Under the pieces are notes generated by a model. That model was not told where the DNA came from. It saw only the letters and a program-made list of their open reading frames with translations, and did not search any database. This document shows, in pieces, positions 1 to 63,953 of a stretch of DNA of 63,953 bases. The position numbers and the translations under genes were made by a program. The stretch's first letter is position 1. Every line of letters begins with the position of its first letter. Origin of the DNA: Clostridiales bacterium CHKCI006 (GTDB lineage: Bacteria > Bacillota_I > Bacilli_A > Erysipelotrichales > Coprobacillaceae); the NCBI GenBank assembly GCA_900018345.1, contig FCNA01000075.1:1-63953 (forward strand). Reading direction: 5' to 3'.

Positions 1-422
1 CACGTAAAATCATTGCGTGGGTATTAACCCGTGATATGACAGCTGAATCCGTTCTAGAAGTCATCAAAATAGCGAAGAAACGCAGAAAAGTGGATAACCC
101 ATTGATCATCCATAGCGATCGTGGGAGACAGTTTACAAGTTCGTTATATAAGGAACTGACGGAGAAAATGAGCAAGAGCTATTCAGAAAAAGGGACGCCA
201 TGGGACAATGCATGCATCGAATCTTTTCACTCATTAATCAAAAGAGAGTGGCTGAATAAGTACAAGATATGGGATTATGACCAGGCTAAGAGGCTGATAT
301 TTGAGTATATAGAGGCGTTCTATAACACGGTGAGAATACATGGTCATTGTGAATACAAAAGCCCCAACCAGTATGAACAGGCTTATTATGAAAAGAAGTT
401 AATGCAATGCACTGGTAGCTGA
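1..422 (+). mobile_element. IS3-family transposase OrfB, C-terminal part
   Basis: This is the 3' end of an IS3/IS150-type DDE transposase; the frame is open from base 3, so the gene starts left of the window. The rve integrase core shows HSDRGRQF (second catalytic Asp) and the closing block SEKGTPWDNACIESFHSLIKREW with the catalytic Glu, followed by the usual FEYIEAFYNTVRIH tail. It lies convergent to the ICE recombinase remnant on the other strand. Its right end appears to fall near base 476, inside that remnant. What remains of the protein looks intact, so the element may be complete with its left part off the window. Confidence 0.9.
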
Positions 423-477
423 GTATATGAATGCATATTTCTCATTTTAACTGGCACTTTTTCTTGACATAGTACCA
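423..477 (+). repeat. IS3-family element right end
   Basis: After the transposase stop, a short non-coding tail ends at about base 476-477. Read on the minus strand the terminal bases are TGGTACTATGTCAAGAAAAA, with the TG...CA style ends of IS3 elements. The left terminal repeat is outside the window, so the exact end is inferred from where the recombinase frame stops resembling a recombinase. Confidence 0.5.
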
Positions 478-678
478 AACTTTATCCTTCTTGTTTTTAA
501 TATCATCTAACATTTGTTTTAGCGCGGAGAAATCCCCAATGTCACAATATTCACGGATTATTTGCATATTTCTTGACAAAGCTTTTTGATAGACTTGTTC
601 TCGTTGCACATCTAAAAAATCGGGTGTTTGTTTTACATTGGATGACCTTCCATAAAAATAACAATTAATTTCTTTCAT
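442..678 (-). pseudogene. Serine recombinase, N-terminal fragment cut by IS3
   Basis: The frame from the ATG at 678 has a good ribosome binding site (AAAAAGGAG). It begins EINCYFYGRSS, the Y-x-R-x-S active-site block of serine recombinases, then DFLDVQREQVYQKA, like the Q-x-x-x helix after it. Only about 66 residues are recombinase-like; the last dozen (from VWYYVKKK) are encoded by the end of the IS3 element. No second half of the catalytic domain or DNA-binding domain is present. It lies directly downstream of the intact large serine recombinase on the same strand, so the ICE probably once carried a tandem recombinase pair. Confidence 0.7.
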
Positions 679-745
679 ACATTTTCTCCTTTTTACATAA
701 AATAAAATAGCATATATCCATGAATCAGACAAATAAAAATATATT

Positions 746-2098
746 CTACTCTATCATAAAGTTTTTACTTTCATCAAAAAATACTATTCCTACAATCTTC
801 TTTTCAGAAAAGTCGATGTATATCTTTTGCACTGTTTTATGTAATAAAACAAACTGCGTGGTCAATCCACTTTTTTCATATATTTTCACTTTTTCATCAT
901 CATTCGCATTTTTATGCTTCTTCAAATCACTTATGAACAGATTTTTACGTTTTTTTATTTTATTAGAAATATCAACAAAGTTTTCAGAGTCAATTTTGTT
1001 ATTCATATAGAGTTCAAACAGCTCTTTTTCTTTTTTATTAATCTCATCGATTGCACTATTTAATTCTCGAACTTCTTCACTATTTCCGATAGGTGCTGAT
1101 TCAACAATCTTATAAATGTAGGGCTGAAATAAGATATTTAGCGTTTCATCAGAAATGGATTTCCGACAGCTTTTACAATGATAATACAAGTATTTTTTTC
1201 CGGTGCAACTAGTACCAACAGTACATCTTAATTTTTCACCGCACTTCTTACAATAAACGACATCTTTATACATATACAGGTACTTTCGATCTTTGGATTT
1301 TGATTCAATAATCGAGACAATCTTCTCATGCTCTCTTTGAGATATTAAAACAGGAAATTGATTGGGATAAAACACATTTTTAAATTCCATGCCACCAGTA
1401 TAAACTCTGGATTTAAGCGTCTTCTTTATCTGTTCTATACTCCATTTATATTCAGGATATTTAACCAGGCATGAAGCATATACATTTCTCAAGCTTCGTG
1501 TTTCATACAAGACATTGACCATATCTTTCAAAATTGCTGCCTCTTTTTCATTGACAGTCAAGTGCATGGATGAAGCTTTATTAAATCCAAATGGTGCATT
1601 TCTATGTGGGTATTTACTACTTTTAATTCGAGCTACAATAGACTCATTGGTTCGTTCTATCGCCAGCTTCTGTTCAAGCTCAGCAAAGATCATCCGTATC
1701 TGGCTTATCATCCGTCCAGTTAAATTGTTTACATCTAAATTATCATCGATGGAAACAAGCGTCACATCGTGTTCAGAAAGAAAATCTAATAGCTCTGTAA
1801 AGTCCACGATATTGCGTGAGACTCTATCAAGTTTTGCAATGATCATGTAGTCGTAAAATCCATTTGCAATGGCTGTCATCATTTCCTGATATTCTTTTCG
1901 ATCAACAGTACTACCAGAAATGCCACCATCTACATATAGATCAGCCATCTCCAAATTTAAATTTCGTAATAAACAATATGATAAGCAACGATCGAATTGC
2001 GCATCAAGACCATATCCTGTACCTTCTTGACGTGCAGATGAAACTCTACAATAAATTGCAATTCTATGAAATTTTACAATACTTTTAACTCGCTTCAC
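746..2098 (-). CDS. Large serine recombinase (probable ICE integrase/excisionase)
   Basis: A 450-residue large serine recombinase that would cut and rejoin att sites to integrate or excise the ICE. The N-terminal resolvase domain has YCRVSS (catalytic Ser about residue 20), then GLDAQ, GISGSTVDRKEY and IIAKLDRVSRN. The recombinase domain follows, then a zinc ribbon (CKKCGEKLRC...HCKSC) and a charged coiled-coil tail. The start is a GTG preceded by AAGGGGAG. It is the outermost intact ICE gene on the left, the usual place for an integrase. The length is within the family range and all key motifs are present. Which att site it uses cannot be told here. Confidence 0.9.
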   Translation of the reverse strand: MKRVKSIVKFHRIAIYCRVSSARQEGTGYGLDAQFDRCLSYCLLRNLNLEMADLYVDGGISGSTVDRKEYQEMMTAIANGFYDYMIIAKLDRVSRNIVDFTELLDFLSEHDVTLVSIDDNLDVNNLTGRMISQIRMIFAELEQKLAIERTNESIVARIKSSKYPHRNAPFGFNKASSMHLTVNEKEAAILKDMVNVLYETRSLRNVYASCLVKYPEYKWSIEQIKKTLKSRVYTGGMEFKNVFYPNQFPVLISQREHEKIVSIIESKSKDRKYLYMYKDVVYCKKCGEKLRCTVGTSCTGKKYLYYHCKSCRKSISDETLNILFQPYIYKIVESAPIGNSEEVRELNSAIDEINKKEKELFELYMNNKIDSENFVDISNKIKKRKNLFISDLKKHKNANDDEKVKIYEKSGLTTQFVLLHKTVQKIYIDFSEKKIVGIVFFDESKNFMIE

Positions 2099-2189
2099 TA
2101 TACTACTCCCCTTTCTATTTCATAAAAAAAATAATAAAAAGGGGTTAGAATAGCAACAGCTAGGCATGTTTATTATTAGGATGATTATT

Positions 2190-2215
2190 TTTTCAAACGT
2201 GTTAATGTTTGAAAA
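2190..2215. repeat. Inverted repeat upstream of the recombinase
   Basis: Perfect 9-bp arms TTTTCAAAC / GTTTGAAAA separated by 8 bases, in the leader between the ToxN-like gene and the recombinase. It could be a terminator continuation, a recombinase or accessory-protein site, or an operator; nothing in the sequence decides. Confidence 0.4.
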
Positions 2216-2218
2216 TAA

Positions 2219-2250
2219 AAAGGGGGTTCAAGGGGGAATAATTCCCCCTT
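2219..2250 (-). terminator. Terminator after the ToxN-like gene
   Basis: On the minus strand, 10-bp arms AAGGGGGAAT / ATTCCCCCTT around a single base are followed by GAACCCCCTTTTTATTTTC, a T-rich tract. It closes the operon that ends with the ToxN-like gene and separates it from the recombinase. Confidence 0.6.
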
Positions 2251-2254
2251 GGGG

Positions 2255-2818
2255 TTACAATTCAAGTTCAGAATTTTCTTTCTCTAAAGTGTATAGATGT
2301 TCCTTGTATGTGTTGGCAATCCTTTCAAGTGTCTGGTAATTAAATGCAACAATATTCTCGTCCTTCTGTTTTGTTTTATACAGCTCTTTGGCCATATACT
2401 CTATATCTAATTTATCTATCTTATAATTTGTAAGTTTTAGCCTATGTTCAAACTCTATCTGATTTAAAGCAGTTGTAAATCCACGGTATTTTTCAAGATG
2501 ATCGAGATCAATCTCCTGAATGCACTCCAAAGGGGCTGGAAACATCTTTCCAAACCGCAAACATCCAAGGTACTCATCCGTGAAAGGGTGATTAATAAAA
2601 TACATCATTTCCTTTTCCTGGAATTTTACAAATTTATCTTTATACGATGTAATTGGCACCATATACGCTAAATCATCTTGCGTCTCAAATGCCTTAAGGA
2701 ACGGTTTGATTGAATAATACCCATAGTCTGTATAAGGTATTTGCGATTCGATCTTTCTTAGGTATCCACTATATTCATCATCAATCAGATATAATTTATA
2801 TTTAAAGTCCACTTTCAT
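2255..2818 (-). CDS. ToxN/AbiQ-like endoribonuclease toxin (type III TA family)
   Basis: A 187-residue protein resembling the ToxN/AbiQ toxin family: KYKLYLIDDEYSGYLRKI near the N-terminus, then PFLKAF, YMVPITSYKDK and LGCLRFGKMFPAPLECI. This follows the family order of N-terminal strand, a P-[IL]-T-S-x-K segment and a hydrophobic core strand. Family members cleave RNA and are held inactive by a small repeated RNA. I chose the ATG at 2818 because AGGAGTGGT precedes it; an upstream in-frame Met overlaps the lipoprotein gene. No repeated antitoxin RNA is visible upstream, so it may be an orphan or use something else. Family assignment is from remembered motifs and is moderately secure. Confidence 0.6.
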   Translation of the reverse strand: MKVDFKYKLYLIDDEYSGYLRKIESQIPYTDYGYYSIKPFLKAFETQDDLAYMVPITSYKDKFVKFQEKEMMYFINHPFTDEYLGCLRFGKMFPAPLECIQEIDLDHLEKYRGFTTALNQIEFEHRLKLTNYKIDKLDIEYMAKELYKTKQKDENIVAFNYQTLERIANTYKEHLYTLEKENSELEL

Positions 2819-2825
2819 ACCACTC

Positions 2826-3398
2826 CTATCTATATTCAATTGTTCTTTCAAATGTAGTTATTGTGTCCTCAGCAATTTCTTGACTATTATCAAACAAAAT
2901 AACACAACAATTCGTAACTAGCTGTCCGGTAACGCTGGGAATCACATATTCTGTTTGAAAAAACACGCTGATAAATTGTTTGTCTCCATATTGACCCGTT
3001 TGCTTTAGAAACTTATATTCACCATAGTAATCCCGCTCCGACTTTTCTACATTAAATTCTGCTGATAAACCAATACGAGCTAATTCTTCATCCATTTCTT
3101 CAGGAAGCTGATTTACTTGTTCAGGCACTCTTCGTTCCAACCCTAGTGTACTTTTATCCTTTAGGATATACATATCAAGCTTTGCTGATTCATACGTAAG
3201 ATGATAAAGATCTTCTGATACAATCGAATCACTACTTAGGATCCATTGTTCATCAATAAGAGCCGAATAGTCGTAACCAGTGCTGCTAGAGTCAAAATAC
3301 CGATACTGATAGTCCTGATTGCTCATATCTTGTTCTGAAGAAAACATACATCCGCCAAGTAACAGCGACATCATCATCAAGATCAACCTTTGTTTCAC
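2826..3398 (-). CDS. Small lipoprotein of the ICE
   Basis: A 190-residue secreted lipoprotein of unknown function. From a GTG start at 3398, nine bases after AAGGAG, the protein reads through a basic N-terminus and hydrophobic stretch to LLGGC, a good lipobox with the lipidated Cys at residue 17. The mature part is acidic and Ser/Tyr-rich (SSSTGYDYSALIDEQW) and ends in a beta-rich region (FLKQTGQYGDKQFISVFFQ). Longer in-frame starts would run back through the palindrome at 3415 and the upstream gene, so they are unlikely. It overlaps the ToxN-like leader and is read with it. Confidence 0.7.
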   Translation of the reverse strand: MKQRLILMMMSLLLGGCMFSSEQDMSNQDYQYRYFDSSSTGYDYSALIDEQWILSSDSIVSEDLYHLTYESAKLDMYILKDKSTLGLERRVPEQVNQLPEEMDEELARIGLSAEFNVEKSERDYYGEYKFLKQTGQYGDKQFISVFFQTEYVIPSVTGQLVTNCCVILFDNSQEIAEDTITTFERTIEYR

Positions 3399-3414
3399 CT
3401 TTTTCAACTCCTTC

Positions 3415-3436
3415 AATGTAGCAATATTGCTACATT
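3415..3436. repeat. ICE palindrome copy 1
   Basis: TGTAGCAA-TA-TTGCTACA with flanking AA/TT, perfectly palindromic over 22 bases. On the minus strand its TAG is the stop codon of the 3430-3738 gene, and it lies just before the ribosome binding site of the lipoprotein gene. Confidence 0.9.
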
Positions 3437-3738
3437 TTGTTTTCAGAGATTGCTGCATAGATCTCATCGAATTTCTCATCCATTTTTTCAAACAACGCAT
3501 TAATGACCTGCGCCTGTTTCATATAAAAGAGCTGGCTCTGATTTGCCAGCTCTTGATGCATTTCATCGGTTACTAAAATTTTAAAATCATCACGCGATCT
3601 ATACAAGATATAGATCCTCATCATGTCGTCCAAGATCTGCTCCTGGGACATACTGATATCATTCTGGTTACTTAATTCCTGAATTTGTTTCAAGCTACTT
3701 ATAAAATAATCTGATACTCTAAAACTTCTTACCGGCAT
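3430..3738 (-). CDS. Ribbon-helix-helix-like small protein B
   Basis: A 102-residue protein. The N-terminus PVRSFRVSDYFISSLKQI followed by an amphipathic helix and ILDDMMRIYILY fits a ribbon-helix-helix fold (one strand, two helices). The rest is helical and may mediate oligomerisation. It overlaps the preceding RHH-like gene by 20 bases, so the pair is translationally coupled. The stop codon TAG is supplied by palindrome copy 1. A role as repressor or partition-site binder is inference from fold and from the palindrome-rich leader upstream. Confidence 0.6.
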   Translation of the reverse strand: MPVRSFRVSDYFISSLKQIQELSNQNDISMSQEQILDDMMRIYILYRSRDDFKILVTDEMHQELANQSQLFYMKQAQVINALFEKMDEKFDEIYAAISENKM

Positions 3739-4006
3739 GCAATTTCTCCTCTATCAGTGAATTGAATCGTGACTCGTTATTTACAACCTGATACATTTCT
3801 TCTTCAGAAGTATATTGTTTCAATTCTCCATTGGTTTTTACAAGTAGCTTGATATATTCTAAAAGAACATCCAACTCATTACTGTGTGTGTAATACGAAC
3901 GAATGAGCTCAGACATCATCTCTTCATTAGTCATATTTTTTTTCTGTTTGAGCAAATCAAATATCGTTGCATCCTCATCAGATAAATTAATTCTCTTGTA
4001 TTTCAT
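3719..4006 (-). CDS. Ribbon-helix-helix-like small protein A
   Basis: A 95-residue protein starting MKYKRINLSDEDATIFDLLKQ, a basic strand followed by a helix and then NEEMMSELIRSYY, the usual RHH second helix. Its layout matches the next gene, suggesting two diverged copies or a hetero-pair. The start follows GGTAGGTGGTG. It is the first gene downstream of the palindrome cluster at 4061-4232, which is the natural place for its own operator or a centromere-like site. No close family is recognised. Confidence 0.6.
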   Translation of the reverse strand: MKYKRINLSDEDATIFDLLKQKKNMTNEEMMSELIRSYYTHSNELDVLLEYIKLLVKTNGELKQYTSEEEMYQVVNNESRFNSLIEEKLHAGKKF

Positions 4007-4060
4007 CTATTCACCACCTACCATCAAAAATACCATTTGACATACCGAAACAGGATAAGA

Positions 4061-4232
4061 GGTCTGTGTTACACCCTGGTATTTCGGGTGGTACACAGAC
4101 CATTTGAACAAACGGACAACGTCCGTTTTCATCAGCGCTTTTTGCGCTCCTATACCGGTATATATACCGGTATTTTTTTGTGTTACAATTTCTAGGTGGT
4201 GGTATGTCGTTATATACCACTTAAAATACCAC
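4061..4232. promoter_or_regulatory. Cluster of five different inverted repeats upstream of the RHH pair
   Basis: The 229-base gap between 4006 and 4236 holds no convincing gene but has stacked dyads. They are GGTCTGTGT...ACACAGACC (4061-4101), AAACGGAC/GTCCGTTT (4110-4128), AGCGC/GCGCT (4134-4148), a perfect 22-base palindrome built from ATACCGGTATA (4152-4173, followed by T7), and GGTGGTAT...ATACCACC (about 4195-4232). Direct copies of GTGGTAT and CCATTTGA also occur. The layout fits an operator/centromere, a replication origin or an oriT; none can be chosen from sequence alone. Confidence 0.6.
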
Positions 4233-4235
4233 CTT

Positions 4236-4814
4236 TTATAGTTCCAAATCCTGATTATGCTGAATGCATTCCAATTGTTGAGTTAATGTTTCTAATTCTG
4301 CTTCTCTGCTCTGCAGATTGGATTTTAATAAGTCATTTTCATAATTCAATTTATGTATCTGTTCCTTTAAGTCATTAATCTCCTTGTATAACATACCTAA
4401 ATCTTGTATGTGCTTCTCCAAGACCATTAATGCTGCCTGTATATCTGAATCTGATGATCCTGTGCGCTCTATATTTTCCATGTAATGTTTGACACCATCA
4501 AGTGCAGACCTACTATTATCTGCTGTGAAATATATTCTATCTAGCTCTCTCATTGTTTGCTCCTGATAGAGTTCTGCTTTTTCTGAAGTATGTTTTAGTG
4601 CGATTTCCTTTTGTAATAATTCATATGACTTTAATGACTTCTTGCCCACTTTGACATCATAAACAAAATTTGTAACCAGCACACCAACTGTTGATATTAA
4701 TGCAGCGATAATAACCGGATCCATTTCGATTACTTCTCCTTTCTGATGATAAAATAAATATACCATCCAGAAAAGAAAGTTGCAAAGCGATAAAAACCAC
4801 CCATAATACATCAT
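4236..4814 (-). CDS. Membrane-anchored coiled-coil protein
   Basis: A 192-residue protein of unknown function. It has two hydrophobic segments (WFLSLCNFLFWMVYLFY and VIIAALISTVGVLVTNFVY) and a long charged coiled coil over the second half (LKEQIHKLNYENDLLKSNL, SREAELETLTQQLE). The start at 4814 follows GGGAG at good spacing. A second in-frame ATG at 4724 has an even better AAAGGAG, so a shorter 162-residue form with one membrane segment may also be made. It sits at the end of a block with pentapeptide and Ig-like membrane proteins and could be a cytoplasmic scaffold; that is inference. Confidence 0.65.
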   Translation of the reverse strand: MMYYGWFLSLCNFLFWMVYLFYHQKGEVIEMDPVIIAALISTVGVLVTNFVYDVKVGKKSLKSYELLQKEIALKHTSEKAELYQEQTMRELDRIYFTADNSRSALDGVKHYMENIERTGSSDSDIQAALMVLEKHIQDLGMLYKEINDLKEQIHKLNYENDLLKSNLQSREAELETLTQQLECIQHNQDLEL

Positions 4815-4845
4815 TTGACATACTCCCTTTGAATGCAATTCCTTA

Positions 4846-4877
4846 TGTGAAATGTAGCAACATTGCTACATTTCACA
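4846..4877. repeat. ICE palindrome copy 2
   Basis: TGTAGCAA-CA-TTGCTACA with matching flanks, giving 15-bp perfect arms (TGTGAAA on the left). On the minus strand its TAG ends the pentapeptide gene at 4866. Confidence 0.9.
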
Positions 4878-5681
4878 TTCATGTTCATTTTCAGCCGTTT
4901 CGATGATCCTGATATATTTTGTCTTGCAGTAATCATCAATATTTAACGCACAACGATTATCCCTAAAAAATGCTGATGAAAGATCGGATCCAATGAATTG
5001 TGCATCGTCTAACTCTGCTTCATCAAAATTAGTCGCACGTAAATTACAGTCCTCAAAAGTGACTTCCTGCATATGTGACCTCACAAATCTTGTTCCAAAC
5101 ATTATACAATGTTCGAATCTAGAATTACTAAAATCAGTCAGTTCAAAATTAGACCATGAAAGGTCACTATCCTTAAAAAGGCAATCATGAAAGACTGCCT
5201 TTGAAAGATCGGCATCTTTTAAATCGATACCGGATAGATCATAACTGTAAAGCTGGAGCTGCTTTCCTCTCTTGCTGAAATTTAACCATTTTCGGTGCTT
5301 ATCTAATAGATCTGAAAATTCTGAAATCGTGATGTAACGGTAGTTTTTTTCAGCAATTGGAAAGCGACTGGTATAGTGCTCCATTGTTTCAGCCATTACA
5401 TCCAATGATTCCTGACCTGTTAAACACCGCTTCAATTTTTGATACGCAATGTAAAAAAGGCGGTTCTGTTCTGGATAATGTTCTTTATCATAGGCAGTTA
5501 ACATCGCATAGCATAACCTTTTATTGTCATTAATTTCCTTTTGTTCGGCAAGATGTTGTGGGGTCATCTCGCATTCACTGAGCTTCCACAATATCTCACG
5601 TTTCGCTTCCTCAATCTGGTGTGAATCTAATAAATCATATAATTTCGTTAGTTCATCCACGAGTTCCTTATTTCTTTTCAT
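4866..5681 (-). CDS. Pentapeptide-repeat protein with helical N-terminal domain
   Basis: A 271-residue protein. The first 140 residues are helical (KELVDELTKLYDLLDSHQ and on). From about 155 on there is a run of A(D/N)LxX-type pentapeptides (LSGIDLKDADLSKAVF, DLSWSNFELTDFSNSRFE, NLRATNFDEAELDDAQF), which fold as a right-handed beta-helix. The ATG at 5681 was chosen because earlier in-frame starts overlap the upstream gene, whose stop is at 5693. The stop is the TAG inside palindrome copy 2. Known pentapeptide proteins include gyrase protectors, but this one cannot be assigned such a role. A second pentapeptide protein lies two genes upstream. Confidence 0.75.
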   Translation of the reverse strand: MKRNKELVDELTKLYDLLDSHQIEEAKREILWKLSECEMTPQHLAEQKEINDNKRLCYAMLTAYDKEHYPEQNRLFYIAYQKLKRCLTGQESLDVMAETMEHYTSRFPIAEKNYRYITISEFSDLLDKHRKWLNFSKRGKQLQLYSYDLSGIDLKDADLSKAVFHDCLFKDSDLSWSNFELTDFSNSRFEHCIMFGTRFVRSHMQEVTFEDCNLRATNFDEAELDDAQFIGSDLSSAFFRDNRCALNIDDYCKTKYIRIIETAENEHECEM

Positions 5682-5692
5682 AGCATCACTTT

Positions 5693-6805
5693 CTAAGAAA
5701 AAATGACCTGATAGCCAACGTAGATACCGTCCTGCATAATCGGATTGCATGTATAATGACTTGCCTGACCAGCCGATAACGCAGATCTTCCATAGTTTTG
5801 CGCAGCGTTTAACGTCGCTTCGGCTGATCCATAATCACTAAAATAAAATGTGCGCGACACTGCCGTTGGATCTGAGGCATGTGATTGATTACTGCCTGAC
5901 GTATTTCCTGATGAACTACTTGATGAAGATCCACCGGAAGGCGGTGAAACGATTGGCTCTGGTTCTGGTGAAATCGTCACATTTAGCACAGCCTGTCCTG
6001 TGTTCCCTGTACTGTCAGCCACTGAATATGTAACGCTGTAATGTCCAGCCGTACCAGTATCAACATCAGAGGATGTTTCAACTGCATCCATCAAATCACC
6101 ATCTACATTATCTGTAACTGAAGAAAGGTATGATCTGGCATCAAAGGTAGTTCCATATTCAAGCGTAACTGAATTGGAAGTAAGAGTTATCACCGGCGAG
6201 ATATCGTCTACAATGATCAAAACCATCGTCCGTTGTGTTTCCTTCGTCGGACTTTTAACTGTGTAAGTGAGTGTATAATCACCTACTCCAGTGATGACAG
6301 TATCGGGCAAGATCAATTCCGATCCATCGGTATAATCTTTGACAAAATCAATATAATGAATTTCAGGGACCTCAGAAACACCGCGAATTTCGCTTTCTGA
6401 GACGAGTTCTAATTCGAGCGGATTGATCATAGAAAGCAGATAATCCTTTTGCCACATGGCAATTATGAAGCCAGCAAGCATAATTAAAATGCAAACAACA
6501 AGTAGAATGATACGAATCTGCTTTTGCTGTTTGATTCTCTCTATTTTTTCATCGAAGGTCCCGGACATATGCGATATAGCTTCACGGCTCTTTTGCATAC
6601 TTTTTGCACTTATATGAGGATCACAAATAAAAGAAGGATCCATGCCATCTTCCAGGCATAAGCGGATCTCCCTCATCTGTTCCCAATCGTATTTTGTTGA
6701 AAAATAGGATAGATCTAAGTGTTTCTTATCTGCAATCCGTAGCTGCTGGATTTGAAGACTGTTCCAAGCATATTTATCCAGCAGCTCATCAAGCTGTTTG
6801 CTCAT
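5693..6805 (-). CDS. Single-pass membrane protein with extracellular Ig-like (DUF5011-type) domain
   Basis: A 370-residue type II membrane protein. The cytoplasmic N-terminus carries helical units of the QM-x-EIRLCLEDGMD kind seen in many Firmicute mobile-element proteins. One membrane helix (IRIILLVVCILIMLAGFIIAM) lies near residues 97-118. Outside it are two beta-rich segments; the second (SPVITLTSNSVTLEYGTTF to VADSTGNTGQAVLNVTI) is a DUF5011/HYR-like Ig fold. Then come a Ser/Gly linker and a C-terminal module (YFSDYGSAEATLNAAQNYG). The same architecture recurs in the 29515-30405 gene. It lies directly between two pentapeptide genes (1-12 base gaps). A surface contact role is inference. 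Confidence 0.75.
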   Translation of the reverse strand: MSKQLDELLDKYAWNSLQIQQLRIADKKHLDLSYFSTKYDWEQMREIRLCLEDGMDPSFICDPHISAKSMQKSREAISHMSGTFDEKIERIKQQKQIRIILLVVCILIMLAGFIIAMWQKDYLLSMINPLELELVSESEIRGVSEVPEIHYIDFVKDYTDGSELILPDTVITGVGDYTLTYTVKSPTKETQRTMVLIIVDDISPVITLTSNSVTLEYGTTFDARSYLSSVTDNVDGDLMDAVETSSDVDTGTAGHYSVTYSVADSTGNTGQAVLNVTISPEPEPIVSPPSGGSSSSSSSGNTSGSNQSHASDPTAVSRTFYFSDYGSAEATLNAAQNYGRSALSAGQASHYTCNPIMQDGIYVGYQVIFS

Positions 6806-6806
6806 T

Positions 6807-8120
6807 TTACATCATTCCATTCGTAATCTTCTTACCTTTAGCTGAACTTTCCGATTCCTGTTTCACTGGCTCTGATGAAGGGATATCCCGATAGAATGCT
6901 GGATTCAGCATCTTAGCAGCTAGAGCCATCGCATGCCCCATATCCAACGATTTAAAGTATGTTTCGACATCTTCTTCGGTAACAGGCTTGACGAAGCTAT
7001 TAGCAAGTTCTGGCGAAGCAAGAAAAGCAATGATATCAGCTAACGCTTGCTGTACATCGACTATATTGGACATCTTCTTTGGTTCTTGCACATTGCCTGA
7101 AACATCATTTTTTTGAGGAATAGGCATGCTGGAATCTTCAATCTCGTTAGTAACTATAAAATTATCTGGTAATTTTGCATTGAATAGATTACATCGATAA
7201 AATTTACACTCATTCAATTTAGACAGACTTAAATCTGTCATGATCAGTGAACATCGTGAAAACGAACAATTAATAAAAGTACAATTTGAAAAGATGGACT
7301 CATCGAAAATAACATCCTTAAAGGTTGTTTCATTAAAGATACTTGAGTTAAAACGACATGATGAAAATTCTGTTTCTGTCTGTAATAGCTGCTTAGTAAT
7401 ATTCAGCCGGTTAAACTCACACTCGTAAAAGTGTTTTTTGCTCATACCTAGATCAACGTTGAACACCTGTTTTTCATAAATTGCCATATCCATATCCATT
7501 ACCTCACTTTCATTTTCTTTGATATTTTCTTTCGGAACGTCGTGTTGTTGTTCCACAATTGGCTCCTGTTCAATCTCAACATCACCAGAATTTAAAAAAT
7601 CAAGCAAATGTTCATCACGGACGATTTTTATTTCCGGATTGTCTTCGATTTCCATATCTGAGAACAGGATCCCAACTGAATCAGGGTTGATTGAATTTAT
7701 AAAGGTCATCTCTTTTAGATTGACGTTACTAACGAGACAGTCTTCAAATTCGCAGCAGATAAAGGTGACATTATAAAGCGTGCTTTGCTCGAATGCGTTG
7801 TTCGCAAATCGACAGTTAATGAAAACAGCGTCAGTCAAACGAGCATTCTTAAATGTACAATCATCAAAAAAAACATTGATAAAACGGCTCTTACTGGACG
7901 TACAACTAATCGATACACGCTTCAGGATGCCAGTGTTAATCAAAAGATCGTCACGATTCTTACCAGTCAAAGTACTATTTTCAATTAATACATCGGTAAT
8001 CTTAGTAAAACGATGAATTGTCGAACGATCCAGCTTGGTTAGACTTGAACGTTCAACATCTATATAACGTGGAACAATAAGGTTGTATGCTGCATAGATT
8101 TTTTCTATTTCCAGTTTCAT
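6807..8120 (-). CDS. Two-block pentapeptide-repeat protein
   Basis: A 437-residue protein with two degenerate pentapeptide blocks, about residues 60-145 (FDDCTFKNARLTDAVFINCRF) and 235-325 (FKDVIFDESIFSNCTFINCSF), rich in the C-x-F variant. An acidic linker joins them, and a helical tail follows (VQQALADIIAFLASPELA, VETYFKSLDMGHAMALAAKM). Its ATG overlaps the stop of the VirD4-like gene by 4 bases, so it is translated with the transfer operon. I do not recognise a specific family. Its position suggests transfer or host-protection functions, without direct proof. Confidence 0.7.
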   Translation of the reverse strand: MKLEIEKIYAAYNLIVPRYIDVERSSLTKLDRSTIHRFTKITDVLIENSTLTGKNRDDLLINTGILKRVSISCTSSKSRFINVFFDDCTFKNARLTDAVFINCRFANNAFEQSTLYNVTFICCEFEDCLVSNVNLKEMTFINSINPDSVGILFSDMEIEDNPEIKIVRDEHLLDFLNSGDVEIEQEPIVEQQHDVPKENIKENESEVMDMDMAIYEKQVFNVDLGMSKKHFYECEFNRLNITKQLLQTETEFSSCRFNSSIFNETTFKDVIFDESIFSNCTFINCSFSRCSLIMTDLSLSKLNECKFYRCNLFNAKLPDNFIVTNEIEDSSMPIPQKNDVSGNVQEPKKMSNIVDVQQALADIIAFLASPELANSFVKPVTEEDVETYFKSLDMGHAMALAAKMLNPAFYRDIPSSEPVKQESESSAKGKKITNGMM

Positions 8121-10072
8121 CCTTTCCCCCCTCTGTTGATATATTCTTTTACATCGATATATTTTGCTGTTGGCTTTGGCTTATCCTCAAACTGTGTTTT
8201 ACTCTTTTTATAGAAAACATATTTATCGTAAGGCAAAAGTTTGGTGAAAAATGGATTCTGCCTTTGCCTAACAAACAAAGCTTCCCCCAGCTTGAATTTG
8301 GACAAGCGCTCAGTTGAAAAAAGCGGTTCATCTTTATCACGACCGCCTTTATCTGTATGCTTTTTTCCAGCCAGGTTAGAAAACTCCTTTAGTGTGCCTT
8401 CATCTCCGGACAGCAGATAGACTTTATTCATACAGTTATTTTTTATTGTCCTTGCCTTTTCTCTGCCGTATGTGGCTTCCAGCTGGTCAAGCCCCTGAAC
8501 AACTAACGTGACACGGATCCCGCGTGATCGTCCCGCGCTCAATACGTTCGTGATCGGTTCAAAATATGGCGATGAACCAAATTCATCCCATAAGATATTC
8601 AGTGGCACCTTTAATTTCAGATTCACATTTTCTCTGGAAGCTTCGATCAAAGATTCATACAGCTGGGCTATAAACAAGTTGACCAACGGATAATAGACAG
8701 ATTTCTCATCGTGTACTTTTAAAAAAATGACCGTCTTATGATTTCCAATCTCTTTTAAATTGATATCATTATGAGCCATCATATCGACCAGATCCTTATT
8801 GATCGTATACTTGCTCAGTGTCGTATTGAACATAGCTCTTACAGAACTTCTCGTTCCACCAGTCATTTTCAAATAACTGTTTAACTTTTTTGACAAGGCA
8901 TCCGCTGGTTTACCAAAGCTCATTGCCATATCCAAATATGTCATATCTTTCTTAACAATGACATCACCCGTTTCAATCAACTTCTGGACTCCGTTTAAAT
9001 TAACTACTTCGCTGTCTTTTGTTTCAGCTAGAAAGTAAAGCGCACCTAAAGCAAGATCTTTTGCACTGTTCATCCAGAAAGGATCCTTTTCATTTTTAGC
9101 ATTAAAAATAACATCACATACATCGCTAAAATAAGTCTCTGCTTTCGTAAAATTTCTGTACAGAATAGCATTTCCTTCCTTATCCATAATCGGATCCCCT
9201 TTTTCGTTCTTTATATCGTAATAAAAGGGGACGTGTTTTCCATAGCGTCTCTCATGAAACTTTTTTAAACGTTCGATTTCCAGATTTGTCGTTTGTGTGC
9301 TCTGTGAGCTGCGTTTGATTTCATCCATATATGCTTTCATGCCCATATCAAAGGGATTCCATCCATCTGATTTAGACGGATTGATAAAATCAATACAGTA
9401 ACAATCATAGCCATCATTTTTAAACTTCTGGTAGGTTGCTTCGGATAATTCACCTTTCAAATCGACAATAACGGCACTTTCTCCGGCTAATCTCGTCAAT
9501 TCGATCATCTCAAACAGTATACTAAACGTTTTACCGGAGTTAGTAGTCCCAACAATGAGATTATGAGAATCTGACGGATCCAGCCATACTTTATTTCTTT
9601 TGGTGATAATTGGAAGTCCTGAACGCTTATAAACTTCCTCGTCCCCGATCTTCCATTTTTTTATCTCGTATAGATCCGTTCCAAAACGCTTATTGATCTG
9701 ATGACTTATTTTTGAAATCCCAATCTGGATGCGATCATAGATAGTTAGTTGAATTTTATCTGAAGTAAAGCTGACCTTCAATAACTGCTTTTTCGCATCG
9801 CGTTTGGTCATTAATGCATTGTAATTGTCTTTATTGTACTGATTTTTAAAGCGTTTAATAGAAGCTGGAATATACAAAATGAGACCTAGGCTGGAAAGAA
9901 AACTAATCTGTGGAATAAGACCATATGTCTCTAGTATGGAGTAATCAAACAGCGAATGCTCCAATGAAAAATTCCGATATACAACGACTAAAAATGTAAT
10001 GATTGCAAAACTAATCGCATATATCATTAATCCTTGCACAATATACAGGACTATCCCTTTCAAGTATTTCAT
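8117..10072 (-). CDS. VirD4/TraG-type conjugative coupling ATPase
   Basis: A 651-residue type IV coupling protein that would bring the relaxase-DNA complex to the mating channel. Two N-terminal membrane helices (IVLYIVQGLMIYAISFAIITF and PQISFLSSLGLILYIPASI) precede the ATPase. The Walker A motif is GTTNSGKT at 175-182, followed by VIVDLKGELSE; the Walker B is NILWDEFGSS near 505, followed by SAGRSRGIRVTLVVQGLDQLE. All are typical of TraG/TraD. The length is typical. It overlaps both neighbours by 4 bases. It is one of the three signature genes, with the relaxase and VirB4, that mark the region as a conjugative element. Confidence 0.93.
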   Translation of the reverse strand: MKYLKGIVLYIVQGLMIYAISFAIITFLVVVYRNFSLEHSLFDYSILETYGLIPQISFLSSLGLILYIPASIKRFKNQYNKDNYNALMTKRDAKKQLLKVSFTSDKIQLTIYDRIQIGISKISHQINKRFGTDLYEIKKWKIGDEEVYKRSGLPIITKRNKVWLDPSDSHNLIVGTTNSGKTFSILFEMIELTRLAGESAVIVDLKGELSEATYQKFKNDGYDCYCIDFINPSKSDGWNPFDMGMKAYMDEIKRSSQSTQTTNLEIERLKKFHERRYGKHVPFYYDIKNEKGDPIMDKEGNAILYRNFTKAETYFSDVCDVIFNAKNEKDPFWMNSAKDLALGALYFLAETKDSEVVNLNGVQKLIETGDVIVKKDMTYLDMAMSFGKPADALSKKLNSYLKMTGGTRSSVRAMFNTTLSKYTINKDLVDMMAHNDINLKEIGNHKTVIFLKVHDEKSVYYPLVNLFIAQLYESLIEASRENVNLKLKVPLNILWDEFGSSPYFEPITNVLSAGRSRGIRVTLVVQGLDQLEATYGREKARTIKNNCMNKVYLLSGDEGTLKEFSNLAGKKHTDKGGRDKDEPLFSTERLSKFKLGEALFVRQRQNPFFTKLLPYDKYVFYKKSKTQFEDKPKPTAKYIDVKEYINRGGKG

Positions 10073-10572
10073 AATTCCATGGATTCCTTGTTTTTTATTT
10101 CATCTAAAAGACTAAGTTTTAATTCTGACTCATCTTCTGAAAGATCAAAACATGTACTGAAAGCGCCATATATCGTCAAAAGCGGATCCCCATCATCACT
10201 TACTTCATAACAATCATCGGGTATGCCCAACAAATGACATTCATGTATAAATTCCGTTACTGCCTGCTTTGACCAATCCTCTTTTTCGATGAAATACATA
10301 TTTGATTCTGACTGAATGATACCCTCAATACATTCCTGCATCCTGTCCGATGTCTCTTTCCAAAAAGGTTTTTCCAGCTCTGCATCAATATTTTTTAGGA
10401 TCTCAATGCTTGCATGTTCTATTTCTCTAACTATCATCTTAGGATGACTAACATCAGTGTTACAACAATATCTGCTCTTGATGACTGGCATCTCATCATT
10501 GCAAATCGTGTAATTAAACCATAGATAGCCGTTCTCTAATTCAATATTTTCAATATCAATACCAAAAGGCAT
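10069..10572 (-). CDS. Acidic hypothetical protein of the transfer operon
   Basis: A 167-residue soluble, acidic protein of unknown function between the relaxase and the coupling ATPase. It starts MPFGIDIENIELENGYLWF (beta-rich) and ends in a helix (LLDEIKNKESMEL). No membrane segment or catalytic motif is visible. The 4-base overlap with the coupling ATPase start indicates coupled translation, so it probably serves relaxosome or coupling steps. That is inference from position only. Confidence 0.65.
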   Translation of the reverse strand: MPFGIDIENIELENGYLWFNYTICNDEMPVIKSRYCCNTDVSHPKMIVREIEHASIEILKNIDAELEKPFWKETSDRMQECIEGIIQSESNMYFIEKEDWSKQAVTEFIHECHLLGIPDDCYEVSDDGDPLLTIYGAFSTCFDLSEDESELKLSLLDEIKNKESMEL

Positions 10573-10592
10573 ATGATCACATCCCTCTCCAT

Positions 10593-11876
10593 TTAGATCT
10601 GAATATCATAATATCCATTTTCTATCAGAAATTCACGAAATCGCTCCAGCATTTCAGAATCAGCCTGTTCGATCATTGAAACGACATCATGGCTCACTCT
10701 TTTTATAATAGAACGCTGATTGTAATGACGCCGATGCTTTTTAATTGCTTTTTCCCGATTATTTGACTTCCTGCTGTTTTTTTCTCCTTGTATTAGATCG
10801 TTTTTGTTTGCGCTATCGTTCTTCTCAAAAACCACTGCTTCTGTGTTGATATTTTCAGGTTTACTTCGATATTCTTCTTTGTAATACTTCAAAATACGAT
10901 TGCCAATGCGAGTATACAATCGCTCAATCTCATTAGCTTTAAATGAGTCTATATCTGAATTTTGGATACTGTTCATATTGTTGCGAAGCAGATCAATATC
11001 TTCCATCCACTGCTGATATGAAGTGAATATTTTGTCATCATTCTGAATGATATCGTGAATGATTTCTTTGATTAATGGTTTGAAATCTGCCATGTGATAA
11101 GAGTTCATCTGCAATCGACCGGTCTTAGGCAAAATTTTAAATAAGGAATCAAGATCATGATTCGTATTGTTTGCGAGATAACGATCCACATTAACGATGA
11201 TTTCTTTGAATTTGAGATCCTTATTTTCAAAAAACATCTTATAATCCGAATCAATTTGATTGACCAGCTTTTTTCTTGCTTCGAGCTCTAGTGCAGTAAA
11301 ACGCTTTAAAGCTGCCAATTCATTTTTAGATAATTTACCTCTTTCACGTGTCTTCTCTTTCTCCATCCAGATAATATGGACATGCGGATGAAATTTATTG
11401 GTGTGATAATCCCACCACCAGACCATGTTGTTTGGATCATAGCCTGCATATTTAAAGAATTTGGGAAGCGCCTTAGATAATGCCGCTTCCCAATCCTCGT
11501 TTGTTGATAAACCATATTTTTCCGCTTCGTCGAAACTTTCCAGTGATAGCACATTTTCCCATGCGAGGTCGCCTGTGTTCTTAAAACACTCTGCAATTTC
11601 CTTTTTGAAAAGCATCTGCTTTTCGGGTGTGTCCAGGATCCCCATTGACGAACGCGTATAGCCTGTATGATGACTGGCAGTATAATTAAGATATCCGGTT
11701 TTTTCATTCTCTTCCAGTGTTTTTTCTGGCTCTTTTGCTTCTTCACGACCTGTATAATTCGCATAGTCAGAAAAAACCTCGCTTGTCATGACCCCTCTAA
11801 AATTAGAATTCTTTGGTGCAGCATAGCCACACCTGAAAAAACGTACTTTATCAATTTTGACTGCTATTTTGACCAC
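10593..11876 (-). CDS. mobL: MobL-type relaxase
   Basis: A 427-residue relaxase-like protein that would nick the ICE at oriT and pilot the strand. The histidine triad HPHVHIIWME lies at about residues 163-172. It is preceded by an N-terminal region with the FSDYANYTGRE tyrosine-rich block (residues 35-45), where MobL-type proteins have their DYIxYM motif. The C-terminal half is helical and basic (KAIKKHRRHYNQRSI), suited to DNA binding. The start is a GTG. The gene is next to the coupling ATPase operon and DUF3848/YodL genes, as in other Firmicute ICEs of this kind. The oriT was not found next to it. Confidence 0.8.
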   Translation of the reverse strand: MVKIAVKIDKVRFFRCGYAAPKNSNFRGVMTSEVFSDYANYTGREEAKEPEKTLEENEKTGYLNYTASHHTGYTRSSMGILDTPEKQMLFKKEIAECFKNTGDLAWENVLSLESFDEAEKYGLSTNEDWEAALSKALPKFFKYAGYDPNNMVWWWDYHTNKFHPHVHIIWMEKEKTRERGKLSKNELAALKRFTALELEARKKLVNQIDSDYKMFFENKDLKFKEIIVNVDRYLANNTNHDLDSLFKILPKTGRLQMNSYHMADFKPLIKEIIHDIIQNDDKIFTSYQQWMEDIDLLRNNMNSIQNSDIDSFKANEIERLYTRIGNRILKYYKEEYRSKPENINTEAVVFEKNDSANKNDLIQGEKNSRKSNNREKAIKKHRRHYNQRSIIKRVSHDVVSMIEQADSEMLERFREFLIENGYYDIQI

Positions 11877-11897
11877 ATCCTTTTTTTATGCCGACAA

Positions 11898-12230
11898 CTA
11901 CATTGTCATTTCGTCATTCTCCTTTAGCTTTTCAGCATCTTTAGCTTGTTGCTGAATAGTGTCCCAGATTATTTCCATATACGATGTCTCTAGATTCTCC
12001 CATCGATCATAGATATCCTGAAGCGGCTTATCGCAATCCAATAAAGTCTGAGCAAGATTATCTTCTAGATCCATCCATCCCAGGGATGCCAGTATATCTT
12101 CGCGAACGGCATACTCATAGGCATGATGCAATATATCTTCAGGTGACAAAGAAACCAGCCACTCACGATAATGATCCTGCTCATCCCGCATCTGTTTAAG
12201 TAATTTCTCGTTTAATTCTTTGGTATCCAT
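11898..12230 (-). CDS. DUF3848-family protein
   Basis: A 110-residue protein matching DUF3848: LSPEDILHHAYEYAVREDILASL, then LAQTLLDCDKPLQDIYDRW and LETSYMEIIWDTIQ. Such proteins are carried by many Firmicute conjugative elements and their function is unknown. The start follows GAGAGGAAAATAAG. It lies between the YodL gene and the relaxase in the same direction, a common arrangement. Confidence 0.8.
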   Translation of the reverse strand: MDTKELNEKLLKQMRDEQDHYREWLVSLSPEDILHHAYEYAVREDILASLGWMDLEDNLAQTLLDCDKPLQDIYDRWENLETSYMEIIWDTIQQQAKDAEKLKENDEMTM

Positions 12231-12250
12231 CTTATTTTCCTCTCATATAA

Positions 12251-13063
12251 CTATATCGTCAAAACACTTTCTTCCTTTTGCTTTTCTTCTATACGTAATG
12301 TGTCTTTAAGCGCTTCAATTTCGATTGGATCGATTCTGAGCCTAGCTTCAGCAATAATACCTTCTACCACAGTAGGTGAAAGTGAAGTTTTATGCAAAGC
12401 TAAGATGTCAAACTGATTCGCCCATTCTTGGCTTGTCTTTGAATATGACTCTGCATCACCCTGAACAATACTTGCCAGTACATATGCGAGTCTTTGATCA
12501 CCATATACATCTTGAATACATGCCACCGTTGCATCATCTTCAAACCAGTTTTTCAGCTTCTCAATTGTTCGAATACACGCTTCATCATAATAACTTGCGA
12601 GATCTCCCCTGCCCGGATCGTTGCACCTATCATATATCTGCGGATAATTCCTTTTTTCTTCTTTATACCGTGTTTCTATATGTCCATACCAGTTAGGAAG
12701 TTCTGCAAACCCAATACTATCAACGTAATAAGCATTTGTTCTACCAGATACCCTGGTTAAGATCACATCAGAAACAGATAGCGAATGACCAAAAAAATCG
12801 ATAGGAATATCAAGATTGAATTTCTCATAAATAGCATCCAAGCTTCCTTCATATGGTCCGGTATATACAAACCGATAATCAGCCGGGTCCGGATGTAAAT
12901 GATGCCTTTCTAATTGACTCATGCTCATGAAACGATACCGTCCTTCCGGTTGAACCAGTAGCTGATAAATGGCATACCCATCTGCATCAGAATCAAAAAA
13001 AGACTTCTCTAAATGTGGATTAATTTTAAAAAATCCTTTGGTATGATTTTGACTCACTTTCAT
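12251..13063 (-). CDS. YodL-domain protein (YodL + DUF3849-like)
   Basis: A 270-residue protein. The N-terminal half matches the YodL domain: YAIYQL...GRYRFMSMSQLERHHLHPD, then FVYTGPYEGSLDAIYEKFN and the diagnostic HSLSVSDVILTR followed by AYYVDSIGF. The C-terminal half (RGDLASYYDEACIRTIEKL, FDILALHKTSLSP) resembles the DUF3849-like partner domain found beside it on mobile elements. Function unknown; these genes accompany DUF3848 and relaxase genes. The ATG at 13063 is preceded by GGAGAGGTG, immediately after palindrome copy 3. A decayed copy of this gene lies at 40095-40405. Confidence 0.8.
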   Translation of the reverse strand: MKVSQNHTKGFFKINPHLEKSFFDSDADGYAIYQLLVQPEGRYRFMSMSQLERHHLHPDPADYRFVYTGPYEGSLDAIYEKFNLDIPIDFFGHSLSVSDVILTRVSGRTNAYYVDSIGFAELPNWYGHIETRYKEEKRNYPQIYDRCNDPGRGDLASYYDEACIRTIEKLKNWFEDDATVACIQDVYGDQRLAYVLASIVQGDAESYSKTSQEWANQFDILALHKTSLSPTVVEGIIAEARLRIDPIEIEALKDTLRIEEKQKEESVLTI

Positions 13064-13074
13064 CACCTCTCCAT

Positions 13075-13094
13075 TTGTAGCAAAATTGCTACAA
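13075..13094. repeat. ICE palindrome copy 3
   Basis: TTGTAGCAA-AA-TTGCTACAA lies between the YafQ gene and the YodL gene, directly upstream of the YodL ribosome binding site. A mutated counterpart is present in the relic at 40421-40438. Confidence 0.9.
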
Positions 13095-13128
13095 TTTCAA
13101 AAAAGAAAAACCCATCATAGACGGGTCT

Positions 13129-13404
13129 TCAAAATAAATCACTATGGGATCCTGTACGCGCTAAAACTAAAGCAAGAACGTTATTCTCAATACGATAAAC
13201 CAATAGCCAGTCAGGTTGAATGTGGCATTCTCTATATCCAACATAATCACCGGTCAATTCATGATCTCGATTTACCAATGGTAGTGGCTCACCCCTGGAC
13301 AGCTTAAGAATAATCTCATCAATAAGATTCATATTCTTTCCACGCTTCATTGCTTTCTTGTAATCTTTTTTAAAGCGACTGGTCCAAATAATATCGAGCT
13401 TCAT
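13129..13404 (-). CDS. yafQ: YafQ-family mRNA interferase toxin
   Basis: A 91-residue RelE/ParE-superfamily toxin: KLDIIWTSRFKKDYKKAMKRG, then LPLVNRDHELTGDYVGYRECHIQPDWLLVYRI and ARTGSHSDLF. The HxL...D-x-x-L-x-Y-R core with the C-terminal ARTGSHSDLF matches YafQ, which cleaves mRNA in the ribosome. Antitoxin and toxin overlap by 4 bases in the standard antitoxin-first order. It would stabilise the ICE. The family's catalytic His/Asp/Phe positions all look present, so it is probably active. Confidence 0.9.
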   Translation of the reverse strand: MKLDIIWTSRFKKDYKKAMKRGKNMNLIDEIILKLSRGEPLPLVNRDHELTGDYVGYRECHIQPDWLLVYRIENNVLALVLARTGSHSDLF

Positions 13405-13673
13405 CGTTTTAGTTCTCTTAGTGCTTCTTCAACGTTATAACGTTTCGTTGTCGGATCATGCAACAGTCTCTCAGCCTCGTTCAAAGCGTCGATTGTCTCC
13501 TGATTATACGAATCAGTTAACCTGACATCAAATGGAAAGCCTCCGGCTTTAATTGCTTTTCTTAAAAAAACATTTACAGCAGTGGTTAAATTGATACCTA
13601 ACTCATTGAAGATTTCTTCACTTTCTTTTTTTACTTTTTCATCAATACGAACATTGAAATTTACACTAGGCAT
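13401..13673 (-). CDS. dinJ: RelB/DinJ-family antitoxin
   Basis: A 90-residue antitoxin with a ribbon-helix-helix N-terminus (MPSVNFNVRIDEKVKKESE, then NELGINLTTAVNVFLRKAI) and a toxin-binding C-terminus (ERLLHDPTTKRYNVEEALRELKR). The ATG at 13673 is set by GAAAGGAG; an in-frame Met three codons earlier lacks one. It would neutralise the YafQ-type toxin downstream and repress its own promoter. A diverged copy is at 40686-40949. Confidence 0.9.
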   Translation of the reverse strand: MPSVNFNVRIDEKVKKESEEIFNELGINLTTAVNVFLRKAIKAGGFPFDVRLTDSYNQETIDALNEAERLLHDPTTKRYNVEEALRELKR

Positions 13674-13696
13674 ATAAGTCAACTCCTTTCATATAT

Positions 13697-13734
13697 ATTA
13701 TACATCTAATAGAATGCATTAGCAATTTATTAGA
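13697..13734 (-). promoter_or_regulatory. Promoter and operator of the toxin-antitoxin pair
   Basis: On the minus strand, TTGCTA (13725-13720) and TATAAT (13702-13697) are separated by 17 bases. A dyad TCTAATA...TATTAGA (13705-13734) covers the spacer and the -35 box, a good place for autorepression by the RHH antitoxin. Confidence 0.65.
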
Positions 13735-13787
13735 CATATCTTTATTGTGTAATTGAAGAAAAAGTATCACCTAATATCAAAGTTTTT

Positions 13788-14549
13788 TTATCGCATTGAC
13801 ATTTCTATCTCATCATCAGCATCATATTCCATGCCATGATCTTTCAGATGCATGAGCTCGTATGAGTATTCCTCTTTCAGAATCTTCATTGCACTTTCCA
13901 TAAAGTATCGATCCTCAGCCATACTTTGAATTGAATCATACAGGTTTTCTAAAATCGAATTAATACCTAAATCTGCTCCGTAATAATCCTCAAATTGCTT
14001 ATCCCATTCATATTTATTGATTGCTTCCTGTTTCATCAGCCCATATCGTTTTAAAATAATCTCCGGCTTATCTATATAAGAGTGTGGAAGACAGCTATAC
14101 GAAACAGAGTTCTTATCATTCAGTAAATTATGTAATGACAGATCTAAATCCAAAAGTCCCTCTAAATCATCGTCATGAACCTTTTTGATCCCTTCATCAA
14201 ATAACAGCATATTAGCGGTGGCTGGTTCACCAAAAAAAAGATATGGCTCCTTTCTAAATCTACCAAATTCAGATATCAGATATAAACTGTCTCCCTTACG
14301 CGATGAACGACTACCAATAATATCACCCGGACCAGATACTAACATTAAACCAATACCATAGCCATCTTTAATGTACATTCTTTTTTCTGTAAGCTGATAG
14401 TTAGGCAACTGTTTGTTTATTTCCTGTTCATGTATATTAAAATAACTTTTAAATAAATTGACTGTTTGCTTGGCATCGAGTTCTGGTCGGCTTCTATATT
14501 CTTCCAGAAAAATCTCAAAACGATTCTTGAGTAGTTCTAAATCATCCAT
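13788..14549 (-). CDS. Hypothetical cytoplasmic protein
   Basis: A 253-residue protein with no recognised family. The N-terminal third is helical. The middle (YIKDGYGIGLMLVSGPGDIIG, then SLYLISEFGRFRKEPYLFFGE) is beta-rich. The C-terminus is helical and acidic, ending DADDEIEMSMR. No membrane segment or catalytic motif is evident. It lies between the toxin-antitoxin pair and the NlpC/P60 gene on the same strand; a transfer-related role is possible but unsupported. Confidence 0.6.
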   Translation of the reverse strand: MDDLELLKNRFEIFLEEYRSRPELDAKQTVNLFKSYFNIHEQEINKQLPNYQLTEKRMYIKDGYGIGLMLVSGPGDIIGSRSSRKGDSLYLISEFGRFRKEPYLFFGEPATANMLLFDEGIKKVHDDDLEGLLDLDLSLHNLLNDKNSVSYSCLPHSYIDKPEIILKRYGLMKQEAINKYEWDKQFEDYYGADLGINSILENLYDSIQSMAEDRYFMESAMKILKEEYSYELMHLKDHGMEYDADDEIEMSMR

Positions 14550-14583
14550 AAAAACACCTCTCTCATAACGTGATAAAATAGAA

Positions 14584-15579
14584 TTAATAAAACCGATTCA
14601 TAGAGTGAATCGAACGATAATAATATGTTCCAGGTGCAATTGAAGAAATCTTAACACATTGATCCGGATATTGCCCAACCGTACCCGATCCATCGCCGCT
14701 TGCATGAACCACTTCCTGATTCCCTATATATATACCGACATGTTCGATTGACCCATTACGATCCCAGTCAAAATAGACGCAATCACCCGGCATGAGATCG
14801 CCATAACTAAGACGGATCCCCATCTGTGAGTAGGCGGTCGCACCTAATCGCTGTACTGATACACCTGCCTGTTTATATGCCCAACAGACTAATCCGCTGC
14901 AATCAAAATAATCTGGTCCTTCTGCACCCCAATAGTATCGACACCCTAACCGACTTAACGCATAATTAGCGATATTTTCACCCGTCGTACCGTTGTAGTT
15001 CGGTATATATTGATATGTCTCATCATACATGATGGTCATTAGGGTCGTCAGATCTGTTTCTGTGAGATCATGATTGGCAAAGCTGGAAACAAACGGATTC
15101 GTAGTCAGCACAAAACTAGTGAATGTATTTGCATCAATGTTATCTGGCATATATGTACTCAAATAATTGGCAACAATTGTCAGATTTTCTACGTTGATTT
15201 CTTCGCACTGTGTTACTAGAAATGGGAAAAGGAGATTTCGATTCGTGACTGTAGAAGTTTCACTAAACCTGTTTAACACTTCCTCGATTGCGGTTTGATA
15301 CAGAATGCTATCCGATAATTCATCCATCGTGTCATTGATCATGCGTCGATAAAAGGCATACATATCTTCAGTAGTAGCATCTCCGCTACCAAACAAAAAA
15401 TCATGCCCTATATCGATCAGTCCACCACCAAAATCAACCACGGTCTGAACCGGATGGGAAACCGCTTGACTGACTGCAACGAACGGTACACAAATAATCA
15501 CTACTATCAAAATAACAGGAGTCAATAGTGCAATCATCATGACTCCTGCCTTCCTGGTCACCTTACCTAATTCTTTCAT
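14584..15579 (-). CDS. NlpC/P60 peptidoglycan hydrolase of the conjugation machinery
   Basis: A 331-residue VirB1-like cell-wall hydrolase that would open peptidoglycan for the mating channel. One N-terminal membrane segment (VMMIALLTPVILIVVIICVPF) anchors it. A helical middle (residues 60-190) precedes the C-terminal NlpC/P60 domain with its catalytic Cys in YFDCSGLVCWAYKQAGV, His in SIEHVGIYIG, and VVHASGDG. The stop overlaps the VirB4 start/stop region by 1 base. NlpC/P60 next to VirB4 is the standard order in Firmicute type IV systems. All catalytic residues are visible. Confidence 0.88.
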   Translation of the reverse strand: MKELGKVTRKAGVMMIALLTPVILIVVIICVPFVAVSQAVSHPVQTVVDFGGGLIDIGHDFLFGSGDATTEDMYAFYRRMINDTMDELSDSILYQTAIEEVLNRFSETSTVTNRNLLFPFLVTQCEEINVENLTIVANYLSTYMPDNIDANTFTSFVLTTNPFVSSFANHDLTETDLTTLMTIMYDETYQYIPNYNGTTGENIANYALSRLGCRYYWGAEGPDYFDCSGLVCWAYKQAGVSVQRLGATAYSQMGIRLSYGDLMPGDCVYFDWDRNGSIEHVGIYIGNQEVVHASGDGSGTVGQYPDQCVKISSIAPGTYYYRSIHSMNRFY

Positions 15580-17435
15580 TATGGGATCAGCCTAAGCTCA
15601 TCCTCTGATGCGAGAAAACGCACTGGGATACGCTTATTTTCGATGCACATCAGACCACAGTGTACCGGCAGATTCAGGATAGTGTTCTTCTCTTCGTTGG
15701 TTAGATTGATCAGCTTGGAAAGATCATTGATGCCATCGAGTGTTAGATTCATATAGATCTGATAGGTCGCATTATCGAAAATTGCTTTACCTTCAGATAA
15801 TATCTTCTCATTAGAATAGTCGTGTACTTCCTGTGTACCTGTCAGTGTCGCTGAGCTGTATTTTCTCGCACGTCGTTGGATAACTGAAAGAACTTCAGCA
15901 AGATAAGGCTCATTGATGAACATATGTTCTTCGTCAATAGCTAGCACGGACATATCCGTGTTCTCTAGACATACCGACCACGCATACTGGAAAACCATTC
16001 GTAATAATGCATTCTGAACATTTCGTGAAACATTGATCAATGACTTTGTACCAAAAGAAATGATGTTACGTTGGAGTTCTTCTCTGGAAATGGATGTCGT
16101 CCCGTTAAGAAACCTTCCATACTCACCCTCGATTCCTCTGTGCCCGGTAATCGACCTCATTCTCATCTGTAAATGTTTAAGTGCAGCTACTTCTCGATCT
16201 GAATGCGGGCTACTCGAATAAACCTGTATCTTTTGATCCAGAACTGCTGAAAAATTATCAAAGGTAGGATAATCTTCTACACCGAGATTTTCAAAACTTT
16301 TTTCAAATGTAATTCCAACATCAGCATAGGTATCGTATACAATCTCCGAGATCATGCTCAGCTCGTCGTCTGTGATATTTTCCCAGAGCATTTTGAATGT
16401 GATCTTAATCTCTTCAACCACATTAGTAATGGCCAGCCGGGTATTATACATTGATTCTCTGCTGATACGATCATCAGAGGATATAGGTTTAAGATCAAAG
16501 ATATTGATGATCTTACTTCCATCTCCAAAACTGATGAAAGCACCACCTACATATTGTGTTAGTCGATAATTCTTGTCTTCCGGATCGATCCAGACGATCT
16601 TTCGATGATGGATAAGATGCCCCATCAGGATCATATTCATCAGCACCGTTTTTCCCATCCCGGTACGACCTACAATGATCGTATTGCCGGAAGCACGATT
16701 ATACATCTTTGCCAGGCTTGGATGTGTCTGCCATAAGAACTGGTTGAAGATGATCTTACCACCCGTGCTTAATTCATGACCAATCAAAGTGCCATCTGGA
16801 TCTTCGAGGGTATCATATACAAATGGCCAAAGCGCTGCACAACTAATGCTGTCCATTGGCTGACCAATTAGAAAGTTCTCATCCTTATTCAAACCACTTT
16901 CTACAAATAAAGGTGAATTCTTCCTGTAATAAGCCTGCTGTAAATATGAAACTGTACGTGTCTTCACTTCATACTGTGACGCTTCAAGACTATCCTTTAC
17001 ATATTTTGTTTTTTCATTTAATTCTTCTAGGGTATCTCCTTTAACGTAAATATTCACTATAACATTCACAGTCGTACTCGTCTGTCGGACGTTGCGTGAA
17101 ATAAACGTCTTTAAATTATCATAACGAACTCGCAAACGTTCTTTTGACTGCGGATCTGATGATTTACGATACAGTTCTTCATAGTGATTCATCTGATTTT
17201 TTAAAGCAGATGAGATATCCAGATCAGAATGTTCGACCACCATATCAATATCAAAATTGGGATCGCCTACAAACCGAACCAGTAATCCTTCTACAAATTC
17301 AAACGGATATTTATATATTGACAATACACGGGTATATTTCTCACCCATACGATAATACGTACTATATTCCTTCATCCCGGTTGGACTGATCGTAGTCCGT
17401 CTGGGATTGCGTTTGCGTCTAGCCAGCATCGCCAA
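15579..17435 (-). CDS. VirB4/TrsE-type conjugation ATPase
   Basis: A 618-residue ATPase that powers assembly of the mating channel. Walker A GRTGMGKT is at 256-263 and Walker B VLAIDEEHMF is near 497-506, followed by RRARKYSSATLTGTQEV. The N-terminal CagE/TrbE-like region covers residues 30-190. A TTG start at 17435 has ideal spacing from AAAGGAG; an ATG two codons later is the alternative. It follows the TrsD-like and PrgI/TrsC-like genes, the order known from pSK41-type Gram-positive transfer regions. It looks intact. Confidence 0.92.
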   Translation of the reverse strand: MAMLARRKRNPRRTTISPTGMKEYSTYYRMGEKYTRVLSIYKYPFEFVEGLLVRFVGDPNFDIDMVVEHSDLDISSALKNQMNHYEELYRKSSDPQSKERLRVRYDNLKTFISRNVRQTSTTVNVIVNIYVKGDTLEELNEKTKYVKDSLEASQYEVKTRTVSYLQQAYYRKNSPLFVESGLNKDENFLIGQPMDSISCAALWPFVYDTLEDPDGTLIGHELSTGGKIIFNQFLWQTHPSLAKMYNRASGNTIIVGRTGMGKTVLMNMILMGHLIHHRKIVWIDPEDKNYRLTQYVGGAFISFGDGSKIINIFDLKPISSDDRISRESMYNTRLAITNVVEEIKITFKMLWENITDDELSMISEIVYDTYADVGITFEKSFENLGVEDYPTFDNFSAVLDQKIQVYSSSPHSDREVAALKHLQMRMRSITGHRGIEGEYGRFLNGTTSISREELQRNIISFGTKSLINVSRNVQNALLRMVFQYAWSVCLENTDMSVLAIDEEHMFINEPYLAEVLSVIQRRARKYSSATLTGTQEVHDYSNEKILSEGKAIFDNATYQIYMNLTLDGINDLSKLINLTNEEKNTILNLPVHCGLMCIENKRIPVRFLASEDELRLIP

Positions 17436-18069
17436 TCAAATCATCTCCTTTGTCATAATCGAACGGAAGCACTGCATGAGTAAATAAATATTCGTCCACA
17501 TACTCATTTTCAAATTCCTGTTTGATCACATTCTGATAGTCCGTATACTGCATATCTTTATACATATGAACTCCTACACCTGATGCAACTGCTCTTGTGA
17601 GATCATCCCAGGTTTTTTCAATGTGCAGTTCATCTTCCTGAATAAGCACATAGAACCGTAATTCTTTGGCTGCTTGGCTGAACAGTTCCAGCTTATCTAT
17701 TTGCATTTCAATGAGATGACGAATCGCTGAATTTTGTTCCCGCTCTAAAAATGTCGTAAAGCGAGAGGAGTAAGTAATCATATCTGGTTCTGCTTTGATA
17801 AACTTAAAATAAAGTGTATGTTCGTATAACGCATCGATGGCTGAAGCGAAGTAACGGATCCGTGCCATCCGCTCTGCTAATGGCAGCATAAATATATTGG
17901 TTGGCAGTATTTCAACACCTTTGACATAATACTTTTTTCCATTGTGGATCAGCTGGATACCGCGTTCTGTCACGTTCTCAACTTCCATCCAATCCAGGAT
18001 AGAGCGTAACTTTTTACGTCTTTTCTGTTCAGCTTTCTGACGCTTCTTCTCTTTCCTCTTGGTGTTCAT
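17419..18069 (-). CDS. TrsD-like conjugation protein
   Basis: A 216-residue protein that starts with a very basic stretch (NTKRKEKKRQKAEQKRRKK). It then has GIQLIHNGKKYYVKGVEILPTNIFMLP and an alpha/beta region (RFTTFLEREQNSAIRHLIE, ELRFYVLIQEDE) like the N-terminal part of VirB4 ATPases but without ATP-binding motifs. By position between PrgI/TrsC-like and VirB4/TrsE genes it corresponds to TrsD of Gram-positive plasmids. The ATG at 18069 lies inside the end of the preceding gene; longer frames read over that gene and are rejected. Family name is by synteny, so moderately sure. Confidence 0.6.
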   Translation of the reverse strand: MNTKRKEKKRQKAEQKRRKKLRSILDWMEVENVTERGIQLIHNGKKYYVKGVEILPTNIFMLPLAERMARIRYFASAIDALYEHTLYFKFIKAEPDMITYSSRFTTFLEREQNSAIRHLIEMQIDKLELFSQAAKELRFYVLIQEDELHIEKTWDDLTRAVASGVGVHMYKDMQYTDYQNVIKQEFENEYVDEYLFTHAVLPFDYDKGDDLIGDAG

Positions 18070-18409
18070 ATGTGTAATAATCGACCCCTTTCGATATATA
18101 GATTTGTGGGTGTGTGCGAAAATAAATATATCGTTGCAGTTTTCCAAGTGCATTGTGATAAAACGGTACATTCATAGTTAATAGAAAGCAGGTATAAATA
18201 ATGATAATACAAATAAGCAGAGTTGCTACGATCACGGAAATTTGCCCCAGATTGATGCCTAACTGTGTCAAATTTAAAAAAAGCAGGATACTGATCCCAC
18301 ATCCTGCCAGCAAAATCATTAAGTCAAGCTTATTATAGCGTGACATGATGTATCGCCCCTGCTTAAAATTGTCTGGAATAATATAATAAAATCTGTCATC
18401 CTCATTCAT
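18029..18409 (-). CDS. PrgI/TrsC-like (DUF5592-type) membrane protein
   Basis: A 126-residue protein with two membrane helices (LDLMILLAGCGISILLFLNL and ISVIVATLLICIIIIYTCFLL). Between an N-terminal YYIIPDNFKQGRYI strand and a C-terminal tail lies HNALGKLQRYIYFRTHPQIYI, as in PrgI/TrsC channel proteins. It overlaps the ArdC-like gene stop (ATGA) and the TrsD-like start, so the block is translationally coupled. It is probably an inner channel component partnering VirB4. Confidence 0.75.
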   Translation of the reverse strand: MNEDDRFYYIIPDNFKQGRYIMSRYNKLDLMILLAGCGISILLFLNLTQLGINLGQISVIVATLLICIIIIYTCFLLTMNVPFYHNALGKLQRYIYFRTHPQIYISKGVDYYTYEHQEEREEASES

Positions 18410-19389
18410 TTTTCCAGTTCACCTTCCCTCTCATTTGTCTTTTCCGATTTCTCGGATAACAGTTTTGGTTCAGGACGATAAATATATAAATCCACATGAC
18501 CATGCTCATAAACATAGCTTTGTATTTTTTCAGCATCACGAATAGCTTGTATGAGTTCATACGGTTTTTCTTCGATGAGAGAGATCCAACTTTGTATATA
18601 AGCCTGATGTCGCTCTATTCTTTCTTCAGATGGCGGAATCCCCAACTCTGAATTGATGAACATAGATCCTAACTCGGCTCGAAGTTCTTCTTTCGCACGT
18701 TCCAAATCATCAAAATGATATCTGATCATCTGGTCACGTCTATCTAAACGTTTTTGATGACCGGTTGAATGGCTGATTTCATGTGCCAAAGTATCTAGAT
18801 AATACCCTGGATCCGTAAAAGCATCTGGATGAGGAAGTCTGATTGCATCTTCCCCATACTGATAATAGGCTTCATCGCCACCGTGCAACAATGTTATCCC
18901 TTCAGATCGTATATAATCCTTGAGAAACAAAGAAATCTGATCATCATTAACGCTCTCTCTATGTGAATAAGGTTCGATTCCTTTCACAAGTGAAGCATTA
19001 AAAACGGTATACGTTCGTGCAACAAAATAAATGCTTTCCGGATCTTCTTTAGCCATGCGTGCTGCAGCCCAGGAATTCTTAATTTCTGTTTTATCTTCTT
19101 TATTGAACGCAGCCCAAAATACAATCGGTACACCTTTGCCTTTGGCATTTTCCAAATGAAAATTAGCTTTTTTGATTTGATTGAAGGTCATCCAACGAGG
19201 ATCTTCGTATTTTTCTATGTCAGAAATCATTCTTAACATAAAGTAATTGACACCCCGATAACAGGTCCCGGTCATTGGATTATAACACAGTGGATCACCA
19301 TACCAGCCTTTTTCCCAAGGAATAATCTCTTTTTTCAAAGAGTCCAGGACCAGTTCTACGATCTTATCGTGTGTTTTAATCTTCTTCAT
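18406..19389 (-). CDS. ArdC-like antirestriction protein (ssDNA-binding + zincin domain)
   Basis: A 327-residue ArdC-family protein. The N-terminal domain (KIVELVLDSLKKEIIPWEKGW, then YRGVNYFML and WMTFNQIKKA) matches the ArdC ssDNA-binding region. The C-terminal zincin has HEISHSTGHQKRL (zinc HExxH-like, with I for an x) and a downstream Glu in EELRAELGSMFI. Such proteins shield incoming DNA from restriction. I chose MKKIKTHDK at 19389; an upstream Met would read further into the preceding small gene. It overlaps that gene by 14 bases and the PrgI-like gene by 4. Confidence 0.85.
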   Translation of the reverse strand: MKKIKTHDKIVELVLDSLKKEIIPWEKGWYGDPLCYNPMTGTCYRGVNYFMLRMISDIEKYEDPRWMTFNQIKKANFHLENAKGKGVPIVFWAAFNKEDKTEIKNSWAAARMAKEDPESIYFVARTYTVFNASLVKGIEPYSHRESVNDDQISLFLKDYIRSEGITLLHGGDEAYYQYGEDAIRLPHPDAFTDPGYYLDTLAHEISHSTGHQKRLDRRDQMIRYHFDDLERAKEELRAELGSMFINSELGIPPSEERIERHQAYIQSWISLIEEKPYELIQAIRDAEKIQSYVYEHGHVDLYIYRPEPKLLSEKSEKTNEREGELEK

Positions 19390-19528
19390 GGACAACACCA
19401 TCCTCAATGAGCTGTTTTAACTCCTCAAAAGTAAATGTGACTTCTTCATCTGCTTCTTCAAAGATAAATGGATCTTCATTTTCTAAGTCGATACCCATTT
19501 TATCCAAAATACTTTCTGTACCTGGCAT
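19376..19528 (-). CDS. Small acidic protein upstream of the ArdC-like gene
   Basis: A 50-residue frame with a clear ribosome binding site (GAAAGGATGTG). It is strongly acidic: it starts PGTESILDKMGIDLENED, runs through EEADEEVTFTFEELKQL and ends VVHEED. Its end overlaps the ArdC-like start, so it is likely translated and coupled to it. It lies between palindrome copy 4 and the ArdC-like gene. An acidic small partner of a DNA-binding protein could be a DNA mimic; that is a guess. Confidence 0.55.
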   Translation of the reverse strand: MPGTESILDKMGIDLENEDPFIFEEADEEVTFTFEELKQLIEDGVVHEED

Positions 19529-19547
19529 TGTTTTCACATCCTTTCTC

Positions 19548-19567
19548 ATGTAGCAAAATTGCTACAA
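19548..19567. repeat. ICE palindrome copy 4
   Basis: TGTAGCAA-AA-TTGCTACA lies between the TrbL-like gene and the small acidic gene, immediately upstream of the latter's ribosome binding site. Confidence 0.9.
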
Positions 19568-19573
19568 TTTTAA

Positions 19574-21397
19574 TTAACCTAAGCGGTTATTCCGACTGTT
19601 GATATAAAAATCAAGATCATTGTCCGGACTGATTTCTCTACTGCGCCGTGAACGCAACAAGCCATTCCGACGACGTTGCTGAGGATTAATGTCACTTGAT
19701 CTTCCTTCGTTTATACCACCTGAAGCATTCCTGACATTTCTCATTTTACTTATTTTCTGTTTGGCATCTCCCTGATTCATGGCATTGATCTGCTCTTGTG
19801 TATAACCATTTTCAGCCAGAACATCACGATCCTGGATATTTGGTTCAGCATAATAATTACTACCAACTATATCTGAACTGATACCAGAGATATTTGAATA
19901 AGGAACATCTGTAAGTATTTCACTTCCTGAAGAATTGACAAAACCACTCGAAGGGCTCTGTCCTTCAACAGCTGCATCGGATATACCTGTAGATGAATAG
20001 TCATTTGAACTCATACCTCGAGATGAGCCACTCGATCCTGATTTTGAGTGCGGAAACAAACTCGAAATACCACTTATGAGGATCTGTCCTCCTCGAGTTG
20101 CTCCGCCAGAAATCCTTCCCCCAGTAAAATTTGTTTTCAATGCAGATCCAGCACCTGCCAATCCACCAAAAAGACCACCACCAATCGTTTTACCTATACT
20201 TCCTGATGATGACCGATAACTTCTGGTAGCGCCACTGATTGCCCCACCTACTGCACCTAAACCACCGCCAACGATGCCGCTTGTCACACCCGCTATTGCA
20301 CCAGATGTACCTGCGACTAAACCAAATCCAGTACGCAGGTCACTTAATGCCTGTCCTGTACCTGCACCGTAACCACCAATGATTGTTGAAATTGTTTGTG
20401 GAACAGACATTGCTGCCATCAAACCTGCAATGAATAAAAAGATCTGAGCGATAATTCCAATTGCATCGTTTCCCAGCATGCCTAAAATCGTCGTATTATT
20501 ACAGAGATATAATACAAAATAGACGGCATAGAGCTGGACAAAATTCGTTATCCAGTCGGCAATCATCAGCTTTGTCCATAATCCAAAGGTACGATCATCA
20601 GGCTCGATACTAGCTGCGACAACATAGGGTGCCATGAGATATTTCAAAGCAATGTCAAACAACCGTTTGCCGATCGTTACCCCAATTAGGACAAAGATGA
20701 ACGCACATAATATACTTTCGACAATGAGCAGGAATAAGGATGACCAGGTTGAAAAATAAATATAATTGCCATCACTTTTCTCATTGATATCAAAGTCATC
20801 TGAAGTTGCATCAATGATCGGTGCCAGATCGTCATCCACATTATTCATATTGATCCTGCCGATCTGAAGCATGACTGTGGATGGCTTGAGATCATCGATA
20901 CTGTTAGGCGATCCTGCGTTCTCAAAAGCACCGGACCAGCTGATGAAGGCATCAATAAACTGATCTGCGATATCATTGCCGGTAGATGGTCCTGGTGTTT
21001 CTTCTGTAACTGTTGCTGTATAGGGAATGAAGGCAGACATATTATCTATCATCGTGATCATTGCCTTATTACAAAACGAAAATGCATAAGGTAACATCGT
21101 GATCATGACACTGGCCAAAAAAAACTTGATCATCAGATTGCTGAAACTGAATTTCATCCGATACTCCTCATCAAAAAAGATCTTCATTGCAATCTTTCCA
21201 ACCCGCAACAACATGAAAAAACCAACCAGGGTCATGATAAGAAGAAACCAGTTATCCAGATAATCAGATAAATCAAGAGACACTAGTTTATGAATTGCTT
21301 CCCAAATTATGTCTAGCACGAACATAAACGCTCCAGCAATACCATACAGAAAGCCCCTTACAAAATCCGTTACTGCACTGATCATGCTATCAAACAT
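19574..21397 (-). CDS. TrbL/VirB6-like polytopic conjugation protein
   Basis: A 607-residue membrane protein. The first 330 residues hold about seven hydrophobic segments (FVRGFLYGIAGAFMFVLDII, WFLLIMTLVGFFMLLRVG, LFLLIVESILCAFIFVLIGV, IAQIFLFIAGLMAAMS). A PYVVAASIEPD-like loop and a Gly/Ala-rich stretch (GGGLGAVGGAISGATRSYR) follow, then a Ser/Gly-rich disordered tail. This is the profile of TrbL/VirB6 channel proteins. It lies between pilin-like and ArdC-like genes in the transfer operon. The start follows AAAGGGGG at a somewhat long spacing. Confidence 0.82.
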   Translation of the reverse strand: MFDSMISAVTDFVRGFLYGIAGAFMFVLDIIWEAIHKLVSLDLSDYLDNWFLLIMTLVGFFMLLRVGKIAMKIFFDEEYRMKFSFSNLMIKFFLASVMITMLPYAFSFCNKAMITMIDNMSAFIPYTATVTEETPGPSTGNDIADQFIDAFISWSGAFENAGSPNSIDDLKPSTVMLQIGRINMNNVDDDLAPIIDATSDDFDINEKSDGNYIYFSTWSSLFLLIVESILCAFIFVLIGVTIGKRLFDIALKYLMAPYVVAASIEPDDRTFGLWTKLMIADWITNFVQLYAVYFVLYLCNNTTILGMLGNDAIGIIAQIFLFIAGLMAAMSVPQTISTIIGGYGAGTGQALSDLRTGFGLVAGTSGAIAGVTSGIVGGGLGAVGGAISGATRSYRSSSGSIGKTIGGGLFGGLAGAGSALKTNFTGGRISGGATRGGQILISGISSLFPHSKSGSSGSSRGMSSNDYSSTGISDAAVEGQSPSSGFVNSSGSEILTDVPYSNISGISSDIVGSNYYAEPNIQDRDVLAENGYTQEQINAMNQGDAKQKISKMRNVRNASGGINEGRSSDINPQQRRRNGLLRSRRSREISPDNDLDFYINSRNNRLG

Positions 21398-21436
21398 CTA
21401 TATCCATTGTCCCCCTTTCTGCTTTATCGATTTTAA

Positions 21437-21733
21437 TTAAACATCTAATGTAATACCAAAGATAGAAGCAATGACCACCAATGATTCCACAACTAGAACA
21501 ATCAACGCAATGGTCTTACATTGTTTGATGAAGCCACCTTTTCTCTGATCACGTTCTTCAGTATCCATCATCAAATAATGGACACCTACAACGCCGCATG
21601 CAATCGCACCACAAATAGGCACTGCCCATAACAATATCGCATAAGCTGGAGAGGTAAATTGCTTGATAATTTCCTTAGCCCTTTCTGTATCGATTCCCAC
21701 TAATATGAATGGGATCATATTAAACATGTTCAT
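21437..21733 (-). CDS. Pilin-like (VirB2/TrbC-type) small membrane protein
   Basis: About 98 residues with two membrane helices (AYAILLWAVPICGAIACGVVGVHYLM and CKTIALIVLVVESLVVIASIF) around a short charged loop (DTEERDQRKGG). This is the layout of VirB2/TrbC-type or Maff2-like proteins encoded next to VirB6-like genes. Of several in-frame Mets I favour 21733, because the one at 21745 sits directly on the ribosome binding site. It overlaps the preceding gene by 14 bases. Confidence 0.65.
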   Translation of the reverse strand: MNMFNMIPFILVGIDTERAKEIIKQFTSPAYAILLWAVPICGAIACGVVGVHYLMMDTEERDQRKGGFIKQCKTIALIVLVVESLVVIASIFGITLDV

Positions 21734-21971
21734 GATTCTTTTCATTCTCCTTTTTGAATATATTTTTTAATTTTTTTATGAACCATTTGAAAATTAAACA
21801 AACCGCAAATGCAGTAATAATCAAATAAAAAATAAGACTTAAAGTTAATGATACGATTGCATATGCAATGTATGCACCATATTGCATATATAAAAATAGC
21901 CACTCCACTGTAATCAGAGCGAAAATGGTCAGTGCCATCATTAAGGCAATCCTAATGTATTTATTTTCCAT
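21720..21971 (-). CDS. Small membrane protein of the transfer operon
   Basis: An 83-residue protein with two or three hydrophobic segments (IRIALMMALTIFALITVEWLF, IAYAIVSLTLSLIFYLIITAFAVCLIF) and a basic tail (KWFIKKLKNIFKKENEKN), suggesting an inside C-terminus. No family recognised. The ATG at 21971 follows AAAGGTG just after palindrome copy 5. It overlaps the pilin-like gene, so the two are coupled and probably both belong to the channel. Confidence 0.6.
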   Translation of the reverse strand: MENKYIRIALMMALTIFALITVEWLFLYMQYGAYIAYAIVSLTLSLIFYLIITAFAVCLIFKWFIKKLKNIFKKENEKNHEHV

Positions 21972-21982
21972 CAATGCACCTT

Positions 21983-22000
21983 TGTAGCAATTTTGCTACA
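21983..22000. repeat. ICE palindrome copy 5
   Basis: TGTAGCAA-TT-TTGCTACA lies between the topoisomerase stop (22002) and the next ribosome binding site on the minus strand. Confidence 0.9.
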
Positions 22001-22001
22001 T

Positions 22002-24092
22002 TCATTCCTTGTTAAAGTCCAGATTGTATTTCACTTTACCCGTACCACTGACATCAAGAACAATCCTGGCATCATATGTTTTTCTGGTTTTATCAGAATA
22101 CAATCCTTTGACATCCACATATCCTTTATTTAGAAGTGACCTGGCGATCGTCTTTGTGAATTTTTTTCGCTTGTTTTTAAAGAAATAGTCATTCTTCCAC
22201 ATAGCAAACTTACAATCACGATTCGAGCAATAAAAGCTCCTCTCGCTCTCATACACTTCCGATCCACAACGAGGGCAGACCCCAATGACTTCACGTTTCT
22301 TTTTTTCTCTATTCATAAACGCTTCGGAAGCCATTGATGGTGTATATGCATGAACAAGATCAGTAGTCATTCTAATGATTCCGGACATAAACACTGTTTC
22401 TGAAGCTTCACCCCTGGCAATCCTGCTTAACTCGTTTTCCCATTCCGCCGTTAATTTTGGACTCGTTAGCTTCTCTGGAATAACAGAAATCAAATCAATA
22501 CCATCCTGGGTTGGAAGCAGCTGTTTTCTTTTCCTTTGAACAAAACCAGAATGCACCAACTTCTCAATGATAGCCGCTCGTGTTGCTGGTGTTCCAAGGC
22601 CTTTGCGTTCCACATCATCATTCATATCTTCATTTCCGGCACGCTCCATTCCGGATAAAAGCGTATCTTCTGTATAAGGTCGAGGTGGCGAGCTAATATG
22701 TTCTGTGACCCTTGCACCAGTTACTTCAAATACCTGTCCTGCTACAATCTTAGGAAGTATTTGACTTTCTTCCTTATTTCTGTCAATAGGATCCTCAGAA
22801 AGCTCTGATTTCAAATATTTCTTAAAAGACTGTTCGATCATTTTAAATCCAGAATCAAGGATCGATCTTCCGGATGCCTTGAGCTCTTTGCCTGCACATG
22901 TGAATATTCCTGACCTTGCTTCATATCGAAGCGGATCATTGACTGCCATAATAAGTCTGGTGCCAATCAAAATAAGTATGTTTTTCTCTTTTTGATTTAA
23001 ATCTGCCATACTTAATTTGAAGATTTGCTCAGTTGGAATAATGGCATGATGATCAGAAACCTTTTTACTGTTCAGGACCCGTTGTATATCGGGAGATGCA
23101 CTGCACCCACGTAAGAAAGGAAAAAGTCCATTTAAACGCGTAACAAGCGTCTTTATCGATGCATCCATATCATCAGTTAAAAACTGGCTATCTGTTCGTG
23201 GATAGGTGATCAGCTTCTTTTCATACAGTGATTGTGCCGTATCCAGAGTCTGTTGAGCAGTAAGAGAAAATAGTCGGTTTGCTTCTCGCTGCAGGCTTGT
23301 CAGATCAAACAGTTTAGGTGGATTGATCGTCTTTATTTCTTCTTTCATATTGGTACAGACAACATTAGACTGCTGGCATTGACTCGCATACTGTCTGGCT
23401 TCATAGATATTTTCAAATGGATCTGATCTTACCTCAAAATCACCACAGCTGACACGTACCACATAGGTCTTTTTCGGAATAAAATTTTTGATTTCATTAT
23501 CCCTTTGGACAATCATATAAAGTGTTGGAGTCTGAACTCGTCCAACATTTAATAACTGATGGTAGAGCGTAGAAAAAAGCCTGGTAGCATTGATTCCAAC
23601 CAGCCAGTCGGCCTTCGCCCGACATAATGCCGATACATACAAATGATCATACAGATGCCCATCCTTAAGACTCATGAAGCCTTCTTTGATTGCATCATCT
23701 TCCATGCTGCTGATCCATAGCCGTTTGAATGGTTTATGACAGTCTGCCATCATATATACATATCGAAAGATCAGTTCCCCTTCCCGCCCAGCATCCGTTG
23801 CACAAACAATAGTATCTATCTTAGGATCATGCATCAGTTTTTTCAGGACTTCAAACTGTTCCTGTTTTTTTACGACGTACTGAAAAGGATCAGGAATAAT
23901 TGGCAGATCTTCATATCTCCAATTTCCATACTCGCCATATGCAGATGGATCTGCAAGTTCAACCAGATGTCCAATACACCAGCTGACAAGATAACCGTTT
24001 CCCTGCACATAGCCCTTTTCTCTATGTGTCGCTCCAATAACCTTGGCAATACTCATAGCTACACTCGGCTTTTCCGCAATGACTAATTGCAT
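22002..24092 (-). CDS. topB: DNA topoisomerase III (type IA)
   Basis: A 696-residue type IA topoisomerase that relaxes or decatenates DNA by a single-strand break. The Toprim domain has IAEKPSVA (5-12) and ATDAGREGELI (98-108). The active-site block KKLITYPRTDSQFL has the catalytic Tyr at 297 and Arg at 299. The C-terminal zinc motif is CPRCGSEVYESERSFYCSNRDC, followed by a short KFTKTIARSLL module. TopB genes are standard cargo of large Firmicute ICEs, where they act in transfer or replication. The protein is full length and intact. It is followed by palindrome copy 5 and preceded by copy 6. Confidence 0.95.
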   Translation of the reverse strand: MQLVIAEKPSVAMSIAKVIGATHREKGYVQGNGYLVSWCIGHLVELADPSAYGEYGNWRYEDLPIIPDPFQYVVKKQEQFEVLKKLMHDPKIDTIVCATDAGREGELIFRYVYMMADCHKPFKRLWISSMEDDAIKEGFMSLKDGHLYDHLYVSALCRAKADWLVGINATRLFSTLYHQLLNVGRVQTPTLYMIVQRDNEIKNFIPKKTYVVRVSCGDFEVRSDPFENIYEARQYASQCQQSNVVCTNMKEEIKTINPPKLFDLTSLQREANRLFSLTAQQTLDTAQSLYEKKLITYPRTDSQFLTDDMDASIKTLVTRLNGLFPFLRGCSASPDIQRVLNSKKVSDHHAIIPTEQIFKLSMADLNQKEKNILILIGTRLIMAVNDPLRYEARSGIFTCAGKELKASGRSILDSGFKMIEQSFKKYLKSELSEDPIDRNKEESQILPKIVAGQVFEVTGARVTEHISSPPRPYTEDTLLSGMERAGNEDMNDDVERKGLGTPATRAAIIEKLVHSGFVQRKRKQLLPTQDGIDLISVIPEKLTSPKLTAEWENELSRIARGEASETVFMSGIIRMTTDLVHAYTPSMASEAFMNREKKKREVIGVCPRCGSEVYESERSFYCSNRDCKFAMWKNDYFFKNKRKKFTKTIARSLLNKGYVDVKGLYSDKTRKTYDARIVLDVSGTGKVKYNLDFNKE

Positions 24093-24104
24093 ATCTTCAC
24101 ATCC

Positions 24105-24152
24105 TTTCTTTTTATAAAATGTAGCAAAGTTGCTACATTTTATAAAAAGAAA
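24105..24152. repeat. ICE palindrome copy 6 (extended)
   Basis: TGTAGCAA-AG-TTGCTACA is extended on both sides to 23-bp perfect arms (beginning TTTCTTTTTATAAAA). It lies between the adhesin terminator and topB, the longest stem of the series. Confidence 0.9.
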
Positions 24153-24180
24153 AGGAGAACCTGCGGATGTATGGTTCTCC
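24141..24180 (-). terminator. Terminator after the adhesin gene
   Basis: On the minus strand, GGAGAACC...GGTTCTCC (24180-24154) is followed by TTTTCTTTTT, a clear Rho-independent terminator. Its T-tract is shared with the outer arm of palindrome copy 6. Confidence 0.75.
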
Positions 24181-24250
24181 GAAATGTATCAAATACAGAT
24201 TCTCCTTCTTATTCATTCTACAATTTTTGACATAATAACTGTTTTATTGA

Positions 24251-27200
24251 CTATTCTGCCTCACGACGTTTCTTTCTTGCAACCATGACTGCTGCTGCAG
24301 AAGCTGAAACAATACCTAATCCAGCCCAGAGAGCGATGTTCATATTATCTCCTGTCTGAACTCCTTCTTCTACTGGAAGTAATGTGTTCAGATATTCAAA
24401 TTCATGAACATCACCAACACCTTCAAGATCATCATTGATCACAATGGTCTTGACTTCTTCAGATAACTGATATCCTTCAGGTGCCTTGGTCTCTTTGACG
24501 TAGTAAGTACCATATGTCAGATCTTCAAATACTGCAGAACCTTCTTCAGTATTAGCAGAAGCAGTCATCAATGCTTCTTCACAGGCCTTATCACTATAAA
24601 GCGTAAATTCAAAATCCTTATGAAGAATGGTTTTATTTGTCTGAGAATCGACTTTATTAACACGAATATCTGTATGGATCAAAGTGTTGGCATATTCAAA
24701 TGTATATACATCTCCGACACCTTCCAGATTTTCGTCAATAACGATTGTCTTCACTTCATCAGATAATTGATAGCCTGTAGGTGCTTTCGTTTCTTTAACG
24801 TAGTAAGTACCGAATGTTAAATCATTGAAAGTGACTGTACCAGTCTCGGTATCCGCCTTAACAGTCATCAATGCATCCGTGCAAGCTTCATCTGTATAAA
24901 CTGTAAACTCGAAGTTTTCATTTAAGATGGCTTCACCAGTTTCAGAATCAACTTTCAATACCTTAACAGCTGTTTTGATAAGGTCATTTTCGATACTTAA
25001 ACCGCGATTGATCTGAATCGTATAAGCAGAAATCAATGGTCCCATATAAGCAATCGTAAAGTCGTACTCCGTCTCATTGAGTTCATAAGCTTCATTGGTC
25101 TTCAGCTCTTTGATGTAGTAATCACCTAAAGGTAATTCAATAGCGGTTGCTAAATGACCATTTTCATCAATACCGCTCGTGTAGATAAGACTATCTTTGG
25201 CAATACCAACACTGCCATCAGCCATCAGGATATCCTCTCTTGCGAAGATACCAAAGATAACATCTTTATAGGCTTCTTCATAATCATAATGATTGGTCTC
25301 CATGACCTTGGTCAGATCCAGTGTCACTGTGGCGCGATCATTAAAGACGTCCAGATCCACGTTGACTCCCTGTACATCTTCATCCTTAATTTCGAAGAAG
25401 TAAGAAGTATCGTTGCGAACAAATCCGTCAGGAACTGTTGTTTCCTTCAGATAATACTTACCAACTAATAAAGCATCAGAAACTGCCTTACCATCTGCAT
25501 CTGTCGTGATGGTCATAATGGCTTCATCTTTATCAAAGTAAGTGACACCATTACCTAAGGTAATATCCTCAGCGGCATAGATCGTAAATTCAACACCTTC
25601 GAGTCCTGCTTCATTAAAGACAGGTGTATGCGTTGTTCCAAAGTCACTTTCACCTTCGGTGACCTCATTAAAGAGGTTACCGGTTTTATTGACAGTCACT
25701 TGTCCAGTCTTTAATTCGTCTAGCATCTCTACTTTTTGAATCTCACCGGTATCTTCAACCACAAACTTGATCTCATTGGCGAAATCAAAGCCTAATGGAT
25801 GGATCGTTTCAATCAGGGTATATTCCTTACCGACTTCCAGACCTTCGATGATATGTGGTTCCTCACCGCTGATCCATTCATCCACAGTGTTGCCTTCTTC
25901 ATCTCTGACTTCCAGATGAGCGCCCGGTAATTCTTCAGACGTCGTGGCATCTTTCTTAGAGATTTCTACTTTCGTAATTTCATTTTCAAAAGTGTAACTA
26001 AATGTAATAACAGCTTCACCACTATTGGCGACGGTGTCAAACAGATAAGCTAATGGATAACTTGCATAACCAGTTGGTGCTTTGGTTTCAACTAAAGCAA
26101 AGGTTCCGTTCACATCACCCACGATCCGATAGCCATCGATCATAGTCTGTGAGAAATCAGGATCAATTGCATCGTCATTACCTGTTACCGTTGCTTCAAT
26201 GACAGGCAGATCCATATCAAACTGCACTGACCCATCGGCTGTTGTGGTCACTGTTTCTAAGGCAGTGCCTGCTTCAACGATGACTTCACCTTCGTAATTA
26301 ACAATGTCTTTTGCTGCATATAAGGTGATCTCAGCTCCGGCAACAGTTTCCTTACTATCAGCATCAACCTTGATCGTATCCAGCTGAACCTGCTGTCTTT
26401 CATTCACAAAAGAAACGCTCTCTTCAACCAAAGCGACTTCCTGTCCTTCGTATGCTAAGGTGACATCCTTTGGTTCAGTATTCAGCGTATAGCCGTAAGG
26501 TGCTTTCGTTTCTACAACCTGATATTTGCCTAACGGATGGAACTGACTGATCGCATCCCCTCGTGCATCCGTCACTAAATGTTCAACGATGGTTCCTTCT
26601 TCATAAATAACAGTACCGTCATTGGATGGATCCATGATATCTTCAGCAGCGATGATATCATATTCGGCTCCTTTTAATCCGCGCTCTTCATAGATGAACT
26701 GGCCATCTTCATAACCCACTAAGACCTCACCGGACTTATTGATCTTGATATGACCAACGACGGCTTCATCGCCCATTTCAACGGTAACGATCGCATCGCC
26801 ATCTTCATCCATGATAAAAGCACCTGTATTCGTAATCTCAAAAGGAACTACTTCCTTATTGAGCACATATCCTTCAGGTGCTTTGATTTCTTCTAACTGA
26901 TAAGATCCTGCATCAAGTTTTAATGGTGTAGAGACCATGCCTGTTTCATCAGTTGTAAAAGTATTCACTGTATCAAAGATACCGACCTTCTGTGAAACAA
27001 ATTCACCGGTGGCCATATCTCTGATCTTAAAGCTAGCACCTTCAATGACGACCGTCTTACCTGTATCTTCATCCACTTTGATGATCTTGACATAAGCTTC
27101 AAACGGTCCATCATTCATCACGCGATAAGGTAATGGTTCACGGCTATCTTGATTGATCACAACTTCAAAATCCGCCACCGTGTTCACTTCGTCCGGTGTC

Positions 27201-29452
27201 TTGGTTTCCCTTACCGTATACGTACCATAAGGCAATTCAATTGATACATCATAGCCTTGTTCATCTGTTACTAGAACATCATAGGTCGTCGCTGCATCCC
27301 AGCCATTGGCTGCCACATCGGATGACAGTTTAACGGTAAACTCCGCACCAGCTAATGTTTCCGTTTCTCCGGTCGTTCCATCACTGGAAATCTTGATCAA
27401 ACTGAAGGCCTGCTTCATGACCTGATCTGTGGCATCCACATGGACTGATACATGTGCTGTTTCCTGATCCTGATAAGTTAAAGATACTTGATAGGACGTT
27501 TCATCTAAAAGATATCCCTCAGGCGCTTGGGTTTCTTTGACATAGTAGTTGCCTAAAGGTAAATTAGACCACTGCACCTGATCATTTCCATTAAAAGTCT
27601 TTGTTGCATTGTCACCCCATTGACCAGAAATGGTCACTTCAGAGTTGGCAGGGAACAAAACGGATCCACTAGCTGGATCTTTGATATCCTCAGCGGCATA
27701 TAAAGTATATTTAGCACCTGCTAAGGTGGCATCACCCTGTGCAACAGATCCGGTTTCTTTATCTGTCTTAGTTAAAGTAATCGAACCCGTTACCGGCTGA
27801 TTGGAAATGGTCAATTCAATGATCTGACCATCCTGTGAGATAGAAGCATCTGCAGTCACTTCTGTGATAACATAGTTTTCAGGAGCTTGTGCTTCACGAA
27901 CCGTATAAGTGCCATAATCCAGTTTACCTGAGATAGCTACACCGTTCTCATTCGTATAAATCGTTTCAACGACGGATCCGCCTTTAACGATTTCAAAAGG
28001 CACACCAGCTTGCTTAACTACCTGATTAGTCTTAGCATCGTATTTCGTTACTTGAATCTGACCTTGTTTCCAGTTGTTGCTTTGGGTGAAGGAAGTCGTG
28101 CCACCTGCTGGAATCTCGACCGACTGAATCGTGCTATTTAAGATCAAATGTTCCGGTACGCTCACTTCCTGAATATAGACTGTGCGAGGATCTAAGTCTC
28201 TTACCACAACTTTACCATCCGCACCCGTCGTATACGTTCCAATTGGATTACTCATGTCCGCATTGTAGGATAAAGTAAACTGTGTATTGGCTACCCAGTT
28301 ACCATAGTTATCCTGTTTACCAATTTCTACATTACCTAACTTCCAGTCATTGACCTGTGTGAAGTTAGTAGTTCCACCTGCCGTGATCGTGACAGAATGA
28401 ATCGTACTGTCCAACTCTAAATGACTTGGTACACTGACTTCCTGAATGTAGACTGTCTGTGCCTGAAGATTAGGAATCGTGACAGTTCCATCACTACCAG
28501 TCGTATATGTTCCGATTGGGCTAGACATGTTAGAGTTATAGGATAATCTAAAATCAACACCAGAAACCACGTTACCTCTGTTATCCTGCTTTGTGATCTT
28601 CAGGTTTCCAGTGTCTACCCAATTCACAGTGAAACCACCACTGTTACCTGGATCTGTTATAGGAAGCAAATAGCCAATATCCTGTAAACTATTGTTTGAA
28701 CTTTGTAAAACTATTGGTTGATAATCAGGAAGATTCCCCTTTACTTCGCCCGTATCCCAAGTTCCAGTGACCGACAATGGCGCTTCAAAGTGGAAGGTAT
28801 CACCGCCATTGATGGTCACCTGACCGGTCAATGACTGACCATTGCGAACCATGGACACATTATTTGGTAAAGTGATAGTAATAGAGTTATCTCCACCCAT
28901 CGTCATATTACTTGTGACTTGCTTGTCACCTTGAACAGTCGCATTGACACTGGAAGGATTAAATGAAATCGATTTGTCAGGAATAGTTTGTGTAGCAATA
29001 TAATCTAAAAAATCATTGACCCCTAATTCACGATTTCCTGTATTCTGTCCGCCGATACTATCCCAGCCACTATACAATACTGATAGTGCAAGTGAAGTAA
29101 CAACGATTCCGTTGTTTTCACTTTTAAAGCCTTCCCATGGTTCAACACCGCTCCATCCATAATAAAGAGCTTTTTTAATGTCTTCATTATGATATGTACT
29201 TTCAATGAATGATGTACCATTGGGTGGTGTAGGTTTGTTATGTTCTAAACAAAATGCTTGAATGCCATCCACACGAAAATTTCCTACAGTTGCATCTCCA
29301 TATTGCCCTTGTGCATCATATATCCTTCCGAGATACTGGAAACTTGAATAAGCTTCTGCCGTCGTTGCATTGGTAATAACAGGATAGAGGAATAAACAAA
29401 CTGCGAGGATCATCTTCCATAATCGACTGGACTGTTGTTTGATTGTATCCAT
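24251..29452 (-). CDS. Giant thioester/Cna-B surface adhesin
   Basis: A 1733-residue cell-wall adhesin. A signal peptide (residues 1-35) is followed by a thioester domain of the TQXA type with the reactive Cys at 68 (AFCLEHNKP) and ITSLALSVLYSGW-like helix. A linker strand domain follows, then some 15 Cna-B/SpaA-type repeats, each ending in E-x-(K/Q)-A-P-x-G-Y (ETQAPEGYLL, ETKAPTGYQL) with Lys/Asn/Glu residues for isopeptide bonds. Repeats 1-2 and the last two are near duplicates. The end is GVQTGDNMN, a membrane helix and RKKRRE, a non-LPXTG sorting signal. It would attach donor to host or recipient. No sortase gene is in the window. Confidence 0.9.
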   Translation of the reverse strand: MDTIKQQSSRLWKMILAVCLFLYPVITNATTAEAYSSFQYLGRIYDAQGQYGDATVGNFRVDGIQAFCLEHNKPTPPNGTSFIESTYHNEDIKKALYYGWSGVEPWEGFKSENNGIVVTSLALSVLYSGWDSIGGQNTGNRELGVNDFLDYIATQTIPDKSISFNPSSVNATVQGDKQVTSNMTMGGDNSITITLPNNVSMVRNGQSLTGQVTINGGDTFHFEAPLSVTGTWDTGEVKGNLPDYQPIVLQSSNNSLQDIGYLLPITDPGNSGGFTVNWVDTGNLKITKQDNRGNVVSGVDFRLSYNSNMSSPIGTYTTGSDGTVTIPNLQAQTVYIQEVSVPSHLELDSTIHSVTITAGGTTNFTQVNDWKLGNVEIGKQDNYGNWVANTQFTLSYNADMSNPIGTYTTGADGKVVVRDLDPRTVYIQEVSVPEHLILNSTIQSVEIPAGGTTSFTQSNNWKQGQIQVTKYDAKTNQVVKQAGVPFEIVKGGSVVETIYTNENGVAISGKLDYGTYTVREAQAPENYVITEVTADASISQDGQIIELTISNQPVTGSITLTKTDKETGSVAQGDATLAGAKYTLYAAEDIKDPASGSVLFPANSEVTISGQWGDNATKTFNGNDQVQWSNLPLGNYYVKETQAPEGYLLDETSYQVSLTYQDQETAHVSVHVDATDQVMKQAFSLIKISSDGTTGETETLAGAEFTVKLSSDVAANGWDAATTYDVLVTDEQGYDVSIELPYGTYTVRETKTPDEVNTVADFEVVINQDSREPLPYRVMNDGPFEAYVKIIKVDEDTGKTVVIEGASFKIRDMATGEFVSQKVGIFDTVNTFTTDETGMVSTPLKLDAGSYQLEEIKAPEGYVLNKEVVPFEITNTGAFIMDEDGDAIVTVEMGDEAVVGHIKINKSGEVLVGYEDGQFIYEERGLKGAEYDIIAAEDIMDPSNDGTVIYEEGTIVEHLVTDARGDAISQFHPLGKYQVVETKAPYGYTLNTEPKDVTLAYEGQEVALVEESVSFVNERQQVQLDTIKVDADSKETVAGAEITLYAAKDIVNYEGEVIVEAGTALETVTTTADGSVQFDMDLPVIEATVTGNDDAIDPDFSQTMIDGYRIVGDVNGTFALVETKAPTGYASYPLAYLFDTVANSGEAVITFSYTFENEITKVEISKKDATTSEELPGAHLEVRDEEGNTVDEWISGEEPHIIEGLEVGKEYTLIETIHPLGFDFANEIKFVVEDTGEIQKVEMLDELKTGQVTVNKTGNLFNEVTEGESDFGTTHTPVFNEAGLEGVEFTIYAAEDITLGNGVTYFDKDEAIMTITTDADGKAVSDALLVGKYYLKETTVPDGFVRNDTSYFFEIKDEDVQGVNVDLDVFNDRATVTLDLTKVMETNHYDYEEAYKDVIFGIFAREDILMADGSVGIAKDSLIYTSGIDENGHLATAIELPLGDYYIKELKTNEAYELNETEYDFTIAYMGPLISAYTIQINRGLSIENDLIKTAVKVLKVDSETGEAILNENFEFTVYTDEACTDALMTVKADTETGTVTFNDLTFGTYYVKETKAPTGYQLSDEVKTIVIDENLEGVGDVYTFEYANTLIHTDIRVNKVDSQTNKTILHKDFEFTLYSDKACEEALMTASANTEEGSAVFEDLTYGTYYVKETKAPEGYQLSEEVKTIVINDDLEGVGDVHEFEYLNTLLPVEEGVQTGDNMNIALWAGLGIVSASAAAVMVARKKRREAE

Positions 29453-29491
29453 ATTTTACGCTTTCCTTTCTTTAAAATTTCATTAGACGAA

Positions 29492-29514
29492 AAAAGCAGC
29501 TCCTTGCTGCTTTT
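29492..29514 (-). terminator. Hairpin between the Ig-like gene and the adhesin gene
   Basis: AAAAGCAGC / GCTGCTTTT arms around a 5-base loop, followed on the minus strand by TTTTTTCG. It could partly terminate after the Ig-like gene and so set the ratio of the two surface proteins. Confidence 0.65.
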
Positions 29515-30405
29515 CTAATACCAAATTACATCTCCATAATAATACGATCCATCACGATCAGAGCTTCCATATTGCATTTCAGTTTCCCAACTTTGACCAG
29601 GTGTCAATCCGCCTGATGAGCTGGACGATGAACCAGATGAAGAACTTCCTGAACTGCTGGATCCACTTCCTGTTGATCCGGATGAACTACTTCCTGATGA
29701 GGAGGAACCACTATTTGTAGAAGAATGGTTGCTTCCTGATGAAGTATTTCTTCTAGATGTGCTGCTTCCCGACCCACTTGAGGTAGTGGTTGGTGCTGGT
29801 TTCTCATTCACCGTTACAGCCAGTTCTTTTTCTACACTGTTTCCACTTGGATCGACGATGATGTATTTCACAGTGTAGCTTCCGGCTGTATGGGTATCAA
29901 CCGCCTGTTCAACGGTGATACTTGTCTCATCCAGATCACTTGTGCTGATGTACTGGTTCCAGTCATGATCCGTTAGATCTGTGCCATACTCAAAGCTGAT
30001 GCTTTCCTGAGATAGCGTTGCTTCCGGTGCCGTGGTATCAACGATATGCAATGTAAAGGGGAGTTCCTGACTGCCGGCAGTCACGGTGCCTTCATAGTCA
30101 CCGACCTTCAGATAAGCTGTACCATCTTCTTTGGTGATCGTTTGATCTTCCGTATAGTTCAGATGAATATCCTTTTGTGTATCCTGCATCTTTTCTGAAG
30201 TATTTTCATTATCGACAAACACACTGGCATCCGATGGGGTCACAGAACCTAATTCCATCGTATAGACTTCGCTATCGGCAGGCAGTAAAGCAAAGCGATT
30301 CTGTTCAGCCTGATAGCTATTGTACCAGAAACCAATACCGATTGCCGCTACTATCGCAACCACACCAGCACTGCATCCTACTATGATCTTCTTTTTCTTT
30401 TCCAT
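29515..30405 (-). CDS. Membrane-anchored Ig-like protein with Ser/Gly-rich tail
   Basis: A 296-residue type II membrane protein. It has a basic N-terminus (MEKKKK) and one membrane helix (IVGCSAGVVAIVAAIGIGFWY, residues 8-28). The outer region contains an Ig-like DUF5011-type domain (residues 125-200: LSQESISFEYGTDLTD to VDPSGNSVEKELAVTV), a nearly pure Ser/Gly stretch of about 60 residues, and a short end GQSWETEMQYGSSD. The architecture parallels the 5693-6805 protein. It is upstream of and in line with the giant adhesin gene, so the two are probably co-expressed surface factors of the ICE. Confidence 0.75.
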   Translation of the reverse strand: MEKKKKIIVGCSAGVVAIVAAIGIGFWYNSYQAEQNRFALLPADSEVYTMELGSVTPSDASVFVDNENTSEKMQDTQKDIHLNYTEDQTITKEDGTAYLKVGDYEGTVTAGSQELPFTLHIVDTTAPEATLSQESISFEYGTDLTDHDWNQYISTSDLDETSITVEQAVDTHTAGSYTVKYIIVDPSGNSVEKELAVTVNEKPAPTTTSSGSGSSTSRRNTSSGSNHSSTNSGSSSSGSSSSGSTGSGSSSSGSSSSGSSSSSSGGLTPGQSWETEMQYGSSDRDGSYYYGDVIWY

Positions 30406-30477
30406 ATCATCGCATCCTTTCCAAATAACTTTGTCATCCTACGATATTCATTCTACAATCATCTTGACTACTATTTT

Positions 30478-30510
30478 TCATTATATCATCTTGTAGCAAT
30501 GTTGCTACAA
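30478..30510 (-). promoter_or_regulatory. Candidate promoter overlapping palindrome copy 7
   Basis: On the minus strand TATAAT lies at about 30485-30480, with TTGTAG of palindrome copy 7 some 19 bases upstream as a weak -35. If real, the palindrome would cover the -35 region of the adhesin operon. The spacing is longer than ideal, so this is tentative. Confidence 0.35.
30491..30510. repeat. ICE palindrome copy 7
   Basis: TTGTAGCAA-TG-TTGCTACAA in the leader of the Ig-like/adhesin operon. The outer bases TTATATCATC and GATATAA continue the dyad imperfectly. Confidence 0.9.
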
Positions 30511-30573
30511 AAATGTGATATAAATGAGTATCCATTGATTATGTGCTTCTAAAGCATCATCTCCTTTCAATAA

Positions 30574-30593
30574 TTGTAGCAACTTTGCTACAA
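30574..30593. repeat. ICE palindrome copy 8
   Basis: TTGTAGCAA-CT-TTGCTACAA, one of the two palindromes bracketing RNA element A in the 333-base gap between the HEPN gene and the Ig-like gene. Confidence 0.9.
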
Positions 30594-30643
30594 AACAAGA
30601 GATAGAAAAAGCAGGATATATTTCAATCCCGCTAAATGGAGAA

Positions 30644-30701
30644 ATGCCGTCGGGAGTAAACCTTTTGTTTATTTGTCCCTCATAGGGATTGGGAACGACA
30701 T
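30644..30701 (-). ncRNA. Folded RNA-like element, copy A
   Basis: A 58-base element that recurs at 31545-31605. On the minus strand an outer stem (ATGTCGT with ACGGCAT, one G-U pair) encloses a small hairpin CCCT-ATG-AGGG and the conserved A-rich strand ACAAATAAACAAAAGG. A second hairpin (GCGGGAT/ATCCTGC, one G-U) lies just 3'. Differences from copy B keep the pairing on the minus strand, which is the direction of the genes. It matches no RNA family I can name. It could be a leader RNA, an antitoxin RNA or a recombination site. Confidence 0.55.
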
Positions 30702-30725
30702 AATATAAACTTTCTCAAAGAAAAA

Positions 30726-30743
30726 TGTAGCAGTTTTGCTACA
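30726..30743. repeat. ICE palindrome copy 9
   Basis: TGTAGCAG-TT-TTGCTACA, the only copy with a changed arm base. On the minus strand its TAG is the stop codon of the HEPN gene. Confidence 0.85.
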
Positions 30744-31092
30744 TTTCAATTAGGTGCTCATCTTCATGATCCAATTCTTTAAATTGCTCAAGCATTTTTC
30801 CCACTTCTTCCAGTACACGCTCGATTTTTCTCTTTTCCAAGCGGTAATTAATAATGTATCTTGTCCTGCTTTCCCACAAAGTAAACATCTCAGAATGCTC
30901 ATCAATGTATTCTGGTAAATCTAGATCAACACCATTTTGGTTTGCTAGTTGAATCAACTGCGTTATATCGTGTATTTTCTGATAAGGTACAGCATGAATC
31001 GAAAGCTCATACTTAATGGCAATCTCAACTGCCTGATGAAGATGGTACCCTACATAATTCTGTTTAGCTTTATCCAGCAGCGTCTCGCTCAT
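30739..31092 (-). CDS. HEPN-domain protein (HEPN/MNT pair)
   Basis: A 117-residue, wholly helical protein. LDKAKQNYVGYHLHQAVEIAIKYEL and KIHDITQLIQLA fit the HEPN fold, and LWESRTRYIINYRLEKRKIE is the conserved last helix. HEPN proteins paired with a minimal nucleotidyltransferase act as RNase toxin or as the target of AMP modification. A strict R-x4-6-H motif is not obvious, so RNase activity is uncertain. The gene overlaps the MNT gene by 23 bases and ends on the TAG of palindrome copy 9. Confidence 0.75.
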   Translation of the reverse strand: MSETLLDKAKQNYVGYHLHQAVEIAIKYELSIHAVPYQKIHDITQLIQLANQNGVDLDLPEYIDEHSEMFTLWESRTRYIINYRLEKRKIERVLEEVGKMLEQFKELDHEDEHLIEM

Positions 31093-31399
31093 ATACCTTT
31101 ACCCCCTTCGTTTGTATTTCTTTTAGCATTTGATCATCAACGGTGTAATTAGTCCACAAATCATACAGAAAATCAAAATAAGTATGAATAAATCTTTTGT
31201 CTTCTTTAATCTCTACATACATATCTAAATCACTCTCGTTATGGCATTGTGGAGTAATACTCGAACCAAAAATGGTAATAGACTGAACATTCGGATCCTG
31301 ACTTAGATAGTCCACCATTTGTTTAACCCGTTTCTGTTGAAGGGGAAAAATACGATTAGCATTCATAAATGGCTCAGAAAATATTTTCCACTGAAGCAT
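31070..31399 (-). CDS. MNT-type minimal nucleotidyltransferase (HEPN/MNT pair)
   Basis: A 109-residue nucleotidyltransferase. ITIFGSSITPQCHNESDLDMYVEI carries the GSx10DxD-like signature (GSS...SDLDMY), with a later Asp in the IKEDKRFIHTYFDFLYDL region. In HEPN/MNT systems this protein is the antitoxin and can AMP-ylate the HEPN partner. The ATG at 31399 fits the GAGGTG site best; other in-frame starts lie a few codons upstream. It precedes and overlaps the HEPN gene. Confidence 0.78.
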   Translation of the reverse strand: MLQWKIFSEPFMNANRIFPLQQKRVKQMVDYLSQDPNVQSITIFGSSITPQCHNESDLDMYVEIKEDKRFIHTYFDFLYDLWTNYTVDDQMLKEIQTKGVKVYERDAAG

Positions 31400-31434
31400 G
31401 ATCATCACCTCTTCTATACTAAGGATATTACATT

Positions 31435-31452
31435 TGTAGCAAAATTGCTACA
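31435..31452. repeat. ICE palindrome copy 10
   Basis: TGTAGCAA-AA-TTGCTACA upstream of the MNT gene, on the inner side of RNA element B. Confidence 0.9.
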
Positions 31453-31457
31453 TTGTT

Positions 31458-31496
31458 GATTTGGTGATGAAGACGGTGGATCGACATCACCAAATC
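31458..31496. repeat. Long perfect inverted repeat in the MNT leader
   Basis: Twelve-bp arms GATTTGGTGATG / CATCACCAAATC with a 15-base loop, between palindrome copy 10 and RNA element B. It has no T-run in either direction, so it is probably not a simple terminator. Confidence 0.7.
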
Positions 31497-31544
31497 TATA
31501 TAACAGAAAGGAGATAGAGCCCAATGATGAAAAGCTCTAACCAT

Positions 31545-31605
31545 ATGCCGTCGGACCTACCACACCTTTTGTTTATTTGTCCCTTGCAGGAATCGGGAAC
31601 GGCAT
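31545..31605 (-). ncRNA. Folded RNA-like element, copy B
   Basis: The 61-base sister of copy A. On the minus strand the outer stem ATGCCGT/ACGGCAT is perfect, the inner hairpin is TCCT-GCA-AGGG, and the A-rich strand ACAAATAAACAAAAGG is identical to copy A. A 3' hairpin TAGAGC...GCTCTA corresponds in place to that of copy A. It lies between palindrome copies 10 and 11, upstream of the MNT gene. Confidence 0.55.
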
Positions 31606-31627
31606 TCGTGCAATCTTTCATAGTGAA

Positions 31628-31645
31628 TGTAGCAAAGTTGCTACA
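31628..31645. repeat. ICE palindrome copy 11
   Basis: TGTAGCAA-AG-TTGCTACA between the 31668 membrane protein gene and RNA element B. Confidence 0.9.
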
Positions 31646-31667
31646 TATTATTTTTGTACACCAATCA

Positions 31668-32051
31668 CTATCTGTTGCTGTGCGAATGGAATCTACTCTG
31701 TAACACACTGTAAATAAAAATACCTAAGATATAGATAAGCCCCAGTGGTACTGCCAGCCAATATAAGATAAATGTTTTAACTAGCCAAATAATTAATGCA
31801 ACAATCGTATTCAAAAAGAAATACCTTTCACCAAAGATAAAATGTATGCATGTTCTATACAGCGCAACAGATAGAGGAAACAGAAGTAAACAAAGTATAA
31901 AATAAGCGCAGGTGAATAGATCACCATAAAAGAAATTGCTTGAATTTGCCATCATGATAAATAGAATAATTGCAATAATGTATGACTTTACCAGTTCAGC
32001 AACTGGAATTGTCAATAGACTTTGTTTCAGTAATTTTATAAACCTTCTCAT
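31668..32051 (-). CDS. Four-helix membrane protein
   Basis: A 127-residue membrane protein of unknown function with about four hydrophobic helices (LVKSYIIAIILFIMM, LFTCAYFILCLLLFPLSVALY, FFLNTIVALIIWLVKTFILYW, VPLGLIYILGIFIYSVLQ) and a basic N-terminus (MRRFIKLLKQ). The ATG at 32051 has AAGGAG nine bases before it; longer in-frame starts run over that site. It is in the accessory part of the ICE, upstream of RNA element B. Confidence 0.6.
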   Translation of the reverse strand: MRRFIKLLKQSLLTIPVAELVKSYIIAIILFIMMANSSNFFYGDLFTCAYFILCLLLFPLSVALYRTCIHFIFGERYFFLNTIVALIIWLVKTFILYWLAVPLGLIYILGIFIYSVLQSRFHSHSNR

Positions 32052-32065
32052 CTCAATCATCTCCT

Positions 32066-32158
32066 TCACAGCCCCAGCCATTTTGATAGCTGTAACTCAA
32101 CTATTACACCTAAGACCGTTGATGCAGTAAACAATACAATAATTACAGTAATATACAT
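32066..32158 (-). CDS. Possible 30-residue membrane peptide
   Basis: The frame encodes MYITVIIVLFTASTVLGVIV followed by a short polar end (ELQLSKWLGL), one membrane helix. Its TGA overlaps the ribosome binding site of the 31668 membrane protein gene, which suggests coupling. Its own ribosome binding site (AAGAAGG) is rather far, so it may be untranslated. Confidence 0.35.
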   Translation of the reverse strand: MYITVIIVLFTASTVLGVIVELQLSKWLGL

Positions 32159-32182
32159 CCATATAGACCTATTACCTTCTTC

Positions 32183-32392
32183 TTAGTTATCTATCCAGCC
32201 TAACTCTTTACATTGTTGAAGTATTGCTTTTAAACACTCCATATCAATGTGACCGCTTGAATCAACTATATTTAGATCATTACTGTTTCTTAAAAAGGAA
32301 ATAGTTCTGAATCCTTTTTCATAAATAATAGAACATTGACTTTCATTTGTTTTAGTCCACCCTAAATCTCTAAATATTTTTTGAGCGGTCAT
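32183..32392 (-). CDS. Small hypothetical protein
   Basis: A 69-residue protein (MTAQKIFRDLGWTKTNESQ, then IIYEKGFRTISFLRNSNDL, ending CKELGWIDN). It has a beta-rich middle between two helices. GGAGTGATGAAGC precedes the start. It closely follows the 115-residue gene (6-base gap) and is probably in the same operon. No family or function recognised. Confidence 0.6.
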   Translation of the reverse strand: MTAQKIFRDLGWTKTNESQCSIIYEKGFRTISFLRNSNDLNIVDSSGHIDMECLKAILQQCKELGWIDN

Positions 32393-32398
32393 GCTTCA

Positions 32399-32746
32399 TC
32401 ACTCCATTTCTTTCACCTTAATGCCATAATCAGCGCTGATATGTGCTTTGATATACTCTTGGACACGTTGATATTGGATTGTATCGTAATCATCAGTTAT
32501 TATATGTAGATCTGACATAATTTTCATAAAAGCAGTATCTCCAACCATTTTTCTTATTTCTTTGCTTGAAATAGATAGCAACTTTTCAGGATCTACTCTT
32601 TTAAGAATATCAACATCACTTCTATAATACTTTCCAAGACTTTTTAAATTTTTATGTTTGCATTTGCCACCATCACGATAGGACTCAACGATATAACAAT
32701 AGCAGTATGTCTTGTTTGCCCCGGTTGGCATTGCTTTAATGAACAT
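32399..32746 (-). CDS. Hypothetical protein with a transposase-like N-terminal segment
   Basis: A 115-residue protein. NKTYCYCYIVESYRDGGKCKHKNLKSLGKYY resembles the first strands of IS1634/IS4-type transposases (YVYIVESYRDExGKxRxRxLxxLG). The remainder is short and helical and has no DDE catalytic domain. AAAGGATGTGATG precedes the start. Its good start site and operon position argue for a maintained gene rather than debris, but function is unknown. Confidence 0.55.
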   Translation of the reverse strand: MFIKAMPTGANKTYCYCYIVESYRDGGKCKHKNLKSLGKYYRSDVDILKRVDPEKLLSISSKEIRKMVGDTAFMKIMSDLHIITDDYDTIQYQRVQEYIKAHISADYGIKVKEME

Positions 32747-32750
32747 ATCA

Positions 32751-33104
32751 TCACATCCTTTTCTGAAAATAATATTCAGCGTTCCTATATTTTTTTACAA
32801 TGTAGTTCTTATAAAAGAAAACATAAGTAGCTGCCAAAATATATGCCACAATAGCATATATCAATACAAAAAGAAGTGATGTGCCAGTTGTAAACTGCTC
32901 AACTAATGGTACAAATACAATTAATGCAAATATAAATGTCGTAAAATAAATAGGAAGCCAATCTAACAGGCTTCCTTCATCCAATCTCTTACATCTTTTT
33001 AGTTGTTCGATCAAGCAGTCATAAATTGTATTGTGAATATACCAGTTTTTTCGCATTTGAAATTCCATTATTTCTAATTCATCAATCATTTTATCATAGT
33101 TCAT
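32751..33104 (-). CDS. Two-helix membrane protein
   Basis: A 117-residue protein with two hydrophobic helices (WLPIYFTTFIFALIVFVPLV and SLLFVLIYAIVAYILAATYVFFY) between a helical N-terminal part (IDELEIMEFQMRKNWYIHN) and a basic C-terminal tail (IVKKYRNAEYYFQKRM). The ATG at 33104 follows GGGAAGG. Unknown function, in the accessory operon. Confidence 0.55.
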   Translation of the reverse strand: MNYDKMIDELEIMEFQMRKNWYIHNTIYDCLIEQLKRCKRLDEGSLLDWLPIYFTTFIFALIVFVPLVEQFTTGTSLLFVLIYAIVAYILAATYVFFYKNYIVKKYRNAEYYFQKRM

Positions 33105-33118
33105 ATCATTCACCTTCC

Positions 33119-33577
33119 CTATTTCACGTATATCAGCCAGTAGGTTCCATTGCCATGCCCCTTATCTCCATAAAGTGGTTTACCAACCACAGACAGGAGT
33201 TCAGGTAAAGAGATATCTCTAGTATTCCATTTCATAACCAAGGTACCATTCCTTTTTAAGACTCTCATGCATTCTCCAAATCCTTGCTTGATGTATGTTC
33301 TCCAACCATTTGGTAACTTTCCGTACTTTTGAGCTAACCAGGAGTTATCACCTACGTTCAAGAGATGCGGTGGATCAAACACGACATGATAAAATTTGTC
33401 ATCTTCAAATGGGAGATCCCTGAAATCATATTCTGTATCAGGATGAATTGTTAGCTTTCTTCCGTCACAAAGTATATCATCCAGGTATCGAATATCATTA
33501 CAAAGTAACCTCTCATCATTGGCAGCATAATAGAACATCCTGGATCCACAGCAAACATCCAAGATCGTTTTATTCAT
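33119..33577 (-). CDS. SAM-dependent methyltransferase-like protein
   Basis: A 152-residue class I methyltransferase-like protein. TILDVCCGSRMFYYA is motif I, with CNDIRYLDD after it; VVFDPPHLL is the DPP(Y/H)-type motif IV; the end is GTYWLIYVK. Proteins of this size with DPPH are often carried by phages and ICEs and are probably DNA or nucleobase methylases. A role in escaping restriction would fit with the ArdC-like gene, by inference. It overlaps the resolvase-tail gene by 8 bases. Confidence 0.75.
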   Translation of the reverse strand: MNKTILDVCCGSRMFYYAANDERLLCNDIRYLDDILCDGRKLTIHPDTEYDFRDLPFEDDKFYHVVFDPPHLLNVGDNSWLAQKYGKLPNGWRTYIKQGFGECMRVLKRNGTLVMKWNTRDISLPELLSVVGKPLYGDKGHGNGTYWLIYVK

Positions 33578-33890
33578 CTTCTTTCACCCACCTTAAGAAA
33601 GTATCCTGTGAAATACCTAATTGCTTAGCTGCATTTCTCGAAGAGAGCGTACCACATTTCCATTCTAATTTGAGTTTTTCAAACTCATGTGGCTTTTGCA
33701 TACATTTTCTGCCAAACTTTGTCCCTCGTTTTTTTGCATCTTCAATTCCTGCAACGATCCTCTCATGGTTATTTTCTTTCTTCTGAAAGAAATCCTCAAT
33801 AAATCCTTTAACATAAAGGTAAGAAGTAATAGAATTTTTAAAGAAGGCATTACTCAATTGATTGAGTACGTATTCTCTGTTGTCCACCAT
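33570..33890 (-). CDS. Stand-alone resolvase-type DNA-binding tail
   Basis: A 106-residue protein that matches only the C-terminal part of a small serine resolvase: NNHERIVAGIEDAKKRGTKF then a helix-turn-helix (LSSRNAAKQLGISQDTFLRW). The catalytic Ser domain is missing; instead there are about 45 helical residues. Tight overlaps with both neighbours suggest a kept gene rather than random debris. It may bind DNA as a regulator. The Met at 33890 is favoured over a TTG two codons earlier. Confidence 0.65.
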   Translation of the reverse strand: MVDNREYVLNQLSNAFFKNSITSYLYVKGFIEDFFQKKENNHERIVAGIEDAKKRGTKFGRKCMQKPHEFEKLKLEWKCGTLSSRNAAKQLGISQDTFLRWVKEDE

Positions 33891-34257
33891 ATTCAAAACT
33901 CGTCCTTTCCGCTAATAAAGAATCTTCTAATTTCATATTTTCAATTTCTAATGTGTTAATTTCTGGATCACTACACACAATGTATGCAATCAATTGTTTT
34001 TCCCTCATTCTGCATTCTACACTTAAATGTACTTTCAGCCAGTCGGAAATAACTGAACAATATTGATCAAAGGGATTATAGATCATAATTAATGATTTAA
34101 AGTTGGAATCATCAACCATGGTTAATACACTATCAATGGTATATGCTTCTGTCAGGACATCCATTGTCCAATACTCATTGTTATCATCAATTGATATCAA
34201 AACGTACAAATCTTTCCTGGTTGACATGATTGCTTCTACTAATTGTCGGATATACAT
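33850..34257 (-). CDS. Hypothetical protein
   Basis: A 135-residue protein with no recognised family. The ATG at 34257 has AAGGAG nine bases before it; the longer frame (to 34344) has no such site and overlaps the DUF5348 gene. The protein is alpha/beta (YIRQLVEAIMSTRKDLYVLIS, then FKSLIMIYNPFDQYCSVISDWL, then QLIAYIVCSDPEINTLEIEN), possibly a small Rossmann-like fold. It overlaps the resolvase-tail gene by 41 bases. Confidence 0.55.
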   Translation of the reverse strand: MYIRQLVEAIMSTRKDLYVLISIDDNNEYWTMDVLTEAYTIDSVLTMVDDSNFKSLIMIYNPFDQYCSVISDWLKVHLSVECRMREKQLIAYIVCSDPEINTLEIENMKLEDSLLAERTSFEYGGQQRIRTQSIE

Positions 34258-34286
34258 CTCATCACTCTCCTTGCCTAGCATCATTC

Positions 34287-34505
34287 CTACATATTTATTT
34301 TCACTAAGGCTCCAGTCTTCAAACTTGTACCGATTAAGTACCAATTTGTATCGTATTCAATTCTTGTAGGCACATAATGACCGGAATCCGTATCATATAT
34401 GCTAAAGCAATCACCACAATGTAGCATGTACGTTTCATCGGTGCTAAATACTATTTCATAACGAGAATATCGATGATTATAAGCTAAATACCCTTTCCTG
34501 ATCAT
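34287..34505 (-). CDS. DUF5348-family small protein
   Basis: A 72-residue beta-rich protein matching DUF5348: YLAYNHRYSRYEIV, then MLHCGDCFSIYD and HYVPTRIEYDTNWYLIG, ending GALVKINM. Such proteins are carried by many Firmicute ICEs; function unknown. The ATG at 34505 follows AGAGAGGTG and lies just after palindrome copy 12. Confidence 0.75.
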   Translation of the reverse strand: MIRKGYLAYNHRYSRYEIVFSTDETYMLHCGDCFSIYDTDSGHYVPTRIEYDTNWYLIGTSLKTGALVKINM

Positions 34506-34536
34506 TTGAATCACCTCTCTTTTTTCAGGAAAATAA

Positions 34537-34560
34537 AAATGTAGCAATGTTGCTACATTT
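34537..34560. repeat. ICE palindrome copy 12
   Basis: AAATGTAGCAA-TG-TTGCTACATTT, the rightmost copy, between the 34614 gene and the DUF5348 gene. Confidence 0.9.
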
Positions 34561-34588
34561 CCAAGTATGATTATGAATTTATATCGGG

Positions 34589-34607
34589 AGCCTGAAGTAT
34601 TCAGGCT
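34589..34607 (-). terminator. Hairpin after the 34614 gene
   Basis: AGCCTGAA / TTCAGGCT arms around a 3-base loop, 7 bases after the gene's stop on the minus strand. No strong T-run follows, so termination may be partial. Confidence 0.5.
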
Positions 34608-34613
34608 AAAATG

Positions 34614-35582
34614 TTATTTATGCATAACAATAGGTTTTAAATCTTTATTGCTTTCAATGATCGATGCATCACATGGAATATAGGTGTGGCAGCAGTGAAC
34701 CAGTTTGGCTGGTAATGTTCCATACACATTTTTGCAAAACACCCTATCTTCATCTGCTGCGGCACAACTAATAACAAGTGTCCCTTCTGGTACATAGTCA
34801 TTAGCGAATAAATAAGCTGCAACATTGATATCATCTGTTACGATGAGGCATGCACTCAAATAATCCTGGATATTTTCGATGATATCATCGAATCCGGCCA
34901 GTGGATCATTCAGAGCAATTGCCGAATATGGAATGTGATATTGTCGAATAATCTTTTCGTATTTCACTACACGGACAATATCTTCGGCAACTAAATAGAC
35001 ACTTACAACTTTGTCACCATCCAATGCCTGAAATTCATAATAATTTTCTTGTGGCTCATCATACATTTTTGAAAAACAAAATTTTGAAACGTGATTAACA
35101 CTTAGCATAATCATACTCCTTTCTTTCATGACATTAAAGATTATTTCATGTTCTAAAATATCGAGAAACTCAGCAATATCTTCAAGTATCACATGGGTTT
35201 CCGGAAGTACATTATACTTCTCAAGTGGTCCATGTGTCCAGTGATACTTCTTTATCTTCGATTGACGAACATTGAGATCATTGATATCAATGGTAAAAGT
35301 CCAGACCCGATTCTGCTCTCCAACTTTTTTTCTTGCAACCTTGGTTCGCTTTGGAAATTTAAAACCAACATAACGGTTTTCAGGGATACTTTGATTGTAA
35401 TAACCATATCGCATCCTTAACTGTCGGTTTGCTTCTGCTGCATTAATCAGCAGCATACGTAAGTCTCTAAATTCGTTATTTAGCTTTGAGTCGTTCTTTG
35501 CTTTCCGTATACGTCTTATTTTTTTCACCACTAATTCATAATAGCGGTATGCATAGCGTATGTGAACTTTTTTGTTCTTCAC
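34614..35582 (-). CDS. Hypothetical ICE protein (322 residues)
   Basis: A protein of unknown function. A GTG start at 35582 is preceded by TTGGAG at good spacing; a longer frame lacks a site. The N-terminal third is basic and helical (YELVVKKIRRIRKAKNDSKL, RFPKRT-like basic block). A central beta segment (VWTFTIDINDLNV) follows, then an alpha/beta end (YLSACLIVTDDINVAAYLFA, GTLVISCAAADEDRV). An internal ATG after AAAGGAG (near 35109) could give a shorter second product of about 165 residues from the same frame. No family recognised. Confidence 0.55.
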   Translation of the reverse strand: MKNKKVHIRYAYRYYELVVKKIRRIRKAKNDSKLNNEFRDLRMLLINAAEANRQLRMRYGYYNQSIPENRYVGFKFPKRTKVARKKVGEQNRVWTFTIDINDLNVRQSKIKKYHWTHGPLEKYNVLPETHVILEDIAEFLDILEHEIIFNVMKERSMIMLSVNHVSKFCFSKMYDEPQENYYEFQALDGDKVVSVYLVAEDIVRVVKYEKIIRQYHIPYSAIALNDPLAGFDDIIENIQDYLSACLIVTDDINVAAYLFANDYVPEGTLVISCAAADEDRVFCKNVYGTLPAKLVHCCHTYIPCDASIIESNKDLKPIVMHK

Positions 35583-35650
35583 GGTAATCAGCTCCAATAT
35601 AATCAAAATATTAATGTAAATCAATCCTGCAACGCAGCACGTGAACCAAC

Positions 35651-36004
35651 TTATGGTCTATGGCCATAAACCAGTGATCACACCGCATTCTTATGCGGAT
35701 CCGATGACTTGCCTGAATAAACTAGTCGCACCGGGTGTATCATTATCAAATATATCGCTGTCATCGCGCCTTATATTTTACCGCTCGCATACACTATTTC
35801 TCTGGTATGGTCATGACGTATAAGTGACTTCGCTCTAACAATATATTACGTGATTGATTGCATGTTATTCAATTTTCAATGTTCTTGTCAGGCTTTTTCT
35901 GCCATTAGAGACTACGAAAGATAACTATTCTAATGTCTCTACTTTGGACACCAGCCTGTTATAACCTACCATAACTCATTAATTAATAGGTTAGAATAGA
36001 CTGG
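35651..36004. promoter_or_regulatory. Non-coding gap with several hairpins
   Basis: The 424-base gap between 35583 and 36006 has no convincing gene. It contains TTATGG/CCATAA (35651-35669), CCGCAT/ATGCGG (35683-35698), and an 18-bp imperfect inverted repeat CCAGCCTGTTATAACCTA / TAGGTTAGAATAGACTGG (35951-36004) just after the stop of the 36007 gene. The last may act as terminator; the rest could be leader structure or part of an origin. Confidence 0.4.
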
Positions 36005-36006
36005 CA

Positions 36007-37122
36007 TCACAATTCATATGTATCGGGAGTAAGATGCACAAAGATATCTCCTAAAACGTTATTGATCTTCTTTTCACATTCAATCAACTTATTTTGTATA
36101 AGATAACGTTTTAATTCATTCAAGTTCTCAGTGAATTGTGTTAAAGATAATCGCTTCGCACAATCACCATGACTCTCGATATCAAAACAATATTTCAAAT
36201 TCCCATCTTTAAAGCTTTTTTGCCTGAATATAGCTTTTAAACTATTTGTGCACGAGTAGTACGCATTCTGAAGTGCACTCATTTCATCTTGTTCTAACCA
36301 CGTTTTCCCCTGTTCAACCAGATAACAGTAGAGTGACAACTTTTTATTTATTTTCGATACAAGCAGGTTATATTTGATTCTTTTAACCTGTTGCCAGACA
36401 TTCTCTCGATTTGTTTTTTTTTCCTTTTTAACTTGTTTAGCCTTACCAACCCCTAAATGATTTATTTTGGCAAGCGCATTTCTGACCTTTTCGTGGATAT
36501 GATCAATCAGATTTTTTTTAAAATAAGTTTGAATTTCTTTATCATCAGGGCACTTACAATTGAAGCACCTGTTCTTTTTTAACCCACATTGCTGCAAAAC
36601 CATCACTGGTTCTCCATTTCTAATAACGAGATCTCCTTTCTTGCGCACGACTGCATTAGGATTATCACGAGAACATGCTTTTCCAGTCTTTGAATCGTAT
36701 ACATAGTCCTGCGTGTATCTTTTTTCGACCCAAACCGGTTCATGATAAATTACTCGCTGCAAAGCGACTATTTTAATGTACTCACCATTACCTTTTCCAT
36801 ATCTGTAATAAACATAGGGGATGTTCTCTTTATACTCTGGATCCAAAGACTGCATAAAGATCCTAACGAACATATCAACTTCAGATTGCGTTGCATTGCG
36901 CGGGAAGAGAACATCCAAGCTTACACCATACACACGTTTTCTCTTTTGCGCTTGCTTATATCGTGTCTCTTCGTAGTCACAGCCCGCTTCAAAAGCAGAC
37001 CAATAATCCGATCGATTTGACCTCGCTTCGCTAACAAAAATCAGATCCATTAACTCCTCTCTGGACCGAATCCAGCTAATCCATGTATTGTCCTTATATC
37101 CAACCACATCTTGCAGATCCAT
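36007..37122 (-). CDS. Hypothetical protein linked to ParA/ParB, possibly replication or mobilisation
   Basis: A 371-residue protein with no firm family. The segment YGVSLDVLFPRNATQSEVDMF followed by IPYVYYRYGKGNGEYIKIVAL loosely resembles the first strands of some Mob/Rep proteins. A Cys cluster (NRCFNCKC) lies near residue 185, and the C-terminal half is basic and helical (KAKQVKKEKKTNRENVWQQV). AAGGAG precedes the start. It sits between ParA/ParB and two hairpin-rich gaps, as an initiator and its origin might. A histidine triad is not visible, so a relaxase role is doubtful. Confidence 0.5.
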   Translation of the reverse strand: MDLQDVVGYKDNTWISWIRSREELMDLIFVSEARSNRSDYWSAFEAGCDYEETRYKQAQKRKRVYGVSLDVLFPRNATQSEVDMFVRIFMQSLDPEYKENIPYVYYRYGKGNGEYIKIVALQRVIYHEPVWVEKRYTQDYVYDSKTGKACSRDNPNAVVRKKGDLVIRNGEPVMVLQQCGLKKNRCFNCKCPDDKEIQTYFKKNLIDHIHEKVRNALAKINHLGVGKAKQVKKEKKTNRENVWQQVKRIKYNLLVSKINKKLSLYCYLVEQGKTWLEQDEMSALQNAYYSCTNSLKAIFRQKSFKDGNLKYCFDIESHGDCAKRLSLTQFTENLNELKRYLIQNKLIECEKKINNVLGDIFVHLTPDTYEL

Positions 37123-37165
37123 ATAAAATCACACTCCTTCCCCACATGTCCGAGCCTATCCCCAC

Positions 37166-37257
37166 ATATACGGCTTGCCGTATATGACAGTTGTTGTTGC
37201 TTCAGATTGGCCATCTGAACCCCCTTTTGGGGTGGAATGGGACGAGTATCCCACTCC
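37166..37257. promoter_or_regulatory. Array of four hairpins between ParB and the 36007 gene
   Basis: The dyads are ATATACGGC/GCCGTATAT (37166-37185), TTCAGAT/ATCTGAA (37201-37219), CCCC-TTTT-GGGG (37221-37232) and GGAATGGGA...TCCCACTCC (37234-37257), packed within 92 bases with no gene. It could be leader RNA, a ParB-related site, or part of an origin/oriT. Confidence 0.55.
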
Positions 37258-37276
37258 GGCAATGGTAATTAGATTG

Positions 37277-38047
37277 TTAATGTTCTTGGTTTGGCTGTAA
37301 AAGATTGAGCAAGTCGTAGGCTGTTTCAAGAGCATCAAGTGCAGTCGTGGTCTTTTCTGCACCTGATTTATTTACATAAGTAATCAGTTCTTCCACTTGA
37401 CCCATTTCAATGGCTTCTTTCAACCTTGCTAATATTTTAATAAGCTTCTTTTTCTCTTTGGCTAGATCAATTTTCACCCCCTTTTTTTCGCTTTCAGTTC
37501 CAAATTCTGCTGCAACTTCCTTTTCTTTACTGTCCTTTCCGTGGATTTTATCTAATAAAGATTGGACAGTCCGTGGACTTTTCCCAATGTAAGGTGCAAT
37601 CCACTCAACTTTCCTTCCACCTGGCTTTAATTCGTTGTATAGATCTTCTAATTCAGCCACGACTTGCATGATTTCCGCCTTACTCATATCGCGCTGAGCA
37701 TTGGATCTAATTAAAGATAGACGTTCATTGGCTGTCGTTGCTGGTACTGGATAAACAAGACATTTAATGGGGCCAGTCCATTCCCCTTTGTTTTGCAATT
37801 CTAGAATAGCTCGATATCGCCGTTCTCCACCCAACAGTACGTAGTTACCAGATACTTCATCCAGATAGACCTCTAAAGGCTTTTGCAGCCCATAGCGCCT
37901 AATATCGTCAGCCAAAGCATCGATTTCAGACATTGGATAAATGTTCAAATGATTTATTTCAATGTCTCCGCCATCAATTTTTTTCAATTCCAATGCATCT
38001 GTTTCTTTGTGTAGGGACTGCTGTCCCATAATGCTCATTAAGCTCAT
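37277..38047 (-). CDS. parB: ParB-family partition protein
   Basis: A 256-residue ParB/Spo0J-type protein. The N-terminal ParB domain has IYPMSEIDALADDIRRYGLQ and LLGGERRYRAILE, the GERRxRA motif of the CTP-binding fold. A helix-turn-helix region follows (QRDMSKAEIMQVVAELEDLY, KSPRTVQSLLDKIHG), then a coiled C-terminus. It should bind palindromic sites and work with ParA to partition or regulate the excised ICE. TGATG joins the ParA stop to its start. The ICE palindrome TGTAGCAANNTTGCTACA is one possible target (inference). Confidence 0.9.
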   Translation of the reverse strand: MSLMSIMGQQSLHKETDALELKKIDGGDIEINHLNIYPMSEIDALADDIRRYGLQKPLEVYLDEVSGNYVLLGGERRYRAILELQNKGEWTGPIKCLVYPVPATTANERLSLIRSNAQRDMSKAEIMQVVAELEDLYNELKPGGRKVEWIAPYIGKSPRTVQSLLDKIHGKDSKEKEVAAEFGTESEKKGVKIDLAKEKKKLIKILARLKEAIEMGQVEELITYVNKSGAEKTTTALDALETAYDLLNLLQPNQEH

Positions 38048-38904
38048 CAATCAGCGCCCCCTTTCAGAAATTCATCAACGAATGCTTTATAATCATTTAG
38101 AACGTTGCTTTTTTTATCCAACAAAGAACGATTCTCAACGCTGCTTTTTGCAACTGCTGCGTCCTGATAACTAATCATTGTCTTAAATAAACGATCCGGA
38201 AACATTGCTTCAAGCGCTTCACGTTCAAGCAATTCAATGTTTCTTTTTTGCCTATGCATCATCGTCATCAGAATCTTAAAATTAATATTCACACCGAAAT
38301 TCTGGTTGATTTCAGAGATATCCGCTAGGGTCTTTCTCAACCCGTCTAGCTCATCACCACCTGCTTTTAAAGTGATAATGACAAGATCTGATGCAAACAA
38401 GCTATTGATAATCGTCATATTCGCACTAGGCGCATTGTCGATGACGATATAATCAAATTCATTAGCAACCATCTTGAATGCACGAGAGAAACGGGTCTGT
38501 TGTGGTGAACGCGTATCTAGTAATACCATCTGATCTGCTTTGATGAGTTCCTCATTTGCAGGGCAAAGGTACAAATTCTCATGGTTGGTTTCAAAACAGC
38601 ATCTGTGAATGCTTGCTGGATCAATCAATACGTCGTAGGTGCCGCTAGTGTACTTATCATCTTTTAACTGTTCAGTCAGGCTTTGAAGTGGATGGCTTAT
38701 GCCGTTTTCTTTTAGAATGCTGAATATTTGCTTAAAATCTTTCTTGCACGTATCTGTAAATCTTCTAGTGGTATTAGCCTGCTCATCTGCATCCACTAGT
38801 AGGACTTTATACCCCTTTGAAGCTACGATCTGTGCGAATGTTACTGCGGATGTTGTTTTTCCAGTTCCGCCTTTTCTGGATTGAAAACTAATTACTTTTG
38901 CCAT
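38047..38904 (-). CDS. parA: ParA/Soj-family ATPase
   Basis: A 285-residue deviant-Walker ATPase. SRKGGTGKTTSAVTFA (Lys11 and Lys16) is followed by VLLVDADEQANTTRR, and DYIVIDNAPSANM is the switch/Walker B region. It drives segregation of the excised element together with ParB. It is the first gene of the ParA-ParB-36007 operon. Length and motifs are normal. Confidence 0.92.
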   Translation of the reverse strand: MAKVISFQSRKGGTGKTTSAVTFAQIVASKGYKVLLVDADEQANTTRRFTDTCKKDFKQIFSILKENGISHPLQSLTEQLKDDKYTSGTYDVLIDPASIHRCCFETNHENLYLCPANEELIKADQMVLLDTRSPQQTRFSRAFKMVANEFDYIVIDNAPSANMTIINSLFASDLVIITLKAGGDELDGLRKTLADISEINQNFGVNINFKILMTMMHRQKRNIELLEREALEAMFPDRLFKTMISYQDAAVAKSSVENRSLLDKKSNVLNDYKAFVDEFLKGGAD

Positions 38905-39080
38905 TTGAATCTCCTTTCGTAAAAGTATTAGTCGGCATGCGATGTTATATCGCTTTTTAAATTAAAAAAGGGCTAGCAGTAATGGCTAACCCTGTATATT
39001 AGAATAAATATATATTAATAAGACATTATGTATGATAATAGTTCGTTTAAGAATAGGTATTGGCACCATGATTACACAAA

Positions 39081-39113
39081 CAAAACCTGGTGGATTCATC
39101 AGGTTTTTTATTT
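39081..39113 (+). terminator. Terminator-like hairpin in the ICE right flank
   Basis: AAACCTG...CAGGTTT followed by TTTA on the plus strand. On the minus strand it precedes the ParA leader region. Confidence 0.5.
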
Positions 39114-39210
39114 ACTTTATCATAAGCTCAGCATGGCTGGCGTTTTTTGCTGTATGGAATATCCAGTTTTTCAAACACGTATCTTATAAATCTTCTCATT
39201 ATGATAAAAA

Positions 39211-39247
39211 ACAGAGGCAAAAGCACATCGCACGCTTGCCTCTTTTT
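39211..39247. terminator. Bidirectional terminator near the ICE right end
   Basis: GAGGCAA...TTGCCTC with TTTTTT on the plus side and CTGTTTTTTATC on the minus side. The 39032-39210 stretch between this and the hairpin at 39081 may hold a short RNA. A plus-strand frame there has no ribosome binding site and is not called. The gap 38905-39296 otherwise holds the ParA promoter region. Confidence 0.65.
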
Positions 39248-39296
39248 TGCATTGATATCTTTGTTTATATCAGTATCAAAAAACAATCTTTTTAGT

Positions 39297-39683
39297 CTAT
39301 TGATCATCGGAAGATAAATTACCGGATTGATGACATATATTACTCCGTTTATAATAGATCGTTACGCTCTTTGTATCCACAGGATCGATCAATCGTATTT
39401 GTTTATTATCATCTAATAACACAAGCTGTCCTTCTAATGGGCCATCAAGAAACAATATTAGATCCTCATCCAAGACCTTCAATGACCCAGAATAACCATC
39501 CAATGCAGCCGTCCTGTAGAAATAAGTGGAATCCAATTCACCATCACCAATACTCAAATATTCATACATCGGCTCATCCTTTTGAGGAGCATAGGTCCCT
39601 TGAAAAGAAATATTAGGATTCTCTGGAGCACACGCTGTCAGGATTAACATGACCACCCATAACACTAAGAATTTTCTTTTCAT
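39297..39683 (-). CDS. Small lipoprotein
   Basis: A 128-residue lipoprotein. A basic start and hydrophobic stretch (KRKFLVLWVVMLILTACAP) end in the lipobox LTAC. The mature part is beta-rich (YEYLSIGDGELDSTYFY, LILFLDGPLEGQLVLLDDN) and resembles small secreted lipoproteins with a sensor-like fold. GGAGGAATCTGA precedes the ATG. It sits between the ICE right end and the relic region, and may belong to either ICE or chromosome. Confidence 0.7.
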   Translation of the reverse strand: MKRKFLVLWVVMLILTACAPENPNISFQGTYAPQKDEPMYEYLSIGDGELDSTYFYRTAALDGYSGSLKVLDEDLILFLDGPLEGQLVLLDDNKQIRLIDPVDTKSVTIYYKRSNICHQSGNLSSDDQ

Positions 39684-40094
39684 TCAGATTCCTCCATTTC
39701 TCCATGCTCGCATTATTATGAAGCAAACCAACTGCATTCTTATCTTTGATCATTGATTTGACAGCAACCTTGAAATGATACGCAATGGATGAAAACATTA
39801 CGCAAATAGCTCTACTCTTTACTCATAGTATACCATCATTTCTAATATATTTCAATCTAGAAACAATATCATCCCATATTATGCCATTATTTAATTGTTA
39901 TATCATGGTTGAATCAGAATGAGTACTTCTCCATCGTTCAGATAGCCCCTTCCTCATCATTATTTGAAAATTCTTCTAGCTATGATCGAAGCACTGATCA
40001 TCTATTTTCGATTAGTTTCTTTATGTTTTTTTTATATTTGATTTTCATGTGCTATCACCTTTATGAAGTTCTTTGAGTCCAAAACTGCCTGCAC

Positions 40095-40405
40095 AATCAA
40101 ATATCCTGCTCCAGATTTTCTGGATTATGTCACACCTACAGACAATGTATGTCCGAAAGAATCAATAGGATTATCGAGATTGAATTACGGCAAATAGCAT
40201 CTAAACTCCCCCATATGACCCGGTAGTCAGCTATCCGGACGTAGATGATATCTTTCTAACTCATGCATATAAAGCAATATCGTCTTTCCGATTGAACCGG
40301 TTGCTGATATGTTGCATAACGACCAGTACTAAGCCCAAAAATGGCCATCTAAATGTGGATCGATCTTAAGGCATCCTTCGATATGGTTTTAATTCACTTT
40401 CATTA
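40095..40405 (-). pseudogene. Relic of a YodL-domain gene
   Basis: Base-by-base this stretch follows 12733-13066, the N-terminal half of the ICE YodL gene. For example, ATCTAAATGTGGAT near the start and the ATAGGA...AAATAGCAT segment are kept, while many substitutions, indels and stops break the frame. The 3' half is missing. It is followed, in the same order as in the ICE, by a decayed palindrome, toxin and antitoxin. Confidence 0.7.
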
Positions 40406-40420
40406 CCGCTTGCTTCAATT

Positions 40421-40438
40421 GGCAGCAAAGCTTCTACG
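40421..40438. repeat. Decayed ICE palindrome in the relic
   Basis: GGCAGCAAAGCTTCTACG stands exactly where copy 3 stands in the ICE arrangement and differs from TGTAGCAANNTTGCTACA at a few arm positions. Confidence 0.6.
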
Positions 40439-40439
40439 T

Positions 40440-40690
40440 TCAAAAAAGAAAAACCCGTCATAGACAGGTCTTCAAAATAAATCAATATAGATTTCCGGGA
40501 ATGCTAAAACCAAAGCAAGAACGTTCTTTTCAATGCGTTAGACTAGTAGTCATTCAGTTTAAATGTGACATTCTCTATATCCTACACAATCATCAGACAA
40601 TTTGAGATCTTTACCCAAGGGAGAAACTCACCTTTGGGTCACTTAAGAACCATACCATTAATAAGATGCGTATTCTTTTTAGGCTTCATC
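40440..40690 (-). pseudogene. Relic of a YafQ-family toxin gene
   Basis: This aligns with 13096-13404: the AAACCCGTCATAGAC and TCTTCAAAATAAATCA segments, GCAAGAACGTT and TGACATTCTCTATATCC are shared. The frame is broken by stops and by a deletion of about 55 bases between two GCTTCAT repeats at the toxin's N-terminal end. No functional toxin can be made. Confidence 0.75.
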
Positions 40691-40949
40691 GCTTTAGCTC
40701 TTTCAAAGCTTCTTCAACATTGTAACGCTTCGCTGTTGGATCATGCATCAGTCTTTCAGCCTCGTTCAAAGCATCGATTGTCACCTGATTATATGAATCA
40801 TTCAATCTGACGCCACACGGTAAAACACCAGCTTTGATTGTTTTTCTTAAAAAGGGATTAACCTTTCTACTCACTCCAATACTTTCACAGATATTATACT
40901 TTTCGTCGTTTTTGCTATCTTTTTGCATTCTAAATGAAACTAGCGACAA
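40686..40949 (-). pseudogene. Diverged RelB/DinJ antitoxin copy next to the toxin relic
   Basis: An 87-residue frame whose last 50 residues match the ICE antitoxin closely (DSYNQVTIDALNEAERLMHD, KRYNVEEALKELKR). Its N-terminal DNA-binding part is badly eroded (SFRMQKDSKNDEKYNICESI). It overlaps the end of the alcohol dehydrogenase gene by 10 bases and has no clear ribosome binding site. With its toxin dead, it is probably not functional, though antitoxin-type interference cannot be excluded. Confidence 0.7.
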
Positions 40950-42091
40950 TCCAACAACAACTGATATATCTCATCCCTGGTTAATGGGCGTACACTGCCG
41001 GTAGAAATATCGCATTTATCGGCAACAGCTCGCGCTACTTCTGGTTGCAGATCATAACCTAATTGTTCAAAACTTGTAGGTAACTTACATTCAACAATAA
41101 GCTGATTCAAAGTCTCTAACCCTAATTTAGCTGCTTCTGTATCATTTTCATGTCTGATACCCAGTACATTCCTGGCCATGCGTGCAAATTTTTCCACATC
41201 TTCATGCCAAATATGTTGATAATAAGCAGGCAAAATGACAGCTAGCTGCTTGCCGTGCGTTCCGTGTGAATACGCGCCCAAGGTGTTTTCAATCTTATGC
41301 GCTTGAAAATCACCCGGTTTTCCTATATTAAACAGGAAGGTTTGAACAAGTGCAGCATCCCACATGAGATTTGAACGAACCTCCAGGGAATCCTCTCCCA
41401 AAGCCAACAAGCGCATGTTTTCGACAATATCCCGCATCAATCCTTCATTCATAGCATCGGATACGTTATATGTTTGACCAAAGTATGTCTCTAAACAATG
41501 GGTCAGGCTGTCAAACGCACCAGGCATAAAAGAAGACAAAGGGATTCCCATCAAATAGGTTGGATCCATAATGACAAATTGTGCATAAGGACCTACGAAT
41601 GTCTTTTTTTCCTGTTTTTCTTCGTGCGTGATGGCACCCAAACAATCCATCTCAGCCCCTGCTCCGGAAATCGTTAAAACAACAGCATACTTTCCCATTT
41701 TGGTTTGAACATGGTTCTTTTCAATTTGTTCTTCCCACAAATCTCCCTCTTCATAAACTCCAGCCGCGATGACTTTGACGCAATCTATGACAGATCCACC
41801 ACCAACAGCCAGAATCAAATCAATCTTATTTTTACGGTAAAGATCGATGCCTTCACATACTTTCGTATATGTGGGATTCGAAGGTATATTTGGAAAATCA
41901 ATGATATTCTTATGTGCCGCTTTCAATAAACTGACAATTTCATCATAGATCCCATTTCTTTTAATCGAACCCTTACCATAGGCAAGCATTACATTAGGAC
42001 CATATTGCGCCAGAGCCTTCACAAGATGCATTTGCGCACTGCGTTCCCCAAAATAAACCTTAACAGGCATTTCATACGTAAATGATTTCAT
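40940..42091 (-). CDS. Iron-dependent alcohol dehydrogenase (butanol dehydrogenase/YqhD-like)
   Basis: A 383-residue group III alcohol dehydrogenase that reduces aldehydes with NAD(P)H. VYFGERSAQ and AVGGGSVIDCVKVIAAG (the GGGS nucleotide-binding motif) open the Rossmann part. PGAFDSLTHCLETYFG with later HKIENTLGAYSHGTHGKQLA supply the metal-binding Asp/His residues. The FNIGKPGDFQAHKIEN block is typical of the YqhD/BdhA branch. Transcription is from a strong divergent promoter facing the TetR gene, which probably controls it. The protein is full length. Confidence 0.9.
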   Translation of the reverse strand: MKSFTYEMPVKVYFGERSAQMHLVKALAQYGPNVMLAYGKGSIKRNGIYDEIVSLLKAAHKNIIDFPNIPSNPTYTKVCEGIDLYRKNKIDLILAVGGGSVIDCVKVIAAGVYEEGDLWEEQIEKNHVQTKMGKYAVVLTISGAGAEMDCLGAITHEEKQEKKTFVGPYAQFVIMDPTYLMGIPLSSFMPGAFDSLTHCLETYFGQTYNVSDAMNEGLMRDIVENMRLLALGEDSLEVRSNLMWDAALVQTFLFNIGKPGDFQAHKIENTLGAYSHGTHGKQLAVILPAYYQHIWHEDVEKFARMARNVLGIRHENDTEAAKLGLETLNQLIVECKLPTSFEQLGYDLQPEVARAVADKCDISTGSVRPLTRDEIYQLLLDCR

Positions 42092-42111
42092 ATAACCACC
42101 CTTTCTTAAGT

Positions 42112-42167
42112 GACGACTCGTCTCTTATATCCAGCTCTATTATATCTTTTTACAAATTTCTTGTCAA
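42112..42167 (-). promoter_or_regulatory. Alcohol dehydrogenase promoter with candidate TetR operator
   Basis: On the minus strand TTGACA (42167-42162) and TATAAT (42144-42139) are separated by 17 bases, a near-ideal promoter. The palindrome GACGACTCGTC (42112-42122) lies just after the expected start of transcription, a fitting operator for the divergent TetR. Confidence 0.75.
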
Positions 42168-42218
42168 TTGATTTGTCATTGAGAATTTGATAAAATAAAT
42201 AAAAGCGGGTGATTCACA

Positions 42219-42896
42219 ATGCATGAACAAATTTTTAAAAGAGCCAAAAGTACACAGAATAAAAAAATCCGTTTCCAACAGATCATGGATCAAACGGATC
42301 AACTTTTTCATACCTATAGCTATCATGACATCACTTTGACGCTCATCGCAAAAACGCTTGGTCTTGCCAGAGGCGGATTATATAAATATACCGCCACTAA
42401 AGAAGAAATCTTTTTGGCAATCTACTTACAGAAACAGGCAGGTTTTCTGGAAGATATCATGAAATCACTTCCTGAACAAACGGTTACAGTGACCTCATTT
42501 TCCAACTGTTTTAGTGATACATTATTCAAACACCTTGATTTTCTCAAATATCATCAAATTTTAAATGCCATTATTGAAACCAATGTTTCGGTCGAACGTT
42601 TAGCTGAATTCAAACTGGCTTCCAACCGGCAGCAGCGTCCTTTATTTGCTTTTTGGCAAGCGCACTTTAAACTATCACACGAAGAGGCTTTTGATCTCTA
42701 CCTGACTATTCTTTATCATGCAGTATATCTTTATGACCGTGTCGCTTATAGCGATAAATATCGCCAAGCGATGCAACTAGCCGGCTTACATATCAATGAA
42801 ATTGATTTCTCTGAAAAACTCAATGCCTTTATCGAGTTACACCTGAGAAAGCAAAACAAGAACACTGCACACACTATTCAATCGGCTCATCCGTAA
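42219..42896 (+). CDS. TetR-family transcriptional regulator
   Basis: A 225-residue TetR-type regulator. The helix-turn-helix is IMDQTDQLFHTYSYHDITLT followed by LIAKTLGLARGGLYKYTATKEEIFLAIY. The C-terminal ligand-binding part is all-helical. It is divergent from the alcohol dehydrogenase gene and likely controls it, possibly in response to an aldehyde or similar compound. A plus-strand promoter (TTGATT, 17 bases, TAAAAT) fits in the shared gap. Confidence 0.85.
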   Translation: MHEQIFKRAKSTQNKKIRFQQIMDQTDQLFHTYSYHDITLTLIAKTLGLARGGLYKYTATKEEIFLAIYLQKQAGFLEDIMKSLPEQTVTVTSFSNCFSDTLFKHLDFLKYHQILNAIIETNVSVERLAEFKLASNRQQRPLFAFWQAHFKLSHEEAFDLYLTILYHAVYLYDRVAYSDKYRQAMQLAGLHINEIDFSEKLNAFIELHLRKQNKNTAHTIQSAHP

Positions 42897-42915
42897 TGAC
42901 ATTGCTATAGTAAAA

Positions 42916-42994
42916 GGGCTAAGGTGAAGTGAAACCCCAATATTTGGGTGTCCAAATAATGGGGTTCGTTTCAGAGTGGATAGCCCACTTTTTT
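42916..42994 (+). terminator. Long imperfect hairpin with T-run after the TetR gene
   Basis: GGGCTA...TAGCCC (42916-42986) encloses an inner stem AACCCCAATATTTGG / CCAAATAATGGGGTT, and the whole is followed by ACTTTTTTT. It is larger than a usual terminator and may be the palindromic remains of an insertion sequence end. The rest of the gap to 43268 holds nothing I can assign. Confidence 0.55.
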
Positions 42995-43268
42995 GTATTT
43001 AATGTCTTTCTTTAAGAACATCACTTTCCGCTAAATCACCGTTCCTGTCTCAAGAGCAGAAATACTTACCTGGCATTTTCAAAAAAAAATGAGAAACTTC
43101 GTGAACTAAAACGATTGTATTGCTGTTGCCAATTTATCCGCCTCAATCTCAGTTATCGAAACCTGCAGCACTGCACGCAATAAGCTGCCGGAAAAATTAA
43201 TAAGGAATTATGGATTTATATTCATAGATCCCTCGTGTATTTTATTTGATCTCGCCCTATTATTATAC

Positions 43269-43883
43269 TTATGCCTGCTCTATGGTGGAGATAGTCTTCA
43301 GTATAAATTCAAAAATGTCTTTTTGTTCTATATCAATGGTCCTTTTTTCTTCTTCCTCTGTTAATTCTGATTTAAATTTATTGAATGGTGAAATGATCTG
43401 AATAGAAGCAAGCGGATATCCCTCATCGATCACTTGGCTTTGTTTATTGGTAAAACAACGCTTCGCCTTGTAATCAAACGTAGATACACTATTTTGATCA
43501 ACAATGGCTACACCCTTTAGAAAATATCCTTTTAGCGCCCCGTTGTCTCCATATTGATTAACTAACCCAATATAATAATCAATCATTTCTTTATCATTTA
43601 ATCTTTTGCCATTCACTCTTCTCACATGAGTACCGGGTTGGATATGAGCAGGAACACCTTCTAAAAACAAGCCATCATCCAATGCGATTGTCGGAACGCC
43701 GCTTAATTCATAGTAAGCACGCGCTTTAATGATGGCATTTTCGACTGGGTCTTTCCCGGTCTCATCAACATCGCATGTTATGTTTAGATCTTCCAGAGTG
43801 ATGACTTCAATACCACGTTCCCTTAATTTAGTCGCATAATATCTGATCTTTGCCTTATTTGTGGTTGCGAATAAGTACTTCAT
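43269..43883 (-). CDS. Ham1/RdgB-like non-canonical purine NTP pyrophosphatase
   Basis: A 204-residue protein of the Ham1 (ITPase) family, which removes ITP/XTP from nucleotide pools. YLFATTNKAKIRYY gives the TxNxxK substrate-binding start, ETGKDPVENAIIKARAYYEL the conserved E-x(n)-A-x-x-K-A block, and TIALDDGLFLEGV the catalytic-acid segment. The HVRRVNG region replaces the usual SAR motif, so it is a divergent member. GGAGGAGG precedes the start. Confidence 0.8.
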   Translation of the reverse strand: MKYLFATTNKAKIRYYATKLRERGIEVITLEDLNITCDVDETGKDPVENAIIKARAYYELSGVPTIALDDGLFLEGVPAHIQPGTHVRRVNGKRLNDKEMIDYYIGLVNQYGDNGALKGYFLKGVAIVDQNSVSTFDYKAKRCFTNKQSQVIDEGYPLASIQIISPFNKFKSELTEEEEKRTIDIEQKDIFEFILKTISTIEQA

Positions 43884-44041
43884 TTTACCTCCTCCATTTT
43901 ACCAATAAACGATGCCATTTTTGATTGAGGATTTTACAATCGTTCATTGCGCTCTAATGTCCGTAAAAACGATGTTATCTAAGGAAAATAATTCCATGTA
44001 ATAGCGTCTGTTCTTTTCCATGCATGTTGATCAAACGGGAC

Positions 44042-45139
44042 TTATTTTACGGTCAACATTTGTGCAATTCTTCTCATCTTTTCCTGACTATAAGTTAAAA
44101 AAGTTTTATACCCACAGTAATGCGCATCGTAGTAGCAGACACTCAAACGTCGACAATTGCCATAACACATATGATAAAATGGACAATCATCACATGCTTT
44201 GCATAAGACTCGCTTTTCCTTTAAAAAACGCTTGGCCGCTTCATGTTTCATGATTTCTTGAAGGCTATCTGTATTAATGTTTCCACAACAGTAATCATCC
44301 AGCACATAAAAATCACATGGATAGACATTTCCATTGGCTTCCACAACCAGCTGCATATGGCATTGACCAAGCATGCCGCATTGAGATGGCAGGACATTCA
44401 GATACATCGGGATGAGATTATCAAATAAAGTCACAGACATATAATGCCCCTTCATATACGCCTGGTACCAAAGATCAAAGAAGGTACAGTAAAAATCCGC
44501 AAAATCATGAGGCGTTAACGCATATTGATCCATGCGTGCATTTCCCTCTAGCGTAGGCAAACATGGAATCAACTGAATATAATTCAAATCATTTTTCTGG
44601 TAGAATTCAAAAAGCTGTTCAGGCTTCTTAGACAGCTGGTGGGAGAGGACCGTCAAAATATTAAAATGAATTCCCGCTTTTTTCATTTTTTTAATATGGC
44701 TCATGATTATCTTGAACGTTCCCTTACCTGCTGCGTCTTTTCTTAAACGATTATGATTTTCTAAAAAACCATCCAGGGACACCCCGACTAAAAAGTCATG
44801 TTTTGAAAATAATTCGATCCATGCGTCATCCAATAAAGTGGCATTCGTCTGAATGGCATAAGTGATCTTCTTCCCAGTGTTCACTCGATCGACATAATCA
44901 ATAAAATCCTTAAAATAGTCGATGCCTGCAACCGTCGGTTCGCCTCCCTGAAAACAGTAGTTGATTTGATTAACATCAAGACACATGGTCCGATCAATGA
45001 GGGCCCTCGTCGTTTGCCTGTCCATGATTCCCATCGAAGCACATTCTCGATTGGCACTGACATCTTCATAAAAGCAATAGGCGCAGCGCATATTGCAGAG
45101 TGAGGATGCCGGTTTGATTAATAAAGATATTTGTTTCAC
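44042..45139 (-). CDS. Anaerobic sulfatase-maturating enzyme (radical SAM/SPASM)
   Basis: A 365-residue radical SAM enzyme that converts the active-site Cys of the neighbouring sulfatase to formylglycine. From the GTG start at 45139 (GAGAGGTG before it), the SAM cluster CNMRCAYC uses Cys 15, 19 and 22, followed by YCFQGGEPTVAG. The SPASM region has CGMLGQC, NVYPCDFYVLDDYCCGN and CKACDDCPFYHMCYGNC, supplying the two auxiliary Fe-S clusters. The sulfatase at 46999 has the required CMPAR motif. All cysteines are present. Confidence 0.92.
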   Translation of the reverse strand: MKQISLLIKPASSLCNMRCAYCFYEDVSANRECASMGIMDRQTTRALIDRTMCLDVNQINYCFQGGEPTVAGIDYFKDFIDYVDRVNTGKKITYAIQTNATLLDDAWIELFSKHDFLVGVSLDGFLENHNRLRKDAAGKGTFKIIMSHIKKMKKAGIHFNILTVLSHQLSKKPEQLFEFYQKNDLNYIQLIPCLPTLEGNARMDQYALTPHDFADFYCTFFDLWYQAYMKGHYMSVTLFDNLIPMYLNVLPSQCGMLGQCHMQLVVEANGNVYPCDFYVLDDYCCGNINTDSLQEIMKHEAAKRFLKEKRVLCKACDDCPFYHMCYGNCRRLSVCYYDAHYCGYKTFLTYSQEKMRRIAQMLTVK

Positions 45140-45195
45140 AATGATCACCTCTCGTCTTATCTTAACATAGACAATTGAAGCGGACAACAAAGAAA

Positions 45196-45217
45196 GAAGC
45201 CAAGCGATATTGGCTTC
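45196..45217 (-). terminator. Terminator after the 45217 membrane gene
   Basis: GAAGCCAA / TTGGCTTC arms around a 6-base loop, followed on the minus strand by TTTCTTTG. It would separate the sulfatase/PTS transcript from the maturase gene, which may need read-through or its own promoter. Confidence 0.7.
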
Positions 45218-45669
45218 TACTTCTTTGTGTTTTTGATTTTAGCCTGTACCCGATCTCTCAGGACATGGTTCGAGGTCAAAGGAACATAAATACGATAGTC
45301 TTTGGCTTTCGTCTGAATCTTCAGGCTTAACAACCCTGATCCCAAACCTTTAATTTCACTCAGTGCATGTGACCTTGCACCAAACAGTATTTTGTGATCC
45401 CCGACCAAGATCATGCGATATCTCTGCAGAAGGGCCAGTGCAATACTAAGGATGCAAAGGACAAGAGAGAAAGCATATGTTGATGGATCAATGACACAAA
45501 TAAGCCCTACTAAACCTAAGCCAATGGTTGCACATAGTTCGATTCTGGAAATCAGATCAAATTCCAACTTCACATTTCGATCCGAGTTTCTAAACTGGAC
45601 GATCATCCAGATAATGGATGCATAAACCGCCACGATCCCAACTTTTGCCAGAATAAGTAACATAAACAT
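45217..45669 (-). CDS. Membrane protein with PH-like C-terminal domain
   Basis: A 150-residue protein of unknown function. It has three hydrophobic helices (LLILAKVGIVAVYASIIWMIV, LCATIGLGLVGLICVI, YAFSLVLCILSIALALLQ) and a beta-rich soluble end (YRMILVGDHKILFGARSHAL, LSLKIQTKAKDYRIYVPLTS). It lies directly after the PTS gene with a short gap, so it is probably part of the sulfatase operon. The ATG at 45669 was preferred over the start at 45690 because a GGGAAAG site precedes it. Confidence 0.6.
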   Translation of the reverse strand: MFMLLILAKVGIVAVYASIIWMIVQFRNSDRNVKLEFDLISRIELCATIGLGLVGLICVIDPSTYAFSLVLCILSIALALLQRYRMILVGDHKILFGARSHALSEIKGLGSGLLSLKIQTKAKDYRIYVPLTSNHVLRDRVQAKIKNTKK

Positions 45670-45693
45670 TGCTTTCCCTCTTTCCCTCATGAA

Positions 45694-46974
45694 TTATGCG
45701 GCTTCAGAAGCAGCGGCTTCTTCTGCACAAAGCTTACGGTCATATCTCTTAAGTGCCGGAATCATCACTGCAATACATAAGATCATATTCACCAGATAAA
45801 CGATGATGGCACGGAAGTCCATAGACATTAAGAAAACTTTAATAATAGCTGGAATCGTAAATGGTACACTTAAATATGGAATATTCATTAAGCCCCATTC
45901 ACAGGCTAAATATGGCACAGTACCATTAATGGCAAAGACAATCAGATATGGAATGAAGATATCGAAATTTAAAACCAGTGGTAAACCAAATGTCAATGGT
46001 TCCCCAATGTTGAATAAGGCAGGTACTAAAGAAATTCGGGAAATCGCCTTTAACTGCTGAGACTTGGCCACGATCAGGATCGCCAGAACGATCGCTAAGA
46101 TACCTGTCGTTGTCCAGTTCTGAAAGGCACTGTTGAAAATATGTGTTGGCTGTTGTCCGTTCGCAACGGCTTCAGCATTCTCCACTAAGTTAGTTGTTAA
46201 GAAGACGTTGACAACGGATCCTGCGATATTATTACCATGTAACCCAAAGAACCATAAAATACGTACAAGAATACAGTAGAGAAGCACGGCGGTTAAAGAA
46301 TCACTTGCCGAGAATAAAGGCGTAAAGATGTTATTGATGAATCCACCAAGTGTTTGACCAAAATAACCGAATCCTAACTTTACTGCGAAAACAGCGATGA
46401 CAACAATGATACTTGAAAAAATCTGATTGATTGGCTCTGCGACAAAAGGCGGCACAGAATCAGGTAGTTTAATTTTGAACCCGTGATTGAGCAGCCAGTT
46501 ATTTAATTCAGGAACACAATAACCAACGACAATGGCTGCCATCATGCCTTTAGCGCCCCAGAAGCCGATATCCAGACCGCCATCAGCTAGAAATGAACAC
46601 TGTAAAACAATGAAAGAGAAAACACTCATGACCATATTATTGGCAATCTTCATCTTGTCATGTTCACATACAGCAATGACCATACCGATTAAAATATAGA
46701 AGCCTGCTGCATTCAGGCCTATCTGATAACCAAGATTCAGCCATTCCGCATTGGCCGCAGAAAATTCTCTCCAGGCTCTCGCAATCGCCCATGTTGAATC
46801 TTGCGGGAATGGTGCCGTCATCAATAACATGAAAATGGAACCAATCATAGTTGCGTTCATGCAGGCAACGATTCCGGCCTGCATACACTTAATAAATTTC
46901 AAATTCACGAATTTTGTCACTGCAGGGGTAACTTTTTCTTGTATAAAATCCATTTTAGAAGTATCTTTAGCCAT
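45694..46974 (-). CDS. PTS transporter, IIC component (lactose/cellobiose type)
   Basis: A 426-residue polytopic permease of the EIIC-Lac/Cel family. The N-terminus (DFIQEKVTPAVTKFVNLKFI) is followed by about ten helices, and ISLVPALFNIGEPLTFGLPL is the family's NxGEP substrate-site block. No IIA or IIB gene is in the window, so partners are elsewhere. Next to a sulfatase and its maturase, a de-sulfated or sulfated sugar is a plausible substrate. LacI control is shared through the upstream operators. Confidence 0.9.
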   Translation of the reverse strand: MAKDTSKMDFIQEKVTPAVTKFVNLKFIKCMQAGIVACMNATMIGSIFMLLMTAPFPQDSTWAIARAWREFSAANAEWLNLGYQIGLNAAGFYILIGMVIAVCEHDKMKIANNMVMSVFSFIVLQCSFLADGGLDIGFWGAKGMMAAIVVGYCVPELNNWLLNHGFKIKLPDSVPPFVAEPINQIFSSIIVVIAVFAVKLGFGYFGQTLGGFINNIFTPLFSASDSLTAVLLYCILVRILWFFGLHGNNIAGSVVNVFLTTNLVENAEAVANGQQPTHIFNSAFQNWTTTGILAIVLAILIVAKSQQLKAISRISLVPALFNIGEPLTFGLPLVLNFDIFIPYLIVFAINGTVPYLACEWGLMNIPYLSVPFTIPAIIKVFLMSMDFRAIIVYLVNMILCIAVMIPALKRYDRKLCAEEAAASEAA

Positions 46975-46998
46975 TTTTTCTTCCTCCCTCTTGGCTTT

Positions 46999-48471
46999 TT
47001 ATTCTTCTAGTCCCATTCTTTCAAACTGCCAGTCTGGGGCTCCGGCTCTTTGCATTGCCTTTCTCATCTTTTCAGCCATCCTATTTTCTAAATTCTCATC
47101 ATTGATTGGATGGTTTTGATGAGGATCACTTTGTTTGTCATATAATGCATTTGAATGCGATAGCAGTCCTCCCTGAGTTGTCTTACACGGAATCTGTAAT
47201 ACCATATTGCCATTCGCATACCGTCCACCATTGACCCATTGCGCCTGGTTGATCTCCTCACAGCGCATAAACCCGCGCATCAGAGTAGGCATGAGGGTCA
47301 TATTGTAGACAGGCAGATCCTTATCCACAGGACTTCTCATATAGCAATACCGCCCATCATCGACATTGATTTGACCACCGTGAATACCATATAAAATATC
47401 TTCATGTATCGGTGTATCATCTATGATGACTGGACTCAGATCTTTGCCATCGATATCCTCAAATGGTGCTAGACCAAAATAACTTAACAAAGTTGGTGCC
47501 AGATCGACCGTCTGCGCTAAGGCAGAACGTCTTTGTCCATCTTTATTCACACGAGGATCATGAATAAAGAATGGAATGTGGACCACTTCATCAAAAATAG
47601 GCGGGAAGTTTTTGCCAATAAAATCGTGTTCACCTAAGAAAAAGCCATGATCCGTATTCACGATCAACATGGTGTCCTTCCACATATCCAACGCATCCAT
47701 CTCATCCAACACACGGCCTAATTGCGCATCACACATGGACAACAAGGCCAAATACTCTTTACGCAACGCGCGAATATCCTCCTCGCTGTATTTCCCATCG
47801 ACAAAAGAATATGCCGGAAAGTTAAACGCTTCGTGGCTATCACAACAATCATAGAGTTCTCGATAGCGATCTGGAACATAGAATGGTTCATGCGGATCAA
47901 AGCACTCTATTTGCAAGAACCAGTTATCCCGATTATGGTAATTTCGCATAAATTCAAGACCTGCCGAAACGGTTTGATAACTCGGCATGTCCTCTTCAGT
48001 ACGGATCCTTGTCCGGTTTGCTAAATGTTGGATGGCTGACTCATTCGTCTTATTTTTATCGCAGGTATTCAGCGACATGTCTGCGCACCCCTGTGGTGTC
48101 CAGCGATCCCCCTCTTGTCCTCTAAATAACTCAGAAGTCGTATAGCGGGTATGATACGTACATCCGCCATCTTCCCAGTAATGACTGTGATCAGTGACCA
48201 AATGCGTATAGATCCCTTTTTGCTTCATGGATTCTATACAAGAATGATCAAAGGGCTCTATTGGACCCCAACCGCGATGCATGAAGTTATACTTACCTGT
48301 GTGCAGTTCGCGACGAGCCGGCATGCAAGGCATGCTTCCTGCATAGAACTCATCAAACGTCGTAGCTTTTTCTTCCAGGCGCTTAAAATTGGGCATTACA
48401 GAAATGTCACAACCATAATTGGGCAAGAACCTTCTTGACAAGGTATCAAACATCAACATAATCGCTCTCAT
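46999..48471 (-). CDS. Sulfatase (formylglycine-dependent, Cys type)
   Basis: A 490-residue sulfatase that hydrolyses a sulfate ester, probably on a sugar. IMLMFDTLSRR supplies the N-terminal metal Asp, and SMPCMPARRELHTG is the formylglycine signature (C49-x-P-x-R53, ending TG). VNTDHGFFLGEHDFIGKNFP gives the second metal Asp/His and active Lys. There is no signal peptide, so it is cytoplasmic and probably acts on imported sugar. The ATG at 48471 follows GGAGGAGGAG. Maturation is by the radical SAM enzyme two genes downstream. Confidence 0.93.
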   Translation of the reverse strand: MRAIMLMFDTLSRRFLPNYGCDISVMPNFKRLEEKATTFDEFYAGSMPCMPARRELHTGKYNFMHRGWGPIEPFDHSCIESMKQKGIYTHLVTDHSHYWEDGGCTYHTRYTTSELFRGQEGDRWTPQGCADMSLNTCDKNKTNESAIQHLANRTRIRTEEDMPSYQTVSAGLEFMRNYHNRDNWFLQIECFDPHEPFYVPDRYRELYDCCDSHEAFNFPAYSFVDGKYSEEDIRALRKEYLALLSMCDAQLGRVLDEMDALDMWKDTMLIVNTDHGFFLGEHDFIGKNFPPIFDEVVHIPFFIHDPRVNKDGQRRSALAQTVDLAPTLLSYFGLAPFEDIDGKDLSPVIIDDTPIHEDILYGIHGGQINVDDGRYCYMRSPVDKDLPVYNMTLMPTLMRGFMRCEEINQAQWVNGGRYANGNMVLQIPCKTTQGGLLSHSNALYDKQSDPHQNHPINDENLENRMAEKMRKAMQRAGAPDWQFERMGLEE

Positions 48472-48500
48472 TTTTCTCCTCCTCCTTTCTTTCACATTTG

Positions 48501-48570
48501 TCGAAACGTTTTACATACTCATTATAGCAAATATGTAAGCGATGTCAACATAAAATCGAAACGTTTCGAT
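48501..48570 (-). promoter_or_regulatory. Sulfatase operon promoter with two LacI-type operators
   Basis: On the minus strand TTGACA (48548-48543), a 16-base spacer and TATAAT (48526-48521) form a strong promoter. A perfect palindrome ATCGAAACGTTTCGAT (48555-48570) lies just upstream, and an imperfect copy (TCGAAACGTTTTAC, 48501-48514) overlaps the start of transcription. This is typical LacI-family control; the gene at 49139 is the likely regulator. The rest of the gap to 49138 has no assigned feature. Confidence 0.85.
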
Positions 48571-49138
48571 ATTTTTTGACATGACTTTTTGCATATATCG
48601 AAGTCTCAAAACATGGAAAATGTATAGCAACACTAGCACTTGAACACAATCATATGGTAAAATATGGATAGTTGTCCTAATGCATCAGAGAGCTTTATTG
48701 ACTTCAAAATCAACCTCACTGTATTCATCAGGAATAATAGCCGATTCCAATACAAAAGGGACGATGATCATCATGTCCCTAATTACAACGTTTTAATTGA
48801 TCGATCGGTCAAAAAAGCTAGTGCCAATGGATGCACCAGCTCATACAGCTAAAATTGATTCCTGTTACCCTATGAGAATCTTTTTAACTGCCACGCTCTC
48901 AACCATGATTTTGAACACATCGAAAAGACTTTTTTCTTAACAGAATCCCTAATTAGATATACAATGATTTTGTGACAGATATCTTCTGTATGCATCAATA
49001 TCATTTTCTTTAGATTGCCTTTAGCAAAATAAGGAAACCAAACAGGATAACACTTTATGAATCAAAAAAGCATCTACGCTTGGATTACCTAAGAATGATT
49101 TAGAAAAATTATGTAAAAGATGAATAGGATGATATATT

Positions 49139-50176
49139 ATGGCTTCAATTAAAGATATTGCAAAGGCATTAGGACTCAGTGTTTCAACCGTCTCTCTGGC
49201 ATTGAATGACAAACCCCGTGTTTCCAAGGAAACACGGGACCTGGTCAAAGCCAAAGCAAAAGAATTAAAATACGTCAAAAGCGGCATTGCGGCTGATTTA
49301 CAAAGAAAGAGGACCAATTTGATTTTATTCATTGTGAATGACGCATCACGTTCTTTTTTCTCAACGATCATCAATCACTTACAAAGAGCCACTTCCGCTT
49401 TTGGCTATGATTTTTTGATTTGCACGACTTATGGCAATCATAATGCGACCGCTGAACGCTTCATCAAAGAACATCGTGCAGATGCTATCATTATCTATAC
49501 CTCTACGGTAGCAGATGATTTGATCATCGAAAATGCCAGAGAAGACTTTCCCATTGTGGTTTTAGGCAGAGAAGTAACGGGAGACTATGTCTATTGCTAT
49601 AATTACAGCAATACACAAGAACCATTGAGTACTACTGAATACATGATTTCACAGGGATTAAGGAAAATTGCTTTCGTGAAAGGTTCCAGTGCTTCATTAG
49701 GAACTTCTCGAACATTCAATAAATACAAAAAGTCCTTAGAAGACCATCAGATTCCATTAAATCAGAATTGGATCTTTGATGCCGGCGGATCGTCTTATCG
49801 GCATGGTTATGAAATCACAGAAAAAATGATACCAATCATCAGCGAGATTGATGCCATCCAATATTCAACGGATGATATTGCCATCGGAGGCATGCTGTGT
49901 CTAAAAGAACATGGCATTCACATCCCCGAAGATATTTCCATTGCCGGCAAAGGAAACATTCCGGAATCTAATTTCATTTCGCCAAGTCTAACCACTTCCG
50001 GTGCAACAAAGGAAGCCTATCTCTTCTATGAAGGACTGGTCCACTACCTCATCCTGATGATAGAAAAATCAGATGAATATGCCGCTATCTCTATGCAACT
50101 GGCCCATTTTTTAAGTCATTTTAACAGTGAAGAGCAGCTGATCATTCGCGAATCTGTCAAGAAATCAGTCTTTTAA
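49139..50176 (+). CDS. LacI-family transcriptional regulator
   Basis: A 345-residue LacI/GalR regulator. The DNA-binding head IKDIAKALGLSVSTVSLALN and the hinge helix region (KSGIAADLQRKRTNLI) are intact, followed by a periplasmic-binding-like sugar domain (ISIAGKGNIPESNFISPSLT near the end). It is divergent from the sulfatase operon, whose promoter carries two TCGAAACGTTTCGA-type palindromes, so it probably represses that operon until the substrate is present. Confidence 0.92.
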   Translation: MASIKDIAKALGLSVSTVSLALNDKPRVSKETRDLVKAKAKELKYVKSGIAADLQRKRTNLILFIVNDASRSFFSTIINHLQRATSAFGYDFLICTTYGNHNATAERFIKEHRADAIIIYTSTVADDLIIENAREDFPIVVLGREVTGDYVYCYNYSNTQEPLSTTEYMISQGLRKIAFVKGSSASLGTSRTFNKYKKSLEDHQIPLNQNWIFDAGGSSYRHGYEITEKMIPIISEIDAIQYSTDDIAIGGMLCLKEHGIHIPEDISIAGKGNIPESNFISPSLTTSGATKEAYLFYEGLVHYLILMIEKSDEYAAISMQLAHFLSHFNSEEQLIIRESVKKSVF

Positions 50177-50220
50177 TTTCTATTCAGAACCTACGACATA
50201 TCCTATTATCAACTCAAATA

Positions 50221-50250
50221 CAAAGACCTGATCATGCATCAGGTCTTTTA
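50221..50250. terminator. Bidirectional terminator
   Basis: AAAGACCTGAT / ATCAGGTCTTT arms around 5 bases, T-rich on both sides, between the convergent LacI gene and the 50262 gene. Confidence 0.8.
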
Positions 50251-50261
50251 GTCATCTTACC

Positions 50262-50600
50262 TTAATGAGACCGAAGCTTTTCAAGCATCTGCAAATACTG
50301 GCGTTCCACAGCGCTCACATTAATGACATAGCGGTCATTAAAGAGCTGCTCACTGATATTCTTATAATTCTTGAGTTTGAAATTCCAGTCCTGTTCTTCA
50401 AAAAAAGCTTCTGTTATGTCTTTTACTCCTGTATCCGTTGTTTCATAGATGTGTATCTGATCCCGATAAGCATCATAGAAATCGATCCTGGCTCTGATCG
50501 ACTCAGGAACATACTGATCGATCCTCCAGTATGCAATCAGACCCACAATCACCACCAGCAGACTTACCCCGACTATGATCCATTTCTGCTTTTGTTTCAT
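50262..50600 (-). CDS. Small membrane-anchored protein
   Basis: A 112-residue protein with one N-terminal membrane helix (WIIVGVSLLVVIVGLIAYW) and a soluble outer part (RARIDFYDAYRDQIHIYETT, ERQYLQMLEKLRSH). No family recognised. A GGTGATG context precedes the ATG at 50600. The 322-base gap upstream holds a short dyad TTGTCT...AGACAA (50787-50808) and no other clear feature. Confidence 0.6.
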   Translation of the reverse strand: MKQKQKWIIVGVSLLVVIVGLIAYWRIDQYVPESIRARIDFYDAYRDQIHIYETTDTGVKDITEAFFEEQDWNFKLKNYKNISEQLFNDRYVINVSAVERQYLQMLEKLRSH

Positions 50601-50922
50601 CACCAAACCACCCTTCTTGCTGGATTAGACCCCATTAACCACGCTTTCTATATTTGATTATACCATCTTGCCAGTATTTTAACACTGATTGATGACCCAA
50701 GCAAAGGATGATATGAAAAAGAAAATGATTCATAATAGATGCTAAAAAAGAATGACGCAGCAAGTCAAATGGTTTACAATAAAAATTGTCTAGATAAAAC
50801 AAGACAACCAGTCTAGCAGGTCGACTCAGGATAATTCATACAAAAAAGACATCCCCACCTGCAGACACTCACCTCTACTTTGAAAAAGCAACACAGAAAT
50901 ATATTGTAAGGAGGATCAAACG

Positions 50923-51741
50923 ATGCATGAAGCCGATGTCATCAAAAAAAGTCATGAACCAATTACCCAAACCAGACTCCAGCATGATCTAGAAGCCTTG
51001 GGCGTCCACAAAGGGGATACCTTGCTTGTTCACAGTTCTCTATCTGCGATCGGATGGGTCGTTGGGAGAGAAATAACCGTTATTGAAGCCTTACTGGCTG
51101 TCGTTGGACAAGAAGGGACGATCGTCATGCCAAGCTTTACCGGTGAAAACTCCGATCCTGCCCGTTGGCAGAATCCCCCTGTTCCTCAGGACTGGATCAA
51201 GATCATCCAGGACAATATGCCGCCTTTCGATCCCCAAAAGACACCCACACGTGAGATGGGAAGGATTGCTGAAGCGTTTTGGCATTATCCAGGTGTTCAT
51301 CGCTCCAATCACCCAGAGGTGTCTTTTAGCGCCTATGGACGTTTCGCAGAGGAACTGACTAAAGATCACCCGCTATCCCCCGGATTTGGTCCATCCTCAC
51401 CACTCTATAAACTTTATGAAATGCATGCCAAGGTCCTGCTTTTAGGTGTTGGCTATGGAAACTGTACTTGTCTGCATCTTTGTGAAGTCATGCGTAATGA
51501 TCCGCAAACCCATTTTCTCTCCGGGGCCCGCATTCTGGAGAATGGACGCTCCGTATGGAAGACATTTGACGAGATCGACTATGATGATGGCGACTTTCCC
51601 CAATTAGGTGAAGATTATGAAAAAAACTACCCTGTTTCTCAGGGATTCGTCGGAATGGCGAACTGCCGCCTGATCGACATGTATTCACTTTGTCAATACG
51701 GATTCACATGGATGAATCAACATCGTTCCGTTGTAAAATAG
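50923..51741 (+). CDS. AAC(3)-family N-acetyltransferase
   Basis: A 272-residue acetyltransferase of the aminoglycoside 3-N-acetyltransferase/YokD family. LGVHKGDTLLVHSSLSAIGWV, GTIVMPSFTGENSDP, FDPQKTPTREMGRIAEAFW and RSNHPEVSFSAYG are the conserved blocks, and the HP motif plus late GYGNCTCLHLCE region complete the active site. Family members acetylate aminoglycosides or other amines. Chromosomal YokD-like proteins are often not resistance genes, so the substrate is open. AAGGAGG precedes the start. Confidence 0.88.
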   Translation: MHEADVIKKSHEPITQTRLQHDLEALGVHKGDTLLVHSSLSAIGWVVGREITVIEALLAVVGQEGTIVMPSFTGENSDPARWQNPPVPQDWIKIIQDNMPPFDPQKTPTREMGRIAEAFWHYPGVHRSNHPEVSFSAYGRFAEELTKDHPLSPGFGPSSPLYKLYEMHAKVLLLGVGYGNCTCLHLCEVMRNDPQTHFLSGARILENGRSVWKTFDEIDYDDGDFPQLGEDYEKNYPVSQGFVGMANCRLIDMYSLCQYGFTWMNQHRSVVK

Positions 51742-51751
51742 AGGATATGAA

Positions 51752-51775
51752 AAGCGCTATGCAGCCATAGCGCTT
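51752..51775. terminator. Bidirectional terminator
   Basis: AAGCGCTATG / CATAGCGCTT arms around CAGC, followed by GTTTTA, between the convergent acetyltransferase and HxlR genes. Confidence 0.8.
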
Positions 51776-51778
51776 GTT

Positions 51779-52117
51779 TTACTTTTTGAGGCGATGCTTT
51801 TCGCCCCATTCACACATATGATCCAGAATCGGAATCAGGGACTGACCGCGTTCTGTCAGACTGTATTCCACTTTAGGTGGGATCTGAGGGTACTCTTCGC
51901 GATGGACCAGACCATCCGCCTCCAATTCCTTTAAGGTCGAGCTCAGTGTCTTATAAGAAATCGTCTTCAAATAACGCTTCAATTCATTAAAACGTACGAC
52001 CTTATACTCCATCAAAGCATATAATATAAACATCTTGTACTTACCCTGAATCAAGGACATCGTATAGCTAAAACCTGTTTCTTCCAAATTCGCATCCTGA
52101 ATGCATGCGAGACTCAT
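51779..52117 (-). CDS. HxlR-family transcriptional regulator
   Basis: A 112-residue winged-helix regulator of the HxlR type. FSYTMSLIQGKYKMFILYAL, RFNELKRYLKTISYKTLSST and LKELEADGLVHREEYPQIPP followed by VEYSLTERGQSL are the family core. The single N-terminal Cys (SLACIQDANL) could sense oxidants or thiols. It is divergent from the flavin reductase gene and probably controls it. Confidence 0.88.
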   Translation of the reverse strand: MSLACIQDANLEETGFSYTMSLIQGKYKMFILYALMEYKVVRFNELKRYLKTISYKTLSSTLKELEADGLVHREEYPQIPPKVEYSLTERGQSLIPILDHMCEWGEKHRLKK

Positions 52118-52140
52118 CGTTCACACTCCCCTTTTGGTTA

Positions 52141-52218
52141 GTATCGCACTTAAATGTGCGTACTTGTTTTATAGATCATTCATGATATGATTATAGTATC
52201 TCAAGCAGATAAAGTCAA
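52141..52218 (-). promoter_or_regulatory. hxlR promoter and candidate operator
   Basis: On the minus strand TTGACT (52218-52213), 17 bases and TATAAT (52195-52190) make a good promoter. A dyad GTA-x-CGCAC...GTGCG-TAC (52141-52163) lies in the leader and could be an HxlR operator. Confidence 0.6.
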
Positions 52219-52247
52219 ATCTGCTTCAATCAAAGGAGGAAAAAACA

Positions 52248-52829
52248 ATGACAAAAGATTTTGGTGCAAAACCTTATTTATTTCCGATGCCAACTTATAT
52301 GATCGGCACCTATAACGAAGATGAGAGTGTTGACGTCATGATGATGGCCTGGGGCGGTATTTGTGCAACAGACATGGTAGCTTTAAATCTGGAAGAAGAT
52401 CATAAGACGGTTGCCAATCTGAAAACAAGAAAAGCTTTCACCTTAGCCGTACCAGGTGTGGATACTTTAGAAGCTTCTGACTTCTTAGGCATTGCTTCTT
52501 CTAATCAAATGGCTGACAAATTTGAGCGTTCTGGCCTGCATGCCACTAAAAGCAATCGTGTAGACGCCCCTGTCATTACGGAATACCCATTGACCCTTGA
52601 ATGTGAAGTAGTAGAAATGCAAGATCAGCCTTATGGCTTAAGAGTTCTGGGGAAGATCGTCAATGTCATCGCTGACGAGAAGATCCTCGATGAAAAAAGC
52701 AAGATCGATGCCGGTAAGATTCAGGCATTTGCCTTTGACCAGATGCAAAATGATTACTATGGCATAGGCGATAAAGTTGGAAAAGCCTGGAACAGTGGTG
52801 CTTATCTCATGAAAAAAGAAGATGAATAA
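52248..52829 (+). CDS. Flavin reductase-like FMN-binding protein
   Basis: A 193-residue split-barrel flavoprotein. FPMPTYMIGTYNEDESVDVM, MAWGGICATDMVALNLEEDH and FTLAVPGVDTLEASDFLGIA are the flavin-reductase-domain blocks. Proteins of this type, paired with HxlR regulators, reduce flavins, quinones or other electrophiles. AAAGGAGG precedes the ATG. A terminator follows. Confidence 0.88.
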   Translation: MTKDFGAKPYLFPMPTYMIGTYNEDESVDVMMMAWGGICATDMVALNLEEDHKTVANLKTRKAFTLAVPGVDTLEASDFLGIASSNQMADKFERSGLHATKSNRVDAPVITEYPLTLECEVVEMQDQPYGLRVLGKIVNVIADEKILDEKSKIDAGKIQAFAFDQMQNDYYGIGDKVGKAWNSGAYLMKKEDE

Positions 52830-52837
52830 GAAGCATA

Positions 52838-52866
52838 GAACCTGATCTTTGGGTCAGGTTCTTTTT
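52838..52866 (+). terminator. Terminator after the flavin reductase gene
   Basis: GAACCTGA / TCAGGTTC arms around 8 bases, followed by TTTTTG. Confidence 0.8.
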
Positions 52867-52982
52867 GATAATCCCATACCGTATTTTAATAAAATCTTCT
52901 GATTGACTTTTATTTTTTCAGTATTCTATTGACATCCTTTTTAATCATTTATTTCATTCATTCTTAAGAAAAGAGGATTTCT

Positions 52983-53181
52983 ATGCCTGGTTTTAGAGGT
53001 CCGGGAAGAGGACCACATCGCATGCCGCCTATGAGAAGAAGACATTCCGCTTCGCCCATTGCCCTAATCGTTTGTTGTTATTTGGTTAATGGCGATTCTA
53101 TTCTCATTCCATACAACATTTCATACAACGCCACAGTTAGAGAATCATTCTGATTTAATCAGGATCATTTTTCTTTTCTAA
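52983..53181 (+). pseudogene. Small Pro/Arg/Gly-rich membrane protein with apparent frameshift
   Basis: The ATG at 52983 (AAGAGGATTT before it) opens MPGFRGPGRGPHRMPPMRRR, a Pro/Gly/Arg-rich head. The frame continues through SASPIALIV and a poor tail to 53153. One base on, near 53079, another frame reads IWLMAILFSFHTTFH and runs to 53181, which gives a proper membrane helix. A single-base insertion around the TTGTTGTTA stretch would explain this. It may be a broken gene, or a site of programmed frameshifting. Confidence 0.5.
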
Positions 53182-53218
53182 GAGTAAACTGTAAAATGAT
53201 TAAGACTTGTTCATCTCA

Positions 53219-53302
53219 AAAAAAGGATCACGCTGAAGCAATGACCCCAGTGATTGGAGTATCTCAATACTGGAGTTCACTTCTCTGATGATCCTTTTTC
53301 TT
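53219..53302 (-). terminator. Terminator of the CotH operon
   Basis: On the minus strand AAAAAGGATCA...TGATCCTTTTTTT forms the outer stem with further pairing inside. It starts within the last codons of the cotH gene and ends in a T-run. Confidence 0.65.
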
Positions 53303-54692
53303 TTTCCAGATCGGCTATTTCGCCCATATCCGGCAGCCAGATCATAGAAGCATCCACAAATGAGGTGCGATCCTCGCTTTGTCCTCGAATTGTTGCAGGG
53401 ATGGTCCCCTCTAATTGTCCGCGAACACTTTGGGAGCGCAGCAAACAGAAATCACGTAAAGTATCTACCCCCAACATAAAATCCGCATAGCTGCAAAAGG
53501 CAGTTGGATCCTTGGCGACATAAGGTGCAATCAACTCACGTGTCTGTTCGATCAACACCTCAAAGCGACCACTTTCAAAATAGCCTTCGATGAAGCTGTC
53601 AAAATAAGCATGATATCTGTCAAAATAGGCATCATTTTGCATTAGGTGATGGTATAGCGGGCGCTTAGTCATGACTTCTCCACTGGCCGGCGTGTTGATC
53701 GGATAATTCACATATAAAGTCGCGTCGTTGATTGGATCAGGCATGCCAAGTGAGTACGTAGCAAAGGCCAAATTATAATCCCATGGTAATATCTGAAGGA
53801 TTCCGTCTTCTTCATAGAGAAAATAGTTGTGACCGGTCCTGCCTAGATAACTATCCAGATTGACCACAAATACCTGAACGGTGAAATAACGCAAAACCTG
53901 ATCTACATCGATGGCACGTTCTAAATTTTCACCCGTATCTAAAATACGCAATGCCTCGATCAATCTTTTTTTGTCCGCATCCGTTGGATCAAACTTGGCA
54001 TTTCGAAAAATGTTGTCGTAACTGGTGATTTCATCATCTATGTAACGTAGATGAACATCCGCGTTCTCATCTGCTAGATTGCGATAATCAGGCTTGTAGA
54101 GCTGACCATGCTCCTTTCCAAAGTTTCTTCTGGCAAAAGCTTCTTCAGGTTCTTCCACAGCCAGAAACAAGCCCCAATCTTCATGATTCACCTGGACCCA
54201 CGTATAACTGCATAATGGTGTCACTACACCCATATAAGCCATCATATCGTAAGCCACCCAATTTTTCATATAACTATTATCCTGAAAAGCAGCATCTAAT
54301 GAAAATTTATCCAAGCCATAATAATGATTAGAAGTATAATGATCCAGTTCCACTTTCAGGCTGTAACGCTGATGTCCGTATTCCTCAGTCAGGCGACGCG
54401 AATTATTCCCCTTCACACGGATGCCGACATTCTCTAGCGTCTTGCCATCGATCACAAGCGTGCAGGTGGTATATTCCTCTTCGCTGGCCTGATTTAAAAA
54501 CCCTTCCCAGTCATCGATCAGGATATTGATCATATGTACCTTGCTGGCATCAAAAAGGCGCGTTGCGTAGCCCGGATCACGCAGTCCATTTTGAATGCCC
54601 CACTTTTCACCGTTGATAAAAACGAGCGTCAGCAGTAAAGCAAGGCAGAGTGCCCCTATACAGATGCGATCAATATAACGATGCGTTAACAT
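53277..54692 (-). CDS. cotH: CotH-family protein kinase, membrane-anchored
   Basis: A 471-residue CotH-like atypical kinase facing the outside. One N-terminal helix (ICIGALCLALLLTLVFI) anchors it. IRVKGNNSRRLTEEYGHQRY is the conserved Lys/Arg strand, KFSLDAAFQDNSYMKNWVAYDMM the following block, and LQILPWDYNLAFA the metal-binding D-x-N/D segment. CotH kinases phosphorylate surface or spore-coat proteins in B. subtilis. Here it lies with VTC and DUF4956 genes, a grouping seen in many non-sporulating Firmicutes. Confidence 0.88.
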   Translation of the reverse strand: MLTHRYIDRICIGALCLALLLTLVFINGEKWGIQNGLRDPGYATRLFDASKVHMINILIDDWEGFLNQASEEEYTTCTLVIDGKTLENVGIRVKGNNSRRLTEEYGHQRYSLKVELDHYTSNHYYGLDKFSLDAAFQDNSYMKNWVAYDMMAYMGVVTPLCSYTWVQVNHEDWGLFLAVEEPEEAFARRNFGKEHGQLYKPDYRNLADENADVHLRYIDDEITSYDNIFRNAKFDPTDADKKRLIEALRILDTGENLERAIDVDQVLRYFTVQVFVVNLDSYLGRTGHNYFLYEEDGILQILPWDYNLAFATYSLGMPDPINDATLYVNYPINTPASGEVMTKRPLYHHLMQNDAYFDRYHAYFDSFIEGYFESGRFEVLIEQTRELIAPYVAKDPTAFCSYADFMLGVDTLRDFCLLRSQSVRGQLEGTIPATIRGQSEDRTSFVDASMIWLPDMGEIADLEKEKGSSEK

Positions 54693-54696
54693 CGCT

Positions 54697-55374
54697 CTAG
54701 CTCATGTAATCTCCGTTATAGGAGACCATGACAGTATGCGTGATGCCGGGCAGAGAAGCTAACTGGTTCACAAAATCAGTCTGATCATTTTTGAGACGCA
54801 CTTCATAATTGAGTTCAATCTGTCCAGGCGCAACACTTTTACTTTTCAAAGACAGCTTTGTCACATTCGAATCAATAAAGGCCGCCGCCTTCTGCTCAGA
54901 TTCACGATCCTCGCAATGTACCACTAAAATATAGGGGTGTTCATAGCCTTTGCGTGAAGAAAAGACCATCAGCATCACTCCGATCATCACACTGCCAAAG
55001 ACAGCCAGCGGAATAAAACCGGCGGCAAGAACAATGCCACAGGCAATGGCCCAGAACAGATAGGCGATATCCGATGGATCTTTAATCGCTGTTCGAAAAC
55101 GCACAATGGAAAGTGCACCGACCATACCTAAAGATAGGACAATGTTGCTGGTGACGGCCAGAATTAACAGGGATGTAATCATACACAGGGCAATCAGCGT
55201 CACGCCAAAACTAGCCGAATACATGACACCGGCATAAGACTTTTTGTAAATAAAGAAAATAAACAAGCCTAACAAAAATGACAATAACAGCACAAGAACC
55301 ATATCAAATCCTGAAATGGCTGATACGTTTTCTAAAAAACTCGATTTGAAGACATCTCCAAAATTTACGGGCAT
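54697..55374 (-). CDS. DUF4956-family membrane protein
   Basis: A 225-residue protein with four helices (MVLVLLLSFLLGLFIFFIY, ASFGVTLIALCMITSLLILAV, IALFWA-type GIVLAAGFIPLAVFGSVM) and SMVGALSIVRFRTAIKDPSD, the hallmark loop of DUF4956. The C-terminal domain is a small ferredoxin-like fold (VTKLSLKSKSVAPGQIELNY). It is regularly next to VTC and CotH genes; function unknown, perhaps linked to polyphosphate or a surface polymer. AGGAGG precedes the start. Confidence 0.88.
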   Translation of the reverse strand: MPVNFGDVFKSSFLENVSAISGFDMVLVLLLSFLLGLFIFFIYKKSYAGVMYSASFGVTLIALCMITSLLILAVTSNIVLSLGMVGALSIVRFRTAIKDPSDIAYLFWAIACGIVLAAGFIPLAVFGSVMIGVMLMVFSSRKGYEHPYILVVHCEDRESEQKAAAFIDSNVTKLSLKSKSVAPGQIELNYEVRLKNDQTDFVNQLASLPGITHTVMVSYNGDYMS

Positions 55375-55385
55375 ATTTGTACCTC

Positions 55386-56081
55386 CTAATCATATTGTCG
55401 ACAGATCGCATATTTTGAATAAGCACTCGTTTGACGGTTTTCAATTTGAACTGCCAGGCGGACGATCTCCGGTAAAAAAGCATCGTACTTCACTTCAAGA
55501 ATAGACAGACCATCATGGACAGGAAGATGCACAAGCTGCGGATCAAGAAAAGCCATCACCTGCTGACCGGACCGAAGATTTTGATCCAGCGTCACCCGCA
55601 CATTACCAGGTTCATAAAGGAAAGCTTCCCTTTCGTAAGTTACAATCGTTTTAGGCTTCAGCAATTGTCCTTGAAGCTTGCTGTAGAATTCTATCAACAG
55701 CGCATTCTCGCTGCTTAATAAAAAGGCAATATCTCCGCATAGGATCTGTTCCACCTGTTCTTTAGAAAGACGCGCATGATATTTTCCACATAACCCATTA
55801 ACCTTAAATTTCTTTTCTAAACGAATAAAGGACAGGTCATCATTATAATAACGAATGCGAAACTTCTCACGATGATCGACCCCATCCAGTTTCTGACGCA
55901 ACGCCATGTCACTAGGTGTATCAAAATAAAGGCTGCTCACACGGTAGACACCGTGTGAGTCAGCGTGAGCGTCATGTTTAAATAAATACTTTAGCCTGGA
56001 TGAAAGGATCAACGCTTCCTGGGAATTAACGATATGCTTCATTTCATGGCGGAATCTCACCGCTTTTTTATTTTTAATCAT
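55386..56081 (-). CDS. VTC-domain polyphosphate polymerase
   Basis: A 231-residue VTC/CYTH-like triphosphate tunnel enzyme. FRHEMKHIVNSQEA (E and K for phosphate binding), YRVSSLYFDTPSD, KFRIRYYNDDLSFIRLEKKFKVNG, and the closing LSILEVKYDAFLPEIVR give the acidic and basic tunnel residues. Family members make polyphosphate from nucleotides. The ATG at 56081 overlaps the end of the repeat lipoprotein gene by 8 bases; longer frames read the reverse of its repeats. It is second in the SigI-linked operon. Confidence 0.85.
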   Translation of the reverse strand: MIKNKKAVRFRHEMKHIVNSQEALILSSRLKYLFKHDAHADSHGVYRVSSLYFDTPSDMALRQKLDGVDHREKFRIRYYNDDLSFIRLEKKFKVNGLCGKYHARLSKEQVEQILCGDIAFLLSSENALLIEFYSKLQGQLLKPKTIVTYEREAFLYEPGNVRVTLDQNLRSGQQVMAFLDPQLVHLPVHDGLSILEVKYDAFLPEIVRLAVQIENRQTSAYSKYAICRQYD

Positions 56082-57000
56082 AGGCTGAGCTGCCATCGTC
56101 ATAGTTACTGGATCCATCATCGTAATTACTTGCACCATCATCAGAACCATAATCTGAGGCATTGTAATCTGTCACACCATCATTATTTGGTCCATAATCA
56201 GTGTCGTTGTAATCTGTCACACCATCATTATTTGGTCCATAATCTGTGTCATTATAATCTGTCACACCGTCGTTATTTGGTCCATAATCCGTGTCGTTAT
56301 AATCTGTCACACCGTCGTTATTTGGTCCATAATCCGTGTCGTTATAATCTGTCACACCGTCGTTATTTGGTCCATAATCCGTGTCGTTGTAATCTGTTAC
56401 ACCATCGTTATTTGGCCCATAATCGGTGTCATTATAATCTGTTACACCATCGTTATTTGGTCCATAATCCGTGTCGTTGTAATCTGTCACACCGTCATTA
56501 TTTGGTCCGTAATCCGTATCTTCATAATTTGTCAGACCATAATCACTTTCGCCTAACACATCCAATGGTGTCTGCCATTGATGACTATTGACGTTTGCTT
56601 TCGCATCCGTCACAATCTCATCTAGAAAAGTCGGACTTGGCAAATTGGATCCTGCTTCGATCTCGATAGTGATCTGACGTCTAGCACCTTCGACTTCTTC
56701 AACAAAATATCCGGCTTCACCAATCTCAGTAATCAGTTCTGAAACGACCTCACGTGTTGGTTTTCCCTCATAACCGGTATAATCAGTCACAATGGCTGTT
56801 CCATCATCATTACGACCTTCTACTTTGGTCACATTCCCATCACCATCATAATGCACAGCAATTTCAGGATTAACACTCAGACATAGTACACCGCCATCAG
56901 CTAGCTGAGTTGCGGTTTCTTTTTGACCACAACCAACCAAAACTACCAGCAGCATCGCTAAGGCGATGGATAAAATTGATTTTCTCTTCAACATACTCAT
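56074..57000 (-). CDS. Lipoprotein with RsgI-like domain and eight Asp-rich 15-residue repeats
   Basis: A 308-residue lipoprotein. SILSIALAMLLVVLVGCGQ ends in the lipobox VGC. Residues 35-120 (LCLSVNPEIAVHYDGDGNVT, then EVVSELITEIGEAGYFVEEV) resemble the extracellular domain of the neighbouring RsgI. From about residue 155 on, eight near-perfect copies of DTDYGPNNDGVTDYN follow, and the end is SNYDDGSSAYD. The repeats are rich in Asp/Asn/Gly/Tyr and could bind calcium or be phosphorylation sites for CotH, by inference. The gene is first in the VTC-DUF4956-CotH operon and has a SigI-like promoter. Confidence 0.8.
   Translation of the reverse strand: MSMLKRKSILSIALAMLLVVLVGCGQKETATQLADGGVLCLSVNPEIAVHYDGDGNVTKVEGRNDDGTAIVTDYTGYEGKPTREVVSELITEIGEAGYFVEEVEGARRQITIEIEAGSNLPSPTFLDEIVTDAKANVNSHQWQTPLDVLGESDYGLTNYEDTDYGPNNDGVTDYNDTDYGPNNDGVTDYNDTDYGPNNDGVTDYNDTDYGPNNDGVTDYNDTDYGPNNDGVTDYNDTDYGPNNDGVTDYNDTDYGPNNDGVTDYNDTDYGPNNDGVTDYNASDYGSDDGASNYDDGSSNYDDGSSAYD
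56160..56520. repeat. Eight tandem 45-bp repeats in the lipoprotein gene
   Basis: Eight copies of a 45-base unit, each containing a TTATTTGGTCCATAATC-like core, differ only at a few third-codon positions (GTCGTT/ATCATT, CGTGTC/AGTGTC). The pattern of silent differences with full amino acid identity suggests selection on the protein rather than very recent duplication. Confidence 0.9.
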
Positions 57001-57049
57001 TCTCCTTTACACTTTATTTGATGAAGTCTATTTCTTCATCCTTCACTTA

Positions 57050-57085
57050 TAGAATACGGAAGCTTTTTTTGAATTTCGGGGTTTC
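57050..57085 (-). promoter_or_regulatory. SigI-like promoter of the repeat-lipoprotein operon
   Basis: On the minus strand ACCCCG (57082-57077) and CCGTATTCTAT (about 57059-57049) are 18-19 bases apart, upstream of the lipoprotein gene. The same two elements occur before sigI, and the -35 (ACCCC) and -10 (CGTA) match the known SigI class. Confidence 0.7.
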
Positions 57086-57105
57086 GTATGATTTTTTTGT
57101 TTTTT

Positions 57106-57903
57106 TTAATCATCATCGTCATCTTCATCAGCATCATCGTAGTTAGAATCACCATCATCAAATGAATCATCATCGTCATCATCAGATGGACTGTACTGAG
57201 AATCACCATCCTCCACCCGCGGCGTTTCAACTACCTCTTCATCGACAGGCTCACTGACCACTGGTGGCTCAGGTTCAACAGGCGTTTCAACAGGCTCGAC
57301 AGGGATCGTTACTTGTTGAGAGGCATCACGCGCGCTCTTGATTTCAATAACAACAGAGATTTTCTGATCTAAATGCGCATGCAGATGGTCACTGAGCGTT
57401 GTTTGATGATCGACCACCCACTGATTGTCATCAGCATCTAAAACCAGTGAAACAGTTCCCCCTTCTGTGAGATAACCCATCTCAATCGCACGATCGACTA
57501 ATTCGTCCATCACCAGATCTAGGTTTTTATCCTGATAAGTATAGTTTTCCAAAAGTGCTATACCATCTTCATTAACACCTTCAAGATCCACAACTTGATC
57601 CTGACTATCAACATCGATGCGTACCTCCGGATTGATACTTAAATAAACCGAAGCATAGGGTGATGATGTTGGCCACAAAAGTGAAGTCAGGGCTAAGACC
57701 AGACAACAGGCTAACGCTGATAATGCGTATCCCCACTTTGGGATATGTGGCATGTGGTGTTTTGGTGTTGGCATATTCATTTCGACAACATCGTACACGA
57801 TCTCGCCAACCTGGTAATGCAGATTGGCGACTTTCAGAAACCGTCCGTCCTCTGCTAACACAATGGCATAACTTAAATGACATTCCATGACCATATATTT
57901 CAT
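57106..57903 (-). CDS. rsgI: RsgI-family anti-sigma factor with acidic tail
   Basis: A 265-residue single-pass membrane protein. The N-terminal RsgI domain (MECHLSYAIVLAEDGRFLKV, QVGEIVYDVVE) should hold SigI at the membrane. The helix is WGYALSALACCLVLALTSLLW. Outside lies ASVYLSINPEVRIDVDSQDQ to GTVSLVLDADDNQW, a domain shared with the repeat lipoprotein. Then comes a Pro/Glu linker and an end almost entirely of Asp (DDDDDDSFDDGD, ADEDDDDD). There is no carbohydrate-binding module, unlike many RsgI proteins, so the trigger is unknown. It overlaps sigI by 4 bases. Confidence 0.85.
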   Translation of the reverse strand: MKYMVMECHLSYAIVLAEDGRFLKVANLHYQVGEIVYDVVEMNMPTPKHHMPHIPKWGYALSALACCLVLALTSLLWPTSSPYASVYLSINPEVRIDVDSQDQVVDLEGVNEDGIALLENYTYQDKNLDLVMDELVDRAIEMGYLTEGGTVSLVLDADDNQWVVDHQTTLSDHLHAHLDQKISVVIEIKSARDASQQVTIPVEPVETPVEPEPPVVSEPVDEEVVETPRVEDGDSQYSPSDDDDDDSFDDGDSNYDDADEDDDDD

Positions 57904-58625
57904 GCAGGCAGCCCCCCTTTCTTTTCTAGGACATGCCTGAGGTGTCCGCGGATGATCTCATATCCATTCGTTTGAATCAACAGCATCACTAAGATATAGC
58001 GACGATGACGCTCCAAGGTCTTACGTTCAATACCCGAGCCTTTCACCAGTTGATTCACGGGTAATCGTTTTGTCCGCAGCAATTCTTCTAACAGTTCAGG
58101 ATTTTCAATCGCATAATGGATGGCCTCTAAACAAGCTGTTTTTGTCCTTTCCTGTTTCGGTGAATTATCTGCCACGTCACGAAAACCCACACCAAACTGG
58201 GCCATGACCATCGCTAATTCAGCAATCTCCTGCTGTGTTGCTTCAAGGTCGGCTGCTTCCCGATAAGCATCTTTCTGATCTGGCAGACGGTCTAGTAAGG
58301 TCTGTTGATCCTCATTTTCCTCCTGTAGTGACAAATGTCCCTGATGCCGGGATTCCTTGCGTTGGTAGTCAATGATCCGACTGCGGATCAGCATACCGGC
58401 ATAATGCAGGAAAGTCCCTTTTTCTCTCTCATAATGTAATATCGCTTCATGAAAAGCAATCATGGCGATACTGAACGCATCATCCTTATCGGTGCACTGA
58501 CGATGAAGACTTTTGGAAGCCTCCGAGCGGATGAAAGGAATGTAGTCACGAATCAGATCATCGGCTTTTTGATCATCCTTCTTTGCGGCATAAACCGCTT
58601 GTATTATCTGATGTTCATTGGACAT
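57900..58625 (-). CDS. sigI: SigI-type RNA polymerase sigma factor
   Basis: A 241-residue sigma factor of the SigI group (sigma70 relatives). Region 2 reads LIRDYIPFIRSEASKSLHRQ, then DKDDAFSIAMIAFHEAILHY and GTFLHYAGMLIRSRIIDYQR. A C-terminal region 4-like part (ELLRTKRLPVNQLVKGSGIE, KTLERHRRYILVMLLIQTNG) is typical of SigI. Its gene is followed by rsgI with a 4-base overlap and preceded by a promoter of its own class, so it is probably autoregulated. Confidence 0.9.
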   Translation of the reverse strand: MSNEHQIIQAVYAAKKDDQKADDLIRDYIPFIRSEASKSLHRQCTDKDDAFSIAMIAFHEAILHYEREKGTFLHYAGMLIRSRIIDYQRKESRHQGHLSLQEENEDQQTLLDRLPDQKDAYREAADLEATQQEIAELAMVMAQFGVGFRDVADNSPKQERTKTACLEAIHYAIENPELLEELLRTKRLPVNQLVKGSGIERKTLERHRRYILVMLLIQTNGYEIIRGHLRHVLEKKGGLPA

Positions 58626-58644
58626 AGCATCACTTCCTCCTGTT

Positions 58645-58683
58645 AATAGAATACGGCAGTCTTTGTTTCAAAAGCGGGGTCGA
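58645..58683 (-). promoter_or_regulatory. SigI-like autoregulatory promoter of sigI-rsgI
   Basis: On the minus strand ACCCCG (58680-58675) and CCGTATTCTAT (58656-58646) are about 18-20 bases apart, 20-60 bases before the sigI start. The match to the promoter at 57050 argues for one sigma factor driving both operons. The rest of the 306-base gap to 58931 shows no assigned feature. Confidence 0.7.
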
Positions 58684-58931
58684 AGAACAAATTTCCCTTT
58701 TTTTTCTTTATATTTGGATTGTATCGAACGATTTAGTGACCGAGAAACCAAAAGACAGTAAAATTTGCGTAAAACTTTTGTTAACCGCTTACGTCTTATT
58801 AAGTGAAAGTAGTATAGTCAATGTCTATCGTGATCTTTAACACTTAACAGTTATTTAACTATTCTCTGGTCGCTTTCTTTGCGAGAACATCATACACTAT
58901 ACCTAACACAACCAGGAAAGAAGGAACCCCT

Positions 58932-59954
58932 ATGACAAGACACTCCGCGCTCAAATTGCTCATATTTTACTGCATCAGTTTTCTTATTTCACAACTGCCC
59001 CTCTACCCAGTGACTCTCTCTTTACAAAGTCGGATGAGCCTGCAGATCTTTACCTTTCTTTTAGGTCCCATTTATCTCATTCTCATCAGTCACCTTTTAA
59101 TAGCTATCCTTCCTGTCCCCTTGAGAACAGCACTGAACTTTCTGGATCTTATCGGCCCAAGAAAGCATCGTGGACTGGTTACAGGAGGATGTCTTTTAGG
59201 CCTAGAGATCATGACTTTATTGGTTTGTATTATCGTCCTGGCGCCCTTGCCCGCCATTATCAGCCAAGTTTTTATTTTAACGATTACCGGTACCTGTCTG
59301 GTCATTGTTCTTTCAGCACTGATCCAGGCCTTCCAAAGCGCTTATCATCAGGACAAGGATGACTTTCAGAAAAAACAGGACCTACGCAAAAAAGCCGCTT
59401 TAGCCTCCCATCAACTTGTCCTGGAGACGGATCCAAAACGGCGTCAAGCATATTTACGTCTGCCAAAATATCTTACACTGCTCTTTTGTCCTGCGATCTT
59501 TCTGATCTGCACTCTCATCCTTTACATGACACGTGATATCAAGAGCCTTCCAGCCATTCAATGGCTGCGCCTGCCTGTCACATACCTGGCGGGACTCGCG
59601 CTCTTTGCCCTGCTGCCGCTTTCCATGTACTGGCTCAACTGTCAAGGCACCTCACTGGTACAGCGCATCTATATTGACCACGACCAACTCTATTACTACG
59701 GGTACAGTGGCAGTATGGAAGAAAGAAGAGAATCCACCTATCAGCTCGTTTCCTTACAAAGTTTTCGCGTGTACCAACGGGCCATCTATATTCGCGGTTC
59801 TTTTCGCATACAAACCCAGGATCGTTATGGGCTGGATATCACGACCAAAAACAAAGCATTATGGATACCCCGAACATTTTCAGTCGAACAGGAAGAAAGC
59901 TTATTGCAGTTTCTGAACAGTATCAATCAAAAAAAGACGTCTGTTGAGCAGTAA
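58932..59954 (+). CDS. Polytopic membrane protein with PH-like C-terminal domain
   Basis: A 340-residue protein of unknown function with about six hydrophobic helices (FYCISFLISQLPLYPVTL, FTFLLGPIYLILISHLLIAI, LEIMTLLVCIIVLAPLPAI, TLLFCPAIFLICTLILYM, YLAGLALFALLPLSMYWL). A soluble end (LVQRIYIDHDQLYYYGYSGS, ALWIPRTFSVEQEESLLQFL) looks like a bacterial PH domain. It is divergent from sigI. GAAAGAAGG precedes the start and a terminator covers its stop. Confidence 0.6.
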   Translation: MTRHSALKLLIFYCISFLISQLPLYPVTLSLQSRMSLQIFTFLLGPIYLILISHLLIAILPVPLRTALNFLDLIGPRKHRGLVTGGCLLGLEIMTLLVCIIVLAPLPAIISQVFILTITGTCLVIVLSALIQAFQSAYHQDKDDFQKKQDLRKKAALASHQLVLETDPKRRQAYLRLPKYLTLLFCPAIFLICTLILYMTRDIKSLPAIQWLRLPVTYLAGLALFALLPLSMYWLNCQGTSLVQRIYIDHDQLYYYGYSGSMEERRESTYQLVSLQSFRVYQRAIYIRGSFRIQTQDRYGLDITTKNKALWIPRTFSVEQEESLLQFLNSINQKKTSVEQ

Positions 59955-59966
59955 ACAGACGTTTTC
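59937..59966. terminator. Terminator between convergent genes
   Basis: ACGTCTGTT / AACAGACGT arms around 8 bases, followed by TTTTCTT. It includes the stop of the 58932 gene and also serves the ABC transporter gene from the other side. Confidence 0.75.
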
Positions 59967-59969
59967 TTA

Positions 59970-61787
59970 TTATTGATGTTCATCACGTTGTTTGGCTTCG
60001 GCATAGTACTGAGCCTGCGTTTCGTATAAGTTGGCATAGAGCCCTTTTTGGGCAAGCAGGCTCTCATGATTACCGCGCTCAACGATATTTCCATGATCAA
60101 GCACAACAATTTCTTCGCAGAAACGACAGCTCGACATGCGATGGGAGATATAGATTGCCGTTTTGTTTTCAATCAAAGTGCTGAAGTTCTCATAAATCTC
60201 TGCTTCTGAGATGGGATCTAAGGCACTGGTCGGCTCATCGAGGATGACAAATGGCGCATCTTTATATAAGGCCCGGGCAATCGCGACTTTCTGCGCTTCA
60301 CCACCGGATAGATTGATTCCATCACCACATTCCTTGAACAACAGGACATGGGGATCGGGTAATCGCTCCTGCAGATTGACCTGTTCCATGACGGAAGTAA
60401 ACTTCGCTGCATCGACATCCATACTGCAGGCCACATTTTCATCTAGAGGCAAAGATAATAACTGAAAATCCTGGAAAACAACACTGAACAAAGAAACATA
60501 TTCATCGTAATCATACTTCGTAATATCGATGCCGTTGAGCAGGATCTTTCCTTCCGTCGGCTCATACAGACGGCACAGCAGCTTGACTAATGTCGTTTTG
60601 CCCGATCCATTTAACCCGACCAGGGCATAAGATCTGCCAACGGTCAGGTCCAGATTAATATGACGTAAGACCCAGTTCGAACTGCCCGGATAACGAAAGG
60701 AGACGTCCTGAAGAGAAAAATGATATTGGCCATCATCTCTTTTTTCCACCGGCAGGGTACCATCATAACTCATGTCTTCACTTTCGATAAAAGACAGTGT
60801 TTCGTCTACTCCCTGCAGGGCCATATGCAGAAAATGTGCGCATTTGATGATCGTTGCACTGGCAGCTGAGAAGGAAAGGATCCCATTGGCATAAAATAAG
60901 ACATCCCCTACCAGAATATCGCCTTCCAACACTTTCAGTCCGATAACAAAGTAAGCCAGCATGCCTAATGCCTGAATGCTCCCGCCATTCACTCCGCTGA
61001 AGAGACCTTCTAAACGACATTGTTCCCGACCATTAAATTGGAAGTAATGCTTTAACCGATCAATCAAGAGATCCTGCATATGATAGATGCGGATATCCTT
61101 CCCGTTACTGACCTGATCACGCAAACGGATGAAATAATTACCTGAACTATTCAATTCAAAATTCTGTTTGAGATAAAAATCCAACTTCTGATTGATCCGG
61201 GCACCCAACCAGCTGACAAGCCCACTGGCGCAAAGCACACTGAACAAAACACCACATAAGGTAACAAGCGAGAGCCAAAGTGGCCAGGAGGAAGACGCCA
61301 GGAATAAAACACACATCATGATTAACGAAATCAGAAGCGTCCACAGCTGAGTCATGATGCCTATTGTTTGTTCCAGAATATTGCCATAGTTATATCCCAT
61401 ATGCTGATTGATCTCCGCTTTACGCAGCGCCGAAAGTACTTCTTCACTCTCATATTTGGCATATTCGATTGAAAAACATTTATCGCGAAGATGCCCTGAC
61501 ATGCTGTAATCCAACACATCCCACTCCAAAATATGTTCCTGATTAGCACATAGTCTTGAGATCACACGCAGGATCGTATTGCCGCCAATCAGAAACAGGA
61601 CTTGTTCAAGCGCCTGTGACGTATTTCCACCAAGCAGGGCATTAAGAATGGCTGCCGAGAAATAATACGTGTAAAAAGGAATCAGCGCTGTCGTGAACGG
61701 TCCAAAGATCAGAATAGGTAGGATCGTCGGATGATCGGCATAAAGCTTTTTCAGGATATGAACGGTTCTAAAGCATAGCTGTTTCAT
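59970..61787 (-). CDS. ABC exporter half-transporter B
   Basis: A 605-residue fused membrane/ATPase protein. Five to six helices lie in the first 330 residues. The ATPase has Walker A GLNGSGKTT, signature LSGGEAQKVAIARAL, Walker B FVILDEPTSALDP and the switch His in YISHRMSS. It overlaps the preceding half by 20 bases, so the two probably form a heterodimer exporting lipid, peptide or drug. Both ATP sites look catalytically sound. The ATG at 61787 follows GAGGAGGG. Confidence 0.9.
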   Translation of the reverse strand: MKQLCFRTVHILKKLYADHPTILPILIFGPFTTALIPFYTYYFSAAILNALLGGNTSQALEQVLFLIGGNTILRVISRLCANQEHILEWDVLDYSMSGHLRDKCFSIEYAKYESEEVLSALRKAEINQHMGYNYGNILEQTIGIMTQLWTLLISLIMMCVLFLASSSWPLWLSLVTLCGVLFSVLCASGLVSWLGARINQKLDFYLKQNFELNSSGNYFIRLRDQVSNGKDIRIYHMQDLLIDRLKHYFQFNGREQCRLEGLFSGVNGGSIQALGMLAYFVIGLKVLEGDILVGDVLFYANGILSFSAASATIIKCAHFLHMALQGVDETLSFIESEDMSYDGTLPVEKRDDGQYHFSLQDVSFRYPGSSNWVLRHINLDLTVGRSYALVGLNGSGKTTLVKLLCRLYEPTEGKILLNGIDITKYDYDEYVSLFSVVFQDFQLLSLPLDENVACSMDVDAAKFTSVMEQVNLQERLPDPHVLLFKECGDGINLSGGEAQKVAIARALYKDAPFVILDEPTSALDPISEAEIYENFSTLIENKTAIYISHRMSSCRFCEEIVVLDHGNIVERGNHESLLAQKGLYANLYETQAQYYAEAKQRDEHQ

Positions 61788-63582
61788 CTGTCTCACCCTC
61801 CTCATAGTAGTGACTCTGCACTTCAAACAGATGCGCATAAGCGCCCTGTTTAGCCATCAATTCATCATGGCTGCTTGATTCAATGATCTTTCCGTTTTCC
61901 AGATAAAAGATTTCTTCACAAAAACGAGTCGATGCCAAACGATGCGAAATAAAAATGGTGGTACAATCTCTAGTCAAAGAGGCATATTTCTCATACATCT
62001 CATTTTCAGCCAGGGCATCCAAAGCCGCCGTCGGTTCATCAAGAATCAGAAAACGCGGATTTTTATAGAGTGCACGCGCTAAAAGCAGACTTTGGCGCTG
62101 ACCACCGGATAGCTGGACACCATCTTTCTGGATATCCTTAAACAGATAAGTCTTTTCTTTTTGTGGTAATCTGGCAATGACTGGCGCCAGTCCGGCCCGA
62201 TCCAAACAGTCCATGACCCTATCATGATCCATCGTTTCCCGTGTTTGTAAGGCCACATTTTCCTCAATCGTCAAAGCCAGCAGGAATGAATCCTGAAACA
62301 GGGCAGCTGTTTTTTCAAAGATAGCTTCCTGTGAATAATCAGACATTGGTTTATCATTCAGATAGATCATGCCTTTGGTCGGGGTGTATAACCCACAGGC
62401 CAATTTCACTAAGGTTGTTTTGCCGGCACCATTTAAGCCCACTAAAGCCAGACGTTCCCCTGCTTTAACACTGAAGCTGACGTCATCCAGGATCCAGCGT
62501 TCATCTTCATGATAACGAAAAGAAACATGATCAAAACGGATGGACACCGGTACATCTTCCAGGCTACCAGATCCAAAGAAAGTGTTGGGCTTAACCGCTT
62601 CATCTAAAAAATGACGATAGTCCTGCACGATCAATTGATCACGTGAGAGTTTCGCTAAAGCGTCACTCAACTGTGTAAACCAGCTGCCAAAACCACGTAC
62701 CAGTCCGATAAAGAAGATAAAAGAACCGACATCAAACCCCTGTGTCAACAAATAGATCAAATAGAGATAGCAGACACCGTCACGTAAGCCTTCAACAAAG
62801 ATGCAGACAAGATCATAGACAAAATAATGACTGCGTTCTCTGGTTGCGCCTATCTGGTATTTTTTCAAAGTCTGCTGATAACACTGATTGACCCAATCCT
62901 TTAAATGGTACAAACGCACATCCTTTCCCACATCGACGCGCGAACTGAGATGGGACAAATAATTCAACTGACGATTCAAATAGGACTGCGCATCCTTATT
63001 GCGCGCCTCGTACCGCTTCGCCCAACAGTAAACACCGTATTGTACAAATGACAAACCTAAAAGGATTGCTCCCAGCCACCAGGTCAGTCCCGACACCAGC
63101 AACAAATACAAAAGTAATCCACCTAGATTGATCAGGGTATCACGGAAATCAAAAACAAAACCGGATATACCATAATAATCGCCACGGTATACTCCCAGAT
63201 TGGCTTTATTCAGTAATACCTGGGATTCTGTTTTCTCATAAGTTTCAAAATCCATATGCATACAAGCTTCTTCAAATTCGATGTTCATTCCGCTTAAGCG
63301 GCTCCAAATCACATCAAAATGATTGTATTCCTGGAAGTAATCTTTGACAAAAGCAAAGAGTCCATAAAGCAAAAAGAGAACCACACAGTTCATAGCCAGG
63401 GATCCGATGCCCTCCCCGTTTTCTAGAATAGTGACAATCCGTCCCGGGATGTAGACACCTAATAGTGGAAACAGAATACCGGTCAATATCTGCATTCCAA
63501 AATACAGCTTCATATGCGATGAGTGCGCGCTTAAGCTATTCATGATCATTTTAAGATTACTAAAGATACCATATTTCTTCAT
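61768..63582 (-). CDS. ABC exporter half-transporter A
   Basis: A 604-residue fused membrane/ATPase protein similar to the downstream half. The ATPase shows Walker A GLNGAGKTT, signature LSGGQRQSLLLARAL, Walker B FLILDEPTAALDA and FISHRLAS. Helices lie in the first 320 residues (CVVLFLLYGLFAFVKDYF, LLLYLLLVSGLTWWLGAILL). I chose ATG 63582 after a GGGGGC site; a longer frame would read through the promoter. Substrate unknown. Confidence 0.9.
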   Translation of the reverse strand: MKKYGIFSNLKMIMNSLSAHSSHMKLYFGMQILTGILFPLLGVYIPGRIVTILENGEGIGSLAMNCVVLFLLYGLFAFVKDYFQEYNHFDVIWSRLSGMNIEFEEACMHMDFETYEKTESQVLLNKANLGVYRGDYYGISGFVFDFRDTLINLGGLLLYLLLVSGLTWWLGAILLGLSFVQYGVYCWAKRYEARNKDAQSYLNRQLNYLSHLSSRVDVGKDVRLYHLKDWVNQCYQQTLKKYQIGATRERSHYFVYDLVCIFVEGLRDGVCYLYLIYLLTQGFDVGSFIFFIGLVRGFGSWFTQLSDALAKLSRDQLIVQDYRHFLDEAVKPNTFFGSGSLEDVPVSIRFDHVSFRYHEDERWILDDVSFSVKAGERLALVGLNGAGKTTLVKLACGLYTPTKGMIYLNDKPMSDYSQEAIFEKTAALFQDSFLLALTIEENVALQTRETMDHDRVMDCLDRAGLAPVIARLPQKEKTYLFKDIQKDGVQLSGGQRQSLLLARALYKNPRFLILDEPTAALDALAENEMYEKYASLTRDCTTIFISHRLASTRFCEEIFYLENGKIIESSSHDELMAKQGAYAHLFEVQSHYYEEGETDETAML

Positions 63583-63603
63583 AAAACTTACGCCCCCTGG
63601 TAT

Positions 63604-63634
63604 ATTATAAGTGTCCCATCTAAGGGGGTCACTT
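63604..63634 (-). promoter_or_regulatory. ABC exporter promoter with dyad operator
   Basis: TATAAT (63609-63604, minus strand) lies beside an inverted repeat AAGTG-x-CCC...GGG-x-CACTT (63609-63634). With the dyad placed between the boxes and a weak -35, this fits control by an activator or GntR/MerR-type protein not present in the window. Confidence 0.5.
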
Positions 63635-63719
63635 ACAGTATACCTTCTCCTTTCTATCAACCTTCTATCCGTGGTTGATTACGGTGACGATATCCTGTAA
63701 ACTACAGAATATGTGATTG

Positions 63720-63953
63720 TGGATTTGTATTTTATCCCACTGTGGCTTTGACTACTTCAAGGAGGAACTCACCACTCCTTATTCTCAAACAGTGATTAGT
63801 TAGATGGGTCTTGAATTCGTATTTTGCACCAGGTTTTGTTGAATAAGGCTGTTGGTTGCACATCACATGTATCTTATTTTGAAAGGTTGTGTTTCTATGT
63901 TAACTATCGGTATTGATATCGGTAAAAACAGTCACTTCTTTGCTGGCGTTGAT
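63720..63953 (+). mobile_element. IS110-family element, left end and transposase start
   Basis: From ATG 63897 the frame reads MLTIGIDIGKNSHFFAGVD up to the window edge. This is the start of an IS110/IS1111 DEDD transposase, with its first catalytic Asp in GIDIGKN. The bases before it, from roughly 63720, form the non-coding left end. IS110 ends often encode a guide (bridge) RNA; the exact left boundary cannot be fixed here. Confidence 0.75.

Follow-up and report, generated by a model that had tools for sequence, protein, structure and literature searches.

A very probable origin of transfer with an IncP-like core upstream of two RHH-like genes in an ICE of Clostridiales bacterium CHKCI006

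Introduction

The MOBP nick consensus is (C/T)ATCCTG(C/T), with an inverted repeat just 5' of it, and the oriTs of RP4/VirD2 type are described as carrying the nick sequence YATCCTGY directly 3' of this repeat (PMC3772185). The core of pWBG749-type oriTs is CTTATGCTCTT (PMC4652767), which is present in both the pWBG749 oriT and pLS20. In pWBG749 (MOBMG, Staphylococcus aureus plasmids), hairpins lie just 5' of the short core and are accompanied by accessory repeats (PMC4652767, PMC8136818). The RHH gene smpO adjoins the oriT, the relaxase is annotated as MobP2, and SmpO sites are described both outside and inside the core-proximal repeat; autoregulation by SmpO has been suggested (PMC8136818). 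In pLS20 (MOBL), the oriT is just upstream of two RHH genes and the relaxase is of the MobL family (PMC5313138, PMC5675868). The aux1 and aux2 genes stand between oriT and relaxase (PMC5675868), the Aux1-bound fragment contains TGGTACCA, and hairpins are followed by CCCCTTATGCTC. The published pLS20 nick is given as a drop after GAATCGGGGGCCGG on the template strand, outside the TTATGCTC core (PMC5313138). In the single literature collection searched, we recognised no paper in which a MobL relaxase is assigned a TTATCCTG oriT.

Here we analyse a stretch of 63,953 nucleotides (the window) from a genome of 3.33 Mb in 164 contigs. The window holds an ICE-like block with nearly everything on the - strand. 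Judged from the sequence, the gap at 4007-4235 is very probably the origin of transfer of this ICE. It contains two hairpins, A and B, followed by a nick sequence. As in the RP4/VirD2-type oriTs, the nick sequence is directly 3' of an inverted repeat, but the relaxase is MobL instead of TraI/VirD2, and hairpin A and RHH arrays are additional. As in pWBG749, hairpins stand just 5' of a short core with accessory repeats outside and inside the core-proximal hairpin, an RHH-like gene adjoins, and the cores agree in 9 of 11 letters (CTTATGCTCTT in pWBG749, CTTATCCTGTT in the window). The window departs from pWBG749 in its IncP-like core TTATCCTG, in having two RHH-like genes, in TACC/GGTA half-sites phased at 12 bp, and in the long distance that separates its oriT and RHH-like genes from the relaxase. 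As to the branched hairpins IR1-IR3 of that group, two hairpins are predicted in the window, and no outer IR1 round both was recognised by eye. The window shares with pLS20 the position of the oriT just upstream of two RHH-like genes, the MobL-family relaxase, the order of hairpins and core, and the half-sites of which TGGTACCA is built; it differs in that our model of the module finds no good match in the pLS20 oriT and in that the published pLS20 nick is outside the core. By analogy, the window oriT probably works like those of pLS20 and pWBG749, with RHH accessory proteins and hairpins 5' of a different core.

Results

Two RHH-like genes lie directly after the gap on the - strand. The first (RHH1, 3719-4006) encodes a probable relaxosome accessory protein, of which a homologue is found beside the MobL relaxase in relatives, and the second (RHH2, 3430-3738) a probable second accessory protein, whose homologues follow gene 1 in relatives. 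The gap of 229 bp and the gene overlap of 20 nt bear out the first-pass annotation, which had placed a cluster of dyads before two overlapping RHH-like genes. The two proteins had no Pfam or NCBIfam match at cut-off and no significant PHROG match. AlphaFold models (pLDDT 61.5 for RHH1 and 80.8 for RHH2) have a helix-helix arrangement after a short N-terminal segment, and many RHH proteins, such as CopG, ParD2, NikR, and Arc, are among the Foldseek rows, none of them with E below 1. The RHH label is likely for both proteins rather than proven.

Beyond the pair are a lipoprotein-like ORF, a ToxN-like gene (type III toxin-antitoxin, 2255-2851) in the predicted leading region, and a serine recombinase gene (746-2098, Pfam Resolvase); Rfam gave no match at gathering score for an antitoxin RNA of the ToxN-like gene. 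On the other side of the gap are a coiled-coil-like ORF (4236-4838), a type IV coupling protein gene of VirD4/TraG type (8117-10072, - strand; Pfam T4SS-DNA_transf, 134.7 bits), the gene of a MobL-type relaxase that is expected to nick the oriT (10593-11876, - strand; Pfam MobL PF18555, 55.4 bits against a cut-off of 28.5), a VirB4-like ATPase gene (15579-17435), and ParB-like and ParA genes (37277-38904, with ParA at 38047-38904 by Pfam). The relaxase scored 119.7 bits with NCBIfam MobP3, which is under its cut-off of 150. No tblastn match in plasmids was obtained for RHH1 at E 0.01, for RHH2 at E 1, or for the relaxase at 1e-10. The related-locus search gave none for RHH1 in genome contigs and none for the relaxase in viral or genome contigs.

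All of the five dyads claimed in the first-pass annotation are present, at 4061-4233, and they are real and far beyond chance. Folding as single-stranded DNA gave z values of -7.65 for the + strand and -7.12 for the - strand, and 0 of 200 shuffles folded as well. The arms of hairpin B (4061-4076/4086-4101) are 16 nt long and 88% complementary with a 9-nt loop, and those of hairpin A (4110-4117/4121-4128) are perfect 8-bp arms with a 3-nt loop. These are followed by AGCGC-TTTTT-GCGCT (4134-4148), a perfect 22-base palindrome (4152-4173), and the dyad GGTGGTAT/ATACCACC (4198-4205/4226-4233). The dyads had been called unrelated, which does not hold, as a half-site, TACC/GGTA, recurs in three of the five and in the flanks, for the most part as pairs spaced 12 bp. 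The half-site is common to the 22-mer, where it occurs on both strands with each pair spaced 12 bp, to the 4198-4233 dyad, and to the loop and inner arms of hairpin B, where two half-sites are 12 bp apart (4077-4093). The distal array (4198-4233) has TACC at 4215 and 4227 and GGTA at 4201, and the array between the nick and the start of RHH1 (4019-4046) has TACC at 4019, 4031, and 4043, again spaced 12 bp.

The segment 4007-4235 has 12 copies of TACC/GGTA, where 229 bp of the window contain 1.28 on average, and six of the seven same-strand half-site pairs spaced 12 bp in the whole window fall in this gap. Five-mer matches at lag 12 number 14 in the dyad region (the next-best lag is 4), a count reached by 0 of 2000 dinucleotide shuffles, of which the maximum was 6; elsewhere in the window the lag-12 maximum is 13, near 57.1 kb. 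A T run follows the 22-base palindrome on the + strand (4152-4180) and is terminator-like, facing a strand without evident genes here.

The oriT core module (4049-4129, - strand) consists of hairpin A (4110-4128; AAACGGAC-GTT-GTCCGTTT), the linker GTTCAAAT, hairpin B (4061-4101), and the nick sequence. This two-hairpin module ends in TTATCCTG^T, a nick sequence of MOBP type. The predicted nic TATCCTG^T occupies 4050-4057, the nick is expected between 4051 (G) and 4050 (T), and TATCCTGT at 4057-4050 on the - strand agrees with (C/T)ATCCTG(C/T). The motif by itself is weak because the window has 16 (C/T)ATCCTG(C/T) sites. Hairpin B adjoins the nick, with 4 nt between its end and ATCCTG, and relatives have a hairpin at the same place. 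Of the 72 ATCCTG sites in the window, only two have such a hairpin 5'. The other 22 of the 23 TATCCTG sites in the window were discarded as oriT candidates because they are without the module. No known RNA of Rfam matched the window.

A covariance model (R1) was built from 15 relatives with the window left out. The alignment was made with MAFFT, and pairs were counted on hairpin A only; hairpin B was misplaced in several rows. An initial hairpin scan with strict arms had missed the sites of the loci L021, L023, and L024, which were then added by eye. An ATCCTG of L026 was rejected as a nick site, since it is a spurious match in coding sequence. In the 15 relatives TTATCCTG is invariant, and all 120 cells of hairpin A are paired, and five of the eight pairs show changes in both partners. 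Such two-sided changes affect 30 cells, against a mean of 8.7 after shuffling. The covariation score of 0.674 (0.216 when shuffled, at most 0.158 when slid) is not a probability because the rows are related.

R1 matched the module in the window with 55.4 bits (E 6.1e-10). This was the only good match in the 64 kb, the next having 9.4 bits, and no second module was found. The module was found at 26 of 28 MobL-relaxase loci with at least 33.6 bits, 15 of these being training loci. Among the 13 non-training loci, 11 were matched (33.6-61.4 bits), including L052 and L053, which had been noticed in the earlier hairpin scan but were kept out of R1; the two missed were L026, which has a truncated relaxase, and L050.

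Of the 43 genomes of the family, 10 carry relatives of the relaxase, the window's own genome being among the 10; in the order it is 37 of 315 genomes. An R1 census of the order gave 42 matches in 29 of the 315 genomes (E 1e-4), and 35 of the 42, training loci included, are at most 10 kb from a MobL-type relaxase place. Viewed from the relaxase, 33 of 50 places have a match within 10 kb and 17 have none; six of the latter (L051, L052, L053, L058, L065, L066) were matched in a more sensitive locus search. Both features were present in 25 genomes, the relaxase only in 12, the oriT only in four, and neither in 274 (Fisher p 5e-24; the counts take in the training loci, and the genomes are related). 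Of the seven unlinked matches, one is near a more distant MobL relaxase (L101, 5140-6399; HMM 123 bits); it belongs to the window's own genome (G000:C56). No MobL relaxase was seen in the other six stretches (L102-L107), several of which are short contigs. In a sample of the phylum, R1 matched seven of 392 genomes, all belonging to the order of the window, and therefore either the variant or R1 is narrow. The 230-bp segment had no blastn match in plasmids, and the L022 oriT as a query gave only three short weak matches.

The layout common to the other loci is hairpin A, a TTGTYCAAA-like linker, hairpin B, and CCTTATCCTGY, often with repeats on both sides. In L018 (G037), homologues of RHH1 (34%) and RHH2 stand between a CHAP/NlpC-like gene and the relaxase, and the gap upstream contains TGGTATAC repeats at 12-bp spacing, two hairpins, and CTTATCCTG. 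In relatives the RHH-like pair lies between the module and the relaxase, like aux1-aux2 of pLS20 and as in the pWBG749/MOBMG gene order. In the window, by comparison, the pair follows the oriT while the relaxase is on the other side; module and pair are at the recombinase end, 6.5 kb from the relaxase, a distance among the longest in the census. The oriT and its accessory genes are thus placed as if moved as a cassette. We do not assign the window to the MOBMG/pWBG749 group because its core and gene order differ. In the stretch where relatives carry the oriT and the RHH pair, the window has two small ORFs (13129-13682) that by eye resemble a toxin-antitoxin pair of RelB/DinJ-YafQ type.

The letters of the repeat vary, being GGTATAC in L018 and L022, GTATTACA in L020, and GTCGC in L021 and L023. 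The exact spacing of 12 bp is not general, since the top lag is 12 in only four of 27 other oriT flanks; it is 13 in L020 and L049 and 11 in L056 and L066. The repeat common to L018 and L022 goes together with an RHH1 start of LQI[RK] in both, which is no more than suggestive.

The eight core letters in 36 module sequences are TTATCCTG in 28, TTACCCTG in four, TTATCTTG in two, and TTATCCCG in one; in L066 they read CCCTTATG because the frame is shifted by two bases, and the place of the core has CCCTTATGCTCG. The relaxase tree joins L066, with TATGCTC, and L063, with TATCCTG, as sisters (98/92) in a starred clade. The pLS20 and pWBG749 relaxases pair elsewhere (100/100) on a long branch, and the deep forks are weak. 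The fewest core changes on this tree are six. TTATCCTG lies on the coding strand of the relaxase in nine of the 26 matched relatives (L018-L024, L048, L065) and on the opposite strand in the other 17; L101 and the window are like the nine.

Discussion

The oriT reading, which the first-pass annotation had offered as its alternative, is strongly supported because the conserved hairpin-hairpin-TTATCCTG module was found blind by the model of the relatives and is linked to MobL relaxases, and because relatives have the RHH-like pair between module and relaxase. The comparison with related ICEs that the annotation had proposed showed conservation of the two-hairpin module, but the dyad at 4134-4148 is outside it and outside the R1 match. 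In the mechanism we propose, the two RHH-like proteins would occupy the half-site arrays that flank the nick and those within hairpin B, where they would bend the DNA or open it and recruit the MobL relaxase. This enzyme may read hairpin B as a single strand, so that hairpin B plus TTATCCTGT is its predicted single-stranded substrate. It would then nick after ATCCTG on the - strand, between 4051 and 4050, and stay on the 5' end at 4050. With the nick there, the leading DNA would comprise RHH1, RHH2, the lipoprotein-like gene, the ToxN-like gene, and the serine recombinase gene. For nicking, RHH binding, and mobilisation alike, the sequence is what we infer from.

Autoregulation is common among RHH proteins. 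The half-sites at 12-bp spacing extend to the ribosome-binding region of RHH1, as would be expected if the region were only an operator on which the RHH proteins repress their own operon, with no function in transfer. This is very unlikely, as it leaves unexplained why two hairpins and TTATCCTG are conserved beside MobL relaxases and why the module is present in L024, where no adjoining RHH-like gene was seen. An autoregulatory role may coexist with the oriT because it is plausible that the RHH proteins bind next to their genes, and through the array between nick and RHH1 they probably also lower the expression of their own operon.

The leading idea of the first-pass annotation, a centromere for partition of ParR/omega type, would fit the RHH-like genes that adjoin a repeat array. 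We found no support for it and consider it more improbable still than a mere operator: no ParM-type gene was noticed, nor any partner motor gene (ParM or ParA) among the ORFs adjoining the pair, the ParA and ParB-like genes are away at 37277-38904, and in relatives the arrays surround the relaxase-linked nick module. In some other ICEs, rolling-circle replication also begins at the relaxase nick site, and the layout of hairpin and nick would suit an origin at which the relaxase replicates the excised ICE while transfer is initiated elsewhere. We give this as little credence as the centromere, since the window has no second module from which transfer could start; the roles of replication origin and transfer origin are not exclusive.

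The origin of transfer proposed here also bears on pLS20, of which the published nick is about 40 bp from CCTTATGCTC. Among the matches listed (30 of 257 plasmid records), 25 are diverged, and in these the match stops at query position 65-74 of 151, shortly after the TTATGCTC core and before the mapped nick is reached. This sequence pattern is a hint, set against a direct experiment. In pLS20 itself (L069, 27690-27760), CCCCTTATGCTC forms the end of the core that pLS20-like oriTs conserve. A wider reading, to which we give somewhat less than an even chance, would join these data: the MOBL oriTs may form one family, with the IncP-like TATCCTG and the plasmid TATGCTC as core variants at one position; the true pLS20 nick may be at CCTTATGCTC and not at the mapped place; and the element-specific half-site arrays, phased at 11-13 bp, may be a specificity code that relaxase-less elements copy, such as that in L107. 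The results place a transfer origin to the base, as predicted, for an ICE lineage in one order, and R1 finds the oriT in other genomes. They also suggest that the nick of MOBP and the core of MOBL/MOBMG represent a single site, question the published nick position, and open to testing which relaxase-less elements travel with these ICEs.

L107 (G061:C21:38000-55278) contains a small element (5887-9707) beside a tRNA-Thr gene, with a tyrosine integrase, an AAA_25 (RepA-like) protein, and an oriT module at 9646-9707. With no MobL relaxase in this 17-kb stretch, it is a candidate relaxase-less mobilisable element; no repeat of the tRNA-Thr region of at least 10 nt was found in 9300-10100. The module of L102 (5380-5459) is among ordinary-looking metabolic and regulatory genes, and no mobile-element genes were noticed on its 10.5-kb contig. 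L108 has two inverted oriT modules about 210 bp apart (11416-11485, - strand; 11698-11768, + strand), and a third module with a MobL relaxase is 9 kb off. In the window's own genome, L101 (G000:C56, 5140-10005) holds a second oriT module together with the divergent MobL relaxase, and an accessory-like protein encoded there (7409-8014) joins an HTH and a CopG/RHH-type domain.
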